The position numbers and the translations under genes are program-made. Below, piece by piece: positions 1 through 50,575 of a DNA stretch of 50,575 nucleotides (the first letter of the stretch is position 1; every line of letters starts with the position of its first letter). This stretch comes from Tangfeifania diversioriginum (GTDB lineage: Bacteria; Bacteroidota; Bacteroidia; Bacteroidales; Prolixibacteraceae), in assembly GCA_945873105.1 (NCBI GenBank), contig CAMCBW010000040.1, positions 1-50,575 on the forward strand, given 5' to 3'. The notes under the pieces are model-generated. The model did no database searches and was not told the DNA's origin. It saw only the letters and a list, made by a program, of their open reading frames with translations.

Positions 1-1070
1 AGCATTTTGAGGTGGCAGAACAACAATTTGCCCTCTTTGTCATTTCTCAGGTGCATTCCGTTTCCTTCACAATAGCGGTACGAGTCGCAGGTAGCACATT
101 CGTCAATTTTGGTCCACGACCGATCCCTGTATTTCTGGAATCCCTTTTCCCACACGGTCATAAAATCATCCTGGTAGATGTTCCCCTGAACAAAGTTGTC
201 CCTCAGGTCAGGACAGGCTGAAATAGCGCCATCAGCCAGAATGGAGCCAATGTTGATGCCTGCCCGGCAGAAGAAGAAGTTGTCCCTGACCTCTCCCTCA
301 TAGATACCAAGATATCCTTCACAGCTGTAATTCAGATTGATGCGACTCTCTTTCCTGGTTGTGGCAATAAAATCAAACAGCTTTTTGAACTCGGTCGGCG
401 ATAATTGCAAGGCAGGATCGCTCTTTGCCCTGCCAATCGGGAAGATAGTGAAGATGCGCCAATGGGCAACACCCCTGCCAATCAACAACTCTTTCAGTTG
501 TTCCAGCTCTCCCAGATTCCGGGGATTTATGCAGGTTACCACATCATATTTTAAATCCGGAACATTGGGTAAAAGAGCGATGGCATCGACTGCTTTTTGA
601 AAACTCTGTCTGTTGGCCCGAAGCCAGTTGTGGGAAGCTTCCAGTCCGTCGAGACTGATGGTAATGGATCTCAACCCGGCATTGAGCAACGCATTGAAGC
701 GGGCTTGACTCAGCAAATATCCGTTGGTGACCATTCCCCATGGAAAGCCTCTTTTGTAGAGCTCATGGCCGCACTCTTCCAGGTCCTTGCGCAGCAAAGG
801 CTCACCTCCGGTAACCACGATGGTGGTGTGGTTGGGTTGAACATGTGGGGCAATTGTGTCAATCGCATTCAGAAAATCTGCCAAAGGCATATCCTTCACC
901 GCAGACTCTTTTTTACAGTCACTGCCACAGTGGAGGCAAGTCAAGTTGCATCTCAGGGTACATTCCCAGAAAAGATAGGATAGCTCGTGTATTCTGGTGG
1001 TGTTTTTCCTGTATACCCTGAAGAGTTCCAGCGCGATGCTTTTTTTGAAGGGGATCTTCGGAATGGTCAC
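1..1070 (-). CDS. radical SAM/SPASM protein of the rSAM/lipoprotein system (3' end outside window)
   Basis: The minus-strand frame stays open from a GTG at 1070 to the window edge, about 356 residues. The motif CNLTCLHC near residues 40-47 is a canonical CxxxCxxC radical SAM cluster site, followed by TGGEPLLR. The C-terminal half has a SPASM-like cysteine pattern (CRAG, ACPD, CATCDSYRYCEG, then another C), which would hold auxiliary Fe-S clusters. The GTG shares four bases (GTGA) with the stop codon of the upstream lipoprotein gene, so the two are probably translationally coupled. The next in-frame ATG lies beyond the cysteine motif and is too late to be the start. The pairing fits the Bacteroidetes rSAM/lipoprotein families (TIGR04133 with TIGR04134), recalled from memory. 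The reaction is unknown; modification of the partner lipoprotein is an inference. Confidence 0.85.
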   Translation of the reverse strand, partial: MTIPKIPFKKSIALELFRVYRKNTTRIHELSYLFWECTLRCNLTCLHCGSDCKKESAVKDMPLADFLNAIDTIAPHVQPNHTTIVVTGGEPLLRKDLEECGHELYKRGFPWGMVTNGYLLSQARFNALLNAGLRSITISLDGLEASHNWLRANRQSFQKAVDAIALLPNVPDLKYDVVTCINPRNLGELEQLKELLIGRGVAHWRIFTIFPIGRAKSDPALQLSPTEFKKLFDFIATTRKESRINLNYSCEGYLGIYEGEVRDNFFFCRAGINIGSILADGAISACPDLRDNFVQGNIYQDDFMTVWEKGFQKYRDRSWTKIDECATCDSYRYCEGNGMHLRNDKEGKLLFCHLKM

Positions 1071-1522
1071 GGTTTGGGTTTCATTTTTAGGTTCAGGACC
1101 TTCTCTGTCTTCCCGGTGTACCACCCATCACCACCGGTAAATTTGGGATTCGTATAGGTCACCGTTGTATCAAGAGGTTCATAGGTTCCGTTCATTGCTC
1201 CGTCTACATCCGTGAGGGATAAATGGAGGTTAGTAACCTGTATATGCGTAATTTTGCATTGATAATTTCCCAGGACATCACTCTTGACAGTATCGGTTAG
1301 GAAGGGGGAGTCGGCATCCCTGGCGATGACCCTGATTCCTCTCAGGCTGGAGTTGTCTTTGGAAGAGGCAATATTTCCCTTGACAATATAGTCGGCATGC
1401 GGAGTGCCATAAGCTGCCACCAATCCACCCCAGGGTCCATTCTTGCATGCACCTGTGAAACCCAACAATGCCATCAGGAATGCGATGAATTTATTTCCTC
1501 CTGTAATTACTTTTTTGCGCAT
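1067..1522 (-). CDS. radical SAM-associated putative lipoprotein
   Basis: A 151-residue protein starting MRKK, with a hydrophobic stretch at about 11-24 ending FTGAC. Cys26 is the likely lipidation site, although the lipobox is atypical because Thr, not Leu, is at -3. The mature part carries YGTPHADYIVKG and then a short beta-rich region resembling a carboxypeptidase-regulatory-like fold. Near the end, DVDGAMNG and FTGGDGWYTG resemble the conserved end of the putative lipoproteins (TIGR04134) found beside the TIGR04133 radical SAM enzyme. It is the upstream gene of the pair and its TGA overlaps the GTG of the enzyme. It may be the substrate or the surface partner of that enzyme; neither role is shown by the sequence. 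The family assignment is from memory. Confidence 0.85.
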   Translation of the reverse strand: MRKKVITGGNKFIAFLMALLGFTGACKNGPWGGLVAAYGTPHADYIVKGNIASSKDNSSLRGIRVIARDADSPFLTDTVKSDVLGNYQCKITHIQVTNLHLSLTDVDGAMNGTYEPLDTTVTYTNPKFTGGDGWYTGKTEKVLNLKMKPKP

Positions 1523-1714
1523 GATTTTAACGAGTACCTTATGATGGTAAGATGGGATCAGACCCAGCTAAGTTGCGTTTCCAAAATAAATAAATCCATC
1601 TCTACCCTTTCTCTTCCGACAACGTCAAGCAATCTAAAACCCTTCCATGGGATTCAACTTCATAAGCAATCCATCCTCTCTCCAACATCACAAAGGGAAA
1701 ATATATCAATGACC

Positions 1715-1745
1715 AATCGAAAATCGAAAATCGAAAATCGAAAAT
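1715..1745. repeat. short tandem repeat, 7-bp unit
   Basis: The unit AATCGAA is repeated a little over four times without change. It lies in the 263-bp gap between the divergent lipoprotein and nitroreductase genes, just upstream of the nitroreductase promoter box. No coding function is seen. Confidence 0.85.
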
Positions 1746-1761
1746 TTCCGTTTATTGCTTT

Positions 1762-1769
1762 TATCTTTG
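1762..1769 (+). promoter_or_regulatory. Bacteroidetes -7 box for the nitroreductase gene
   Basis: TATCTTTG matches the Bacteroidetes sigma-ABfr -7 consensus TAnnTTTG and lies 16 bases before the ATG at 1786. No good TTTG -33 box is visible at the usual distance. A start about seven bases downstream would give a very short leader. Confidence 0.55.
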
Positions 1770-1785
1770 CGTCAAAGTCAAAGTT

Positions 1786-2532
1786 ATGATGGAAACCATA
1801 ATGCAGCATCGCACCATCCGGAAGTACAGGGATACCCCGATTGAGGAGGAGTTGCTGAACAAGATACTGGAGGCAGGTTGCAGGGCCTCCACCACCGGGA
1901 ATATGCAGGTTTACAGCATTGTTGTCAACCGTGAGCCGGAGATGAAGGAACGGTTGTCGGGTTGCCATTTTAACCAGCCCATGGTAAAAAAGGCCCCGGT
2001 GGTGCTTACTTTCTGTGCAGATTTCAACCGATTCAACCAATGGTGCAGACTGAACAACGCTGATCCGGGCTACGATAATTTCCTCTCTTTTTTTACTGCT
2101 GCGATTGATGCGCTGCTGGTGGCCCAAAACGTTTGCCTCGCGGCTGAAAGCGAAGGGCTGGGCATCTGCTACCTGGGAACTACCACCTACCTGGCAGGCA
2201 AAATTATTGAGGTGCTGCAACTGCCCAAAGGCGTCGTTCCGGTAACAACCGTTACGGTAGGATGGCCCGATGAAGATCCGGCGCTGGTCGACAGGTTGCC
2301 GCTGGAGGCGGTCGTTCACAGAGAGACCTACCGGGATTATTCAGCGGACGATATTGCCCGGTTGTATTTTACCAAAGAGCAGCTTCCCGAAAATCTTAAA
2401 TTTGTAGCTGAAAACAACAAAACCTCATTGGCCCAGGTATTTACCGATGTGCGTTACAAAAAGGCCGACAATGAGCTATTTTCCGGAATGCTGCTGGAAG
2501 TGCTGAAACAACAGGGATTCATGAATCAATAA
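1786..2532 (+). CDS. nitroreductase family NAD(P)H:flavin oxidoreductase
   Basis: A 248-residue protein with the nitroreductase fold pattern. The N-terminal HRTIRKYRDTPI segment binds the FMN phosphate, ASTTGNMQ follows, and GLGICYLGTT sits in the second half. The family uses FMN and NAD(P)H to reduce nitroaromatics, quinones or flavins in the cytoplasm, and the length fits the NfsA/FRP branch. Two further ATGs (1789 and 1801) could serve as start; the first is kept because it lies directly behind a promoter box. The next gene begins two bases after the stop, so the two are probably co-transcribed, though no functional link is evident. The physiological substrate cannot be told from sequence. 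Confidence 0.88.
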   Translation: MMETIMQHRTIRKYRDTPIEEELLNKILEAGCRASTTGNMQVYSIVVNREPEMKERLSGCHFNQPMVKKAPVVLTFCADFNRFNQWCRLNNADPGYDNFLSFFTAAIDALLVAQNVCLAAESEGLGICYLGTTTYLAGKIIEVLQLPKGVVPVTTVTVGWPDEDPALVDRLPLEAVVHRETYRDYSADDIARLYFTKEQLPENLKFVAENNKTSLAQVFTDVRYKKADNELFSGMLLEVLKQQGFMNQ

Positions 2533-2534
2533 AA

Positions 2535-3293
2535 ATGGCAGGTAAAAACATTCAATACCGGATTGCCCCAGGTTTCGAAAAGCTGGAAATGTGGGTTAAA
2601 AATCTTCCGGATTTTTTCCCATCCCGCGGTGTTACGGTATTCAAAGACCGAAATGAAGTCAAGGTCTTTGAAGAGCTTGGCCTCCAACTGAATGTCAAAT
2701 CCTTCAGGCTACCCAACCTGGTCAATCGCTTTGCTTATGTCTACCTGAGGGGATCCAAGGCCGCTAGATCGTTCCGGAATGCGGGGAGATTTCTGGAGGC
2801 AGGGGCTGCCACACCTGCGCCGGTTGCCTATGTTGATTGCAGGGTGAACGGACAGTTGGCAGAGAGTTTTTATGTCACCCTGAATTACTTGCATGAATTT
2901 ACATTACGGGAAGTCCTGAACAACAGAGTCGCGGACAAGGAAAATATTCTGAGGCAGTGGGTCCGTTTTACCTGGGAGAAGCTGCACAAAAACGGGATCT
3001 TCCACCAGGATTATTCCCCGGGCAATACATTGATCCAACTGGCTGAAGGCAGGTATAGCTTTGCGGTGGTTGACCTTAACAGGATGAAATTCACCCGGAT
3101 TGGTTTTGAGCTTGGCATACAGAATTTTCGTCAGCTGGATACCGACGAGCAGACCCTGCGGTTGATAGCATCCGAATATGCCCTTCTTTGTGGAGAGCAG
3201 GCAGAAAAGGCCATTGAACTACTTTTGGGTTTTGACCAGCAAAATAAGGCTTTTCGCAGGAGGAAGGGGAATCTTAAGAAGTGGTTTAAATAG
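2535..3293 (+). CDS. lipopolysaccharide kinase (InaA/WaaP/KdkA-like) family protein
   Basis: A 252-residue protein with a small eukaryotic-like kinase fold. The catalytic loop reads HQDYSPGN at residues 157-164 (Asp159 as base, Asn164 for metal), and VVDLNR supplies the metal-binding Asp at 180, in place of DFG. This pattern is that of the Kdo/heptose kinases that phosphorylate the lipopolysaccharide core at the inner membrane (lipopolysaccharide kinase family, PF06293). It follows the nitroreductase by two bases and faces a convergent GT9 glycosyltransferase, so it lies in an envelope-sugar neighbourhood. The acceptor sugar is not determined. A small-molecule kinase role is possible but less likely. 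Confidence 0.82.
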   Translation: MAGKNIQYRIAPGFEKLEMWVKNLPDFFPSRGVTVFKDRNEVKVFEELGLQLNVKSFRLPNLVNRFAYVYLRGSKAARSFRNAGRFLEAGAATPAPVAYVDCRVNGQLAESFYVTLNYLHEFTLREVLNNRVADKENILRQWVRFTWEKLHKNGIFHQDYSPGNTLIQLAEGRYSFAVVDLNRMKFTRIGFELGIQNFRQLDTDEQTLRLIASEYALLCGEQAEKAIELLLGFDQQNKAFRRRKGNLKKWFK

Positions 3294-3390
3294 TGTTGGA
3301 AGCCCGGTAAACCATCAGCTTTACAAAGTGGGAGTAACCCTTCAAACCACATAAACATTTCAAACCATTCATTGACAAAGAATGATTTTG

Positions 3391-4455
3391 TTATTCTTTG
3401 GATTTCGGATTTAACACCCCAAGCAGCACCAATTTTTCGTAGAGATCTTTTGCCTTGATCAGCTCCATACAGCGGGTCGTTGGATAGATGCAGGGTTTTC
3501 CCCCGAAGACCGAGCAGGGACGGCAGGTAAGAATGCCCTCCGGTGGCTGAATATGGTATTCGTCAGGTTGTCCCAGTGCAGAAAAGCCAAATGCCGGATG
3601 GGTACCTCCCCAGACAGAAATGGTCTTCACGCCCGAGAGGGAGGCCAGGTGCATGTTGGAGGAGTCCATGGCAATCATCAGGTCCAGCATCCGGATCATC
3701 GCAATCTCTTCAGAGAGGGTAAACTTCCCTGCCACAAGGTGAACATTTTCGCTGTGTTGTTCGAGCTGTTTCAGCAGCTTTATCTCCTTTTCGCCACCTC
3801 CGAAGAGGAAGAATACGACTTTGTGGTTTTCGTTGATAAGGGTGATCAACTCCTTGAAATTTTCCAGCCCCCAGATTTTTGGTGCATTGTTGGCAAAAGG
3901 GGAGAGTCCGATCTTCAGGGATCCCTTTTCAGGTAATTTACCTACGAAATAGCTTCGCGCACTTTGAAATGCCTCCGTAGAGTAATCGATGTAGGGAGCT
4001 TTCCCAATCTTTGAAGCAATCCCAGCCCTGGCAAATGTGTCGATGTACCTTTTGGTGGAATGGGTCAGCTGGGTGATTTTTTTGGTACGGATCATCCTGT
4101 TTTTGTCACTTCTGCCTTTGTTGATGCTGTACACAGGTACCCCTGTCAGCCTGAACAGGAAGGAGACCACTTGTGTCCGAATAACCGAATGAAGGTCTAC
4201 CACTTTGGCAAAGGGACCCAGTTCCCGCAAATCCTTGTAGAGCAGGTAAAGCCCCTTCAATCCTTTGTGTTTTCCCTCCAGCTTTGGAAAATACAATTTA
4301 ACCCGGGGAATACCGAAGAAAAAAGGTGCAAAAAACGGACGGGTAACCAGTGTAATATGGATTTCCGGATTCATTTCTATCACCTTGCGGATCGCAGGAA
4401 CAGTCAGGGCAACATCGCCCATGGCGGAAAGTCGAAAAACGAGTATTTTCTTCAT
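3391..4455 (-). CDS. glycosyltransferase family 9 (heptosyltransferase-like)
   Basis: A 354-residue protein with the GT-B layout of ADP-heptose:LPS heptosyltransferases. The N-terminal FRLSAMGDVALTVPAI is the family start motif. The C-terminal domain holds GLSPFANN and MDSSNMHLASLSGVK, the nucleotide-sugar site. A late cysteine-containing stretch (CRPCSVFGGKPC) is common in Bacteroidetes members. The enzyme would transfer a heptose or similar sugar to the lipid A core on the cytoplasmic face of the inner membrane. It points toward the LPS-kinase-like gene (convergent, about 100 bp apart) and lies downstream of the DUF6165-like gene on the same strand, separated by a large hairpin. Confidence 0.9.
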   Translation of the reverse strand: MKKILVFRLSAMGDVALTVPAIRKVIEMNPEIHITLVTRPFFAPFFFGIPRVKLYFPKLEGKHKGLKGLYLLYKDLRELGPFAKVVDLHSVIRTQVVSFLFRLTGVPVYSINKGRSDKNRMIRTKKITQLTHSTKRYIDTFARAGIASKIGKAPYIDYSTEAFQSARSYFVGKLPEKGSLKIGLSPFANNAPKIWGLENFKELITLINENHKVVFFLFGGGEKEIKLLKQLEQHSENVHLVAGKFTLSEEIAMIRMLDLMIAMDSSNMHLASLSGVKTISVWGGTHPAFGFSALGQPDEYHIQPPEGILTCRPCSVFGGKPCIYPTTRCMELIKAKDLYEKLVLLGVLNPKSKE

Positions 4456-4459
4456 GAAA

Positions 4460-4561
4460 AGTGCCTAAATTGCCTACAGTGCCTAGAGTGCCTAAAGTTG
4501 GGAGACCAATGAATGCCAAGTACTTTAAATACTTTAGGCACTTTAAGTACTTTAGGCACTT
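4460..4561. repeat. long imperfect inverted repeat built from GTGCCTAAA units
   Basis: Left arm about 4460-4500 and right arm about 4521-4561 are reverse complements at about 32 of 41 positions, with a loop of about 20 bases. Each arm is itself a tandem series of a GTGCCTAAA-like unit. It fills the whole gap between the DUF6165-like gene and the GT9 gene and could fold as a long hairpin in RNA or DNA. It lacks a terminator-type U tract at its end. Confidence 0.8.
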
Positions 4562-4562
4562 C

Positions 4563-4937
4563 TTATTTGTACTCCTCGTAGCTCTTCTCTTCGAACAGCT
4601 TGGAGCCAGTTATTTCATTGATTTTACGTTTCACCTCTGAGCGTTCATCGTTGATAAAGTAGACAGAGCGTGCAGTATTTACAAAATCATCCCCAAAATC
4701 CCTGGCGCGCTCCAGGTCCCTGATATGATCTTCAATCACCCAAAGTCTGGAGTTGATCTCATACAATTGAAGGTACAACGGGTGGGTTTTCTCCATGATA
4801 GAAATCATCGCACGGTTAACCTCTTCGTACTCATTTTTAAGGTTGGCCAGCTTCAGAGGATCGCTAATTTTGTCCAGTTTGATCTCGATGATGGAGAGTT
4901 TGTCGGCAATTTCTCCGTTCGATACTTCTAGCTTCAT
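4563..4937 (-). CDS. DUF6165-like protein
   Basis: A 124-residue, charged, mostly helical protein beginning MKLEVSNGEIADKLSIIEIKLDKI. The opening resembles DUF6165, a small family of unknown function often found near glycosyltransferase genes (recalled from memory). The frame is open upstream to an ATG at 4973, but a TAnnTTTG promoter box lies at 4952-4959 inside that extension, so the start at 4937 is preferred. No signal peptide or membrane segment is seen. The GT9 gene lies downstream on the same strand, which suggests a surface-polysaccharide context. The function is unknown. Confidence 0.78.
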   Translation of the reverse strand: MKLEVSNGEIADKLSIIEIKLDKISDPLKLANLKNEYEEVNRAMISIMEKTHPLYLQLYEINSRLWVIEDHIRDLERARDFGDDFVNTARSVYFINDERSEVKRKINEITGSKLFEEKSYEEYK

Positions 4938-4951
4938 ATTCTGATTTTTTG

Positions 4952-4959
4952 CAAAAGTA
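4952..4959 (-). promoter_or_regulatory. -7 box for the DUF6165-like gene
   Basis: On the minus strand the sequence reads TACTTTTG followed by C, a full match to TAnnTTTG, 14 bases before the ATG at 4937. It decides the start: the longer ORF would place this promoter inside the coding sequence. Confidence 0.6.
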
Positions 4960-4993
4960 GCAATTTTATCCATTGGGCAGGAGGCTCTTCACG

Positions 4994-5755
4994 CTATGGA
5001 TTCCTGAAAACATCGCGTGCAGATCCCTGGGCTGTCGCCAGTATCAGCATATCTCCAATGTTAACATGGGCAGGCCTGGTTATTACAAACAGGATGGTTT
5101 CAGCTATATCAGCAGGGGAGAGGGGAGTTACCCCCTTGTATACATTTTTGGCACGCTCATTGTCTCCCTTGAAGCGGACATTTGAAAACTCCGTATCGAC
5201 CATGCCAGGAGCGATGGTCCCAACTTTGATCCCATAGGGCAGCAGTTCGATCCGCATCGCCTGGGTAATGGCTTCGACGGCATGTTTGGTCCCACAATAG
5301 ACCCCACCCATCGGATAGGACTCCTTGCCTGCCAACGAGGAAATATTGATGATATGGCCCGTTTTGCGCTCTTTCATCCAGGGGACGACCGACCTTGAAA
5401 CGTAAAGCAATCCCTTGATGTTGGTGTCAATCATCCGTTCCCAGTCCTCAATTTCCCCGCTGTCGACACTCTCCAGACCCACGGCAAGCCCTGCGTTGTT
5501 GATGAGCACATCTACTGCTTTCCAATTGGCCGTAAGTGAATGGAGGGACGATTGTACCTGTTCAGCCTTCGTAACGTCAAAGCAGAGCAGCAGACATTTT
5601 GCCTTGTACTTGCTGGAAAGCACATTCTCAAGCTCAACCAGCCGCTTGTTTCTTCTGCCTGTCAGAATAAGATCGAATCCATTGGCAGCCAGCAGGTGGG
5701 CAGTTGCCGCACCTATACCCGATGTTGCACCGGTGATAAGAGCAATTTTTGACAT
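4994..5755 (-). CDS. short-chain dehydrogenase/reductase (YdfG-like)
   Basis: A 253-residue classical SDR. The Rossmann motif TGATSGIG is at residues 8-15, NNAG at 86-89, and the catalytic residues are Ser140, Tyr153 and Lys157 (YCGTK). The arginines in TGRR at 32-35 suggest a preference for NADP(H). The closest recognised group is the YdfG/serine 3-dehydrogenase type that oxidises 3-hydroxy acids, but the substrate is an inference. The gene ends about 20 bp from the longest possible start of the DUF6165-like gene, on the same strand. It is divergent from the AIR-synthase-related gene. Confidence 0.9.
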   Translation of the reverse strand: MSKIALITGATSGIGAATAHLLAANGFDLILTGRRNKRLVELENVLSSKYKAKCLLLCFDVTKAEQVQSSLHSLTANWKAVDVLINNAGLAVGLESVDSGEIEDWERMIDTNIKGLLYVSRSVVPWMKERKTGHIINISSLAGKESYPMGGVYCGTKHAVEAITQAMRIELLPYGIKVGTIAPGMVDTEFSNVRFKGDNERAKNVYKGVTPLSPADIAETILFVITRPAHVNIGDMLILATAQGSARDVFRNP

Positions 5756-5873
5756 AATGAATCAATATTTAGGTAGCTAATATAGAAAAAATGATGTTCA
5801 TTTTCGAAAAATCAGTACAAAAGATTCAATGGTTTTGGTAATCTACGGTTTAGGAATGTTTGGATGAATCAAT

Positions 5874-5881
5874 TATCTTTG
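5874..5881 (+). promoter_or_regulatory. -7 box for the AIR synthase-related/ubiE operon
   Basis: TATCTTTG, a full TAnnTTTG match, ends 19 bases before the ATG at 5901. A weak TTTA at 5849-5852 is at about the right distance to act as the -33 element. Confidence 0.6.
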
Positions 5882-5900
5882 TCGTCAAAACATATCGGTC

Positions 5901-6956
5901 ATGAGCGAAAACAGTCCAAAGTCTTTTACCATTGATCAGATTCCTGAGCCGGATGACCTGCAGAGTGTCATCTATTCGATGCTGGCAATCCCTCATCTCT
6001 CCCCGCTCAATATTTTCAACGAATTTGCAGCCCCGGATCTGGATCCCTCCCAGATGAATAACGACAATACCGATGATTCTGGTATTTTCCAGTTGGACGA
6101 TGAAGAGAAATTTTATTCCCTCACCATCTATGCCGATCACCGCCGTTTGGCCATTGATCCTTATGCTGCGGCTCAAATATTGGTGGCAAAGGCGGTCAGG
6201 CGACTGGTGTGTTACGGTGCAGTACCGGTATCCATCAGTAGTTTTATGAACCATGTGGAGTTCGCCAATCCCATTGCGCAGGAGATGGTGATGGCTGCCC
6301 GGCTTGGACTGGATGCTGCGGCCAAGAGCTTCGGCTTGAAATTTTCCCAGCGAAAATTGCATTATGACTATTCAGGCGACCAGGGATTTGTTCCCCCTAC
6401 CTTGATTATCAGTCTCTTTGGTAAACTTAAAAGCAGGGAACAGCTACTGCTTCCGAAATTCAGGAAAAAGGGTAACAACCTGTTGCTGGTAGGAAAATCC
6501 TTCAACGATATCAATGCTTCAGAATACCTGGATTTTTACCACGAGGTCAAAGAGTGGCCTTTGATGAAATTCAGTCTCTCCACCGAAGGCCGGCTTACGG
6601 AAGTGATGAAAGAGGTGGTTCAAAAAGATCTTGTTATTTCTGCATCTCCGGTAGGTATTGGCGGACTCTTTTTTACACTCCTCCGGAATGCCCTTCCAAA
6701 TGATCTCGGGTTTGACATCACCACCGATGCTGAGATCCGAAGCGATGCCTTTCTGTTTGGCGAATCGATGGGAAGATATGTTGTCTCAGTTTCAAAGGAG
6801 AAGGAGGATGAATTTGTGGACTATCTATTCGACCGGAAGATTCCGGTGATGACCCTGGGACACGTTACCAAAGGAGAGATCCGCATTGATGATCAATCGA
6901 TGGGCTTCGTCGACAAGGGGATGGTAAGTGAAATGTTAGACGACCTGGATGAGTGA
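5901..6956 (+). CDS. AIR synthase-related (PurM/PurL-like fold) protein
   Basis: A 351-residue soluble protein that resembles the AIR synthase-related proteins of Bacteroidetes. It has an N-terminal ATP-binding-type alpha/beta half (around YADHRRLAIDPYAAAQ and AVRRLVCYGAVPVSIS) and a C-terminal half with SPVGIGGLFFTLLRN and DITTDAEIRSDAFLFGESMGRYVVSVS, which recalls the C-terminal domain of PurM and PurL. It is much shorter than real PurL and does not look like canonical PurM, so a direct role in purine synthesis is uncertain. Its stop overlaps the ubiE start by eight bases, implying coupled translation. The link to menaquinone synthesis is unexplained. Confidence 0.78.
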   Translation: MSENSPKSFTIDQIPEPDDLQSVIYSMLAIPHLSPLNIFNEFAAPDLDPSQMNNDNTDDSGIFQLDDEEKFYSLTIYADHRRLAIDPYAAAQILVAKAVRRLVCYGAVPVSISSFMNHVEFANPIAQEMVMAARLGLDAAAKSFGLKFSQRKLHYDYSGDQGFVPPTLIISLFGKLKSREQLLLPKFRKKGNNLLLVGKSFNDINASEYLDFYHEVKEWPLMKFSLSTEGRLTEVMKEVVQKDLVISASPVGIGGLFFTLLRNALPNDLGFDITTDAEIRSDAFLFGESMGRYVVSVSKEKEDEFVDYLFDRKIPVMTLGHVTKGEIRIDDQSMGFVDKGMVSEMLDDLDE

Positions 6957-7683
6957 AATAAAGCCCTACCGGGATTCTGCCGCCGGGAAAAAGGAGCAGA
7001 TAGCGACCATGTTCGACCGGATCGCTCCGAAATATGATTTTCTCAACCATACCCTATCCCTTGGTATCGACAAATACTGGCGACGGAGAGCCATCCGGTT
7101 GATTTCAGCAGAATCTCCCGAAACCATTCTGGATGTCGCGACCGGTACCGGGGATTTTGCCATTGCTGCCCTGAAATCAGGTGCCAAAAGGGTGACAGGG
7201 ATAGACATTTCAAAAGAGATGGTAGCCGCAGGGGTAGCCAAAATTGCCAAACTTGGATTACAGGATCGCATCGTCTTGTTGACAGGCGATTCAGAAAAAA
7301 TTCAGTTTCCGGATGAAAGTTTCGATGTTGCCACTGTTGCCTTTGGCGTCAGAAACTTTGAGCAGCTGGGAAAGGGACTGGATGAACTGTTCAGGGTTAT
7401 AAAAAGTGGGGGTCTTCTTTGTGTCCTTGAGTTCTCCAAACCCCGCAATCCGGTGGTGAGATTTTTTTACAATTTTTACGCCAACCGCGTCATGCCCAGG
7501 ATTGGCAGAATGGTCTCAGGGGATCCAGCTGCCTATACCTACCTGCCGGAGTCGGTGGAAGGATTTCCTGATGGAGAAAAATTCATTACTTTTATGAGGG
7601 ATTCCGGTTTCGGTGAGATCCGTGAATACAGGCTTACTTTTGGAATCGCCACGATATATATTGGGAAAAAGGTTAAAGGCTAA
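6949..7683 (+). CDS. ubiE: demethylmenaquinone methyltransferase
   Basis: A 244-residue class I SAM-dependent methyltransferase. The opening FDRIAPKYDFLNHTLSLGID is the UbiE/MenG signature, DVATGTGDFA at residues 62-71 is the SAM-binding motif I, and FGVRNF lies in the middle. It methylates demethylmenaquinone to menaquinone, the respiratory quinone of this phylum, at the inner membrane. The gene overlaps the preceding AIR-synthase-related gene by eight bases and precedes porT, an order I recall from other Bacteroidetes. The last codons run into a 14-bp tandem repeat. menG is the equivalent name. Confidence 0.95.
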   Translation: MSEIKPYRDSAAGKKEQIATMFDRIAPKYDFLNHTLSLGIDKYWRRRAIRLISAESPETILDVATGTGDFAIAALKSGAKRVTGIDISKEMVAAGVAKIAKLGLQDRIVLLTGDSEKIQFPDESFDVATVAFGVRNFEQLGKGLDELFRVIKSGGLLCVLEFSKPRNPVVRFFYNFYANRVMPRIGRMVSGDPAAYTYLPESVEGFPDGEKFITFMRDSGFGEIREYRLTFGIATIYIGKKVKG

Positions 7684-7723
7684 AGGCTAAAGTATAAAGG
7701 CTAAAGTATAAAGGTTAAAGTAA
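7682..7723. repeat. 14-bp tandem repeat between ubiE and porT
   Basis: Three copies of AAAGGCTAAAGTAT (the third slightly changed) start just before the ubiE stop codon, with a degenerate copy inside the last ubiE codons. It occupies the whole ubiE-porT gap. Confidence 0.8.
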
Positions 7724-7729
7724 AAGGGG

Positions 7730-8563
7730 ATGTTGAAAATGGGAAACGGCAGGATACCGGCATTGTTACTTCTTGTGCTTCTAATGACAGTTGCAGGGAA
7801 TCCGCTGTTCGCTCAATTGACAAAGGACCAGAATCTCTCCAGGTTTGACGAACGCCTGCTCCATTTTGGGTTCTATTTGGGGGTCAATGCCATGGATTAC
7901 CGTTTTTCCCACTATGAAAACGTTAACCAAAACCCGGTGATGACGGATCCTGCCCTTGCCGCCTATTCAGAAAAATTCTACAATGGCGTTCACTCCTACC
8001 GGGCAGAGGTCTACCCTTTGAATGCCGGCTTCACGGTGGGTGGGGTGGTTAGCCTGAGGGTCAACGATGTGGTGGACCTGCGTTGTACTCCCGGTATGTC
8101 GCTGGGATCAAAACAACTCAAATTTACGGACAACATCGCCCAATACATCAATTCGGATGTCGGGAAGCCAATCTATCCGGGAAGCACCTATGAAAGATAT
8201 GTGACCACCCCTTCCGCCTACATCGATTTCCCGGTAGGATTTCGTTACAAGGGATTCAGGAGCGGAAACCTGCGGCCCTACATTTACGGCGGAGCTGCCT
8301 TCAGAAGGGATCTGGAAAGCAAAAGAATTTCAGAATCAGTGGTCCACCTGAAGCGAAATGGTTATTATGCAGAGGTAGCTTTTGGTTTGGATACCTATTT
8401 CCCATTTTTCAAGTTTACCAGTGAATTCAGGTTTTCCTACGGTCTGAATAACCTGGTCAAGCACGACGCCAACCTGACGGATGTTACTCCGCTGCCCATT
8501 TACGGGTATGTTTTTAAGGAGTTGAACTCAAATATTTTCACTTTGATATTCTATTTTGAGTAG
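7730..8563 (+). CDS. porT: PorT-family outer membrane protein (type IX secretion)
   Basis: A 277-residue protein with a signal peptide (residues about 1-28, ending LFAQ) and then alternating beta strands ending in a terminal aromatic (IFYFE), typical of a small outer membrane barrel. The position directly after ubiE and features such as FDERLLHFGFYLGVN match PorT/SprT, a protein required for type IX secretion and gliding in Porphyromonas and Flavobacterium. A later internal ATG (codon 4) could be the start. No other secretion genes are in this window, as is usual for the scattered T9SS genes. Its presence implies that the cell has, or had, this export system. Confidence 0.85.
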   Translation: MLKMGNGRIPALLLLVLLMTVAGNPLFAQLTKDQNLSRFDERLLHFGFYLGVNAMDYRFSHYENVNQNPVMTDPALAAYSEKFYNGVHSYRAEVYPLNAGFTVGGVVSLRVNDVVDLRCTPGMSLGSKQLKFTDNIAQYINSDVGKPIYPGSTYERYVTTPSAYIDFPVGFRYKGFRSGNLRPYIYGGAAFRRDLESKRISESVVHLKRNGYYAEVAFGLDTYFPFFKFTSEFRFSYGLNNLVKHDANLTDVTPLPIYGYVFKELNSNIFTLIFYFE

Positions 8564-8679
8564 CCAATCCTGCAGCGGTAATGTAACGGATCGGCTCTTA
8601 AATCGTACACGAGGCGTAAGATTTGACTTGCGTTGAGAAACACTGTGGCGCAAGTGTAACAAACAAACTATTTTTTTGG

Positions 8680-10239
8680 ATGAAGAGAGAGCTCAATCTG
8701 GTGGTTTCGCCTGCAGAAGCAGGGGAGCCCGACAAGCTAAAAAGCGTTGTGGCCGGGACCTTAAAAGTTGACAAAGACCGGATATTTCAGCTCAATGTGG
8801 TCAGGCATTCGATCGATGCACGAAATCCGCGTATCCGCATCAACCTCTCCCTGGAGGTCTACGTCGATGAAAAACCTGAAACAAGAGGCAAACCGCATTT
8901 CGATTATCCATTTGTAGGCAACAAAAAGCCGGTGGTCATCGTAGGTGCAGGTCCGGCCGGACTGTTTGCCGCCCTTCACCTGATCGAGCTGGGCTTCAAA
9001 CCCATCATCCTGGAAAGGGGGAAGCCTGTGAGCGAACGGAAGAAGGACATCGCAGCCATCCATGGGGAACACCTGATCCATCCAGATTCCAATTACGGCT
9101 ATGGAGAGGGTGGAGCCGGAACATTTTCTGACGGCAAACTTTACACCCGGTCCAAGAAGCGGGGAGATGTCAGGAAAGTACTTGAAGTCCTGAATTTTCA
9201 CGGGGCGCAGGATGAAATTCTGGTAGAAGCCCATCCCCACATTGGCACCAACGTGCTGCCCAGGGTGATTGGATCCATCAGGGAGACCATAGAGCGATCT
9301 GGCGGAGCCTATCATTTCAACGCCAGGGTCACAGATTTGATCCTTGAGAACGATTCCATCAAGGGAGTCATTCTGCAAAATGGAGAGAGGGTCGAAGGGA
9401 TCGCGGTCATTTTGGCAACCGGACACTCTGCACGGGATATCTACCACCTCCTCCAAAAGCGTGAGATAGCGCTGGAGGCGAAGAGTTTTGCCCTTGGAGT
9501 CCGCGTAGAACACCCACAGGAGCTGATTGATAAAATTCAGTACCACGGCACCAGTCGCGGGAAATACCTGCCTCCTGCGGCTTATACCATGGTGGAACAA
9601 GTGGGCGACAGGGGTGTCTACTCCTTTTGCATGTGTCCGGGTGGAATGGTGGTGCCTGCAGCTACTGCTCCGGGAGAGTTGGTGGTGAACGGCATGTCTC
9701 CCTCCAGCCGGGGCGGTAAATTTGCCAACTCGGGGATGGTTACCGAAATCAGGGCCGAAGATATCCCGAAGGAATTTCACAAATATGGCATTTTGGCGGG
9801 CCTTGAATTTCAGCAGTCAGTGGAAAAGAGCTGCTTCCGTGCTGCAGACCAGAGTCAGCTGGCTCCGGCGCAACGGTTGGCCGATTTTGTCAGCAACAAA
9901 AAATCGTCTTCCCTGCCCGAAACTTCCTACCGCCCGGGCCTCATCTCCTCCAATCCGGCCGACTGGCTGCCTGGTTTTGTCACGGCGAGGCTCCGTGAAG
10001 GACTCCTCAAAATGGGAAGAAAAAGCAATGGATACCTCACCAACGAAGCCATTGTGTTGGGTGCCGAGACCAGGACATCTTCCCCGTTGCGCATCCCAAG
10101 ACTAGATGATACACTGGAGCACATCCAAATCAAAGGGTTGTTCCCTTGCGGGGAGGGTGCCGGCTATGCAGGGGGTATTGTCTCCTCCGCGGTAGATGGG
10201 GAGAGGGTGGCGGAGATGGTGGGGCAGCTTTATAGATGA
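8680..10239 (+). CDS. FAD-dependent dehydrogenase, COG2509 type
   Basis: A 519-residue flavoprotein. After an N-terminal domain of about 80 residues comes VVIVGAGPAGLFAALHLIELG, the dinucleotide-binding motif, followed by ERGKPV, GEGGAGTFSDGKL and, near the end, GLFPCGEGAGYAGGIVSSAVDG, which closes the FAD site. This order is that of the uncharacterised COG2509 dehydrogenases common in Bacteroidetes and Firmicutes. An upstream in-frame TTG at 8623 would add 19 residues with no family resemblance, so the ATG at 8680 is chosen. The substrate is unknown. The stop codon lies inside the outer inverted repeat of the following repeat island. Confidence 0.88.
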   Translation: MKRELNLVVSPAEAGEPDKLKSVVAGTLKVDKDRIFQLNVVRHSIDARNPRIRINLSLEVYVDEKPETRGKPHFDYPFVGNKKPVVIVGAGPAGLFAALHLIELGFKPIILERGKPVSERKKDIAAIHGEHLIHPDSNYGYGEGGAGTFSDGKLYTRSKKRGDVRKVLEVLNFHGAQDEILVEAHPHIGTNVLPRVIGSIRETIERSGGAYHFNARVTDLILENDSIKGVILQNGERVEGIAVILATGHSARDIYHLLQKREIALEAKSFALGVRVEHPQELIDKIQYHGTSRGKYLPPAAYTMVEQVGDRGVYSFCMCPGGMVVPAATAPGELVVNGMSPSSRGGKFANSGMVTEIRAEDIPKEFHKYGILAGLEFQQSVEKSCFRAADQSQLAPAQRLADFVSNKKSSSLPETSYRPGLISSNPADWLPGFVTARLREGLLKMGRKSNGYLTNEAIVLGAETRTSSPLRIPRLDDTLEHIQIKGLFPCGEGAGYAGGIVSSAVDGERVAEMVGQLYR

Positions 10240-10269
10240 CGGATAGACGGAGGGACGGAAAAATGACGA
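10235..10269. repeat. left outer arm of a 35-bp inverted repeat
   Basis: These 35 bases are, as far as can be read, the exact reverse complement of 13317-13351, about 3.05 kb away. The arm begins on the stop codon of the COG2509 gene. It is the outermost part of a composite, roughly symmetric repeat structure around the gene at 11310-13082. Confidence 0.85.
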
Positions 10270-10490
10270 AGGGACTTGGAGACTAAGGGACTTAGGGACC
10301 AGGAGATGATCTGAAAAAGTGAAACGGAGAAACGGAGCGGGAAATGACGGAGAGACGGAAAAATGACGAAGGGACTTGGAGACTAAGGGACTTAGGGACC
10401 AGGAGATGATCTGAAAAAGTGAAACGGAGAAACGGAGAGGGGAATGACGGAGAGACGGAGAGGACGGAAAAATGACGGATGGATTTGAAC
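10254..10490. repeat. 100-bp direct tandem repeat, two copies and a partial third
   Basis: Copies at 10254-10353 and 10354-10453 differ at only a few positions. A degenerate piece follows to about 10490. The unit is purine-rich and made of shorter GACGGA and GGGACTTAG motifs. A related sequence in reverse orientation lies at about 13316-13440. No gene is seen: the ORFs here are repeat-driven. Confidence 0.9.
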
Positions 10491-10549
10491 TCCTGAAATT
10501 GAATTTAGCTGGTTGCATTCGTTACCCCAAAGGGGTTAAATGTCAATAG

Positions 10550-10578
10550 CCCCGGGTGGAGCGAAGCGGAACCCGGGG
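10550..10578. repeat. REP-like palindrome
   Basis: CCCCGGGT at 10550-10557 and ACCCGGGG at 10571-10578 form a perfect 8-bp stem with a 13-base loop. Nearby are a small CCCC/GGGG hairpin (10525-10535) and the 17-base element at 10599-10615 that recurs inverted at 13182-13198. The GC-rich palindrome is REP-like. No RAYT transposase gene is in the window. Confidence 0.6.
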
Positions 10579-10598
10579 TATGGATAGAAAGGATGAAG

Positions 10599-10615
10599 AC
10601 CGTCCGCGGTAGCAT
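10599..10615. repeat. left inner arm of a 17-bp inverted repeat
   Basis: ACCGTCCGCGGTAGCAT is the exact reverse complement of 13182-13198. With the 35-bp pair it gives two nested inverted repeats in matching order on both sides of the 11310-13082 gene. Confidence 0.85.
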
Positions 10616-10823
10616 CCTGAAAATAGCCATTGAGCTGTTTCGGACGGAAAGCACACAGTGCTGAAAAGGGAGATAAACCCAAATTACAATAAAAACACAA
10701 GGCATTTTTACTATCACAATTTCAGGGATCAAACGACACTGAAAAAACCGGTTCAGATCATCCTGGGGGTAATCCCACCCCGACAGGCCCTGTTTAGCTC
10801 ACCTTAGGGGTAATTTGCCTTCC

Positions 10824-11151
10824 TAATTTTCAATTTAACCTTTCTCCGGACAAATATTGGCACAATTGGTTTCCGTTTGGCCCGTCTTTTGGTGTTTTAC
10901 CCGCTTAATTTTCAGTTTACCCTTTCTCCGGACAAATATTGGCACAATTGGCTTCGGTTTAGCCCGTCTTTTGGCGATTTACCCGCTTAATTTTCAGTTT
11001 ACCCTTTCATCGGAAAAATATTGGCACAATTGGTTTCCGTTTGGCCCGTCTTTTGGTGTTTTACCCGCTTAATTTTCAGTTTACCCTTTCTCCGGACAAA
11101 TATTGGCACAATTGGTTTCCGTTTGGTCCGTCTTTGGGGTAATTTAGCCTC
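10824..11151. repeat. 82-bp tandem array, four copies
   Basis: Units start at 10824, 10906, 10988 and 11070, exactly 82 bp apart, and differ from each other at only a few positions. Each contains TTGGCACAATTGG and a TTTCTCCGGACAAATA-like stretch. The start of the array is preceded by, and its end closes with, a similar GGGGTAATTT-type sequence. The unit is not a multiple of three, so the array is not coding. It lies downstream of the 3' end of the minus-strand gene at 11310-13082. No CRISPR-type repeat/spacer alternation is seen. The function is unknown. Confidence 0.92.
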
Positions 11152-11309
11152 CTGATTTTCGGTCCAGACAATCTTTGGGAACAAATAGCATGGGCCAGTT
11201 CAGGTTCTGTCCGGCTGTGCAGAAAATTGCGAATCTGCCAGATATCTCAATGAAGCCTGCATTTGACTGTGGTAGCAGTAGTAGAAAAATGAATCATAGA
11301 CCCTGACGA

Positions 11310-13082
11310 CTATCGTCCTTGCATTTTGAAAATTACGCCGCCATACTCTTTCCATCCTGTTTCGGTGATCAATTGGTGGTATTTCCGCATGGTAGTCGCA
11401 TCGTTGCGCCAATTCCACTGTCCGACAGGAACCTTTTCAGGATACTTATCAATCTCAGCTGCAATTTCCAACATCGAATCCAAAGATTTTTGAATGGTTT
11501 CTTTTAACCTTACTGTTTGAAATGCTAGGCCACGGGAATAAACCCGGTAACCAAAATAGGCCGCAGCAGTGGCCTCATAAGTTCGGGCAGTCAGCAAAGT
11601 CCTGTAAAAAAGTTGATGCAATTGGGCAAACGCCGCATCCGGAAGAAATGGTTTTGCCTGTACTACATAGTCAAGTGCCTTTCGGGCAGCAGCTGTCCCA
11701 TATTTCTTTTCTGTGAGGATGTAATCCAGAAAGGCTTCGTTCATCTGTTCGGTTGGCGTAACCCAATTGTTCTTTATCACCCAGGGAGCCTCCTCCTTCA
11801 GGGGGCCATCAGCCCTCTTTAGCCAGTAAGGAGCGAGGTGCTCCACAATATCCTTCCAGCAATGAAATTGCTGGTTGACATCATGGCCAATGGTTACCAG
11901 TGGCGGGTCGATCCACTTGCCGGATACATGCCTTCCATAACTTGACTTGTAAGGATCGAAGTCCATTTTTGAATGATTCGCAATGTTCGTTCCCAAAGTG
12001 TACATCGAAGAGGAGACAACATCGAAAGCCAGGCTGAATGCAGGTTTTAGGAATGGAATAGCCTCTGAACCATAGTTCTTCGCAATGAACTCTTCGTAGA
12101 TTTTTGAAGTCGTCACAGACGAATCCTCGGAATACCTTTTCAAGGTGTACAACAGGATTTCATTGGGTGTACCCACCAGCCGGGTATCGTTGTAACGATC
12201 GGTTCGCGCAACATACCCTATCACATTGGGTCGTACCATCAACTCACTCCAGCGTTTGAGGATGTAATCGGGCCAGGTATTGGCAATAATCCCCTGGCCG
12301 TTAAATTCGTTACCGGTATCGAACTCCATGATGGTTGGGCGGTGGATGGTGCCAGCATATTGGTCATTCGGATGGGTCAGGAAGAAATCATGCGGAGTCT
12401 CTTTCATCATCAAAATGATTTTGTCGTTTTTGATATGGGATATACAACCTATGGTATTCTTGTATTCCTGATCCGTATAGGCAAACGTTCTAATGTAGAG
12501 CTTTTTGCCTAGCTCATCACAAACGACTGAACCCACTGCATCAACCACTGCTGCCAGCTTTTGCGCATCGGTGGTCATTTTTGCGGAATATTGTTTTTCG
12601 GCTCTGGCTCCGGTTTCGATAAAGGTTAGTACCAGTCCATCTGCTTCGGGAACAAGCTTCATCATCTCACGGTAGTCCTGTTTAAACCATTCCCAAAACT
12701 GTGGATTGTCCAGGTTAATGGTTCCTTTTGGACCAGTTTTAAATTGATCCGGATAGTATTTCAAACTGTAAAGGGCATGATCCCAGAGAACGACCTCCTT
12801 GACTCCTGCTTCATGCGCTTTGGAAATCAAATTGTTAACAAGGGTTCGCTTCTCCTTTTCCCTGATCTCATTTAAATCCATCACCAGATCATGTGATAGC
12901 TGCAAATGGTTGATCCGGTATTCAGCTGCGGCTGAAATGGTCACCATGGCATCTTCATAACTATCAGAAAGTATGTTCCAGCCCCTTGTCGAAACAGTTG
13001 ACTGGCCAAAGGAAATCCCCAAACATCCGACCCAGACAAAAATCATCAAGGTCGCTTTCCTGAATGTCAAAAATTGATTCAT
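11310..13082 (-). CDS. secreted protein of unknown function, possible glycoside hydrolase-like TIM barrel
   Basis: A 590-residue protein with a signal peptide (residues about 1-27, ending SFGQS). The mature part reads like a TIM-barrel carbohydrate enzyme: LVMDLNEIREKEKR, EVVLWDHALY, a possible catalytic segment VLTFIETGARAEKQY, then KLYIRTFAY and PNVIGYVARTDRYNDTR, followed by a helical C-terminal region. A distant relation to alpha-glucuronidase-like families is possible, but I cannot name one with confidence. The gene stands alone on the minus strand between convergent neighbours, framed by inverted repeats and with an 82-bp tandem array behind it. That layout suggests an accessory insertion. 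No promoter box is evident. Confidence 0.8.
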   Translation of the reverse strand: MNQFLTFRKATLMIFVWVGCLGISFGQSTVSTRGWNILSDSYEDAMVTISAAAEYRINHLQLSHDLVMDLNEIREKEKRTLVNNLISKAHEAGVKEVVLWDHALYSLKYYPDQFKTGPKGTINLDNPQFWEWFKQDYREMMKLVPEADGLVLTFIETGARAEKQYSAKMTTDAQKLAAVVDAVGSVVCDELGKKLYIRTFAYTDQEYKNTIGCISHIKNDKIILMMKETPHDFFLTHPNDQYAGTIHRPTIMEFDTGNEFNGQGIIANTWPDYILKRWSELMVRPNVIGYVARTDRYNDTRLVGTPNEILLYTLKRYSEDSSVTTSKIYEEFIAKNYGSEAIPFLKPAFSLAFDVVSSSMYTLGTNIANHSKMDFDPYKSSYGRHVSGKWIDPPLVTIGHDVNQQFHCWKDIVEHLAPYWLKRADGPLKEEAPWVIKNNWVTPTEQMNEAFLDYILTEKKYGTAAARKALDYVVQAKPFLPDAAFAQLHQLFYRTLLTARTYEATAAAYFGYRVYSRGLAFQTVRLKETIQKSLDSMLEIAAEIDKYPEKVPVGQWNWRNDATTMRKYHQLITETGWKEYGGVIFKMQGR

Positions 13083-13181
13083 CCTAAAAGATATATGTCT
13101 CCGTCATTTTTCCGTCCCATCGTTCCCTCTTTCATTCCTTCGCACCGTTCCGTCCGATCCCTACATATCTCACTTTTTAAA

Positions 13182-13198
13182 ATGCTACCGCGGACGGT
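13182..13198. repeat. right inner arm of the 17-bp inverted repeat
   Basis: ATGCTACCGCGGACGGT, the exact reverse complement of 10599-10615. A CCCGGGGT half-palindrome a little downstream echoes the REP-like element of the left side. Confidence 0.85.
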
Positions 13199-13316
13199 GG
13201 ACTCCCGACATTTGCAAACCCGGGGTATCGCTCCTTCGTCGCTACAATACTTTAACCGCTACGCGGTAGGATCAGAGCAGGAGTCAAATGGTGGTCCAAG
13301 ACCGCTGTAATCCCTC

Positions 13317-13351
13317 CGTCATTTTTCCGTCCCTCCGTCTATCCGTCATCT
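13317..13351. repeat. right outer arm of the 35-bp inverted repeat
   Basis: Reverse complement of 10235-10269. The related pyrimidine-rich sequence continues to about 13440 and supplies the last codons and the stop of the SpoU gene. Confidence 0.85.
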
Positions 13352-13425
13352 CCGTCCCTCCGTCATTCCCCTCTCCGTTTCAAGATCACAGAGATCGTCT
13401 CCTGGTCCCCAAGTCCCTTAGTCCC

Positions 13426-14196
13426 TCAGTCCCTCTGAACTCTCCTCCTGAACTCCGCACAAACGATCGCGGCGGAAACCGCCACATTCAGCGATTCCAG
13501 CTGGTTGGTTCCGGCGGGAAATGCCGGGATGGAGATTTTCCTGGTAAGATAGGGGAGTAGTTCGGGAGATATCCCTTTTCCTTCGCTCCCCATTACGATC
13601 AGCGCCGGGGAGTCGAGGGATGTTTCGAATAGATTTTCCCCCTCCATGAAGGTGCCATAGATGTGGATTTTCTGGTTCAAGGCCTTCCTGGTAAGTTTGG
13701 TTAGATCTGTGTAATGGACCCTTACCCGTGCCAATGCCCCCATCGTGGATTGCACACATTTGGGATTGTAGATATCGGCGCATTCGGGGGAACAATAGAG
13801 ATCGGAGATGCCGAACCAATCAGCGGTACGGACGATGGTACCCAGATTGCCGGGATCCTGGATGCCGTCCAATACCAGACCCAGCCCATTCAATACCGGG
13901 AGTTCAATTTCCTGGTAAGAGGGGATTTCGAACAGGGCTAGCAGGCTGGCGGGTGTTTTGAATGCGGAGATGCGTTCCATCTCCTTCTCCGAAATCAGAA
14001 TGTTGGGCAGGTGGAAGGCCGGAAGTTCAAATGTTGCCGGCAACTTCCCGGTATAATAGAGTTCGACCGGATGAAGGGTCGTTTTCAGCAGGTCGGATAC
14101 TATCTTTTCTCCCTCAGCCACAAAGCAGCCAGCAAGCTTTCTGCCTCTTTTGTCTGCCAGTGAACGGATATATTCAATTTTCTGTTTTGAGATCAT
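13426..14196 (-). CDS. TrmH/SpoU family RNA 2'-O-methyltransferase
   Basis: A 256-residue SPOUT-class methyltransferase. The three family motifs are present: DGIQDPGNLGTIVRTADWFG (motif 1), VMGSEGKGIS (motif 2) and QLESLNVAVSAAI (motif 3), which form the knotted SAM site. The N-terminal part (FVAEGEKIVSDLL) looks like an RNA-binding substrate domain as in RlmB/TrmH-like enzymes. It methylates a ribose in rRNA or tRNA; the target is not known. An ATG at 14196 is preferred over the TTG at 14205. The last codons fall in the flanking repeat, so the C-terminus may be recently altered. It is divergent from tamL, possibly sharing a regulatory gap. Confidence 0.92.
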   Translation of the reverse strand: MISKQKIEYIRSLADKRGRKLAGCFVAEGEKIVSDLLKTTLHPVELYYTGKLPATFELPAFHLPNILISEKEMERISAFKTPASLLALFEIPSYQEIELPVLNGLGLVLDGIQDPGNLGTIVRTADWFGISDLYCSPECADIYNPKCVQSTMGALARVRVHYTDLTKLTRKALNQKIHIYGTFMEGENLFETSLDSPALIVMGSEGKGISPELLPYLTRKISIPAFPAGTNQLESLNVAVSAAIVCAEFRRRVQRD

Positions 14197-14256
14197 CGGA
14201 ACCAACCTAGCTAAGTTTGACTCAAAAATAAACCATTTTTAATTAGCAGGGTTGAT

Positions 14257-14264
14257 TATCTTTG
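14257..14264 (+). promoter_or_regulatory. -7 box for tamL
   Basis: TATCTTTG, a full TAnnTTTG match, ends 24 bases before the TTG start codon at 14289. An in-frame stop (TAG at 14268) bounds the coding region upstream, which supports a short leader. Confidence 0.6.
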
Positions 14265-14288
14265 TTTTAGTTTTTTAAACGCGATAAT

Positions 14289-16619
14289 TTGAACTCTTTA
14301 CCTATCCATAAACTAGCAGCTTTGGGCGTTGTCCTGCTCTCTTTGGTGATATTTGGTTGCCAGACCAACAAGTATGTTCCTGCCAATGAGTATCTTTTGT
14401 CGAAGGTGAAGATTGAGATGGACCTGAAAAGTATCGACAAGATCCAACTCAAGGCATACCAGAAGCAAAAGCCCAATACCCGCATATTCAACTACTGGAG
14501 ATTTCACCTTGCCTTGTACAATATGTCGGCCAAAAGCAAGGAGAGTGGTTGGCTCAAGCGAATCGGAGAGGCCCCGGTAATTTACGATCCCTATCTGACC
14601 CAAAAAACCAGCAGGGAATTTGAAAGGTTTATGCACAACAAGGGGTATTACAATGCTGAGGTTAGGGACTGTACCCTGTTCAAAAAGAAAGGAAGTGCAG
14701 AGGTCACTTATTACATCAAAGCCAATGAGCCTTACAAGATCAGGACCTTTGAAACGGAGATCAAGGATGATTCCCTGCGTAGCCTGTTGACCCAGCCGGG
14801 CAACCAGAGTACGATCAAGCCCAATACGCTGTTCGATTCGGATATGTTGGGCAGCGAGAGTCAGCGATTGCTCAAGAAGATGCAAAATGAAGGTTTCTAT
14901 AAGTCGACCAAGAATATCCTCTACTTTGAAGCAGATTCAGCAAACAACAACCACAGTGTCGACTTGAAACTGATCATAGAACAGGAGAGTATGGGCGATA
15001 CCTCACAGTTTGGGGTCAAAAAGAACCATGACCGGTTTACCTTCAGGAATTTTTATTACCTGAATGAAAAGGAGATTCAGGGGGCACTTTTTTCGGGTGA
15101 CGGATCGGTGGATACCCTGAAGAATGATACCCTGCGGATCAGGAATCACTACTTTGTCTCCAAGAAACAGCGGCGTTTGAAACCGGATCTGTTGATCAAT
15201 GCCAACCATCTGGCCGACCGGATGTTTTACAGCTCAGAATTGGTTGACAGAACCTACAATGAATTTTTCGCCCTGAGGCTCTTCAAAATTGTAAACATTC
15301 GTTTCGTCGAAACAGCATTGAAAGATTCGTTGGGATATCCCATGCTCGATTGCTTTTTTCAGCTGACCCCAGGGATGAGCCAGTCTTACAGTGCCAGTAT
15401 CGAAGGAACCAATTCGCTGGGGAACCTGGGTGTTTCGGGAACCCTGGGTTATCAGCACAAAAATCTCTTCAGGGGAGGGGAGATATTCGATCTTCAATTG
15501 TTGACAGCCACCCAGAAGCATAGTTACGGCGTAGGGGATTCTGCCAACACCTTCCATTCGGTTGAAACCGGCATTGATGCCAAAATTACCATTCCCAAAT
15601 ATTTGGCTCCCTTCTTAAGATCTGATTTCTTCCGCTATTCCACACCCCAAACATTTTTTAATATCTCCTACAATTACCAAAAAAGGCCCGATTATACCCG
15701 AACCATAGCCAGAACTGCCTATGGATACCAATGGAAATCATCGGATTGGGTAACCCATAGGGTGAATGCACTGGACATCAACCTGGTGAAGATGTTTGCC
15801 CTCGATTCTGCTTTCATCAACCGGATCGAAAATCTTTACATCCGTAGTTCCTACATCGATCACTCCATTACGGCATTTAACTATGCCTATACCTTTAATA
15901 ATCAAACCCAGAACAGGCCGGATTACATGGTATTCCGTTTCAATGTGGAGACGGCAGGCAACATGTTGTACCTCTACAATACCACCATTGGAGGGAAAAA
16001 ATATCTTTCAGAGGGGGGAACCATTGAACAATACCAGCTTTTCAGGACCCCTTTTGCCCAATACCTGAAGGTCGATTTGGAGTACCGGAAATCATGGACG
16101 GATAACGATCGAAATAGTTTGGTTGTAAGAACCTTTGGAGGAGGTGCATTTGCCTACGGCAACGCTGACCAAATCCCCTTTGAAAGGAAATTCTTTTCCG
16201 GCGGGGCCAATGGTATCAGGGCATGGCCCATCCGGACACTTGGTCCGGGCAGCTACCAGGCAGGGCTCAATGAGTTTCCAAACCAGTCGGGTGACATTAA
16301 ACTGGAAGCCAATGCTGAATACCGGTTTAAGTTGGGGGGATCGCTGGAGGGAGCACTCTTTTTCGACATGGGGAATATCTGGTCTGTCAAGGATAACCGG
16401 GAAGGTACCGAATTCAGGCTCAATAGCTTCTACAAGGAGTTTGCATTGGGATCAGGGCTGGGTGTAAGGTATGACTTTAGTTACGTTATCCTTCGGCTGG
16501 ATCTGGCATTTAAAATGTGCGATCCTTCGTTGCAAAAAGGAGACCGGTGGATTGCTCCGGCTGATTACTTTGGAAATGGCAACATGAATTTTGTATTTGG
16601 AATTGGTTATCCATTCTAG
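14289..16619 (+). CDS. tamL: outer membrane TamA-like lipoprotein (TamL)
   Basis: A 776-residue Omp85-family protein. Residues 8-24 form a lipoprotein signal with lipobox VIFGC (Cys24), unlike proteobacterial TamA. POTRA-like repeats fill about 35-380. The C-terminal half is a 16-strand-type barrel with the Omp85 signature FFSGGANGIRAWPIRTLGPG near residues 634-653 and the terminal aromatic FGIGYPF. Lipidated TamL, described in Flavobacterium, works with TamB in moving or assembling outer membrane proteins or lipids. The start is a TTG: no ATG lies between the upstream stop at 14268 and the signal peptide. It is divergent from the SpoU gene. tamB, often adjacent, is absent here. Confidence 0.87.
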   Translation: MNSLPIHKLAALGVVLLSLVIFGCQTNKYVPANEYLLSKVKIEMDLKSIDKIQLKAYQKQKPNTRIFNYWRFHLALYNMSAKSKESGWLKRIGEAPVIYDPYLTQKTSREFERFMHNKGYYNAEVRDCTLFKKKGSAEVTYYIKANEPYKIRTFETEIKDDSLRSLLTQPGNQSTIKPNTLFDSDMLGSESQRLLKKMQNEGFYKSTKNILYFEADSANNNHSVDLKLIIEQESMGDTSQFGVKKNHDRFTFRNFYYLNEKEIQGALFSGDGSVDTLKNDTLRIRNHYFVSKKQRRLKPDLLINANHLADRMFYSSELVDRTYNEFFALRLFKIVNIRFVETALKDSLGYPMLDCFFQLTPGMSQSYSASIEGTNSLGNLGVSGTLGYQHKNLFRGGEIFDLQLLTATQKHSYGVGDSANTFHSVETGIDAKITIPKYLAPFLRSDFFRYSTPQTFFNISYNYQKRPDYTRTIARTAYGYQWKSSDWVTHRVNALDINLVKMFALDSAFINRIENLYIRSSYIDHSITAFNYAYTFNNQTQNRPDYMVFRFNVETAGNMLYLYNTTIGGKKYLSEGGTIEQYQLFRTPFAQYLKVDLEYRKSWTDNDRNSLVVRTFGGGAFAYGNADQIPFERKFFSGGANGIRAWPIRTLGPGSYQAGLNEFPNQSGDIKLEANAEYRFKLGGSLEGALFFDMGNIWSVKDNREGTEFRLNSFYKEFALGSGLGVRYDFSYVILRLDLAFKMCDPSLQKGDRWIAPADYFGNGNMNFVFGIGYPF

Positions 16620-16683
16620 GGCCCCGCTGCATTCTTTTTTCTCCCCAAAATTCAGTAACTTGTAGGTTGAAAGCAGGAGCGCT

Positions 16684-17619
16684 ATGCAACTCAATCAGCT
16701 GCGGGAGTTTTTTATGTTCACCAGCAAGGAGCGCAACGGGATTATCTTGTTGCTCATCCTCCTGCTGTTGGTGATGCTGCTTGACCTGGTACTTCCTTAT
16801 GTAATTCCGGTCCGGCAATATGATACAGCCTCCTGGGTGGCTGCGGCTGAAAAATTTTATGCAGTCGATAGTTTGCCGAAGGAGGATATTGCTCCCCCGT
16901 TTGCAGGGACCATTGATCCCAATGCCCCCGATCCGGCCGATCTGATCCGTGCAGGTATACCCGAAGGTGTGGCAGCGAACTGGATGAAGTATCTCAAGAA
17001 GGGAGGGCATTTCAGGAAGAAGGAGGAGGTGCGTAAGCTCTACGGAATGACTGACCAGCTCTATGCCGGCATCAGCGGCAACCTGAAGCTAAAAGAGCGC
17101 AATGAACCTGTTGCGCAAAAAATGAAATCCAATGGAAAGAACAGCAATGGTCACCCTCCAGCCGAAAAGGAGGTGATACCGGGTGCAGGGAATGATGGTG
17201 TAAGACGGCAGCTGCAGACGGTAGATCTTAACTCGGCCGATTCCTCCCAGCTGGAATCTCTTCCCGGCATCGGTCCGGTGCTTGCTGCCAGGATCATCAA
17301 ATACAGGAAAATCCTGGGTGGATATTACGATGTTGCACAGTTGAAGGAGATCTATGGTATGACTGAGGAGTTGTGGCTAAAATCGGTGCCGGCAATTACC
17401 GTTGATACTTCAGGGATCAGAAGGATAGACATCAACTTCCTGTCGCTTTCTGAACTGGGAAGACACCCTTACATTGGTTACCGGCGGGCAAAAAAGATCA
17501 TTAAGTTGCGTGATAGCTCGGGGAAGTTGGGCAATACAGGGGAGTTGGCCTCCATTTTTTCTGCCGACTCGTTGCAGCATCTGCGGCCTTATCTGCTGAT
17601 CCGAGAGCCTGTTCCCTGA
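16684..17619 (+). CDS. ComEA-like helix-hairpin-helix protein
   Basis: A 311-residue protein with one N-terminal membrane segment (about 20-42) followed by three helix-hairpin-helix-like units. The first is degenerate (about 80-125, ending KLYGMTD), the second is clear (about 180-230, with LNSADSSQLESLPGIGPVLAARIIKYRK broken at its GIG hairpin), and the third is about 250-300 (HPYIGYRRAKKIIKLRD). The repeats bind DNA backbone non-specifically. In competent bacteria ComEA binds incoming DNA outside the inner membrane, and Bacteroidetes carry similar proteins of unproven role. It lies 64 bp after tamL and may be read with it. Confidence 0.82.
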   Translation: MQLNQLREFFMFTSKERNGIILLLILLLLVMLLDLVLPYVIPVRQYDTASWVAAAEKFYAVDSLPKEDIAPPFAGTIDPNAPDPADLIRAGIPEGVAANWMKYLKKGGHFRKKEEVRKLYGMTDQLYAGISGNLKLKERNEPVAQKMKSNGKNSNGHPPAEKEVIPGAGNDGVRRQLQTVDLNSADSSQLESLPGIGPVLAARIIKYRKILGGYYDVAQLKEIYGMTEELWLKSVPAITVDTSGIRRIDINFLSLSELGRHPYIGYRRAKKIIKLRDSSGKLGNTGELASIFSADSLQHLRPYLLIREPVP

Positions 17620-17654
17620 TTATTTTTTAATTTTGAGGAAATTTATTCACAATT

Positions 17655-17686
17655 ATTGCATGTATTGAGGAATATTTCTAAATTTG
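17655..17686 (+). promoter_or_regulatory. promoter for rpsU
   Basis: TAAATTTG at 17679-17686 matches TAnnTTTG. ATTG at 17655-17658 sits 20 bases upstream, the expected -33 spacing. It lies 39 bases before the rpsU start. Confidence 0.7.
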
Positions 17687-17725
17687 CGACCCGAAATGAC
17701 CCCGAACAAAGTAAAAAATTAAGGT

Positions 17726-17920
17726 ATGATTGTTATTCCTATTAAAGACGGTGAGAACATTGAAAGAGCGCTGAAACGTTTCAAAAGAAAATTTGAAAAG
17801 ACTGGTGCAGTAAAAGAACTTCGTGGCCGTCAAGCCTTTGAAAAACCCTCGATTACGCGTCGTACCGAGATCAAGAAGGCGATTTACATTGAGCAATTGC
17901 AGCGTTCAGAAGATAATTGA
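17726..17920 (+). CDS. rpsU: 30S ribosomal protein S21
   Basis: A 64-residue basic protein starting MIVIPIKDGENIERALKRFKR, the bS21 signature, with KFEKTGAVKELRGR following. bS21 sits by the 3' end of 16S rRNA in the 30S platform. In Bacteroidetes it is linked with sequestering of the anti-Shine-Dalgarno sequence, consistent with the lack of SD sites in most of this window. It heads the rpsU-xerC-hpf group. Confidence 0.96.
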   Translation: MIVIPIKDGENIERALKRFKRKFEKTGAVKELRGRQAFEKPSITRRTEIKKAIYIEQLQRSEDN

Positions 17921-17993
17921 GAAATTATTGCGAAACATGGTGATGGGCAGGATATAATTTTGTAAATTCCTTCCGATTTCAATTTTCGTGTGA

Positions 17994-18878
17994 ATGCAAT
18001 ATTTAGCGCATTTTCTCAGTTTCCTAAAATATGAGAAGCGGTATTCCGATCATACGGTAACTGCTTATGAGAAAGACCTCGACCAATTCATCCTGTTTGG
18101 CAGTGAAATGGTTGAGGATTTTTGTTTGATAGAAGTTGATCATCATCTCATCCGGCAGTGGGTCATCTCACTGATGGACCAGGGGATCACTGCAACCAGT
18201 GTCAAGCGAAAATTGTCGACCCTTCGGTCATTGTACAAGTTCCTGTTGCGGGAAGGGGTGATGAAGAAAAATCCCACCGAACTGGTAATGGTCCCGAAGA
18301 CAGGCAAAAAATTGCCCCAGTTTGTTCAGGAAAAGGAGATGGACCAGCTTTTGGATACATCTTTCTTTGCAGATGATTTCAGTGGCCGGCGTGACAAGGC
18401 TGTGGTCGCCCTTTTTTACGGAACAGGGATGCGGCTTTCGGAGCTGAAGGGAATCAGGATGGCAGACCTGCATTGGAGCGACAAGGTGGTGAAAGTGGTT
18501 GGAAAAAGAAACAAAGAGCGGTTGATTCCGTACCCTTCTGAAATAAAAGATGATCTTGTCAATTATATAGAGCTCCGCAATGAACTTTTTGGGGTAGGGA
18601 ACAGTTATCTTTTTGTTACCGACAAGGGAGAGCAGATCTATGACAAACTCCTTTACCGGATAGTCAGAAAATACCTGAGTCTGGTTACCACCCTGGAGAA
18701 ACGCAGTCCGCACGTTTTGAGGCACAGTTACGCAACGCATCTTTTGAACCGCGGAGCAGATCTGAATGCTATCAAGGAGTTGCTGGGTCATGCGAGTCTT
18801 GCTGCCACCCAGGTTTATACGCACACCACTTTTGAGAAATTGAAGAAAATATACAACCAAGCTCATCCAAGAGCGTAA
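17994..18878 (+). CDS. xerC: tyrosine recombinase of the XerC/XerD type
   Basis: A 294-residue tyrosine recombinase. The N-terminal SAM-like core-binding domain covers about 1-85. The catalytic domain has Arg147 (GTGMRLSELKG), the HVLRH box (His240, Arg243), His266 (LLGHASLA) and the nucleophile Tyr275 (TQVYTH). These enzymes resolve chromosome dimers at dif. The conserved position between rpsU and hpf, and the normal length without extra domains, point to a housekeeping Xer protein and not a mobile-element integrase. Whether it is the XerC or XerD partner cannot be told. Confidence 0.88.
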   Translation: MQYLAHFLSFLKYEKRYSDHTVTAYEKDLDQFILFGSEMVEDFCLIEVDHHLIRQWVISLMDQGITATSVKRKLSTLRSLYKFLLREGVMKKNPTELVMVPKTGKKLPQFVQEKEMDQLLDTSFFADDFSGRRDKAVVALFYGTGMRLSELKGIRMADLHWSDKVVKVVGKRNKERLIPYPSEIKDDLVNYIELRNELFGVGNSYLFVTDKGEQIYDKLLYRIVRKYLSLVTTLEKRSPHVLRHSYATHLLNRGADLNAIKELLGHASLAATQVYTHTTFEKLKKIYNQAHPRA

Positions 18879-18882
18879 AATA

Positions 18883-18896
18883 GAGGAGGAACAATT
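18883..18896 (+). promoter_or_regulatory. strong Shine-Dalgarno site before hpf
   Basis: GAGGAGGA at 18883-18890 lies six bases before the ATG at 18897. This near-perfect SD is unusual in a window where most genes show none, so hpf may be translated in a special way. Confidence 0.75.
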
Positions 18897-19199
18897 ATGG
18901 ACGTAAAAGTACAAACAGTTCATTTCAAAGCCGATCAGAAGCTGATTGACTTTTGTGAGAAACGATTAAACAAGCTTGATCAGTTTTATGACAGTGTCAT
19001 TGGGGCGGAAGTCATGTTGAAGCTCGAAAAGGACGAAGATCGTGAGAACAAGGTGAGTGAAATCAAACTTTCTGTTCCTGCCAATGATCCGTTGTTTGCC
19101 AAAAAGCAGGCAAAAACCTTTGAAGAAGCCATCGATCTGACGGTAGAAGCATTGAAAAAGCAGATGGAAAAATTCAAAACAAAAACCAGCAACAAATAA
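18897..19199 (+). CDS. hpf: ribosome hibernation-promoting factor, short form
   Basis: A 100-residue HPF/YfiA family protein: the N-terminal beta-alpha-beta-beta-beta-alpha domain without the C-terminal dimerisation domain of long HPF. It begins MDVKVQTVHFKADQKLIDF and ends in a lysine-rich helix. It binds the 30S decoding centre and silences ribosomes in stationary phase. It follows xerC by 18 bases and has a rare strong SD site. Confidence 0.93.
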   Translation: MDVKVQTVHFKADQKLIDFCEKRLNKLDQFYDSVIGAEVMLKLEKDEDRENKVSEIKLSVPANDPLFAKKQAKTFEEAIDLTVEALKKQMEKFKTKTSNK

Positions 19200-19219
19200 T
19201 TTGAAAAAAAGTCAGACGA

Positions 19220-19253
19220 TTTGATTTTAAGAAAAAAAAATAGTTTAAATTTG
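19220..19253 (+). promoter_or_regulatory. promoter for the tRNA-tuf transcript
   Basis: TAAATTTG at 19246-19253 matches TAnnTTTG. TTTG at 19220-19223 lies 22 bases upstream, slightly longer than the usual spacing. No other good box is seen before tuf, so the tRNAs and tuf may share it. Confidence 0.6.
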
Positions 19254-19340
19254 CAAACCATTTTTGAAGAGTAAAATCGGATAAAATGGTTTGCTCTTTG
19301 GAATTGATGATGTTCTTGTCGTTGTGGCGGAAACCCGATA

Positions 19341-19426
19341 GGGGAGATACCAAAGCGGCCAACTGGGGCAGACTGTAAATCTGCTGGCGTATGCCTTCGT
19401 AGGTTCGAATCCTGCTCTCCCCACCA
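19341..19426 (+). tRNA. tRNA-Tyr (GTA)
   Basis: The acceptor stem GGGGAGA (19341-19347) pairs with TCTCCCC (19416-19422). The anticodon loop CTGTAAA gives GTA. A long variable arm, normal for bacterial tRNA-Tyr, and the T-loop GTTCGAAT follow. CCA is encoded at 19424-19426. Confidence 0.95.
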
Positions 19427-19464
19427 TCGCGAGACATATCTCCGGGACAAAGTTGGGCAAAAAA

Positions 19465-19537
19465 GCGGGAGTAGCTCAGTTGATAGAGCATTAGCCTTCC
19501 AAGCTGAGGGTCGCGGGTTTGAGTCCCGTCTCCCGCT
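19465..19537 (+). tRNA. tRNA-Gly (TCC)
   Basis: The acceptor GCGGGAG pairs with CTCCCGC (19530-19536). The anticodon loop CTTCCAA gives TCC. The D-arm and T-arm are normal. CCA is not encoded, unlike in the neighbouring tRNA-Tyr. Confidence 0.95.
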
Positions 19538-19554
19538 CAAGTTTGCTTAAATAT

Positions 19555-19576
19555 GCTTAGTGCGCGACCACTAAGC
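19555..19576 (+). promoter_or_regulatory. hairpin in the tuf leader
   Basis: GCTTAGTG and CACTAAGC form a perfect 8-bp stem with a six-base loop, between tRNA-Gly and tuf. There is no U tract, so it is more likely a processing or leader structure than a terminator. A tRNA-Thr, which I would expect here from related genomes, is not visible. Confidence 0.5.
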
Positions 19577-19669
19577 GTGGAATGGTTGTGGGTGTTATGC
19601 TTGCAGCCTATTGGTTTAAAGAGATTAGATGAACAGAAATATAAAAACTAGAATTTAAAATTATTTATT

Positions 19670-20857
19670 ATGGCAAAAGCACATTACGACAGGTCTAAAC
19701 CCCACGTAAACATTGGTACTATTGGTCACGTTGACCACGGAAAAACTACGCTGACTTCTGCGATTACAATGGTATTGAACAAAAAAGGACTTTGCGAAGT
19801 GAAGTCTTTCGATTCAATTGACAACGCACCGGAAGAAAAAGAGCGTGGTATCACCATCAACACTGCCCACGTTGAGTATGCAACAGCAAATCGTCACTAT
19901 GCGCACGTTGACTGTCCCGGTCACGCTGACTACGTTAAAAACATGGTAACAGGTGCTGCCCAGATGGACGGTGCTATTATTGTGGTAGCTGCTACCGACG
20001 GTCCTATGCCCCAGACCCGCGAGCACATCCTGCTTGCACGTCAGGTAAACGTTCCCCGTTTGGTTGTTTTCATGAACAAGGTTGACATGGTGGAAGATCC
20101 TGAAATCCTCGAACTGGTTGAGATGGAAATTCGCGACCTACTTACTTTCTACAACTTTGACGGTGACAATACTCCTGTAATTCAGGGTTCTGCACTGGGT
20201 GCACTCAACGGTGAACCACAGTGGGAAGACAAAGTAATGGAACTGATGGATGCAGTTGATACCTGGATTCCAATTCCTCCCCGTGACGTTGACAAACCAT
20301 TCCTGATGCCGGTGGAGGACGTATTCTCCATCACAGGTCGTGGTACAGTTGCTACCGGACGTATTGAAATGGGTAAAATTCACACCGGCGACGAAATCGA
20401 ATTGATTGGTCTTGGTGCAGAGAACCGCAAGACAGTATGTACAGGTGTTGAGATGTTCCGCAAGATCCTTGATGACGGACAAGCTGGTGACAACGTAGGT
20501 TTGTTGCTTCGCGGTGTTGACAAGAAAGAGATCAAGCGTGGTATGATTCTTGCAAAAACAGGTTCTATCACTCCCCACACTACTTTCAAAGCTGAGGTTT
20601 ATATCCTTAAGAAAGAAGAAGGTGGTCGTCACACCCCATTCCACAACAAATATCGTCCTCAATTCTACATCCGTACACTTGACATCACCGGTGAAATCAA
20701 CCTTCCTGAAGGAACTGAAATGATCCTGCCTGGTGACAACGTTACAATTACTGTTGAGTTGATCTATCCTGTTGCATTGAACCTGGGTCTTCGTTTCGCC
20801 ATCCGCGAAGGTGGACGTACAGTTGGTGCTGGTCAGGTTACTGAGATTTTAAAGTAA
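19670..20857 (+). CDS. tuf: elongation factor Tu
   Basis: A 395-residue translation GTPase that brings aminoacyl-tRNA to the ribosome. G1 is GHVDHGKT (residues 19-26), followed by RGITI in switch I, DCPGH, NKVD and SAL. Domains 2 and 3 are complete, with GRGTVATGR and the C-terminal [11 protein letters not shown]. Codon use is strongly biased, as expected for a highly expressed gene. It follows the tRNAs and precedes secE, the standard order. A 10-bp hairpin follows the stop. Confidence 0.98.
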
Positions 20858-20881
20858 GCTGAAGTAATCACTTCAAAATAG

Positions 20882-20909
20882 AGAGTCCCGGGCTTCTGTC
20901 CGGGACTCT
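20882..20909 (+). terminator. hairpin after tuf, terminator or processing site
   Basis: A 10-bp perfect stem (AGAGTCCCGG / CCGGGACTCT) with an eight-base loop lies 24 bases after the tuf stop. It lacks a clear U tract, so partial termination or RNA processing is as likely as full termination. Confidence 0.6.
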
Positions 20910-20914
20910 TACAA

Positions 20915-20961
20915 CGGACAGCTTGTCGGAAGCAAAGGTAAGTTCGACTCTTCCTGTCCGG
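20915..20961 (+). pseudogene. tRNA-like remnant without an anticodon arm
   Basis: CGGACAG at 20915-20921 pairs with CTGTCCG at 20954-20960 like an acceptor stem. GCTT-GTCGG-AAGC (20921-20933) resembles a short D-arm. GTAAG-TTCGACT-CTTCC (20938-20954) is a T-arm with a canonical TTCGA loop and one stem mismatch. There is no room for an anticodon arm. Many Bacteroidetes carry tRNA-Trp between tuf and secE (from memory), so this is best read as an internally deleted tRNA gene. A conserved tRNA-like structure is the alternative. Confidence 0.55.
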
Positions 20962-20987
20962 CTAAAAAATATTCAAATTTTCGTAGA

Positions 20988-21179
20988 ATGAAATTAACGA
21001 ATTATTTCACAGAAGCCTACACCGAACTTGTACAGAAGGTCTCATGGCCTACCTGGAGCGAGCTTAGAGGTAGTGCGGTAGTCGTATTAGTTGCTTCCCT
21101 TATAATTGCACTGTTGATCTTCGGAATTGATGTCACATTCAGGGGCGTCATGAAAGTTGTTTACAGTTTTTTCTATTAA
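20988..21179 (+). CDS. secE: preprotein translocase subunit SecE
   Basis: A 63-residue protein with an amphipathic N-terminal helix, the conserved KVSWPTWSEL turn, and one membrane segment (about 30-55). It clamps the SecYEG channel in the inner membrane. Its position between tuf and nusG is standard. Confidence 0.95.
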   Translation: MKLTNYFTEAYTELVQKVSWPTWSELRGSAVVVLVASLIIALLIFGIDVTFRGVMKVVYSFFY

Positions 21180-21200
21180 TTTTTCCTGGAGAGATCCCTA

Positions 21201-21749
21201 ATGAGCGAAAGTCAACACAAGTGGTATGTTCTTAGAGCCATCGGAGGTAAAGAGAAGAAGGTAAAAGAGTATATCGAAAATGAGATAGCCAATGGCGGTC
21301 TTCAGGATTATGTTTCACAGGTCTTAATTCCTACTGAGAAGGTTTTTCAGATCCGAAATGGAAAGAAAGTGGCAAAAGACCGCAACTTTTTTCCCGGATA
21401 TGTTCTGATTGAAGCCACCTTGGGGGGAGAGACTCCACACAAGCTTCGAAACATACCCAATGTAATCGGTTTTCTTGGTGATACCAAGGGTGGCGATCCT
21501 GTCCCCATGCGTCTTGCCGAAATTAACCGCATATTGGGCAAAGTTGATGAGCTTCAGGAGAGTGGTGAAGATTTCGATGTACCATTCTTTGTTGGAGAGA
21601 CCGTAAAAGTGACCGACGGACCATTTAACGGATTCAACGGGACCATTGAAGAAATCAATGCGGAACGGAAGAAACTGAAGGTAATGGTTAAGATTTTCGG
21701 TCGTAAAACCCCCTTGGAGCTTAGCTTTATGCAAGTGGAAAAGGAGTAA
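21201..21749 (+). CDS. nusG: transcription termination/antitermination factor NusG
   Basis: A 182-residue protein. The NGN domain begins [19 protein letters not shown] and contains [10 protein letters not shown]; the KOW domain starts near [21 protein letters not shown]. NusG binds the RNA polymerase clamp and links it to Rho or the ribosome. It lies 21 bases after secE. Normal length. Confidence 0.96.
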
Positions 21750-21771
21750 AGTAAATTTTTTATAAAACGTT

Positions 21772-22215
21772 ATGGCTAAAGAAATTGCTGGATTTATCAA
21801 ATTACAGATCAAGGGTGGTGCAGCAAATCCTTCACCTCCTGTAGGTCCCGCATTGGGATCGAAGGGTGTGAACATCATGCAGTTCTGTAAAGCATTCAAT
21901 GCCAGAACCCAAGATCAGCCCGGTAAGATTTTGCCGGTTGTCATCACGGTTTTTGCCGACAAGTCTTTCGACTTTGTGGTAAAAACTCCGCCGGTGGCCA
22001 TCCAATTGCTTGAGTATTCAAAGGTCAAATCAGGATCAGCGGAGCCTCATGTCAAGAAAGTTGGATCGGTTACTTGGGATCAGGTAAGAGAGATTGCAGA
22101 GATTAAGATGCCAGACCTTAATTGCTTTTCGGTTGAAGCAGGTATGCGCATGGTAGCAGGTACTGCAAGAAGTATGGGGATAACCGTAACAGGTCAATCA
22201 CCTTTTAATAACTAA
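21772..22215 (+). CDS. rplK: 50S ribosomal protein L11
   Basis: A 147-residue uL11 protein beginning [16 protein letters not shown], with the proline-rich [11 protein letters not shown] turn and the C-terminal rRNA-binding domain ([10 protein letters not shown]). It forms the GTPase-associated centre at the base of the L7/L12 stalk. First of the rplKAJL group. Confidence 0.97.
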
Positions 22216-22231
22216 TAAAAGTTAAGGTTAA

Positions 22232-22930
22232 ATGGCAAAAGTTACCAAGAATAAGAAAGCTGCATTGGAGAAACTCGAGGCCGGGAAATTCTATGAACTA
22301 AAGGATGCTGCCAAGCTGGTAAAGGAGATTACCTTTACGAAGTTTGATGCTTCTGTAGACATTGATGTCCGGTTGGGAGTAGATCCTCGGAAAGCTAACC
22401 AGATGGTTCGTGGTGTCGTAACTTTGCCCCATGGAACAGGGAAAGAGGTACGTGTTCTGGCATTGGTTACTCCTGACAAGGAGGCTGAAGCAACAGAAGC
22501 AGGTGCTGACTTTGTAGGTCTAGACAATTACATCGACAAAATCAAAGGTGGTTGGACAGATGTAGATGTCATCATTACCATGCCCCCTGTGATGGGAAAA
22601 GTAGGTGCGTTGGGTCGTATCTTAGGTCCGAGAGGATTGATGCCCAACCCCAAAAGCGGAACTGTCACCATGGAAGTCGGAAAAGCCATCAAAGAAGTGA
22701 AGATGGGTAAGATCGACTTCAAGGTAGACAAATTCGGTATCGTTCACACTTCCGTCGGCAAAGTTTCTTTCGATCCCATTAAAATTGTGGAAAATGCAAA
22801 GGAATTTGTTCACACGATTCAGAAATTAAAACCCTCAGCTGCCAAAGGTACGTACATCAAAAGTATCTACCTCTCCAGCACTATGAGCCCCGGCATTCAG
22901 GTAGAGCCTAAATCCTGCCTGGAAAGTTAA
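22232..22930 (+). CDS. rplA: 50S ribosomal protein L1
   Basis: A 232-residue uL1 protein with the two-domain pattern. The middle motif [18 protein letters not shown] is the family signature. It forms the mobile stalk at the E site and in other bacteria represses its own operon by binding a leader mimic of 23S rRNA. Seventeen bases separate it from rplK. Confidence 0.97.
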
Positions 22931-22939
22931 AATGTTGCA

Positions 22940-23461
22940 ATGAAAAGATCAGAAAAATTAGAGGTTATTCAACAATTGACCAATGAGATCAATTCATACA
23001 ACCACTTTTACATCGCCGATATCTCAGGGCTGAATGCTGATGTTACGAGTAATCTGAGAAGATTGTGTAACAAGCGCGAAGTAAAACTGGTTGTAGTTAA
23101 AAATACACTCCTCCGTCAAGCTTTGGCGAATTCTACCAAGGATACTGCCGAGCTTTACGATGTACTGAAAGACTCTACGTCCGTACTATTCTCCAATACC
23201 GGAAATGTTCCTGCCAAACTGATCAAAGAGTTTGCCAAGAAGAACAAGAAACCGGTATTTAAAGCTGCATTTGTTGAAGAGTGCGCTTACATCGGAGAGA
23301 GCCAACTGGATGCATTGGTCGATATCAAATCAAAGGAAGAACTTATCGGTGGCATCATCAACATGTTGCAATCGCCAATCAAAAACGTTGTTTCTGCACT
23401 CCAGTCCGGAGGTCAGACCATCGCTGGCGTATTGAAAACATTGGAAGAGCGCCAGGCATAA
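22940..23461 (+). CDS. rplJ: 50S ribosomal protein L10
   Basis: A 173-residue uL10 protein. The N-terminal rRNA-binding half holds VVKNTLLRQAL; the C-terminal helix that anchors L7/L12 dimers follows. It starts nine bases after rplA. Confidence 0.96.
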   Translation: MKRSEKLEVIQQLTNEINSYNHFYIADISGLNADVTSNLRRLCNKREVKLVVVKNTLLRQALANSTKDTAELYDVLKDSTSVLFSNTGNVPAKLIKEFAKKNKKPVFKAAFVEECAYIGESQLDALVDIKSKEELIGGIINMLQSPIKNVVSALQSGGQTIAGVLKTLEERQA

Positions 23462-23515
23462 GCAAAATTACAAGAAAGAAAAACAAAACATTAATATTTA
23501 AAAATCTCAAGTAGT

Positions 23516-23893
23516 ATGGCAGATCTTAAAAAACTTGCAGAAGAATTGGTTAACCTGACTGTCAAAGAAGTTAACGAACTTGCAGGTATCCTCAAATCAG
23601 AATACGGTATTGAACCAGCCGCAGCAGCCGTAGCAGTAGCCGCAGCACCGGCAGCAGCAGAAGCTGCAGAACCGGTCGAAAAAACCGAATTTGATGTAAT
23701 TCTCAAATTTGGTGGCCAATCCAAACTTGCTGTTGTAAAATTGGTAAAAGACCTCGCTGGTATTGGTTTGAAAGAAGCAAAGGATTTGGTCGACGCAGCA
23801 CCAAAAGCGATCAAAGAAAAAGTTTCAAAAGAAGAAGCAGAATCACTGAAAGCTGCGCTTGAAGAAGCCGGAGCTGAAGTTGAAATCAAATAA
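23516..23893 (+). CDS. rplL: 50S ribosomal protein L7/L12
   Basis: A 125-residue acidic bL12 protein. The N-terminal dimerisation helix is followed by an alanine-rich hinge (about 36-58) and the C-terminal domain with [13 protein letters not shown] and [14 protein letters not shown], which recruits translation factors. Followed by a terminator-like hairpin before rpoB. Confidence 0.97.
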
Positions 23894-23919
23894 GGATTGA
23901 CCTTCCTAGTAGGTTATAC

Positions 23920-23957
23920 GGTTTAGGATCCTCACAAGGGATTCTAAACCTTTTTAT
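23920..23957 (+). terminator. attenuator-like hairpin between rplL and rpoB
   Basis: A 12-bp stem with one G-U pair (23920-23931 with 23939-23950, seven-base loop) is followed by TTTTTATG. Its position matches the partial terminator known between rplL and rpoB in E. coli, which sets the ribosomal protein to polymerase ratio. Confidence 0.75.
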
Positions 23958-23989
23958 GTTTTTATTTTGGTTCCTTAATTTGGTAGCTG

Positions 23990-26900
23990 ATGCCCTCAAT
24001 GAATATACAACAAAGGATTAGTTTTGCGTCCACCAGAAGCAGATTTGAATACCCGGATTTTCTGGAGGTTCAAATTCAGGCTTTCAAAGAATTTTTCCAA
24101 TTGGGAACCTCTCCGGAAGACCGCAAAAATGAAGGTCTTTACAAGGTCTTTCAAGAGAATTTCCCTATCTCAGATACAAGAAATAATTTTGTCCTGGAGT
24201 TTATTGACTATCAGGTCGATCCTCCGAGATACAGCATCGAGGAGTGTATCGAACGTGGACTTACTTTTAGTGTCCCGTTAAAAGCCAAGCTCAAGTTGTT
24301 TTGTACCGATCCCGAACACGAAGATTTTGATACCGTGGTTCAGGATGTCTACCTGGGAACAGTTCCCTACATGACCCAAACCGGCTCTTTTGTGATCAAT
24401 GGCGCCGAAAGGGTGGTAGTTTCCCAGCTTCACCGTTCTCCCGGAGTTTTCTTCGGTCAGAGCGTACATGCCAATGGTACAAAATTGTATTCAGCCCGGG
24501 TTATTCCGTTCAAGGGATCCTGGATTGAATTTGCCACAGACATTAACAATGTGATGTATGCCTACATCGACCGTAAGAAAAAATTACCCGTAACAACCCT
24601 CTTGCGTGCGATTGGCTACGAAAGCGACAAAGATATTCTGGAGATTTTTGACCTCGCCGACGAGATCAAAATTTCAAAGGCAGCCCTGAAAAAGGTTGTC
24701 GGACGAAGGTTGGCTGCCCGTGTGCTGAAAACCTGGGTGGAAGATTTCGTGGATGAAGATACCGGTGAGGTGGTCTCCATCGAAAGAAATGAGGTGATCG
24801 TCGACCGCGAGGTGGTCATCACCAATGACCATGTAGATGAGATACTGGAATCCGGTACCAAGACCATTCTTCTGCACAAGGAAGATTCGGTTAACGGTGA
24901 CTATGCGATCATTTACAATACCTTGCAAAAAGATCAGTGCAACTCTGAGAAGGAGGCTGTACTTTACATTTACCGTCAGTTGAGGAACTCTGAACCGCCA
25001 GATGAAGCTACCGCAAGGGACGTCATCGACAAACTCTTCTTCTCTGAAGTCCGTTACGACCTGGGTGAAGTAGGACGGTACAGGATCAACAAGAAATTGG
25101 GGTTGAACATTGAGATGACTACCCGTGTGTTAACCAACCACGATATCATCGAGATCATCAAGTACCTGATCAAACTGGTGAACTCCAAAACAGATGTGGA
25201 CGATATCGACCACTTGTCGAACAGGCGCGTAAGAACAGTAGGTGAACAGATGTTTACCCAATTTGCAGTGGGACTAGCCAGGATGGCCCGTACCATTCGT
25301 GAAAGGATGAATGTTCGTGACAACGAGGTATTTACGCCGATCGACCTGATCAACTCCAAGACATTGTCTTCGGTGATCAACTCCTTCTTTGGTACCAATG
25401 CACTTTCCCAGTTCATGGACCAGACCAATCCGCTGGCAGAAATGACCCACAAACGTCGTATGTCTGCTTTGGGACCAGGCGGTCTGTCGCGCGAAAGAGC
25501 CGGCTTTGAGGTACGTGACGTTCACTATACCCACTATGGCCGCCTGTGCCCGATTGAAACACCGGAAGGCCCAAACATTGGTTTGATCTCCTCCCTCTGC
25601 GTATTTGCAAAAATCAACAACCTTGGTTTCATCTCCACTCCTTACCGGAAATCGGTAGATGGTAAAGTCAACCTGAACAACGATGACGTTACCTATTACA
25701 CCGCAGAGGAGGAAGAGGGTAAGATCATCGCCCAGGCCAATGCATTGATTGATGAGGATGGCCGTTTTATCAACCACAAGGTGAAGGCTCGTTTGGATGC
25801 GGATTATCCGCTGGCGAACCGTGAAGATGCTGATTTGATGGACGTTGGTCCAAATCAGATCGCCTCTATTGCCGCTTCACTGATCACCTTCCTGGAGCAT
25901 GACGATGCCAACCGTGCACTGATGGGTTCCAACATGATGCGCCAGGCTGTTCCGCTGATGCGCCCCGAATCGCCCATTGTAGGGACTGGTTTGGAACGCA
26001 ACATCGCCAAGGATGCCCGTATCAATATCGTTGCTGAGGGCGCCGGAGTCATTGAATATGTGGATGCCGACAAAATTGTGGTTCGCTACGATATGACCGA
26101 CGAAGAGCGTTATGTGAGCTTTGACCTTGAGACAAAAACATATACATTACCCAAATACAAGAAAACCAACCAGGGCACCTGCATCGACCTTAAACCAATG
26201 GTTAAAAAGGGAATGCGCGTAGAAGCAGGAGACATCATGACCGAAGGTTATGCAACTGCAGGCGGTGAACTGGCACTGGGTCGCAACCTGAAAGTGGCAT
26301 TTATGCCTTGGCAGGGATACAACTATGAGGATGCCATCGTGATCTCCGAAAGGATTGTTCGGGACGATATCTTCACCTCTATTCACGTGGATGAGTATTC
26401 ACTCGAAGTTCGTGATACCAAGAGGGGATCCGAAGAGTTTACCTCCGATATTCCAAATGTCAGCGAGGAAGCTACCCGCAACCTGGATGAAAACGGATTG
26501 ATCCGTATTGGTGCCATCGTTAAACCTGGCGATATCCTGATTGGAAAGATTACACCCAAAGGGGAATCAGACCCTTCACCGGAGGAAAAACTGCTGCGCG
26601 CCATCTTCGGCGACAAGGCGGGCGATGTGAAAGATGCCTCACTGAAAGCATCACCATCCCTCAATGGAGTGGTGATCGACAAAAAACTCTTTTCAAGGGT
26701 GGTCAAAGAGAAAAAAGGGAAGGTAGCCACCAAACCGCTGCTCGAACAGATTGACCGCGATTTTGAAGTGGAGACCAACAAATTGCGCGATATCCTGGTT
26801 GAAAAACTCTTCAACCTGGTCAACGGGAAAACTTCCCAGGGCGTCAAGGACTATTTCAATGCAGATCTGATCCCGAAAGGTGTCAAGTTTACCCAGAAAC

Positions 26901-27802
26901 AACTTCAGATGATTGATTATCTGAATGTTAATCCTGGAAAGTGGACTACCGACAAGGACAAGAACGACATGATCTATGCCCTTGTGAACAATTTTATCAT
27001 GAAGTACAAGGAGGCAGAAGCAGTTGCCCGCAGGAAACGTTACAACGTGACCATCGGGGATGAGCTTCCTGCGGGAATCCTTCAGCTGGCCAAAGTCTAC
27101 ATTGCCAAAAAGCGTAAACTTCAGATTGGGGATAAGATGGCAGGTCGTCACGGAAACAAGGGTATCGTTTCACGTATCGTACGTGATGAAGACATGCCAT
27201 TCCTTTCTGACGGAACTCCTGTGGATATCGTTCTCAATCCGCTGGGTGTGCCCTCCCGTATGAACCTTGGACAAATTTATGAAACGGTGCTTGGTTGGGC
27301 TGGAAAAGAGCTGGGAGTGAAATTTGCTACCCCGATTTTTGATGGTGCAACATTGGCGCAAATCTCAGAATACACAGAGAAGGCCGGGGTTTCAAGATTT
27401 GGTAAAACCTGGTTGCACGATGGTGAGACTGGTGAGAAATTTGACCAACCTGCGACTGTCGGTGTCATATACATGCTGAAGCTCGGCCACATGGTCGAAG
27501 ACAAGATGCATGCCCGTTCAATTGGTCCATATTCGCTTATTACCCAGCAACCACTTGGAGGTAAGGCGCAATTCGGAGGACAACGTTTCGGGGAGATGGA
27601 GGTATGGGCACTCGAAGCTTTTGGTGCTTCCAACATCCTTCAGGAGATCCTGACCGTGAAATCTGATGACGTAATGGGTCGTGCCAAAGCGTACGAAGCC
27701 ATTGTCAAAGGGGATCCGATGCCACAACCCGGAATTCCGGAGTCATTGAACGTTTTGTTGCACGAACTCAGGGGACTGGGCTTAAGTGTCAACTTAGAAT
27801 AA
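23990..27802 (+). CDS. rpoB: DNA-directed RNA polymerase subunit beta
   Basis: A 1270-residue beta subunit of normal Bacteroidetes length. The rifampicin region reads [25 protein letters not shown], split around residues 465-490. Downstream are [14 protein letters not shown], the [10 protein letters not shown] stretch near the active centre and the C-terminal [15 protein letters not shown]. It forms half of the catalytic cleft with beta'. The rifampicin-contact residues look like the sensitive form (Q, D, H, R in place). It is separated from rplL by an attenuator-like hairpin. The ATG at 23990 is the first in-frame; a later one at codon 4 gives the more common N-terminus. Confidence 0.98.
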
Positions 27803-27817
27803 TTGATTGGTCAGCAG

Positions 27818-27836
27818 CCGTAGAGTCTCTCTGCGG
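27818..27836 (+). promoter_or_regulatory. small hairpin between rpoB and rpoC
   Basis: CCGTAGAG and CTCTGCGG pair (one G-U) around a three-base loop in the 86-bp gap. The TTTTG run nine bases downstream is too far for a classical terminator; a processing or stability role is possible. Confidence 0.4.
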
Positions 27837-27888
27837 ATGCCGGCTTTTGTTTATCATTTCGTTAAGTTACAAATACTTCCTATAAATT

Positions 27889-30800
27889 ATGGCATTCAGA
27901 CGAGATAACAAGGTTAAGAGTAATTTCACCAAGATCAGTATCAGTCTTGCTTCACCCGAAGAGATTCTTGAGCGTTCGCACGGAGAAGTTTTGAAACCTG
28001 AAACCATCAACTACCGGACCTACAAACCCGAGCGTGATGGATTATTTTGCGAAAGAATTTTCGGGCCGGTGAAGGATTACGAATGTCATTGCGGGAAATA
28101 CAAGCGTATCCGTTACCGCGGAATCGTTTGCGACCGCTGTGGCGTTGAAGTTACCGAGAAAAAAGTGCGCCGCGAGAGAATGGGGCACATTTCACTGGTA
28201 GTTCCTGTTGTACACATCTGGTACTTCAAGTCTTTGCCCAACAAGATCGGCTACCTGCTCGGCCTGCCGACCAAGAAACTCGATTCGATCATCTATTACG
28301 AACGGTATGTCGTTATCAATGCGGGAATCAAACGCAACGATGGTGTCAAATACCTCGATTTTTTAACCGAGGAAGAGTACATCGACATCATCGATTCACT
28401 GCCAAAAGAGAACCAATTGCTGGATGATGAACATCCAGACAAATTTATTGCCGATATGGGTGCTGAAGCGCTTTACAAGTTGCTTTCAAGACTCGATCTG
28501 GATGAGCTCTCCTACGATTTGCGCAACAAGGCAGGCAACGAAGGTTCACAGCAGCGCAAGAGCGAAGCTCTGAAGCGTCTGCAGGTGGTTGAGGCATTCC
28601 GTTCCTCCAAAGTGAGAAATCAACCTGAGTGGATGATCGTAAAGGTCGTTCCTGTGATTCCTCCTGATCTTCGTCCGTTGGTTCCATTGGATGGCGGTCG
28701 TTTTGCCACTTCCGACCTGAACGATCTTTACCGCAGGGTGATCATTCGCAACAATCGTCTGAAAAGACTGATCGAGATCAAGGCACCTGAGGTAATTCTC
28801 CGCAACGAGAAGCGGATGTTGCAGGAGGCTGTCGACTCACTGTTCGACAACAGCCGCAAATCCAATGCTGTTAAAACGGATAACAACCGCGCGCTGAAGT
28901 CCCTCTCTGACTCACTGAAAGGTAAGCAGGGACGTTTCCGTCAGAACTTGCTCGGAAAGCGTGTTGACTACTCGGCCCGTTCGGTCATTGTCGTCGGACC
29001 AAATCTTAAGATTCACGAGTGCGGTATCCCGAAAGAGATGGCCGCTGAATTATACAAACCGTTTGTCATCCGCAAGCTCATCGAGCGCGGTATCGTCAAA
29101 ACGGTTAAATCAGCCAAGAAAATCGTAGACCGCAAAGACCCCGTGGTTTGGGACATCCTTGAGAATGTAATGAAAGGGCATCCGGTTCTGCTGAACCGTG
29201 CACCTACTTTGCACCGTCTGTCGATCCAGGCATTTCAGCCTGTTTTGGTGGAAGGAAAGGCAATCCGTCTGCACCCGCTCGTCTGTACCGGTTTCAACGC
29301 CGACTTCGACGGTGACCAGATGGCTGTTCACCTCCCGCTGGGCAATGCCGCGATCCTCGAGGCGCAACTGCTGATGCTCTCATCGCACAACCTTTTGAAT
29401 CCTGCCAATGGTGCACCGATTACGGTTCCGTCTCAGGACATGGTTCTTGGTCTCTATTACATGACCAAACACCGCAAGGGAGACAAGGGGGAGGGACTCT
29501 CCTTCTATTCCCCTGAGGAGGCCATCATCGCCTACAACGAAGGCAAAGTTGACATGCACAGCATCGTGAACTGCAAGGTAATGGACCTAGACGAAAACGG
29601 AGAGTCTAAATTGACAACGCTTGAAACCACGGTTGGTCGTATCCTTTTCAATGAATTTGTTCCAAAGGAGGCTGGTTATCTCAACAAGCTGATGACCAAA
29701 AAAGCCTTGCGTGATATCATCGCGGATATCCTGAAGCGGACCAACAATGCCACTACTGCCCAATTCCTCGATGATATCAAGGATCTTGGTTACAAGATGG
29801 CTTACCGTGGCGGCCTCTCCTTCAACCTGGATGATGTAATTATCCCGGAAGGAAAGACCGAAATGGTCGACGAAGGCTATGCCGGCGTCGAGGAAATTTC
29901 GAACAACTACAACATGGGTTTCATCACCAACAACGAAAGGTACAACGGTGTCATCGATATTTGGACACACGTAAATGCCAAGTTGACGCAAAGTGTGATG
30001 AAGACCATCAGTACAGATAAACAGGGATTCAACTCCATTTACATGATGTTGGACTCCGGAGCCCGTGGTTCCAAAGAGCAGATCCGCCAGTTGTGCGGTA
30101 TGCGTGGATTGATGGCAAAACCCCAGAAATCAGGAGCTACAGGATCACAGATTATTGAGAACCCGATTTTGGCCAACTTCAAGGAGGGTCTGTCGGTACT
30201 CGAGTACTTCATCTCCACCCACGGTGCCCGTAAAGGGTTGGCCGATACGGCGCTGAAGACGGCTGACGCAGGTTACCTGACCCGTCGTTTGGTCGACGTT
30301 GCCCAGGATGTGATCATTAACGAGCCCGATTGTGGTACGTTGCGTGGTCTGATTGCCTCTGCATTGAAAAATAACGAAGAGGTGGTTGCCTCCCTCTCCG
30401 AAAGGATCCTTGGCCGTACTACTGTCCACGATGTTTACCATCCGATGACAGGAAAGCTGATCGTTCACTCCGGAGAGCAGATTACAGAAGAGATTGCAGC
30501 AGTTATCGAAGATTCTCCCATTGAAAGAGTGGAAATTCGTTCGGTGTTGACTTGTGAGGCCGAGAATGGTGTTTGCGGAAAATGTTATGGTCGTAACCTG
30601 GCTACCGGTAAAATGGTGCAGATGGGTGAAGCTGTTGGTGTTATCGCAGCACAATCCATTGGTGAGCCGGGTACACAGCTGACACTTCGTACCTTCCACG
30701 TAGGGGGTATCGCAGGCAACGTTTCTACCCAATCAACGGTAATTTCCCGTTACGACGGTATTGCTGAAATTGAGGAGTTGCGCACAGTTGAATGGACGGA

Positions 30801-32169
30801 TGAGAAGGGCGATAAAGTAGATATCGTAGTGAGTCGTCTGGCTGAGTTGAAGATTCTGGACAAAAATACAGGAATTCCGCTCTCCACCCACTCCATGCCT
30901 TACGGTTCCAAGCTGTTCATCAAAAACGGCTCTGAAATCAAGAAGGATTCAGTGGTTTGCGAATGGGATCCTTACAACGGGGTTATCATTACCGAATTCA
31001 ACGGAAGGGTTAATTTCCAGGATTTTATCGATGGAACAACCTACCGGGAAGAGTCGGATGAGCAGACTGGCTACCGCGAAAAAGTAGTTATTGAAACCAG
31101 GGATAAAACCAAAAACCCAACATTGAGGATTCTCGATGAAAATGGGGATGATATCAGGCTCTACAACCTTCCTGTTGGTGGTCACATCAGCGTGGATGAG
31201 GGTCAGATGGTGAAGGCCGGAGATGTTTTGGTGAAAATCCCAAGGGCATCCGGTAAAGCTGGTGACATCACCGGTGGTCTTCCAAGGGTAACCGAGCTCT
31301 TCGAGGCACGTAATCCTTCCAATCCGGCAGTTGTTTCCGAAATAGATGGTGAAGTTTCATTGGGCAAGATCAAGCGGGGTAACCGTGAGATCACCATTAC
31401 TTCCCGTACCGGCGAGCAAAAGAAATACCTCGTACCGTTATCCCGCCAGATCCTGGTACAGGAGAACGACTATGTACGTGCAGGTATTGCATTGTCAGAC
31501 GGAGCCACCACACCTTCCGATATCCTGGCCATCAAAGGGCCTACCAAAGTTCAGGAGTACATCGTGAACGAGGTACAGGATGTATACCGGATGCAGGGGG
31601 TGAAGATCAATGACAAGCACTTTGAAGTAATTGTCCGCCAAATGATGCGCAAGGTTGAGATCGTTGACCAGGGTGATACCCGCTTCCTTGAGAAACAGAT
31701 TGTTGACAAGATGGAGTTCAATACCGAGAATGATTGGGTATTTGGCAAAAAGATTGTCACCGAATCGGGCGATTCCGAAAACCTGAAGGCCGGCCAGATT
31801 ATCACTGCCCGTCGTTTGAGGGATGAAAATTCGATGCTGAAGCGCCGCGACAAGAAGGTGGTGGAAGCCAGGGACGCCGTTCCTGCAACCTCCAGCCAGG
31901 TACTACAGGGAATTACCAGGGCTTCACTTCAAACGAAGTCTTGGATGTCGGCAGCCTCCTTCCAGGAGACCACCAAGGTATTGAACGAGGCCGCCATCAA
32001 CGGCAAGGTCGATTACCTCGAAGGTCTGAAGGAGAACGTAATCTGCGGTCACCTGATTCCAGCCGGTACCGGTAACCCGATGTTCCGAAATATAGTGGTA
32101 GGTTCGAAAGATGAATATGATCGTCTGATCGACCACAAGAAATACGAAACGGTAGAAGAAGAGGAGTAA
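27889..32169 (+). CDS. rpoC: DNA-directed RNA polymerase subunit beta'
   Basis: A 1426-residue beta' subunit. The N-terminal zinc ribbon has Cys66, Cys68, Cys81 and Cys84. The catalytic NADFDGDQM is at 470-478, whose three aspartates hold the active-site Mg. A second zinc site is formed by Cys815, Cys889, Cys896 and Cys899. The bridge helix and trigger loop region (residues about 770-950) is intact. The length fits other Bacteroidetes proteins. It lies 86 bp after rpoB, with the DUF3467 gene 14 bases after its stop. Confidence 0.98.
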
Positions 32170-32183
32170 TAAATTAGTCAACG

Positions 32184-32498
32184 ATGCAGGACGAACATCA
32201 GAATCAGTTGAACATCGAACTAAGCGAGGAGGTGGCACAGGGAACTTATTCCAATCTGGCCATCATCACGCACTCTCCTTCGGAATTTGTAGTCGATTTT
32301 GTCAGGGTGGTACCGGGAGTACCAAAAGCCCAGGTGAAATCAAGGATTATCCTCACGCCGGACCATGCCAAGCGATTGATGAAGGCCCTGCAGGAGAACC
32401 TCCAAAAATACGAAGCGATCTACGGACCGATTCAGATCCAGGGAGGCTACGAACCCATTCCCTCTACCCCTTTCGGTCCGCCGAAAGGACAAGCATAA
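32184..32498 (+). CDS. DUF3467 family protein
   Basis: A 104-residue protein with the DUF3467 pattern: GTYSNLAIITHSPSEFVVDF, then KAQVKSRIILTPDHAKRLMKAL. In Bacteroidetes it commonly follows rpoC (from memory). The function is unknown. Its position at the end of the rpoBC transcript, directly before the terminator, suggests a link to transcription, which is inference. Confidence 0.88.
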   Translation: MQDEHQNQLNIELSEEVAQGTYSNLAIITHSPSEFVVDFVRVVPGVPKAQVKSRIILTPDHAKRLMKALQENLQKYEAIYGPIQIQGGYEPIPSTPFGPPKGQA

Positions 32499-32502
32499 AA
32501 AA

Positions 32503-32537
32503 ATCCCCGTTGCAATTTGCAACGGGGATTTTTTTTT
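32503..32537 (+). terminator. strong intrinsic terminator of the rpoBC operon
   Basis: An 11-bp perfect stem ATCCCCGTTGC / GCAACGGGGAT with a five-base loop, preceded by an A run and followed by a run of T. It ends the long ribosomal-polymerase transcript and, given the A run, may work in both directions. Confidence 0.93.
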
Positions 32538-32840
32538 GATCTCATAATCCGGGTTCATTCTATTCCCTGGGCTACTCCATCTTATCGAATAACCAAGATT
32601 TGTTTAACTTTATTCTCTGTACCATAAACAATGTCTAAGGAAAAATTGTTATAACTTCATGGGATCCGGGTGCATTTCCTATTTTTTGAAAGAATGTACA
32701 GCGTGAAATCTTTCGTTTTGGATGAAGGTGGTGAACATTTTGAATATTTTCTCGTACTAATATTAAATTTTCCGGATTTTTTTTCTTTATCGCAACAGTT
32801 TTGATAGTGAATTTGGTGTAAAAAGACAAATTTAAAACTT
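32538..32840. other. gene-free stretch before the FIST gene
   Basis: About 300 AT-rich bases between the rpoBC terminator and the FIST gene. I see no coding frame with family resemblance, no repeat and no full TAnnTTTG box; the promoter of the FIST-kinase operon must lie here but is not recognised. Confidence 0.5.
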
Positions 32841-33983
32841 ATGAAGACCGAACAAAGTATTTTTTCTTCTGCTACGGGATGGGTGAAAAAAAGTGATCAT
32901 AATCTTTCAAAAGATGCTGGCCTTGTTTTTTTATTTGGGAACAGACATTTACTTATGGAACAACAGCAAATTGATGCGGTCAAACAGGCATATCCTCTTG
33001 CAGAAATCATAGGTTGTTCTACTTCAGGGGAGATCTGCGGGGAAGAGGTACTTAATGAAAACATCATTTGTACAGCAGTATGCTTTGAAAAGACTTCAGT
33101 TGTTATTGCCTCGGAAACCATTGGAGAGATGGATGAGAGCTTTGTTATTGGGGAGAAACTTGCATCCAAACTGGACAGGGAAGACCTTGTCCATGTAATG
33201 GTTCTCTCTGAAGGATTGAATATCAATGGGAGTGAACTTACGAAAGGATTAAACAGCAGACTCGACAACAGGATTAGCGTTACTGGTGGTCTGGCGGGCG
33301 ACCAGGCCGATTTTGTGGAAACAGTGATTGTTCACAACAAGGCAGGAGAAAAGAATCTTGTGCTTGCTATTGGGTTTTATGGAGATCATCTGCAAGTTGG
33401 ATATGGATCGATGGGAGGTTGGGATTCATTTGGCGTGGATAGGGAAGTAACACGGTCAAAAGGTAATGTTCTTTATGAACTGGATGGCCAGTCTGCGCTG
33501 GAGCTTTACAAACGTTATCTGGGTGATCATGCTGCCAATCTTCCGGCTTCGGCCTTGCTTTTTCCACTGAGTCTGCGTTTGAAAAATAGTGAAACCGCTG
33601 TTGTTCGTACCGTTCTGGCTATTAACGAAGAAGATGGAAGCATGGTCTTTGCCGGAGATCTGCCACAAGGAGAGTATGTTCGGCTAATGAAGGCTAATTT
33701 TGATCGTTTGATTGATGGCGCGAACGATGCAGCCGAGATGTCAAAAGTGAGCCTCAGAAATTCGGAGCCTGATCTTGCAATACTAATTAGTTGTGTGGGA
33801 AGGAAACTCGTCCTGAAGCAAAGAGTGGAAGAAGAGTTGGAGATTATTCGCGAAGTCCTTGGTCCCACTGCTACCATTACAGGTTTTTATTCTTATGGGG
33901 AAATCTGTCCTATCAAACCTTTTGAACAACATTGTGAACTTCACAACCAAACGATGACAATCACTGTATTCAAGGAAATATAA
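32841..33983 (+). CDS. FIST domain sensory protein
   Basis: A 380-residue soluble protein. The N-terminal FIST domain (about 25-215) shows IIGCSTSGEICG and TGGLAGDQADF; the C-terminal FIST_C domain (about 220-365) ends with ITGFYSYGEICP. FIST domains are predicted to bind small ligands, perhaps amino acids, and occur beside or fused to signalling kinases. The next gene, 12 bases on, is a hybrid histidine kinase, so this protein is probably its input partner. No signal peptide or membrane segment is seen. Confidence 0.88.
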   Translation: MKTEQSIFSSATGWVKKSDHNLSKDAGLVFLFGNRHLLMEQQQIDAVKQAYPLAEIIGCSTSGEICGEEVLNENIICTAVCFEKTSVVIASETIGEMDESFVIGEKLASKLDREDLVHVMVLSEGLNINGSELTKGLNSRLDNRISVTGGLAGDQADFVETVIVHNKAGEKNLVLAIGFYGDHLQVGYGSMGGWDSFGVDREVTRSKGNVLYELDGQSALELYKRYLGDHAANLPASALLFPLSLRLKNSETAVVRTVLAINEEDGSMVFAGDLPQGEYVRLMKANFDRLIDGANDAAEMSKVSLRNSEPDLAILISCVGRKLVLKQRVEEELEIIREVLGPTATITGFYSYGEICPIKPFEQHCELHNQTMTITVFKEI

Positions 33984-33995
33984 ATCAGGTTTACC

Positions 33996-36900
33996 ATGGC
34001 AGATCACATTCACAAACTGTTGTTACGCCAGATTAAGAGGCACTTCGGCTCAATTGATCAACTGCCTGAAGAAATGAGAGGATTTATTCTGGATGTGAGT
34101 AACACTTATGCAAATTCTGAGGATGACATTAGGTTGCTGCAAAACTCAATTGAGCTCAGTTCGCAGGAGTTAAGGGATGGGTTATCTAAGCAAAAGCAGG
34201 ATGCAGAAGCGCAAAAGGCAACCATCAACAACATAAAGGGAGCTATCTACGCACTTAATCCATCTGATAAAAATCGAATTAACGATACTGAGGCAACAAC
34301 TTCCGACAGTAGTTACCTATTTGATTCCCTTATAAAATTAATTGAGGAGAGAAATCAGGCTGAAGAAGAAATTCTGAAACTATCAAAGGCGGTCGAGCAG
34401 AATCCAGCTTCAATCGTTATTACTGATATTAATGGTGATATTGAATATGTAAATCCCAAATTCTGCAACTTAACTGGATATACCAAGGAAGAGGCAATTG
34501 GAAAAAATCCGAGAATATTAAAAACAGAGAATACACCCGTTGAGCATTTCAAGAATCTTTGGAATACGATACTGTCGGGGATGGAATGGCAGGGGGAATT
34601 GCATAACAGAAAAAAGAACGGTGAGCTCTATTGGGAATCAGCATTGATCTCTCCAATTATTAATGAGAACAAGGTCATAACGCATTTTATCGCTATCAAG
34701 GAAGATATCACGGAAAGGAAGAGGGCGGAAGCTGAACGTATCAGGCAATCCGGATTGATCACCTCCTTGCTGGATTCTATTCCTGATATTATTTTCTTCA
34801 AAGATACGGAGGGCATTTACCTTGGTTGCAATCTTCCATTTGCTGAATTTGTGGGCAAACCTAAAAATGAGATTATCGGAAAGAGTGACTTCGATCTTTT
34901 TGATGTCGAAACTGCCAGTTCTTTTGTGCGTTTTGATGCCGAAATGCTCAGGCATAAGTTACCCAGCCACAATGAAGAATGGATTACCTATCCCGATGGC
35001 AGAAGCGTGTTGATCGATACCCTGAAGACACCTTATTGGGCAAGTGATGGAACATTGGTCGGATTGCTAGGAATCAGCAGGGATATTACGCTTAGAAAGC
35101 AGGCAGAAGAAACGCTGCAGAATGAACGTACGCTGTTCCGGACGATAATTGATTTGATTCCTGACGCTGTTTACGTGAAAGACCTTGAGGGCAGGAAAAT
35201 CATTGCCAATCCGAAAGAAATTCAATTTGCAGGTAAAAGTTCAGAAGCTGAAATCATAGGCAAATTAGACTTTGAATTTTATCCTGATAAGGAGGCAAAA
35301 CAGGCTCTTGAAGAGGATGAGTTGGTGATGCAAACAGGTAATCCGCTGTTCGATATCAACGGAACCCTAACAGATAAAGAGGGTGTGATCCATTGGCTCC
35401 TCTGTTCCAAAGTTCCGTTACGTGACATGCATGGTAAAATTAATGGATTGGTAGGGGTAACTCACGATATCACAGACCAGAAGAATCGAGAAGCAGAACT
35501 TTTAAAAGCCAAACAAGAGGCAGATATTGCCAATAAGGCGAAGTCTGAGTTTCTTGCCAACATGAGCCACGAAATCAGAACTCCGCTCAATGGGGTGATT
35601 GGCTTCACTGACCTGTTACTTAAAACCCCTTTGAATAAAATCCAGAAACAGTTTGCCGAAAACGTGAATACCTCAGGTCATTCGTTGCTGGGGATTATCA
35701 ATGACATACTTGACTTCTCCAAGATAGAAGCAGGCAAAATGGAGCTCGATCTGTTCAAAACGGATATTATTGAAATTGCGGAGCAAACAGCAGATATTTT
35801 AAAATACCATGCTTCACAGAAAGGGCTCGAACTACTATTAAATATTCAGCCGGATATTCCCAGGTTTATCACAGCCGATCCAATCCGTCTTAAACAAATA
35901 CTGGTAAACCTTATCGGTAATGCAATAAAATTTACAGAATCAGGGGAGGTTGAACTGAACATAGCTTTTACCAAAAAGAGTGAGACAAAAGGTGGATTTA
36001 GATTCTCCGTTCGGGATACAGGGATTGGAATCAGTGAAATCCAACAAAAGAAGTTGTTCAAAGCCTTTATGCAAGCTGATTCTTCCACAACCCGTAAATT
36101 TGGAGGCACTGGACTTGGACTGACCATATCCAGTATTCTCGTGGAAAAAATGGGTGGCAAGATTGAAATTGAGAGTGAGATTGGCAAAGGTTCAAATTTC
36201 TATTTTACAATTGAACTGGAATACGAGATTGGTGAAAAACTTGATTATAGCAGTCTCAATGAGATCAAAAGGGTATTGGTGATTGATGACAATGATAACA
36301 ACCGTTTGATTCTGGAGCATACTTTTAATAATTGGGGTATCGAATTTGTCGGTATAGACAATGGGTTATCCGCGCTCAAAATAATTGAAAAATCTGATTT
36401 ATTTGATGTCATTATTGTCGACTACCACATGCCCTACATCAATGGTCTCGATACCATCAAGATGATTCGGGAACAATTGAATCTTTCTTCTGAGGAATTG
36501 CCTATTATTTTACTTCATAGTTCATCAGATGATATTGCAATTTACGAGGAGTGTAAAAAGCTGGATGTTCGGTTTAATATTACGAAGCCGGTAAAATCTC
36601 AAGAGTTATTGCATTACCTGAAGAGTATTCAAAATCAGTCGTTTGCAGATTCAATGGAGCGCATAAGTGAATTGCCAACTGTTCCGGATGACCAAAGCGG
36701 TAAGTTTTCTCCAGTCATCCTTGTCGTCGAAGATGTTATGCTTAATATGTTGTTGATGACAACCTTGGTGAAACAGCTCATTCCCAACGTGGTGGTATTA
36801 GAGGCAAAAAATGGTCAGGAAGCAATCAATATGACGATCGCCAATAATCCGGATTTAATCTTTATGGATGTGCAAATGCCGGTAAAATCTGGAATTGAAG

Positions 36901-37469
36901 CTACAATTGGGATACGTGAGCATGAATTTGGGAAAGGGGACAGAATTCCTATTATTGCATTGACAGCAGGAGCAGTGAAAGGCGAAAAGGAGCGATGCAT
37001 GGAGGCAGGAATGGATGATTTTCTTACAAAACCCATAGACAGAGCTGTACTGACTAAAATGATTGATAAGCATTTGACCCTTTTCTATGAAAGGAAGAAT
37101 CCTTCAATAAACACAGAAGGTCTTACCAAAAGTTTACCACATTTTGATGAAGTGATGTTTAATGAGAATATGGGAAATAGTCAGATCCTTCTTGAAGATT
37201 TGCTGGAATTAATTCCCATACAGTTTTCAACCGATCTGGAATTACTTGACAATGCCATCAGGGCGGAGAACATTCAGGAAATTAAGCAGGCCGCCCATTC
37301 GATCAGAGGGGTAGCCCTCAATATGTGTTTCAATCAGCTTGCCGAAATGGCCGAAAAATTGGAGTATGAGTTTTCTGAAATGGGTATTGAAAAGTCACGT
37401 AATGCATACAATGAGATTGTAAAAGAATGGAATTATGTTCAAATTATTATGAAGAATAAGTTGTTTTAA
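33996..37469 (+). CDS. cytoplasmic hybrid sensor histidine kinase (PAS3-HisKA-HATPase-REC2-HPt)
   Basis: A 1157-residue phosphorelay protein. After a helical N-terminus (1-125) come three PAS domains (about 128-245, 254-368 and 376-495). HisKA contains NMSHEIRTPLNG with phospho-acceptor His525. The ATPase has the N-box LVNLIGNAIKF (about 637-647), DTGIGIS (about 674) and GGTGLGLTIS (about 703). The first receiver has Asp809 (VDYHMPY), the second Asp958 (MDVQMP), and the HPt domain has His1101 (AAHSIRG). All relay residues are present. No membrane segment is evident, so it senses cytoplasmic cues, probably through the FIST protein and PAS domains. No output regulator with a DNA-binding domain lies next to it. 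Confidence 0.93.
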   Translation: MADHIHKLLLRQIKRHFGSIDQLPEEMRGFILDVSNTYANSEDDIRLLQNSIELSSQELRDGLSKQKQDAEAQKATINNIKGAIYALNPSDKNRINDTEATTSDSSYLFDSLIKLIEERNQAEEEILKLSKAVEQNPASIVITDINGDIEYVNPKFCNLTGYTKEEAIGKNPRILKTENTPVEHFKNLWNTILSGMEWQGELHNRKKNGELYWESALISPIINENKVITHFIAIKEDITERKRAEAERIRQSGLITSLLDSIPDIIFFKDTEGIYLGCNLPFAEFVGKPKNEIIGKSDFDLFDVETASSFVRFDAEMLRHKLPSHNEEWITYPDGRSVLIDTLKTPYWASDGTLVGLLGISRDITLRKQAEETLQNERTLFRTIIDLIPDAVYVKDLEGRKIIANPKEIQFAGKSSEAEIIGKLDFEFYPDKEAKQALEEDELVMQTGNPLFDINGTLTDKEGVIHWLLCSKVPLRDMHGKINGLVGVTHDITDQKNREAELLKAKQEADIANKAKSEFLANMSHEIRTPLNGVIGFTDLLLKTPLNKIQKQFAENVNTSGHSLLGIINDILDFSKIEAGKMELDLFKTDIIEIAEQTADILKYHASQKGLELLLNIQPDIPRFITADPIRLKQILVNLIGNAIKFTESGEVELNIAFTKKSETKGGFRFSVRDTGIGISEIQQKKLFKAFMQADSSTTRKFGGTGLGLTISSILVEKMGGKIEIESEIGKGSNFYFTIELEYEIGEKLDYSSLNEIKRVLVIDDNDNNRLILEHTFNNWGIEFVGIDNGLSALKIIEKSDLFDVIIVDYHMPYINGLDTIKMIREQLNLSSEELPIILLHSSSDDIAIYEECKKLDVRFNITKPVKSQELLHYLKSIQNQSFADSMERISELPTVPDDQSGKFSPVILVVEDVMLNMLLMTTLVKQLIPNVVVLEAKNGQEAINMTIANNPDLIFMDVQMPVKSGIEATIGIREHEFGKGDRIPIIALTAGAVKGEKERCMEAGMDDFLTKPIDRAVLTKMIDKHLTLFYERKNPSINTEGLTKSLPHFDEVMFNENMGNSQILLEDLLELIPIQFSTDLELLDNAIRAENIQEIKQAAHSIRGVALNMCFNQLAEMAEKLEYEFSEMGIEKSRNAYNEIVKEWNYVQIIMKNKLF

Positions 37470-37576
37470 GTATTATTGGAAATAGGTATGCACGCCATTC
37501 TTTTAAATGATTCTAAAAATCCAAGCAGAATTGATTAAATCTATATCCAATTTAGCAACAAACCCTCGCTGAACGC

Positions 37577-39238
37577 ATGATAAACAGAAGAAAATTTATC
37601 AGGACGACTTCCCTGGCAACTGCCGGAAGCTTGGTTGCGATTTCACTTAAGGGACATACATCATCCGAAACTATGGAAGGGGCAGGGGTATTTGCCTGGA
37701 ATGGCCCTGGGGGGGATGTTCCTTCATCCACAGACTACAGCATTACCTTGAAACAAGGATGGGAAAACTGGAAGCCGTTTGTATATTATACCTACAACCG
37801 TTCTGTAGATAAGGTGGTGGATCCGGAAGGACGCTATTTGAAGCATGGTTTCCTGAATCTTCATGCAAACCAATACATTGACCCTAAGCTCAACAAAGAT
37901 ACCTATGCCCATTCCTGGGCATATTTTGATTTCTCAGGGGCCCCGGTAGAGGTTACATTAAAAATCAGCAAGGGAGTCGAAGGAGTTGATTTGCCCTTAA
38001 AAAGCTGCGGTATATTTCCACAGCATCTCGGAATAAAATGCCGGATTATCGCTGATGATACCATCTGTTTTGTGATGGACAAGCCTGCAAAGATTGCGGT
38101 CATACCAAACCATCTTCAAGCTGTTGAAAAGATCATCCAGTCTGGAAAAGCAGGGGTTCACGATGGTTACCGCAATCCATTCTTCCTGTTTGCAAGAGAG
38201 CCTGAAACCGATATGCCGGATAAAAAAGCTCCGGATACCCTCGTTGTAAAGCCTGGCGATCAATATGGACCTCAAGACTTTATGAAAGCAAAAACTATAT
38301 GGTTTGAACCGGGGGTCCATGATTATTCCAAATACAACAGCGAAGATCCTGACCATTATATTGACCTAATTACCGGGCAGACGCTCTACCTCGCAGGGGG
38401 ATCCTACATCTATGGTCATGTTAGCTCAAAAATTAAAACCCCGGTTAGCGAAATGCCGGTTATGAAGGGTAGAGGAACAATGTCAGGCGAAAGGAATGCC
38501 TGGTCAGGTATTCCGTATGTTACAACAGAGGTCCGGAATGTCAGGCTGGAAGGTATTCATCTGACCGACCCGAATAATCACATTAGTCACTCAAATTCGC
38601 CCTTTAAAGATATTGCTGTTGTGGGCGCCTGGCATGGAAATACCGATGGACAGACGGTGGATGGTCCGGATGGAGATCCTTTTACTGGCTGGCATTCCGA
38701 TAACTGCTTTGTGATGGCTGCAGATACCAATCTTAAATTCAGGGGCTCTTCAAGGATAAGAAACTATACGGTCTGGCAACTCGCAAATGCGGAGCCGCTT
38801 TGGATCGCTAATTCCTGGGACAGCTTGCTCGATGGACTGAATGTGATCTGCTACAATAAAATCGTAGCAGAAAGCAGTAAAAATCCAGGGCAGGTAATCA
38901 ATATTCATATCAGGGAATCGGGAAATTTCAAGAACATAAAAACAATGAATGTGCACTGTGAGGCGCCTTTTGTCTCTAAGTTGTTTCTTGTTGAGTCTGC
39001 AAACAAATCGGATACAGTTTCTTATGATAATATTGTTTTTGAGAATATTACGGTGAATACCCCAAAGATCCTTTTTAAATCTACGGTTGGGAACAAAGGC
39101 AAAGATTGTTCCCCGTTCGGTGAAGTTATTTTCCGTAATCTGGTGATAAACGGGTGTAAGATCACCAATGAAAACTGCCTGGAGTATTTTGCGCTACTCG
39201 AAGGTGTGAGTGTTGGAAAGGAAGTGAAGTTTGATTAA
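37577..39238 (+). CDS. Tat-exported beta-helix glycoside hydrolase-like protein (GH49/GH28-like)
   Basis: A 553-residue protein. The N-terminus MINRRKFIRTTS followed by a hydrophobic stretch is a twin-arginine signal. An N-terminal beta-sandwich (about 50-215, with FVYYTYNRSVDKV) precedes a right-handed beta-helix (about 255-530) with repeated short strands such as VRNVRLEGIHL and YDNIVFENITVNT. The order and the segment GWHSDNCFVMAADTNLKFRG resemble GH49 dextranase/isopullulanase-like proteins, but polygalacturonase-type GH28 is also possible. The likely role is periplasmic or surface polysaccharide breakdown. The small secreted protein follows 19 bases later and may act with it. Confidence 0.78.
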   Translation: MINRRKFIRTTSLATAGSLVAISLKGHTSSETMEGAGVFAWNGPGGDVPSSTDYSITLKQGWENWKPFVYYTYNRSVDKVVDPEGRYLKHGFLNLHANQYIDPKLNKDTYAHSWAYFDFSGAPVEVTLKISKGVEGVDLPLKSCGIFPQHLGIKCRIIADDTICFVMDKPAKIAVIPNHLQAVEKIIQSGKAGVHDGYRNPFFLFAREPETDMPDKKAPDTLVVKPGDQYGPQDFMKAKTIWFEPGVHDYSKYNSEDPDHYIDLITGQTLYLAGGSYIYGHVSSKIKTPVSEMPVMKGRGTMSGERNAWSGIPYVTTEVRNVRLEGIHLTDPNNHISHSNSPFKDIAVVGAWHGNTDGQTVDGPDGDPFTGWHSDNCFVMAADTNLKFRGSSRIRNYTVWQLANAEPLWIANSWDSLLDGLNVICYNKIVAESSKNPGQVINIHIRESGNFKNIKTMNVHCEAPFVSKLFLVESANKSDTVSYDNIVFENITVNTPKILFKSTVGNKGKDCSPFGEVIFRNLVINGCKITNENCLEYFALLEGVSVGKEVKFD

Positions 39239-39257
39239 TGTCTAAATTGGGGAAAAG

Positions 39258-39824
39258 ATGAAAGCAATAAATTATCATAGTAGGGGGGTGTATTTTACTG
39301 TATGTCTGCTATTAACGGTATTTTCAGCAGCTTATTCCGTCTATGGTCAGCGTTCACCGCAGGCCAGTGATCTGTTCCCTAACACCGGAGCATACATTGT
39401 CGTAACCGGGATGAAACTTAATGAGGATCCCAGGGATTTCGTCAATGATGCTACCGTCGCTGAGGGTGCCACGGTGAAAGTCTCCATGAAAAACGGTGCA
39501 TCGGAGAAGAAAGTAACCAGTAAATTTACTCCGGTAAATAATTCAAAGGATGTCTACTATTCAGCTGACTTTAGAATAGCTTTTGACAGTACCTACACCA
39601 TTGAAATGACATTTAAGGATGGAAACAGAATAGTGGTGAGCGACTATAGGATTCTTCCTCAATGGAAAACCCATTTTTATTTTCATAGTACAAACGGAAC
39701 AAAGTCACCGGCCTCTGTGATGCTGAGACAAGAAGACAAGGATTCAAAGTTAAACTGCCTGATATATGGTCTGTATCCTTTCAGCAACTACAAGGCATTG
39801 GGGGGGGCTCAGCTGAGCAATTAG
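39258..39824 (+). CDS. small secreted protein of unknown function
   Basis: A 188-residue protein with a signal peptide (about 1-30, ending SVYGQ). The rest is beta-rich (ATVKVSMKNGASEKKV, YTIEMTFKDGNRIVVSDYRIL), without a family I recognise. It lies 19 bases after the beta-helix gene and is probably in the same transcript. The C-terminus runs into a run of eight G (39800-39807) just before the stop, where a change in length would alter only the last few residues or run into the neighbouring remnant. It may be truncated: the end abuts a GDPD pseudogene on the other strand. Confidence 0.6.
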   Translation: MKAINYHSRGVYFTVCLLLTVFSAAYSVYGQRSPQASDLFPNTGAYIVVTGMKLNEDPRDFVNDATVAEGATVKVSMKNGASEKKVTSKFTPVNNSKDVYYSADFRIAFDSTYTIEMTFKDGNRIVVSDYRILPQWKTHFYFHSTNGTKSPASVMLRQEDKDSKLNCLIYGLYPFSNYKALGGAQLSN

Positions 39825-39829
39825 AAAAG

Positions 39830-40170
39830 TTATTTCACCTTCGCGGCTTCACAAATCACCGAAACCTTGTTCGTGGAGATTACATCAATCCCCGCCCGGA
39901 TGGCCTGAACATAGGACTCAATCCTCTGATTCTCCCCAAATCCATCGGAAAAAATCTTTACTCCTTTGGCATGTGCCTTTTCAATCAGTTCTTTCGAAAG
40001 ATCCTTCCAGTTTACATCCAATGCATAGGGATGATGGCTGTCGATCATTCGTTCAAGATCCTTCGGCGCAGGTAATCCGGGGATACATGGCAACCAGGGA
40101 GTTTTCAGGTACGAACTCGTTGGCAGCCCGGTGGGTAGCAACCCCAACAAAACGTTTCCCTTATCTTACG
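39830..40170 (-). pseudogene. glycerophosphodiester phosphodiesterase remnant with internal deletion
   Basis: On the minus strand one frame reads VGVATHRAANEFVPENSLVAM (from about 40162 to 40100), the GDPD N-terminal catalytic motif (HR...PEN). It is preceded by an in-frame stop and no start codon, and it soon hits a stop. A different frame then gives a typical GDPD C-terminus to 39830, with PYALDVNWKDLSKELIEKAH and AIRAGIDVISTNKVSVI. The middle of the enzyme, roughly 130-150 residues, is missing. The start is lost, so no functional product is expected. GDPD enzymes split glycerophosphodiesters to glycerol-3-phosphate. Confidence 0.82.
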
Positions 40171-40396
40171 ATGACATACTTCAGCTAAAATTCTGGATGG
40201 AAATGATATTCCAAATGAAATCTGGGTAATATTAACCTGGTCGCCAAAAAGGACCCCTCGCTCATTCGTATTTTTTGATAAGTTGCCTTCATGTTTGGTA
40301 TATTATTGCCACATTGAAGCGTAATATGGTCGATATTCTGACAAAATTATATTATACTTTGATACTAGATCATTAATAATTGAGCAAGTTTTGAAC

Positions 40397-40404
40397 TATG
40401 TTTG
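40397..40404 (+). promoter_or_regulatory. -7 box for the oxidoreductase-aminotransferase operon
   Basis: TATGTTTG, a full TAnnTTTG match, lies 47 bases before the ATG at 40452. The -33 region is weak. The rest of the 40171-40451 gap shows nothing else. Confidence 0.5.
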
Positions 40405-40451
40405 TGGGGAGATAAGTTAAGAATTTAGCATTGTACGAAACTTCGCAGTCC

Positions 40452-41447
40452 ATGAAAAGAGTCGCAATTCTTGGTTTTGGGTTTATGGGGATGACCCATG
40501 CCGAAAATGTTATGAGGAATAGCGAATTGTCGTTGGTGGCAATCGTAGACAAGAATCCAAAGGCATTGGAAGAGAAGTTGCTCAATCCAACAGGCAATTT
40601 TGCAGTTGAGAAATCGGATCAGGGTAAGCTTTTGCAAATCAAAAGATACCGCAGTATAGACGATTGCCTTGAATACGAAGAGCTGGATGCAGTGCTGATT
40701 GCATTGCATACCGATCTGCATTTTGAGATGACCAGAAAGGTGCTGCTTCATGGAAAGCATGTCTTTTTGGAAAAGCCTTTCTGTCTGGATCTGAAACAGG
40801 CAGAGGAGCTTATCAAACTTGCCAGGGAGAAGGAGCGGATATTGATGGTAGGACACGTGGTCCGGTTTATGCCTCCCTATCAACAACTTAAAACATGGAT
40901 CAATTCAGGTGAATATGGTAGGCTTAAGTTTTTGTCCATGACCCGGTATTCGGGGGTTCCGGCATGGGGAGAATGGTTGGACCGCAGAGTTTCATTTGGA
41001 TCTTCTGGTGGGGCACTTTTTGATCTGCTCATTCATGACATTGACTTTGTCAACTCCATTCTGGGTAAGCCCGGAAGTATCCAATGCAATTATCTTCCCG
41101 GACTACTTAGCAAGCACGATTACATTACTGCCTTGTGGAGTTATTTCGACAAAGGGATTGATGTTAAAATTGAAGGCGGGAATATTTTTCATTCCAATTT
41201 CCCATTTCAGGCGGGCTTTATGGCTGGATTTGAAACGGCGAGTATTCAATATTCATCTTCCAGGGGAGATGTCATTCAGATTTCAACCGACGCAGACCTG
41301 AAGGAGATTCCTTGCGGATTATCAGGTGAAGGTTTCTACAACGAGATTGCCTATTTCGCCCAATGCATCAACCAAAACAGGGCACCCCTGGCGTGTATGC
41401 CTGAGTCTGCCCTGCAAACAATACAACTGTGTTACGACCATATATAG
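40452..41447 (+). CDS. Gfo/Idh/MocA family oxidoreductase
   Basis: A 331-residue protein. The N-terminal Rossmann motif is GFGFMG at residues 8-13 and the cofactor-contacting EKP is at 107-109 (Lys108). The C-terminal alpha/beta domain holds GGALFDLLIHDIDF. The family oxidises or reduces sugars or cyclitols with NAD(P). A TTG upstream (40431) is in frame, but the ATG at 40452 gives the usual N-terminus. The DegT aminotransferase starts seven bases after the stop. Together they would convert a sugar hydroxyl to a keto group and then to an amino group, as in aminosugar or aminocyclitol synthesis. The substrate is not known. Confidence 0.88.
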   Translation: MKRVAILGFGFMGMTHAENVMRNSELSLVAIVDKNPKALEEKLLNPTGNFAVEKSDQGKLLQIKRYRSIDDCLEYEELDAVLIALHTDLHFEMTRKVLLHGKHVFLEKPFCLDLKQAEELIKLAREKERILMVGHVVRFMPPYQQLKTWINSGEYGRLKFLSMTRYSGVPAWGEWLDRRVSFGSSGGALFDLLIHDIDFVNSILGKPGSIQCNYLPGLLSKHDYITALWSYFDKGIDVKIEGGNIFHSNFPFQAGFMAGFETASIQYSSSRGDVIQISTDADLKEIPCGLSGEGFYNEIAYFAQCINQNRAPLACMPESALQTIQLCYDHI

Positions 41448-41454
41448 CTGCTGC

Positions 41455-42669
41455 ATGAAGAATTTAGCGATTAATGGGGGAGCCAAAACGGTTGAAAGGG
41501 ATTTCAAATGGCCCCTTTTTGATGAAACGGATGTTCAAATGGTGACCGACATCGTTCGGAGTGGCCAATGGGGAAACCCGGATTGTGGGGGTGAAGTGGA
41601 AAAATTTGAGCAGGAATTTGCATCTTTCTGCGGTACGAAATATGCACTTGCCTGTGTAAACGGATCGGTCGCACTTCGTCTTGCACTTATCGCCTGTGGT
41701 GTGAAACCCGGGGATGAGGTCCTGGTGCCGCCTTATACATTTATAGCCACTGCCTCGATTGTCATAGAGGCCAATTGTGTACCGGTGTTTGTCGACATTG
41801 ATCCACGCACCTACAACATGGATGCATCCAAAATTGAGGCTGCCATAACACCCAAAACCAGGGCGATTATTCCGGTTCATTTTGCGGGCCAGGCTTGCGA
41901 GATGGATGAGATTTTGGCGATTGCCAAAAAATATGGATTGAGGGTGATCGAAGATGCCTGTCATGGACATGGAGCAGAGTACAAGGGGAAAAAACTTGGT
42001 TCTATCGGGGATGCTGGTTGCTTTAGTTTTCAGTCGTCCAAAAACCTCACCAGCGGGGAGGGAGGAATGGTGGTGACCAATGATGATGCACTCTGCGAAA
42101 TGATGAACTCACTCCGCAATGTTGGCAGGGTGGAGGGTGGTGCATGGTATGAGCACCACCATGCGGGCTGTAACTACCGCATCACGCAGCTTCAGGCAGT
42201 TTTGCTCTCCAGTCAGCTAAAAAGGCTGGAAGCGCAAACATTGACGCGTCACGAAAATGGGGGCTATCTCAATGAACTGCTATCAGAAATTGAGGGTATT
42301 ACCCCACTTTCCAGAGGATTGGGGGAGACACGGCACAGTTATCACATTTACATCTTCAAATACGATAAAGAAAAATTTAATGGGCTTTCCAAAGTTCAAT
42401 TTTCGAAGATGCTAGCGGCGGAAGGAGTTCCCTGCTTTATGGGTTATCCTGAACCATTGTACAGGCAGCCACTTTTTCAGAAGAAAAATTTTATGTGTTA
42501 TGCCATTCCGGTTGGGACAGACTATACCAATGTGCATTGTCCGGTCACGGAGCGTGCTTGTTACGAAGAGGCAGTGTGGATCATGCAACATGCCATGCTG
42601 GGAACAAGGCAGGAGATGGAACTTTTTGCCTCAGCCATCAAGAAAATCAAAAAAGCAATCATGGAATAA
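41455..42669 (+). CDS. DegT/DnrJ/EryC1 family aminotransferase
   Basis: A 404-residue PLP enzyme of the sugar aminotransferase family. The PLP lysine is Lys196 in SFQSSKNLTSGEGG; VIEDACHGHGAEYKG supplies the ring-contacting Asp. VPPYTFIATASI and the N-terminal PLFDETD are typical. The closest resemblance is to aminotransferases acting on keto-sugars or keto-inositols. The frame is open upstream to 41326 but overlaps the oxidoreductase; the ATG at 41455 gives the family N-terminus. It forms an operon with the oxidoreductase. No other biosynthetic enzyme is next to it, so the product is uncertain. Confidence 0.9.
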   Translation: MKNLAINGGAKTVERDFKWPLFDETDVQMVTDIVRSGQWGNPDCGGEVEKFEQEFASFCGTKYALACVNGSVALRLALIACGVKPGDEVLVPPYTFIATASIVIEANCVPVFVDIDPRTYNMDASKIEAAITPKTRAIIPVHFAGQACEMDEILAIAKKYGLRVIEDACHGHGAEYKGKKLGSIGDAGCFSFQSSKNLTSGEGGMVVTNDDALCEMMNSLRNVGRVEGGAWYEHHHAGCNYRITQLQAVLLSSQLKRLEAQTLTRHENGGYLNELLSEIEGITPLSRGLGETRHSYHIYIFKYDKEKFNGLSKVQFSKMLAAEGVPCFMGYPEPLYRQPLFQKKNFMCYAIPVGTDYTNVHCPVTERACYEEAVWIMQHAMLGTRQEMELFASAIKKIKKAIME

Positions 42670-42771
42670 AAATCACTCTTACGAATTTCAAGACAAAAAT
42701 CAGCTGCGATTTGTGTTTTACGACTACGACTACTATTACTATTTTTTGCAAATCTATTTGCTGGTAAAATC

Positions 42772-42798
42772 AGGGGCTGCCCGTCATGGACAGCCCCT
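42772..42798. terminator. hairpin between convergent genes, likely terminator
   Basis: AGGGGCTG and CAGCCCCT pair, with the stem extended by CC/GG past one mismatch. It lies between the DegT gene (plus) and the HdeD-like gene (minus) and may serve the plus-strand transcript. The U tract is short. Confidence 0.6.
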
Positions 42799-42910
42799 TT
42801 GTATAGATTGGATCAAATACAACAGCCCCGCATTTGTTCATAGAGGATGCCCGAAAGGTTACTCATGCCCTCCGCTCCAAGCTCAATGCTCCATGCCCTC
42901 TGCCCAATGT

Positions 42911-43489
42911 TTACACCTCTTCGTAAGTAGTGTCCACAATGTTTCCAGCTTGTGTTCCTTTGGGAATATTCTTCAGCCTCCAGGCCATAATAAGTTCCAA
43001 AACACCATATACCAAAAGGATAGCTCCCAGGAAGGTGAGGATTTTCTCGGCACTTTCGATGGGTTGGGACAGCAGGTAGACACCCCCTGAGATCAATAAC
43101 ACTGAAAATATCAGGAAGGTCCATGACCACAGCGACTTGGACAGGGTTCCGATTGCACCGAAAAACTGCATCAATCCAAGCATAATGAAAATTACGCCGA
43201 AGAAGAATCCAAAGACTTTTACAATGGTCATGGGGGAGAGAAGGAAAAGAAGTCCCCACAAAATGTTGAAGAAACCCTGAAAGGAGAAGCCAATTTGCAG
43301 ACCTTTCCTGTTGCTTCGTTTGGAGAAGAAAAGACTGAAGATTCCGCTGAGTAGGATCATCGCGCCCACCGTCATAACCACTGATTTCAAGGTTAATCCC
43401 GGTAGGGTAAGAAAGAGAATGCCAATTGCGAGGGTAAGGATGCCCCTGATGAATGCATTTTGGGGAGAGGGGAGAAAAAATATTTTCAT
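42911..43489 (-). CDS. HdeD/DUF308-like membrane protein
   Basis: A 192-residue protein with about six membrane segments arranged as repeated pairs (ILTLAIGILFLTLPG, GAMILLSGIFSLFF, FNILWGLLFLLSP and so on), the pattern of the HdeD family. HdeD is linked with acid resistance in E. coli, but most relatives have no known role. The ATG at 43489 is preferred over the TTG at 43516. The gene is divergent from the GH92 gene. Confidence 0.85.
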   Translation of the reverse strand: MKIFFLPSPQNAFIRGILTLAIGILFLTLPGLTLKSVVMTVGAMILLSGIFSLFFSKRSNRKGLQIGFSFQGFFNILWGLLFLLSPMTIVKVFGFFFGVIFIMLGLMQFFGAIGTLSKSLWSWTFLIFSVLLISGGVYLLSQPIESAEKILTFLGAILLVYGVLELIMAWRLKNIPKGTQAGNIVDTTYEEV

Positions 43490-43623
43490 GGCCAATTTGT
43501 TAAAGTGACAAAGCAAAGTTTTGACTAAAACAATATTAGCAAATATTTGGGAAGTAATGGTTAAGATATTGCAACTTTGAGCGTACTTTATTTGCTAACT
43601 TTCGACCAACAAATCCACACACC

Positions 43624-46005
43624 ATGAGTTCGATAGCCAGATTCTGCCTTGTTGTGGCACTGATGAATATCGGGATGATATTTGCCACAGCCGGAGCTGT
43701 CACGGCGCAGGATCGTCCAAACTATACCCGTTATGTCAACCCATTTTTAGGCACTGACTTTTTTGGACACACCTTTCCCGGAGCCTCCCTTCCTTTTGCT
43801 TTGGTCCATGTGAGCCCTGATTGTCATACTGTTGGCTGGACTTATGGTGCAGGATATACTTATGCTGACGAGTCCATTATGGGATTTAGCCATACCCATT
43901 TCAGTGGAACAGGTATGGTTAGCGGGGGGGATATCCTTTTGCAACCAATGGTTTCAAATCGGCTGAAAGTTGTTCCGGGCAGCAGGGAAAATCCTGAAGA
44001 GGGTTATCGTTCACGGTTTGACCACAAGGAGGAGCAAGCTTCTCCTGGATATTATGCTGTATACCTGAAGGATAACCAGGTGAAGGTGGAGCTGACTGCC
44101 ACCCAGAGGGCGGCCATTCACCGGTATACCTTTCCAGCCACCCTCAATGCCAGGGTAATCCTGGATGTAGGGCATCAGATTGGAACCACCCCTTCTACCG
44201 GTAAATCAAGGGTTGATATTGTCAATGACCATCAAATTGAGGGGTGCAGGAGCACAGAGCGGGGGAATGTATTTTTTGTTGCTGAATTTAGCAAGCCATT
44301 CGAGTATTACGGCACCTTTGATGCTACCTACAAAACGCCAGAGTCAGGTAACAGCGTTTTTCCCTATAAGAGCAGTGAGACCGGTGATAAAATCGGTGCC
44401 TTTGTCTCTTTCCAGACCGAGGAGAAGGAGCAGGTACTGGTGAAAGTTGCATTGTCATATGTGGATTTGGAGGGGGCGAGGAAAAACCTGAAAAGGGAGA
44501 TGCCTGATTTTGATTTCGACAAGGTAAGGAATGCGGCAGATCTAGTCTGGAACCAGGAGCTCTCCCGGATTAAAATTTCCGGCACTATTGACAAGAAGAT
44601 GGAGATTTTCTATACTGCCTTTTACCACTCCTTGCTGGCACAATACATTTCCCAGGATGTCGACGGAAGGTACATGGGTATGGATGGAAAGGTACACCGG
44701 GCGGAAGGGTATGATTTTTATGGCTCCTTCTCATGCTGGGATACCTATCGCTCCCAGCATCCCTTTCTGACTCTGGTTGCCCCGGATCATGTGAACGATT
44801 TCCTGAAGTCGATAGTTGCCAAAGCCAAGGATTTCGGTTGGATGCCAGCGCAACATTTTTTAAATGTGTACGGTGAAAGCATGGTAGGGGATCATCTTGT
44901 TCCCATAGTTGTGGATGCCTACCTGAAGGGTTTCAGGGATTTTGACGTTGAATTTGCCTACCAGGCTTTCCGCCGGAAGGCCATGGAGTTGCCCAAGCCT
45001 CCTGTTCCCGAAAGTGCAGGGCGATCAGGACTTGAATATTACCTGAAACTGGGCTATGCACCGATTGACCGGGTTACAGAGGCCGTTCCAAATACGCTGG
45101 AGCTTGCCTATGACGACTGGTGTATCGCGCAATTGGCCAAAGCGTTGGGCAAGAAGGCCGATTATGAAATCTTCATGAAGCGTGCCATGAATTACAAGAA
45201 CGTTTGGGACGGAACGTTAGGTTTTATGCGTCCCCGGAAGGCTGATGGTACTTTTCTTGAAGCGCTTAACGGACGGGAGCAGGTGATTGACACCATCGGG
45301 AAGCACACTTTTTACCGCTACTTTGATCCCTTACTGGTTGGGAGACGTCCCTCAAGGCATTATACAGAATCCAATGCATGGCAATACATCTGGTCTGTTC
45401 AGCACGACGTGCAGGGATTGATCAACCTCTTTGGTGGTAATCGAAAATTCAATGATAAACTGGATCAGTTTTTTACGATGGATCCCAATATTTCACCACC
45501 AAAGTATGTGGGCGTAGTCGGAACAATAGGTCAGTATGTGCATGGGAATCAACCTTCCCATCATGTTGCTTATCTTTACAACTATTCAGGAGAACCCTGG
45601 AAGTCGCAGCAGCGCGTCCGGCAGGTTTGCGAGCAATTGTACAACTCGGGTCCGGGGGGACTGTGCGGAAATGAAGATATGGGTTCCCTCTCTTCCTGGT
45701 TTGCCTTGAGTTCCATGGGGATCTATGCGGTAACCCCGGGTTTGCCAATCTACAACATTGGTTCACCCCTTTTTGGAAAGGTAATATTACATTTGGGGGG
45801 AGATAAGAGATTTGTCATCGAGGCTAACCAGAATTCAACGGCGAACAAGTATATCCAGTCTGCTACCTTGAATGGAGTACCCTTCAACAGAAGCTGGATA
45901 TCACATGAAGAGATAATCCAGGGAGGTTCGCTGGTTTTTGAGATGGGTGCCGAACCCAACAAGAAATGGGGAATCCAGTCTCCTCCTACCACCATGAGAC
46001 AGTAA
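43624..46005 (+). CDS. GH92 family glycosidase (alpha-mannosidase type)
   Basis: A 793-residue secreted protein with a signal peptide (about 1-29, ending TAQDR). The GH92 pattern is clear: YVNPFLGTDFFGHTFPGAS, then GAGYTYADESIMGFSHTHFSGTG in the N-terminal domain. The C-terminal (alpha/alpha)6 domain has GSFSCWDTYRSQHPF, YTESNAWQYIWSVQHDVQG and GNEDMGSLSSWFALSSMG, which hold acidic catalytic and calcium-binding residues. GH92 enzymes are calcium-dependent exo-alpha-mannosidases on N-glycans or yeast mannan. A near-consensus TAACTTTC lies just upstream. No SusC/SusD pair is adjacent, so it is not in a typical utilisation locus. Confidence 0.92.
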   Translation: MSSIARFCLVVALMNIGMIFATAGAVTAQDRPNYTRYVNPFLGTDFFGHTFPGASLPFALVHVSPDCHTVGWTYGAGYTYADESIMGFSHTHFSGTGMVSGGDILLQPMVSNRLKVVPGSRENPEEGYRSRFDHKEEQASPGYYAVYLKDNQVKVELTATQRAAIHRYTFPATLNARVILDVGHQIGTTPSTGKSRVDIVNDHQIEGCRSTERGNVFFVAEFSKPFEYYGTFDATYKTPESGNSVFPYKSSETGDKIGAFVSFQTEEKEQVLVKVALSYVDLEGARKNLKREMPDFDFDKVRNAADLVWNQELSRIKISGTIDKKMEIFYTAFYHSLLAQYISQDVDGRYMGMDGKVHRAEGYDFYGSFSCWDTYRSQHPFLTLVAPDHVNDFLKSIVAKAKDFGWMPAQHFLNVYGESMVGDHLVPIVVDAYLKGFRDFDVEFAYQAFRRKAMELPKPPVPESAGRSGLEYYLKLGYAPIDRVTEAVPNTLELAYDDWCIAQLAKALGKKADYEIFMKRAMNYKNVWDGTLGFMRPRKADGTFLEALNGREQVIDTIGKHTFYRYFDPLLVGRRPSRHYTESNAWQYIWSVQHDVQGLINLFGGNRKFNDKLDQFFTMDPNISPPKYVGVVGTIGQYVHGNQPSHHVAYLYNYSGEPWKSQQRVRQVCEQLYNSGPGGLCGNEDMGSLSSWFALSSMGIYAVTPGLPIYNIGSPLFGKVILHLGGDKRFVIEANQNSTANKYIQSATLNGVPFNRSWISHEEIIQGGSLVFEMGAEPNKKWGIQSPPTTMRQ

Positions 46006-46182
46006 ATAATAAAAAATCATTCTAAATTATTTAGGGCAATCAGACCTATTCTTTTTTTCGAACGCATAATTTGTATGTTCTAAAGGCTTGTATGATTTGA
46101 CTTCAGGAGTTGTTTGGGCTGAATTTTCACCATTTGCCCCGGAAATTCCTGCAGGTTTATACCTGATTGGCTTTTGCAACGT

Positions 46183-46214
46183 TTTGGTAACCATTGGTTG
46201 AAGTTTTATATTTG
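46183..46214 (+). promoter_or_regulatory. promoter of the etf operon
   Basis: TTTG at 46183-46186 and TATATTTG at 46207-46214 are separated by 20 bases, a full match to the Bacteroidetes -33/-7 promoter. Transcription would start near 46221, leaving a leader of about 115 bases. Confidence 0.85.
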
Positions 46215-46249
46215 CCCCCCGAAAGAATGAAATACCCAAAAGACTAATA

Positions 46250-46309
46250 CCACATGGACAGAAGATGATTGGGTGGGTATTGGCTTCGCCGATCTTCGAT
46301 TCCATGTGG
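46250..46309 (+). promoter_or_regulatory. structured leader of the etf operon
   Basis: CCACATGGA (46250-46258) pairs with TCCATGTGG (46301-46309), and inside it GAAGAT (46261-46266) pairs with ATCTTC (46292-46297). The closed loop holds a GGC-TTC-GCC mini-stem. The structure lies in the predicted leader, 25 bases before the etfB start. No U tract follows, so it is a translational or stability element if functional. I do not recognise a known riboswitch. Confidence 0.6.
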
Positions 46310-46334
46310 CCATTAAAAAACAATTTATATACAC

Positions 46335-47210
46335 ATGAAGGGTTTAAAAATAATTGTATTGGCCAAGCAGGTTCCCGACACCAGAAATGTGGGGAAAGAT
46401 GCCATGAAGGCTGACGGAACCGTTAACAGGGCTGCACTTCCTGCAATTTTCAATCCGGAAGATCTCAATGCGCTTGAACTGGCACTGAGAGTAAAAGATA
46501 CAGTCCCGGGTTCAGTCATCACCATCCTGACAATGGGTCCCGGCAGGGCTGCAGAGATCATCCGTGAAGGATTGTACAGGGGAGCTGACAGTGGTGTATT
46601 GTTGACGGACCGTGCATTTGCAGGTTCAGATACGCTAGCTACCTCCTATGCCCTGGCACAGGCTATCAAGGAGATGGGCCATTTTGACCTGATCGTAGCC
46701 GGAAGGCAAGCCATTGATGGGGATACCGCCCAGGTTGGTCCCCAGGTGGCAGAGAAGTTAAATTTGCCGCAGGTAACCTATGTTGAGGAGGTTTTGAAGG
46801 TGGAAAAGGCAGCCATCACTGTTCGCCGAAGGTTGGACAATGGGGTCGAAACCGTTAAATCACCCATGCCGATGTTGTTGACTGTCAATAGCAGTGCCCC
46901 GGATTGCCGTTCCAGGAATGTCAAAATGCTGATGAAATACAAACATGCCCGCACCATCACGGAGAAACAGGAGGCAACAGAGGATTATACCCATTTGTAC
47001 GATAACCGCCCCTTCCTTTACATCAGGGAGATGACCGTAGCGGACATCAAGGCAGATGCTGAGCAGCTTGGATTAACAGGTTCTCCCACGAAGGTGAAGA
47101 AGATCGACAATGTCGTTTTGCAGGCAAAGGATGCCAAGAAATTGAATACTGCCGATGAAGGGATCAACGATTTGATGAAAGAGCTGATTGAAAGCCATGT
47201 TATCGGTTAA
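46335..47210 (+). CDS. etfB: electron transfer flavoprotein subunit beta
   Basis: A 291-residue EtfB protein. It starts KIIVLAKQVPDT, contains FNPEDLNALELALR and GRQAIDGDTAQVGPQVAE, the AMP/nucleotide site, and a C-terminal arm that reaches over EtfA. The ETF dimer carries electrons from acyl-CoA dehydrogenases. First gene of etfB-etfA-acyl-CoA dehydrogenase. Confidence 0.95.
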   Translation: MKGLKIIVLAKQVPDTRNVGKDAMKADGTVNRAALPAIFNPEDLNALELALRVKDTVPGSVITILTMGPGRAAEIIREGLYRGADSGVLLTDRAFAGSDTLATSYALAQAIKEMGHFDLIVAGRQAIDGDTAQVGPQVAEKLNLPQVTYVEEVLKVEKAAITVRRRLDNGVETVKSPMPMLLTVNSSAPDCRSRNVKMLMKYKHARTITEKQEATEDYTHLYDNRPFLYIREMTVADIKADAEQLGLTGSPTKVKKIDNVVLQAKDAKKLNTADEGINDLMKELIESHVIG

Positions 47211-47236
47211 CGACTTCTAAAAAATTACAATACTAT

Positions 47237-48256
47237 ATGAACAACATATTTGTTTACTGTGAAGTGGAGGAGGGAATTGTATCGGAGGTAAGCCTCGAAC
47301 TTCTCACAAAAGGCCGGAGCCTGGCCAGTCAATTGGCTTGTCAGCTGGAAGCAGTGTTAATTGGGTCCGGACTAAAGGGTGTAGAGAAGCAAATTCTCCC
47401 TTTTGGGGTGGATGTACTGCACATTGCAGATGATGCCAGGTTGGAGCCCTATACGACGTTGCCGCACGCCGCCATTTTAAACAAGCTTTTTGCAGAGGAA
47501 AAACCTCAAATAGCCCTGATGGGTGCAACTCCGATTGGACGTGACCTTGGACCACGAGTTTCATCTGCCCTCCACAGCGGTTTGACAGCCGACTGTACCA
47601 GTCTGGAGATTGGCGACCACGAGGACAAGAAGGCCGGAATGGTCTACAAAGACCTGCTTTACCAGATCAGACCCGCATTTGGTGGCAATATCATTGCGAC
47701 CATCATCAATCCGGATTGTCGTCCCCAGATGGCCACCGTCCGTGAAGGGGTGATGAAAAAGGAGAAGATCAACGACAGTTATCCGGGTACAGTAAAAAAT
47801 CTGGAGGTATCGAAATATGTTTCAGATCTGGACTTTGCCGTGCAGATCATTGAAAGGCATACGGAGAAGAAGAAGATCAATATCAAGGGTGCCTCCATTG
47901 TGGTTTCAGGAGGTTATGGCGTTGGATCGAAAGAGAATTTTAAACTGTTGTACGATTTGGCTGCTGTTTTGGGTGCTGAAGTAGGTGCTTCCCGCGCGGC
48001 GGTAGATGCCGGTTACGCTGAACATGACCGCCAGATTGGCCAGACAGGTATTACCGTTAGGCCAAAGCTTTACATTGCCTGCGGCATTTCAGGTCAGGTA
48101 CAGCACCGTGCCGGTATGGAAGAATCCGCCCAGATTATCTCTATCAACTCCGATCCGGAGGCTCCGATCAATTCCATCGCAGATTACGTAATTACCGGGG
48201 ATATTGCAGAGATCATACCCAAGATGATCAAGTATTATAAATTAAATACGAAGTAA
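47237..48256 (+). CDS. etfA: electron transfer flavoprotein subunit alpha
   Basis: A 339-residue EtfA protein. The C-terminal FAD-binding domain shows GGYGVGSKENFKLLYDLA, VGASRAAVDAGY, GQTGITVRPKLYIACGISGQVQH and INSDPEAPI. The N-terminal domain pairs with EtfB. It receives electrons from the acyl-CoA dehydrogenase encoded next. It lies 26 bases after etfB. Whether the complex bifurcates electrons cannot be told. Confidence 0.95.
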   Translation: MNNIFVYCEVEEGIVSEVSLELLTKGRSLASQLACQLEAVLIGSGLKGVEKQILPFGVDVLHIADDARLEPYTTLPHAAILNKLFAEEKPQIALMGATPIGRDLGPRVSSALHSGLTADCTSLEIGDHEDKKAGMVYKDLLYQIRPAFGGNIIATIINPDCRPQMATVREGVMKKEKINDSYPGTVKNLEVSKYVSDLDFAVQIIERHTEKKKINIKGASIVVSGGYGVGSKENFKLLYDLAAVLGAEVGASRAAVDAGYAEHDRQIGQTGITVRPKLYIACGISGQVQHRAGMEESAQIISINSDPEAPINSIADYVITGDIAEIIPKMIKYYKLNTK

Positions 48257-48296
48257 TTGTGGTCGAATCGGGGAAATCCCAATAATATCATTCAAT

Positions 48297-50000
48297 ATGG
48301 CAAATTTTTACAACGATAATAAAGACCTGAAATTTCACCTCAATCATCCAATGATGCACAAATTGGTCTCATTGAAAGAGCGGAATTTTCTGGACAAGGA
48401 ACAATACGATTATGCTCCACTGGATTTCGAAGATGCGATGGACAGTTACGATCGTGTTTTGGAGGTAGTAGGAGAGATCAGCGGAGAGACTATCGCTTCG
48501 AACGCTGAAAGCATTGATGCCGAAGGACCGCAGGTTGTTGACGGGCATGTGCAGTATGCCAGGGGTACCCAGGAGAATCTGGATGCCCTCGTGAAAGCAG
48601 GTTTGATGGGCATTACGCTGCCCCGCAGGTTTGGCGGATTGAATTTCTCGATCGTGCCCTACATCATGGCAGCCGATATCGTCTCCCGGGCAGATGCCGG
48701 ATTTGTAAATATCTGGGGATTGCAGGATTGCGCTGAGACTTTGAATGAGTTTGCCTCAGAAGAGCAAAAGATGCGTTACCTTACTAGGGTTGTGAATGGG
48801 GAGACCATGGCAATGGACCTCACTGAGCCCGATGCCGGTTCAGACCTGCAGGCTGTGCAGTTAAAGGCCTCCTTCGATGAAAAGAGGGGCTCATGGGTCT
48901 TGAATGGCGTGAAGCGGTTTATAACCAACGGTGACGGCGACATTGCGCTTGTTTTGGCCCGCTCTGAGGAGGGTACACGGGATGGTCGCGGACTCTCCAT
49001 GTTTGTTTACGACAGAAATAGTGGCGGGGTGATTGTGCGTCGCATTGAGCACAAAATGGGGATCATTGGTTCACCCACCTGTGAGCTGGTATTCAAGAAT
49101 GCGCCTGCAGAATTGATTGGTTCCCGCAAAATGGGATTGATAAAATATGTAATGGCACTGATGAATGGTGCCCGGTTGGGTATTGCGGCCCAATCGGTAG
49201 GAATCTCCGAGGCTGCCTACCGGGAAGCACTTCAATATGCCCGGGAGCGGAAGCAGTTTGGAAAGCCAATCATCGAATTCCCGGCAGTCTTTGAGATGCT
49301 ATCAGTAATGAAAGCCAAACTGGATGCTTCCCGTACCTTGTTGTACGAGACTTCAAGGTTTGTTGACTTGTACAAGACTTACGAACAGATATCGGAAGAG
49401 CGCAAGCTGGAAGTCTCTGAACGCAATGAAATGAAGGAATCGCAGCGTTTGGCAGATTTGCTTACCCCGCTTGTCAAGGGGATTACCTCCGAATATTGCA
49501 ACCAGAATGCCTATGATGCGGTACAGATCCACGGTGGTTCCGGTTTTATGAAGGATTACCCTGTTGAAAGGATCTACAGGGATGCCCGTATTACCTCTAT
49601 TTATGAAGGTACGACCCAGCTGCAGGTGGTTGCAGCGATACGTGGCGTCACAACGGGAGGTTACCTGAAACAAATCAGGGTGTACGAAAAGGCAGAACTG
49701 AAACCAGAACTCGAAAAATTCAGGCGCATTCTAATCTCTTTGACCCAGGATTATGAAGAGGCAGTTGATAAGGTAGTCGCCTCGGGTGACGATGAATTTA
49801 TCGATTTGCATGCCCGCAGGATGGTTGAGATGGCCGGATACATTGTCATGAGCTATTTGCTGGTGCTCGACGCCAACCGCGACAACATTTATACCCGCTC
49901 TGCGCAGGTTTTCAACAAGATGGCGAAGGGGGAAGTGAAGGCAAGGGCAGAGTTTATCCGCTCTTCTTCGGTGGAAGATATCGGATTATACAAGTATTGA
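48297..50000 (+). CDS. acyl-CoA dehydrogenase
   Basis: A 567-residue flavoenzyme, longer than the usual 380. The core shows AMDLTEPDAGSDLQAV (FAD/substrate loop), MGIIGSPTCELVF, ARERKQFGKPI, and IYEGTTQLQ with Glu437 as the likely catalytic base. Extra residues at both ends, including a helical C-terminal extension of about 110 residues, resemble the long ACAD type found beside etf genes in Bacteroidetes. It removes two hydrogens from an acyl-CoA and passes electrons to the ETF encoded just upstream (40-bp gap). The chain-length preference is not known. Confidence 0.92.
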   Translation: MANFYNDNKDLKFHLNHPMMHKLVSLKERNFLDKEQYDYAPLDFEDAMDSYDRVLEVVGEISGETIASNAESIDAEGPQVVDGHVQYARGTQENLDALVKAGLMGITLPRRFGGLNFSIVPYIMAADIVSRADAGFVNIWGLQDCAETLNEFASEEQKMRYLTRVVNGETMAMDLTEPDAGSDLQAVQLKASFDEKRGSWVLNGVKRFITNGDGDIALVLARSEEGTRDGRGLSMFVYDRNSGGVIVRRIEHKMGIIGSPTCELVFKNAPAELIGSRKMGLIKYVMALMNGARLGIAAQSVGISEAAYREALQYARERKQFGKPIIEFPAVFEMLSVMKAKLDASRTLLYETSRFVDLYKTYEQISEERKLEVSERNEMKESQRLADLLTPLVKGITSEYCNQNAYDAVQIHGGSGFMKDYPVERIYRDARITSIYEGTTQLQVVAAIRGVTTGGYLKQIRVYEKAELKPELEKFRRILISLTQDYEEAVDKVVASGDDEFIDLHARRMVEMAGYIVMSYLLVLDANRDNIYTRSAQVFNKMAKGEVKARAEFIRSSSVEDIGLYKY

Positions 50001-50017
50001 TACTCCGAAAAATTGCG

Positions 50018-50050
50018 ACAAAAGCCAGTTTTATACCGGCTTTTGTTATT
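50018..50050 (+). terminator. terminator of the etf operon
   Basis: ACAAAAGCC and GGCTTTTGT form a 9-bp stem with an 11-base loop, 18 bases after the acyl-CoA dehydrogenase stop. The A-rich 5' arm and U-rich 3' arm fit an intrinsic terminator. Confidence 0.82.
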
Positions 50051-50116
50051 TAAGCAACTGATATTCAGCACTATGAATTTTATTTATTCTTTTTCCTAAA
50101 AAAAACTCACATATGT

Positions 50117-50146
50117 ATTGCCGGAAAGAAAAACTCTCTATCTTTG
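50117..50146 (+). promoter_or_regulatory. rrn operon promoter P1
   Basis: TATCTTTG at 50139-50146 is a full -7 match. ATTG at 50117-50120 lies 18 bases upstream as a -33-like element. It is followed by a GGAAGGAAAA motif (50160-50169) and GTTCATTGAA (50202-50211). Confidence 0.75.
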
Positions 50147-50288
50147 CACCCACGTTTAAGGAAGGAAAACAGCCAATAAGACTGGGAATTTTTTAAACTG
50201 AGTTCATTGAATGTCGCGACTAGAATTCCACCAGGAATTACAGAGACGACCGTAAGGCTTAATTTTTTTAGAAAAAACCTTAAAAAGT

Positions 50289-50320
50289 TTTGTATAAGAA
50301 CAAAAAACGCTTTACATTTG
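50289..50320 (+). promoter_or_regulatory. rrn operon promoter P2
   Basis: TTTG at 50289-50292 and TACATTTG at 50313-50320 are 20 bases apart, a full match. It is followed by the same GGAAGGAAAA (50366-50375) and GTTCATTGAA (50388-50397) motifs as P1, so the leader module is duplicated. Confidence 0.85.
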
Positions 50321-50565
50321 CACTCCCTTTCGGACAGTAACTCGACTAAGGTTGAGTGGAGTTTTGGAAGGAAAAAATAGAATACAAGTTCATTGAAAGA
50401 TATTGAGAAGAAGGTAAGAAGAGAAGATACTGGGTTTCGGATATTCTTTGGGTTTAAGCTGAATAGGCGCGAGTTTGTTTAGCGGGGATCTTAGGAGTAG
50501 TTTAACAGGTATTATTGAAAAGAAGTAAAGCCTGAGGTTCTAGGATATATATTAAAATTTTCTAT
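50321..50565 (+). other. 16S rRNA leader
   Basis: About 245 bases from P2 to the start of 16S rRNA. It holds a small hairpin (ACTCGAC/GTTGAGT, about 50340-50357) and the GTTCATTGAA motif, possibly part of antitermination or 16S processing. No ORF is credible. Confidence 0.7.
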
Positions 50566-50575
50566 ACAACGGAGA
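50566..50575 (+). rRNA. 16S ribosomal RNA, first bases only
   Basis: The window ends ACAACGGAGA, which aligns with the 5' end of Bacteroidetes 16S rRNA just before the conserved GTTTGATCCTGG. The call rests on this short match plus the two promoters and leader upstream. Confidence 0.65.

Follow-up and report, generated by a model that had tools for sequence, protein, structure and literature searches.

The DNA analysed here opens with the genes of a radical SAM/SPASM enzyme and a small lipoprotein, and the question it raises is what the enzyme does to its neighbor and at which residue. The window, by which we mean the whole stretch of 50,575 nucleotides from Tangfeifania diversioriginum, begins at base 1 of its contig, which truncates the enzyme by a few C-terminal residues (347 of the 350 positions of the TIGR04133 model are present). 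An earlier sequence-only reading had described a GTG start of the SPASM gene that overlaps the lipoprotein stop and had assigned the proteins to TIGR04133 and TIGR04134. Both statements hold. The overlap is a GTGA (Table 1), and the enzyme scores 583.8 bits against TIGR04133 (curated NCBIfam cut-off 425), the lipoprotein 91.0 bits against TIGR04134 (cut-off 39.8). In NCBIfam the two families are hypothetical equivalogs, and their names give no function. The program-made list of open reading frames contains an alternative in-frame GTG for the enzyme at 1124. We prefer the GTG at 1070, because the TIGR04133 model starts 7 residues past this codon and because the 18 extra N-terminal residues are predicted to be disordered (pLDDT < 50). 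The enzyme matches PF04055 with 65.6 bits and PF13186 with 34.0 bits, and each cysteine of the CX3CX2C motif and of the SPASM/auxiliary-cluster set is kept in 184 of 184 enzyme homologues. The genome itself holds one copy over cut-off of each family. Of the 20 TIGR04134-like matches in it, the other 19 score weakly and mostly fall within open frames of 600-1,170 aa; we tentatively take them for a related domain of larger proteins. Ten further proteins scanned between 14289 and 48253 of the window (Omp85, integrase, EF-Tu, NusG, L1, FIST, DegT aminotransferase, GH92, ETF alpha and one without a Pfam match) resemble an ordinary chromosome region.

Table 1. Positions of the features of the enzyme-lipoprotein pair in the window.
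Feature	Position	Strand
TIGR04133 radical SAM/SPASM enzyme, start GTG 1070-1068, C-terminal end cut by contig start	3..1070	-
TIGR04134 lipoprotein, 151 aa, ATG 1522 to TGA 1069-1067	1067..1522	-
GTGA overlap of enzyme GTG start and lipoprotein TGA stop	1067..1070	-
CX3CX2C radical SAM cluster motif, C59/C63/C66 (numbered from GTG 1124)	927..950	-
SPASM domain; C286, C304, C343, C346 and C352 inside, C370 beyond the domain	84..269	-
Lipobox cysteine Cys26	1445..1447	-
YGTPHADY motif (YGxPxxx[FY]), residues 38-45; proposed modification site, X = Ala37	1388..1411	-
Beta-sandwich domain (CnaB / carboxypeptidase-regulatory / transthyretin-like), residues 42-147	1082..1399	-
GGDGWYTG stretch, within the folded domain	1112..1135	-

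Across the class, 8 of 396 sampled genomes have the enzyme, and within the order Bacteroidales 105 of 392 do. The commensal Parabacteroides distasonis also has the pair (L245). TIGR04134 occurs in 59 of the 392, and 57 of these 59 also carry the enzyme (Fisher p 1.2e-36, with kinship and phylogeny ignored), whereas no match to TIGR04134 at E 1e-8 was obtained in 48 of the 105 genomes with the enzyme. Thus, the lipoprotein occurs nearly always in the company of the enzyme, and not the reverse. The tight coupling read from the sequence was right, and with 57 of 59 genomes the proposed modification of the lipoprotein by the enzyme is very probable. The same reading had named an enzyme found mostly without the lipoprotein as the outcome that would speak against it. 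For the TIGR04134 family this is nearly half the case, for the YG motif described below it is not.

The two cysteines and the GGDGWYTG stretch, which had been suggested as modification sites, are present in the lipoprotein, but neither is borne out by conservation. The second cysteine lies outside the columns conserved at 60% or more, and among the cysteines only that of the lipobox is conserved. GGDGWYTG lies in a folded region predicted with high confidence, and its W134 is kept in 61% of 135 homologues. The homologue alignment that had been proposed to find invariant residues outside the lipobox did reveal such residues, though not the ones favored: Y38 and G39 are present in 135 of 135 homologues, in an alignment made with a profile of 20 seeds that all contain YG and reduced from 143 to 135 rows by discarding overlong hits (>230 aa) and duplicate cores. 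P41 follows in 120 of the 135, Phe or Tyr stands at position +7 in 95, and G49 is conserved in 93%. The residue before the tyrosine is Glu in 55, Cys in 35 (there the apparent lipobox cysteine), Met in 20, Ala in 9 and another residue in the remainder. In the lipoprotein of the window the motif reads YGTP (residues 38-41), soon after the lipobox, with Ala37-Tyr38-Gly39 as X-Tyr-Gly. Structure prediction (mean pLDDT 90.6) gives a helix from 2 to 21 and a beta-sandwich from residue 42, and YG lies in a low-confidence linker (pLDDT of 60 and 68 for the blocks across 21-40). The site would therefore be in an exposed tether between anchor and domain. With this model Foldseek retrieved sandwiches of the CnaB, carboxypeptidase-regulatory and dioxygenase types; PF13620 matches 41 of 66 aligned members and not the lipoprotein of the window.

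The same motif recurs beside the enzyme genes. The loci came from two overlapping genome collections and a few plasmid records; de-duplication removed identical 200-residue cores only (224 to 222 enzyme sequences), and the 217 of 222 sequences with at least 250 aa were graded by bit score with a purpose-built profile. With enzymes of at least 440 bits, YG.P is present in a same-strand ORF (<=700 bp) at 160 of 184 loci, against a mean of 13.4 and a maximum of 22 for shuffled ORFs and 13 for the opposite strand; YG.{1,2}P raises the count to 168 of 184. When the set was thinned, once, at 70% enzyme identity, YG.P stood at 90 of 105 loci (shuffled mean 7.6, maximum 16), and the runner-up among all 400 XZ.P motifs reached 35 of 105. 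The 24 of 184 loci that lack YG.P comprise 8 with YG..P, several with Cys-Tyr-Gly without Pro and some with nothing evident. Further down the scale a YG.P neighbor is found at 8 of 9 loci between 340 and 440 bits (shuffled 0.2) and at 6 of 7 between 260 and 340 bits (shuffled 0.8), at none of four between 200 and 260 bits and, below 200 bits, at 1 of 13, a Nostoc TIGR04103 locus. Three enzyme relatives at 200-260 bits (L160, L161, L162), from one family of the order and without a YG.P neighbor, possibly have a different function.

Clustering of the neighbors of at least 110 aa places the beta-sandwich family at 128 of 184 loci, followed by an ATPase-like ORF at 12 loci and coiled-coil lipoproteins at 12 (YG.P in 12 of 12 ORFs); a YG lipopeptide cluster at 8 loci has YG.P in 10 of 13 ORFs. 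At 55 of the 70 loci without a beta-sandwich hit another neighbor carries YG.P. If a hydrophobic stretch is required before the motif, a partner (<=2 kb) is still found at 159 of 184 loci; the nearest one is upstream at 145 loci, and at least two exist at 36. The scaffolds of these partners are unrelated and their common element is Tyr-Gly-x-Pro. Besides the beta-sandwich lipoproteins there are lipoproteins of coiled-coil-like type that carry YGSPE[IV], short lipopeptides that bear their one to three YG motifs close to the C-terminus, secreted proteins with a likely mature N-terminal Gln followed by YGAP, lipoproteins with YGTP directly after the lipobox Cys and, by eye, TonB-C-like and other proteins with repeats. 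On sequence grounds the YG motif emerges as the feature common to most partners, and YGxP is shared beyond the TIGR04134 family to which the lipoprotein of the window belongs. Secreted-looking proteins near enzymes (L211, L212, L214) have YG motifs before a domain that, by eye, is TonB-C-like or acyl-carrier-like and helical.

Genomes with and without the enzyme offer natural tests of this link. A DNA pattern for Gln-Ala-Cys-Tyr-Gly-Thr-Pro (QACYGTP) was found in 26 of 381 genomes, 25 of which carry the enzyme, and its reversed control in 1 genome. In genomes that lack the enzyme, five short homologues below threshold, two of which come from the same genome, contain no YG.P (0 of 5). Of the two genomes with a TIGR04134 match and no enzyme detected, one (G647) has Asn-Gly in place of Tyr-Gly with the rest of the segment kept, which supports the link between motif and enzyme, whereas the other (G585) keeps Tyr-Gly, which does not. 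Both are draft genomes of 94-95% completeness and therefore an enzyme may have been missed. The enzyme-bearing genome G505 has one lipoprotein paralogue (L282) without YG. Taken together, YG as the site of the enzyme on its partners is strongly supported. In the 26th genome with the QACYGTP pattern (G411, L349:1791-2228) an enzyme fragment adjoins a lipoprotein with Cys-Tyr-Gly-Thr-Pro.

Which reaction could take place at such a site? Two papers describe that PlpXY of Pleurocapsa (spliceotides) acts at X-Tyr-Gly, with MYG and LYG as natural sites, that it does not require a leader and that it accepts a ten-residue tag, PIRPGYGLPI, which derives from the PlpA2 core and contains an engineered Gly (PMC10533398; PMC11002830). 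PlpX belongs to IPR026482 (PMC11002830). The system studied here is similar in its radical SAM/SPASM enzyme, its X-Tyr-Gly site, the YGxP form shared with the PlpA2 tag (GYGLPI) and its freedom from a leader. In PMC10533398, a second tag family (GYGVVFP, Table 1 there) lacks the Pro at +3, and in one test protein the tag stayed unmodified at most of the positions tried; the likeness of YGxP to the tag is therefore suggestive only. There are also differences. PlpX works with PlpY and its natural precursors have nitrile-hydratase/Nif11-type leaders (PMC11002830), whereas in the present loci a PlpY-like gene does not recur and most partners are exported lipoproteins. Beside the enzyme no transporter, peptidase or PlpY-like gene recurs beyond 12 of 184 loci. 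Among the 12 listed clusters of small same-strand frames no PlpY-like one was recognised; the three largest (13, 9 and 5 loci) contain no YG.P and are mostly shadow frames that overlap one of the two genes, enzyme or partner, in a different frame (13, 8 and 5 cases). No Nif11 or NHLP leader was seen on the lipoproteins: TIGR04134 matches 66 of 66 aligned proteins, without any leader family among the matches listed.

TIGR04103 (nif11-class radical SAM maturase 3), which we take to be the PlpX family (IPR026482), and TIGR03913 (GDL/DUF1843 maturase) fall on the same side of our trees as TIGR04133 and its lower grades, including the enzymes with YGPP partners, together with Agathobacter and Tropicibacter enzymes. 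The trees contained the window enzyme, 18 random sequences of the 184 with at least 440 bits, 5 of 9 and 7 of 7 sequences from the lower grades, plus outgroups. Support for this side was 100/99 with a midpoint root and 87/69 with a very long outgroup row, in a tree that left out MftC, PqqE, L243_Eb and three enzymes at 200-260 bits and in which only L300, L302 and L331 of eight extra SPASM rows passed the motif filter; L300 and L302 are, by our guess, AnSME-like. It was 93/90 when two further SPASM proteins from the genome of the window served as the root, with L243_Eb, the three 200-260 rows, 13 TIGR04133-side rows and L331 (branch length 6.66) left out. The joining branch is thus not fully supported (93/90; 87/69). 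Nevertheless, these comparisons point clearly to kinship of the enzyme with the TIGR04103/TIGR03913 enzymes, which also have Tyr-Gly in their precursors (LYGLPPELF; PYGPAM). On a Nostoc plasmid a TIGR04103 enzyme (853 bits) lies after a Nif11 peptide and before a 71-residue protein; the Nif11 precursor ends in LYGLPPELF, with F at +7 like the F/Y in 95 of the 135 lipoproteins. The Nostoc protein shares 27.4% identity with the window enzyme, which reaches 124.8 bits against TIGR04103 (curated cut-off 725) and is not a member of that family. At two loci of TIGR03913 or close kin, an N-terminal YG occurs in 2 of 5 DUF1843 peptides and Tyr-Ala in two. An Agathobacter rectalis plasmid has an unannotated 71-codon frame (L249:3734-3949) that ends in PVMYGTGVRM, again X-Tyr-Gly, before a TIGR04103-related radical SAM gene.

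The resemblance of the YG motif to the splicease cut site means that the enzyme may equip an exported protein with an unusual, reactive residue. We infer the excision chemistry, its timing and the use of the product as follows. The enzyme, as a splicease-like radical SAM/SPASM protein, would excise tyramine in the cytoplasm at Ala37-Tyr38-Gly39, working like a splicease without a recognisable PlpY or Nif11 leader. The lipoprotein would then be exported by the general lipoprotein route and would present, near the membrane and carried by the beta-sandwich, an electrophilic ketoamide. The likeliest use of the ketoamide, a conjecture, would be that of an anchored trap that binds its targets, for example proteases, covalently and reversibly. 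A tethered protease trap takes the lead because the beta-residues of spliced peptides are reported in a review to give potent protease inhibition (PMC10373908). As a whole, we consider it probable that the enzymes of TIGR04133 resemble spliceases and that they edit exported proteins at YG.

A different chemistry on the same tyrosine, for example a cross-link of its side chain to a nearby residue (cyclophane-like) or an oxidation, is the strongest competitor, although we regard it as rather unlikely. All motif evidence shows the site and not the reaction. PqqE, MftC and WgkB, related SPASM enzymes with chemistries other than splicing, are among the profile matches of the enzyme. The enzyme model (mean pLDDT 83.7, 14 aligned sequences; a radical SAM fold with an N-terminal helix at 26-44) has SuiB, SkfB and BlsE as best solved fold matches, with PqqE and the sactipeptide enzyme 5why in the first ten, and the closeness of its predicted fold to peptide maturases such as SuiB and SkfB counts in favor of the splicease-like reading; SuiB and SkfB themselves are presumably not spliceases, which favors the competitor. 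None of the solved structures matched by sequence at E 0.001 (8 sequences) is named a splicease. However, the Gly after the Tyr is invariant in the 135 homologues, as in X-Tyr-Gly splicing, and among 273 motifs position x is occupied by Gly in 10 and by Pro in 31, which makes a bond between Tyr and the side chain of x an unlikely general product. It is improbable that YGxP is merely a docking motif and that the enzyme modifies another residue, for instance in the beta-sandwich or the Cys. The lipoprotein has strong conservation at G85 (98%) and D105 (92%) as well, but partners without a beta-sandwich keep YGxP, multi-motif peptides repeat YG, and a mature partner can be as short as ~35 residues and begin with Cys-Tyr-Gly (L200). 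Mere co-location with an enzyme that acts on a small molecule or cofactor (AhbD/NirJ-like) is very hard to credit, for despite an AhbD profile score (124.0 bits) nearly equal to that for TIGR04103, a clade of TIGR04133 with AhbD-type enzymes was rejected (p-AU 0.0019), enzymes below 200 bits rarely have a YG.P neighbor and no pathway gene recurs beside most TIGR04133 loci.

Should tyramine excision at YG be the reaction, splicease-like chemistry would extend from RiPP-type peptides to lipoproteins of Bacteroidales. The YG motif gives TIGR04133/TIGR04134, models without a stated function, a precise site and reaction that can be tested, and the large set of leader-free YGxP proteins may provide tools for placing reactive ketoamides in proteins. 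More tentatively, and short of what we would call probable, many Bacteroidales, some Treponema and gut Firmicutes/Actinobacteria might routinely splice tyramine from exported proteins and thereby carry an electrophilic beta-residue near the anchor. Where X is a lipobox-like Cys, the first, lipidated residue would itself be a beta-residue, a kind of N-terminus not known from lipoproteins. In the literature collection searched, no relevant paper was found on the TIGR04133/TIGR04134 pair or on a Bacteroidales link between ketoamides and radical SAM enzymes. The title of Scott et al. 2022 leaves room for TIGR04133 systems, and that paper may already cover part of this. In the text of a Bacteroidales RiPP-mining paper (PMC10352776) the terms lipoprotein, tyramine and splic do not occur.

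The expectation that the partner is a lipoprotein and not a short RiPP precursor is correct for the window, but elsewhere some partners are short peptides with repeated YG that resemble RiPP precursors. Divergent enzymes (32-38% identity) in Clostridia, Erysipelotrichaceae and Coriobacteriaceae lie beside YG.P ORFs in 6 of 7 cases, with up to five repeats. At six loci from Clostridia, Lachnospiraceae, Erysipelotrichaceae and Coriobacteriaceae (L223, L226, L227, L228, L230 and L232) divergent relatives of the enzyme (32-37% identity) stand beside short ORFs with one to five YG.P, mostly YGPP, and these loci are candidates for unnamed RiPP systems.
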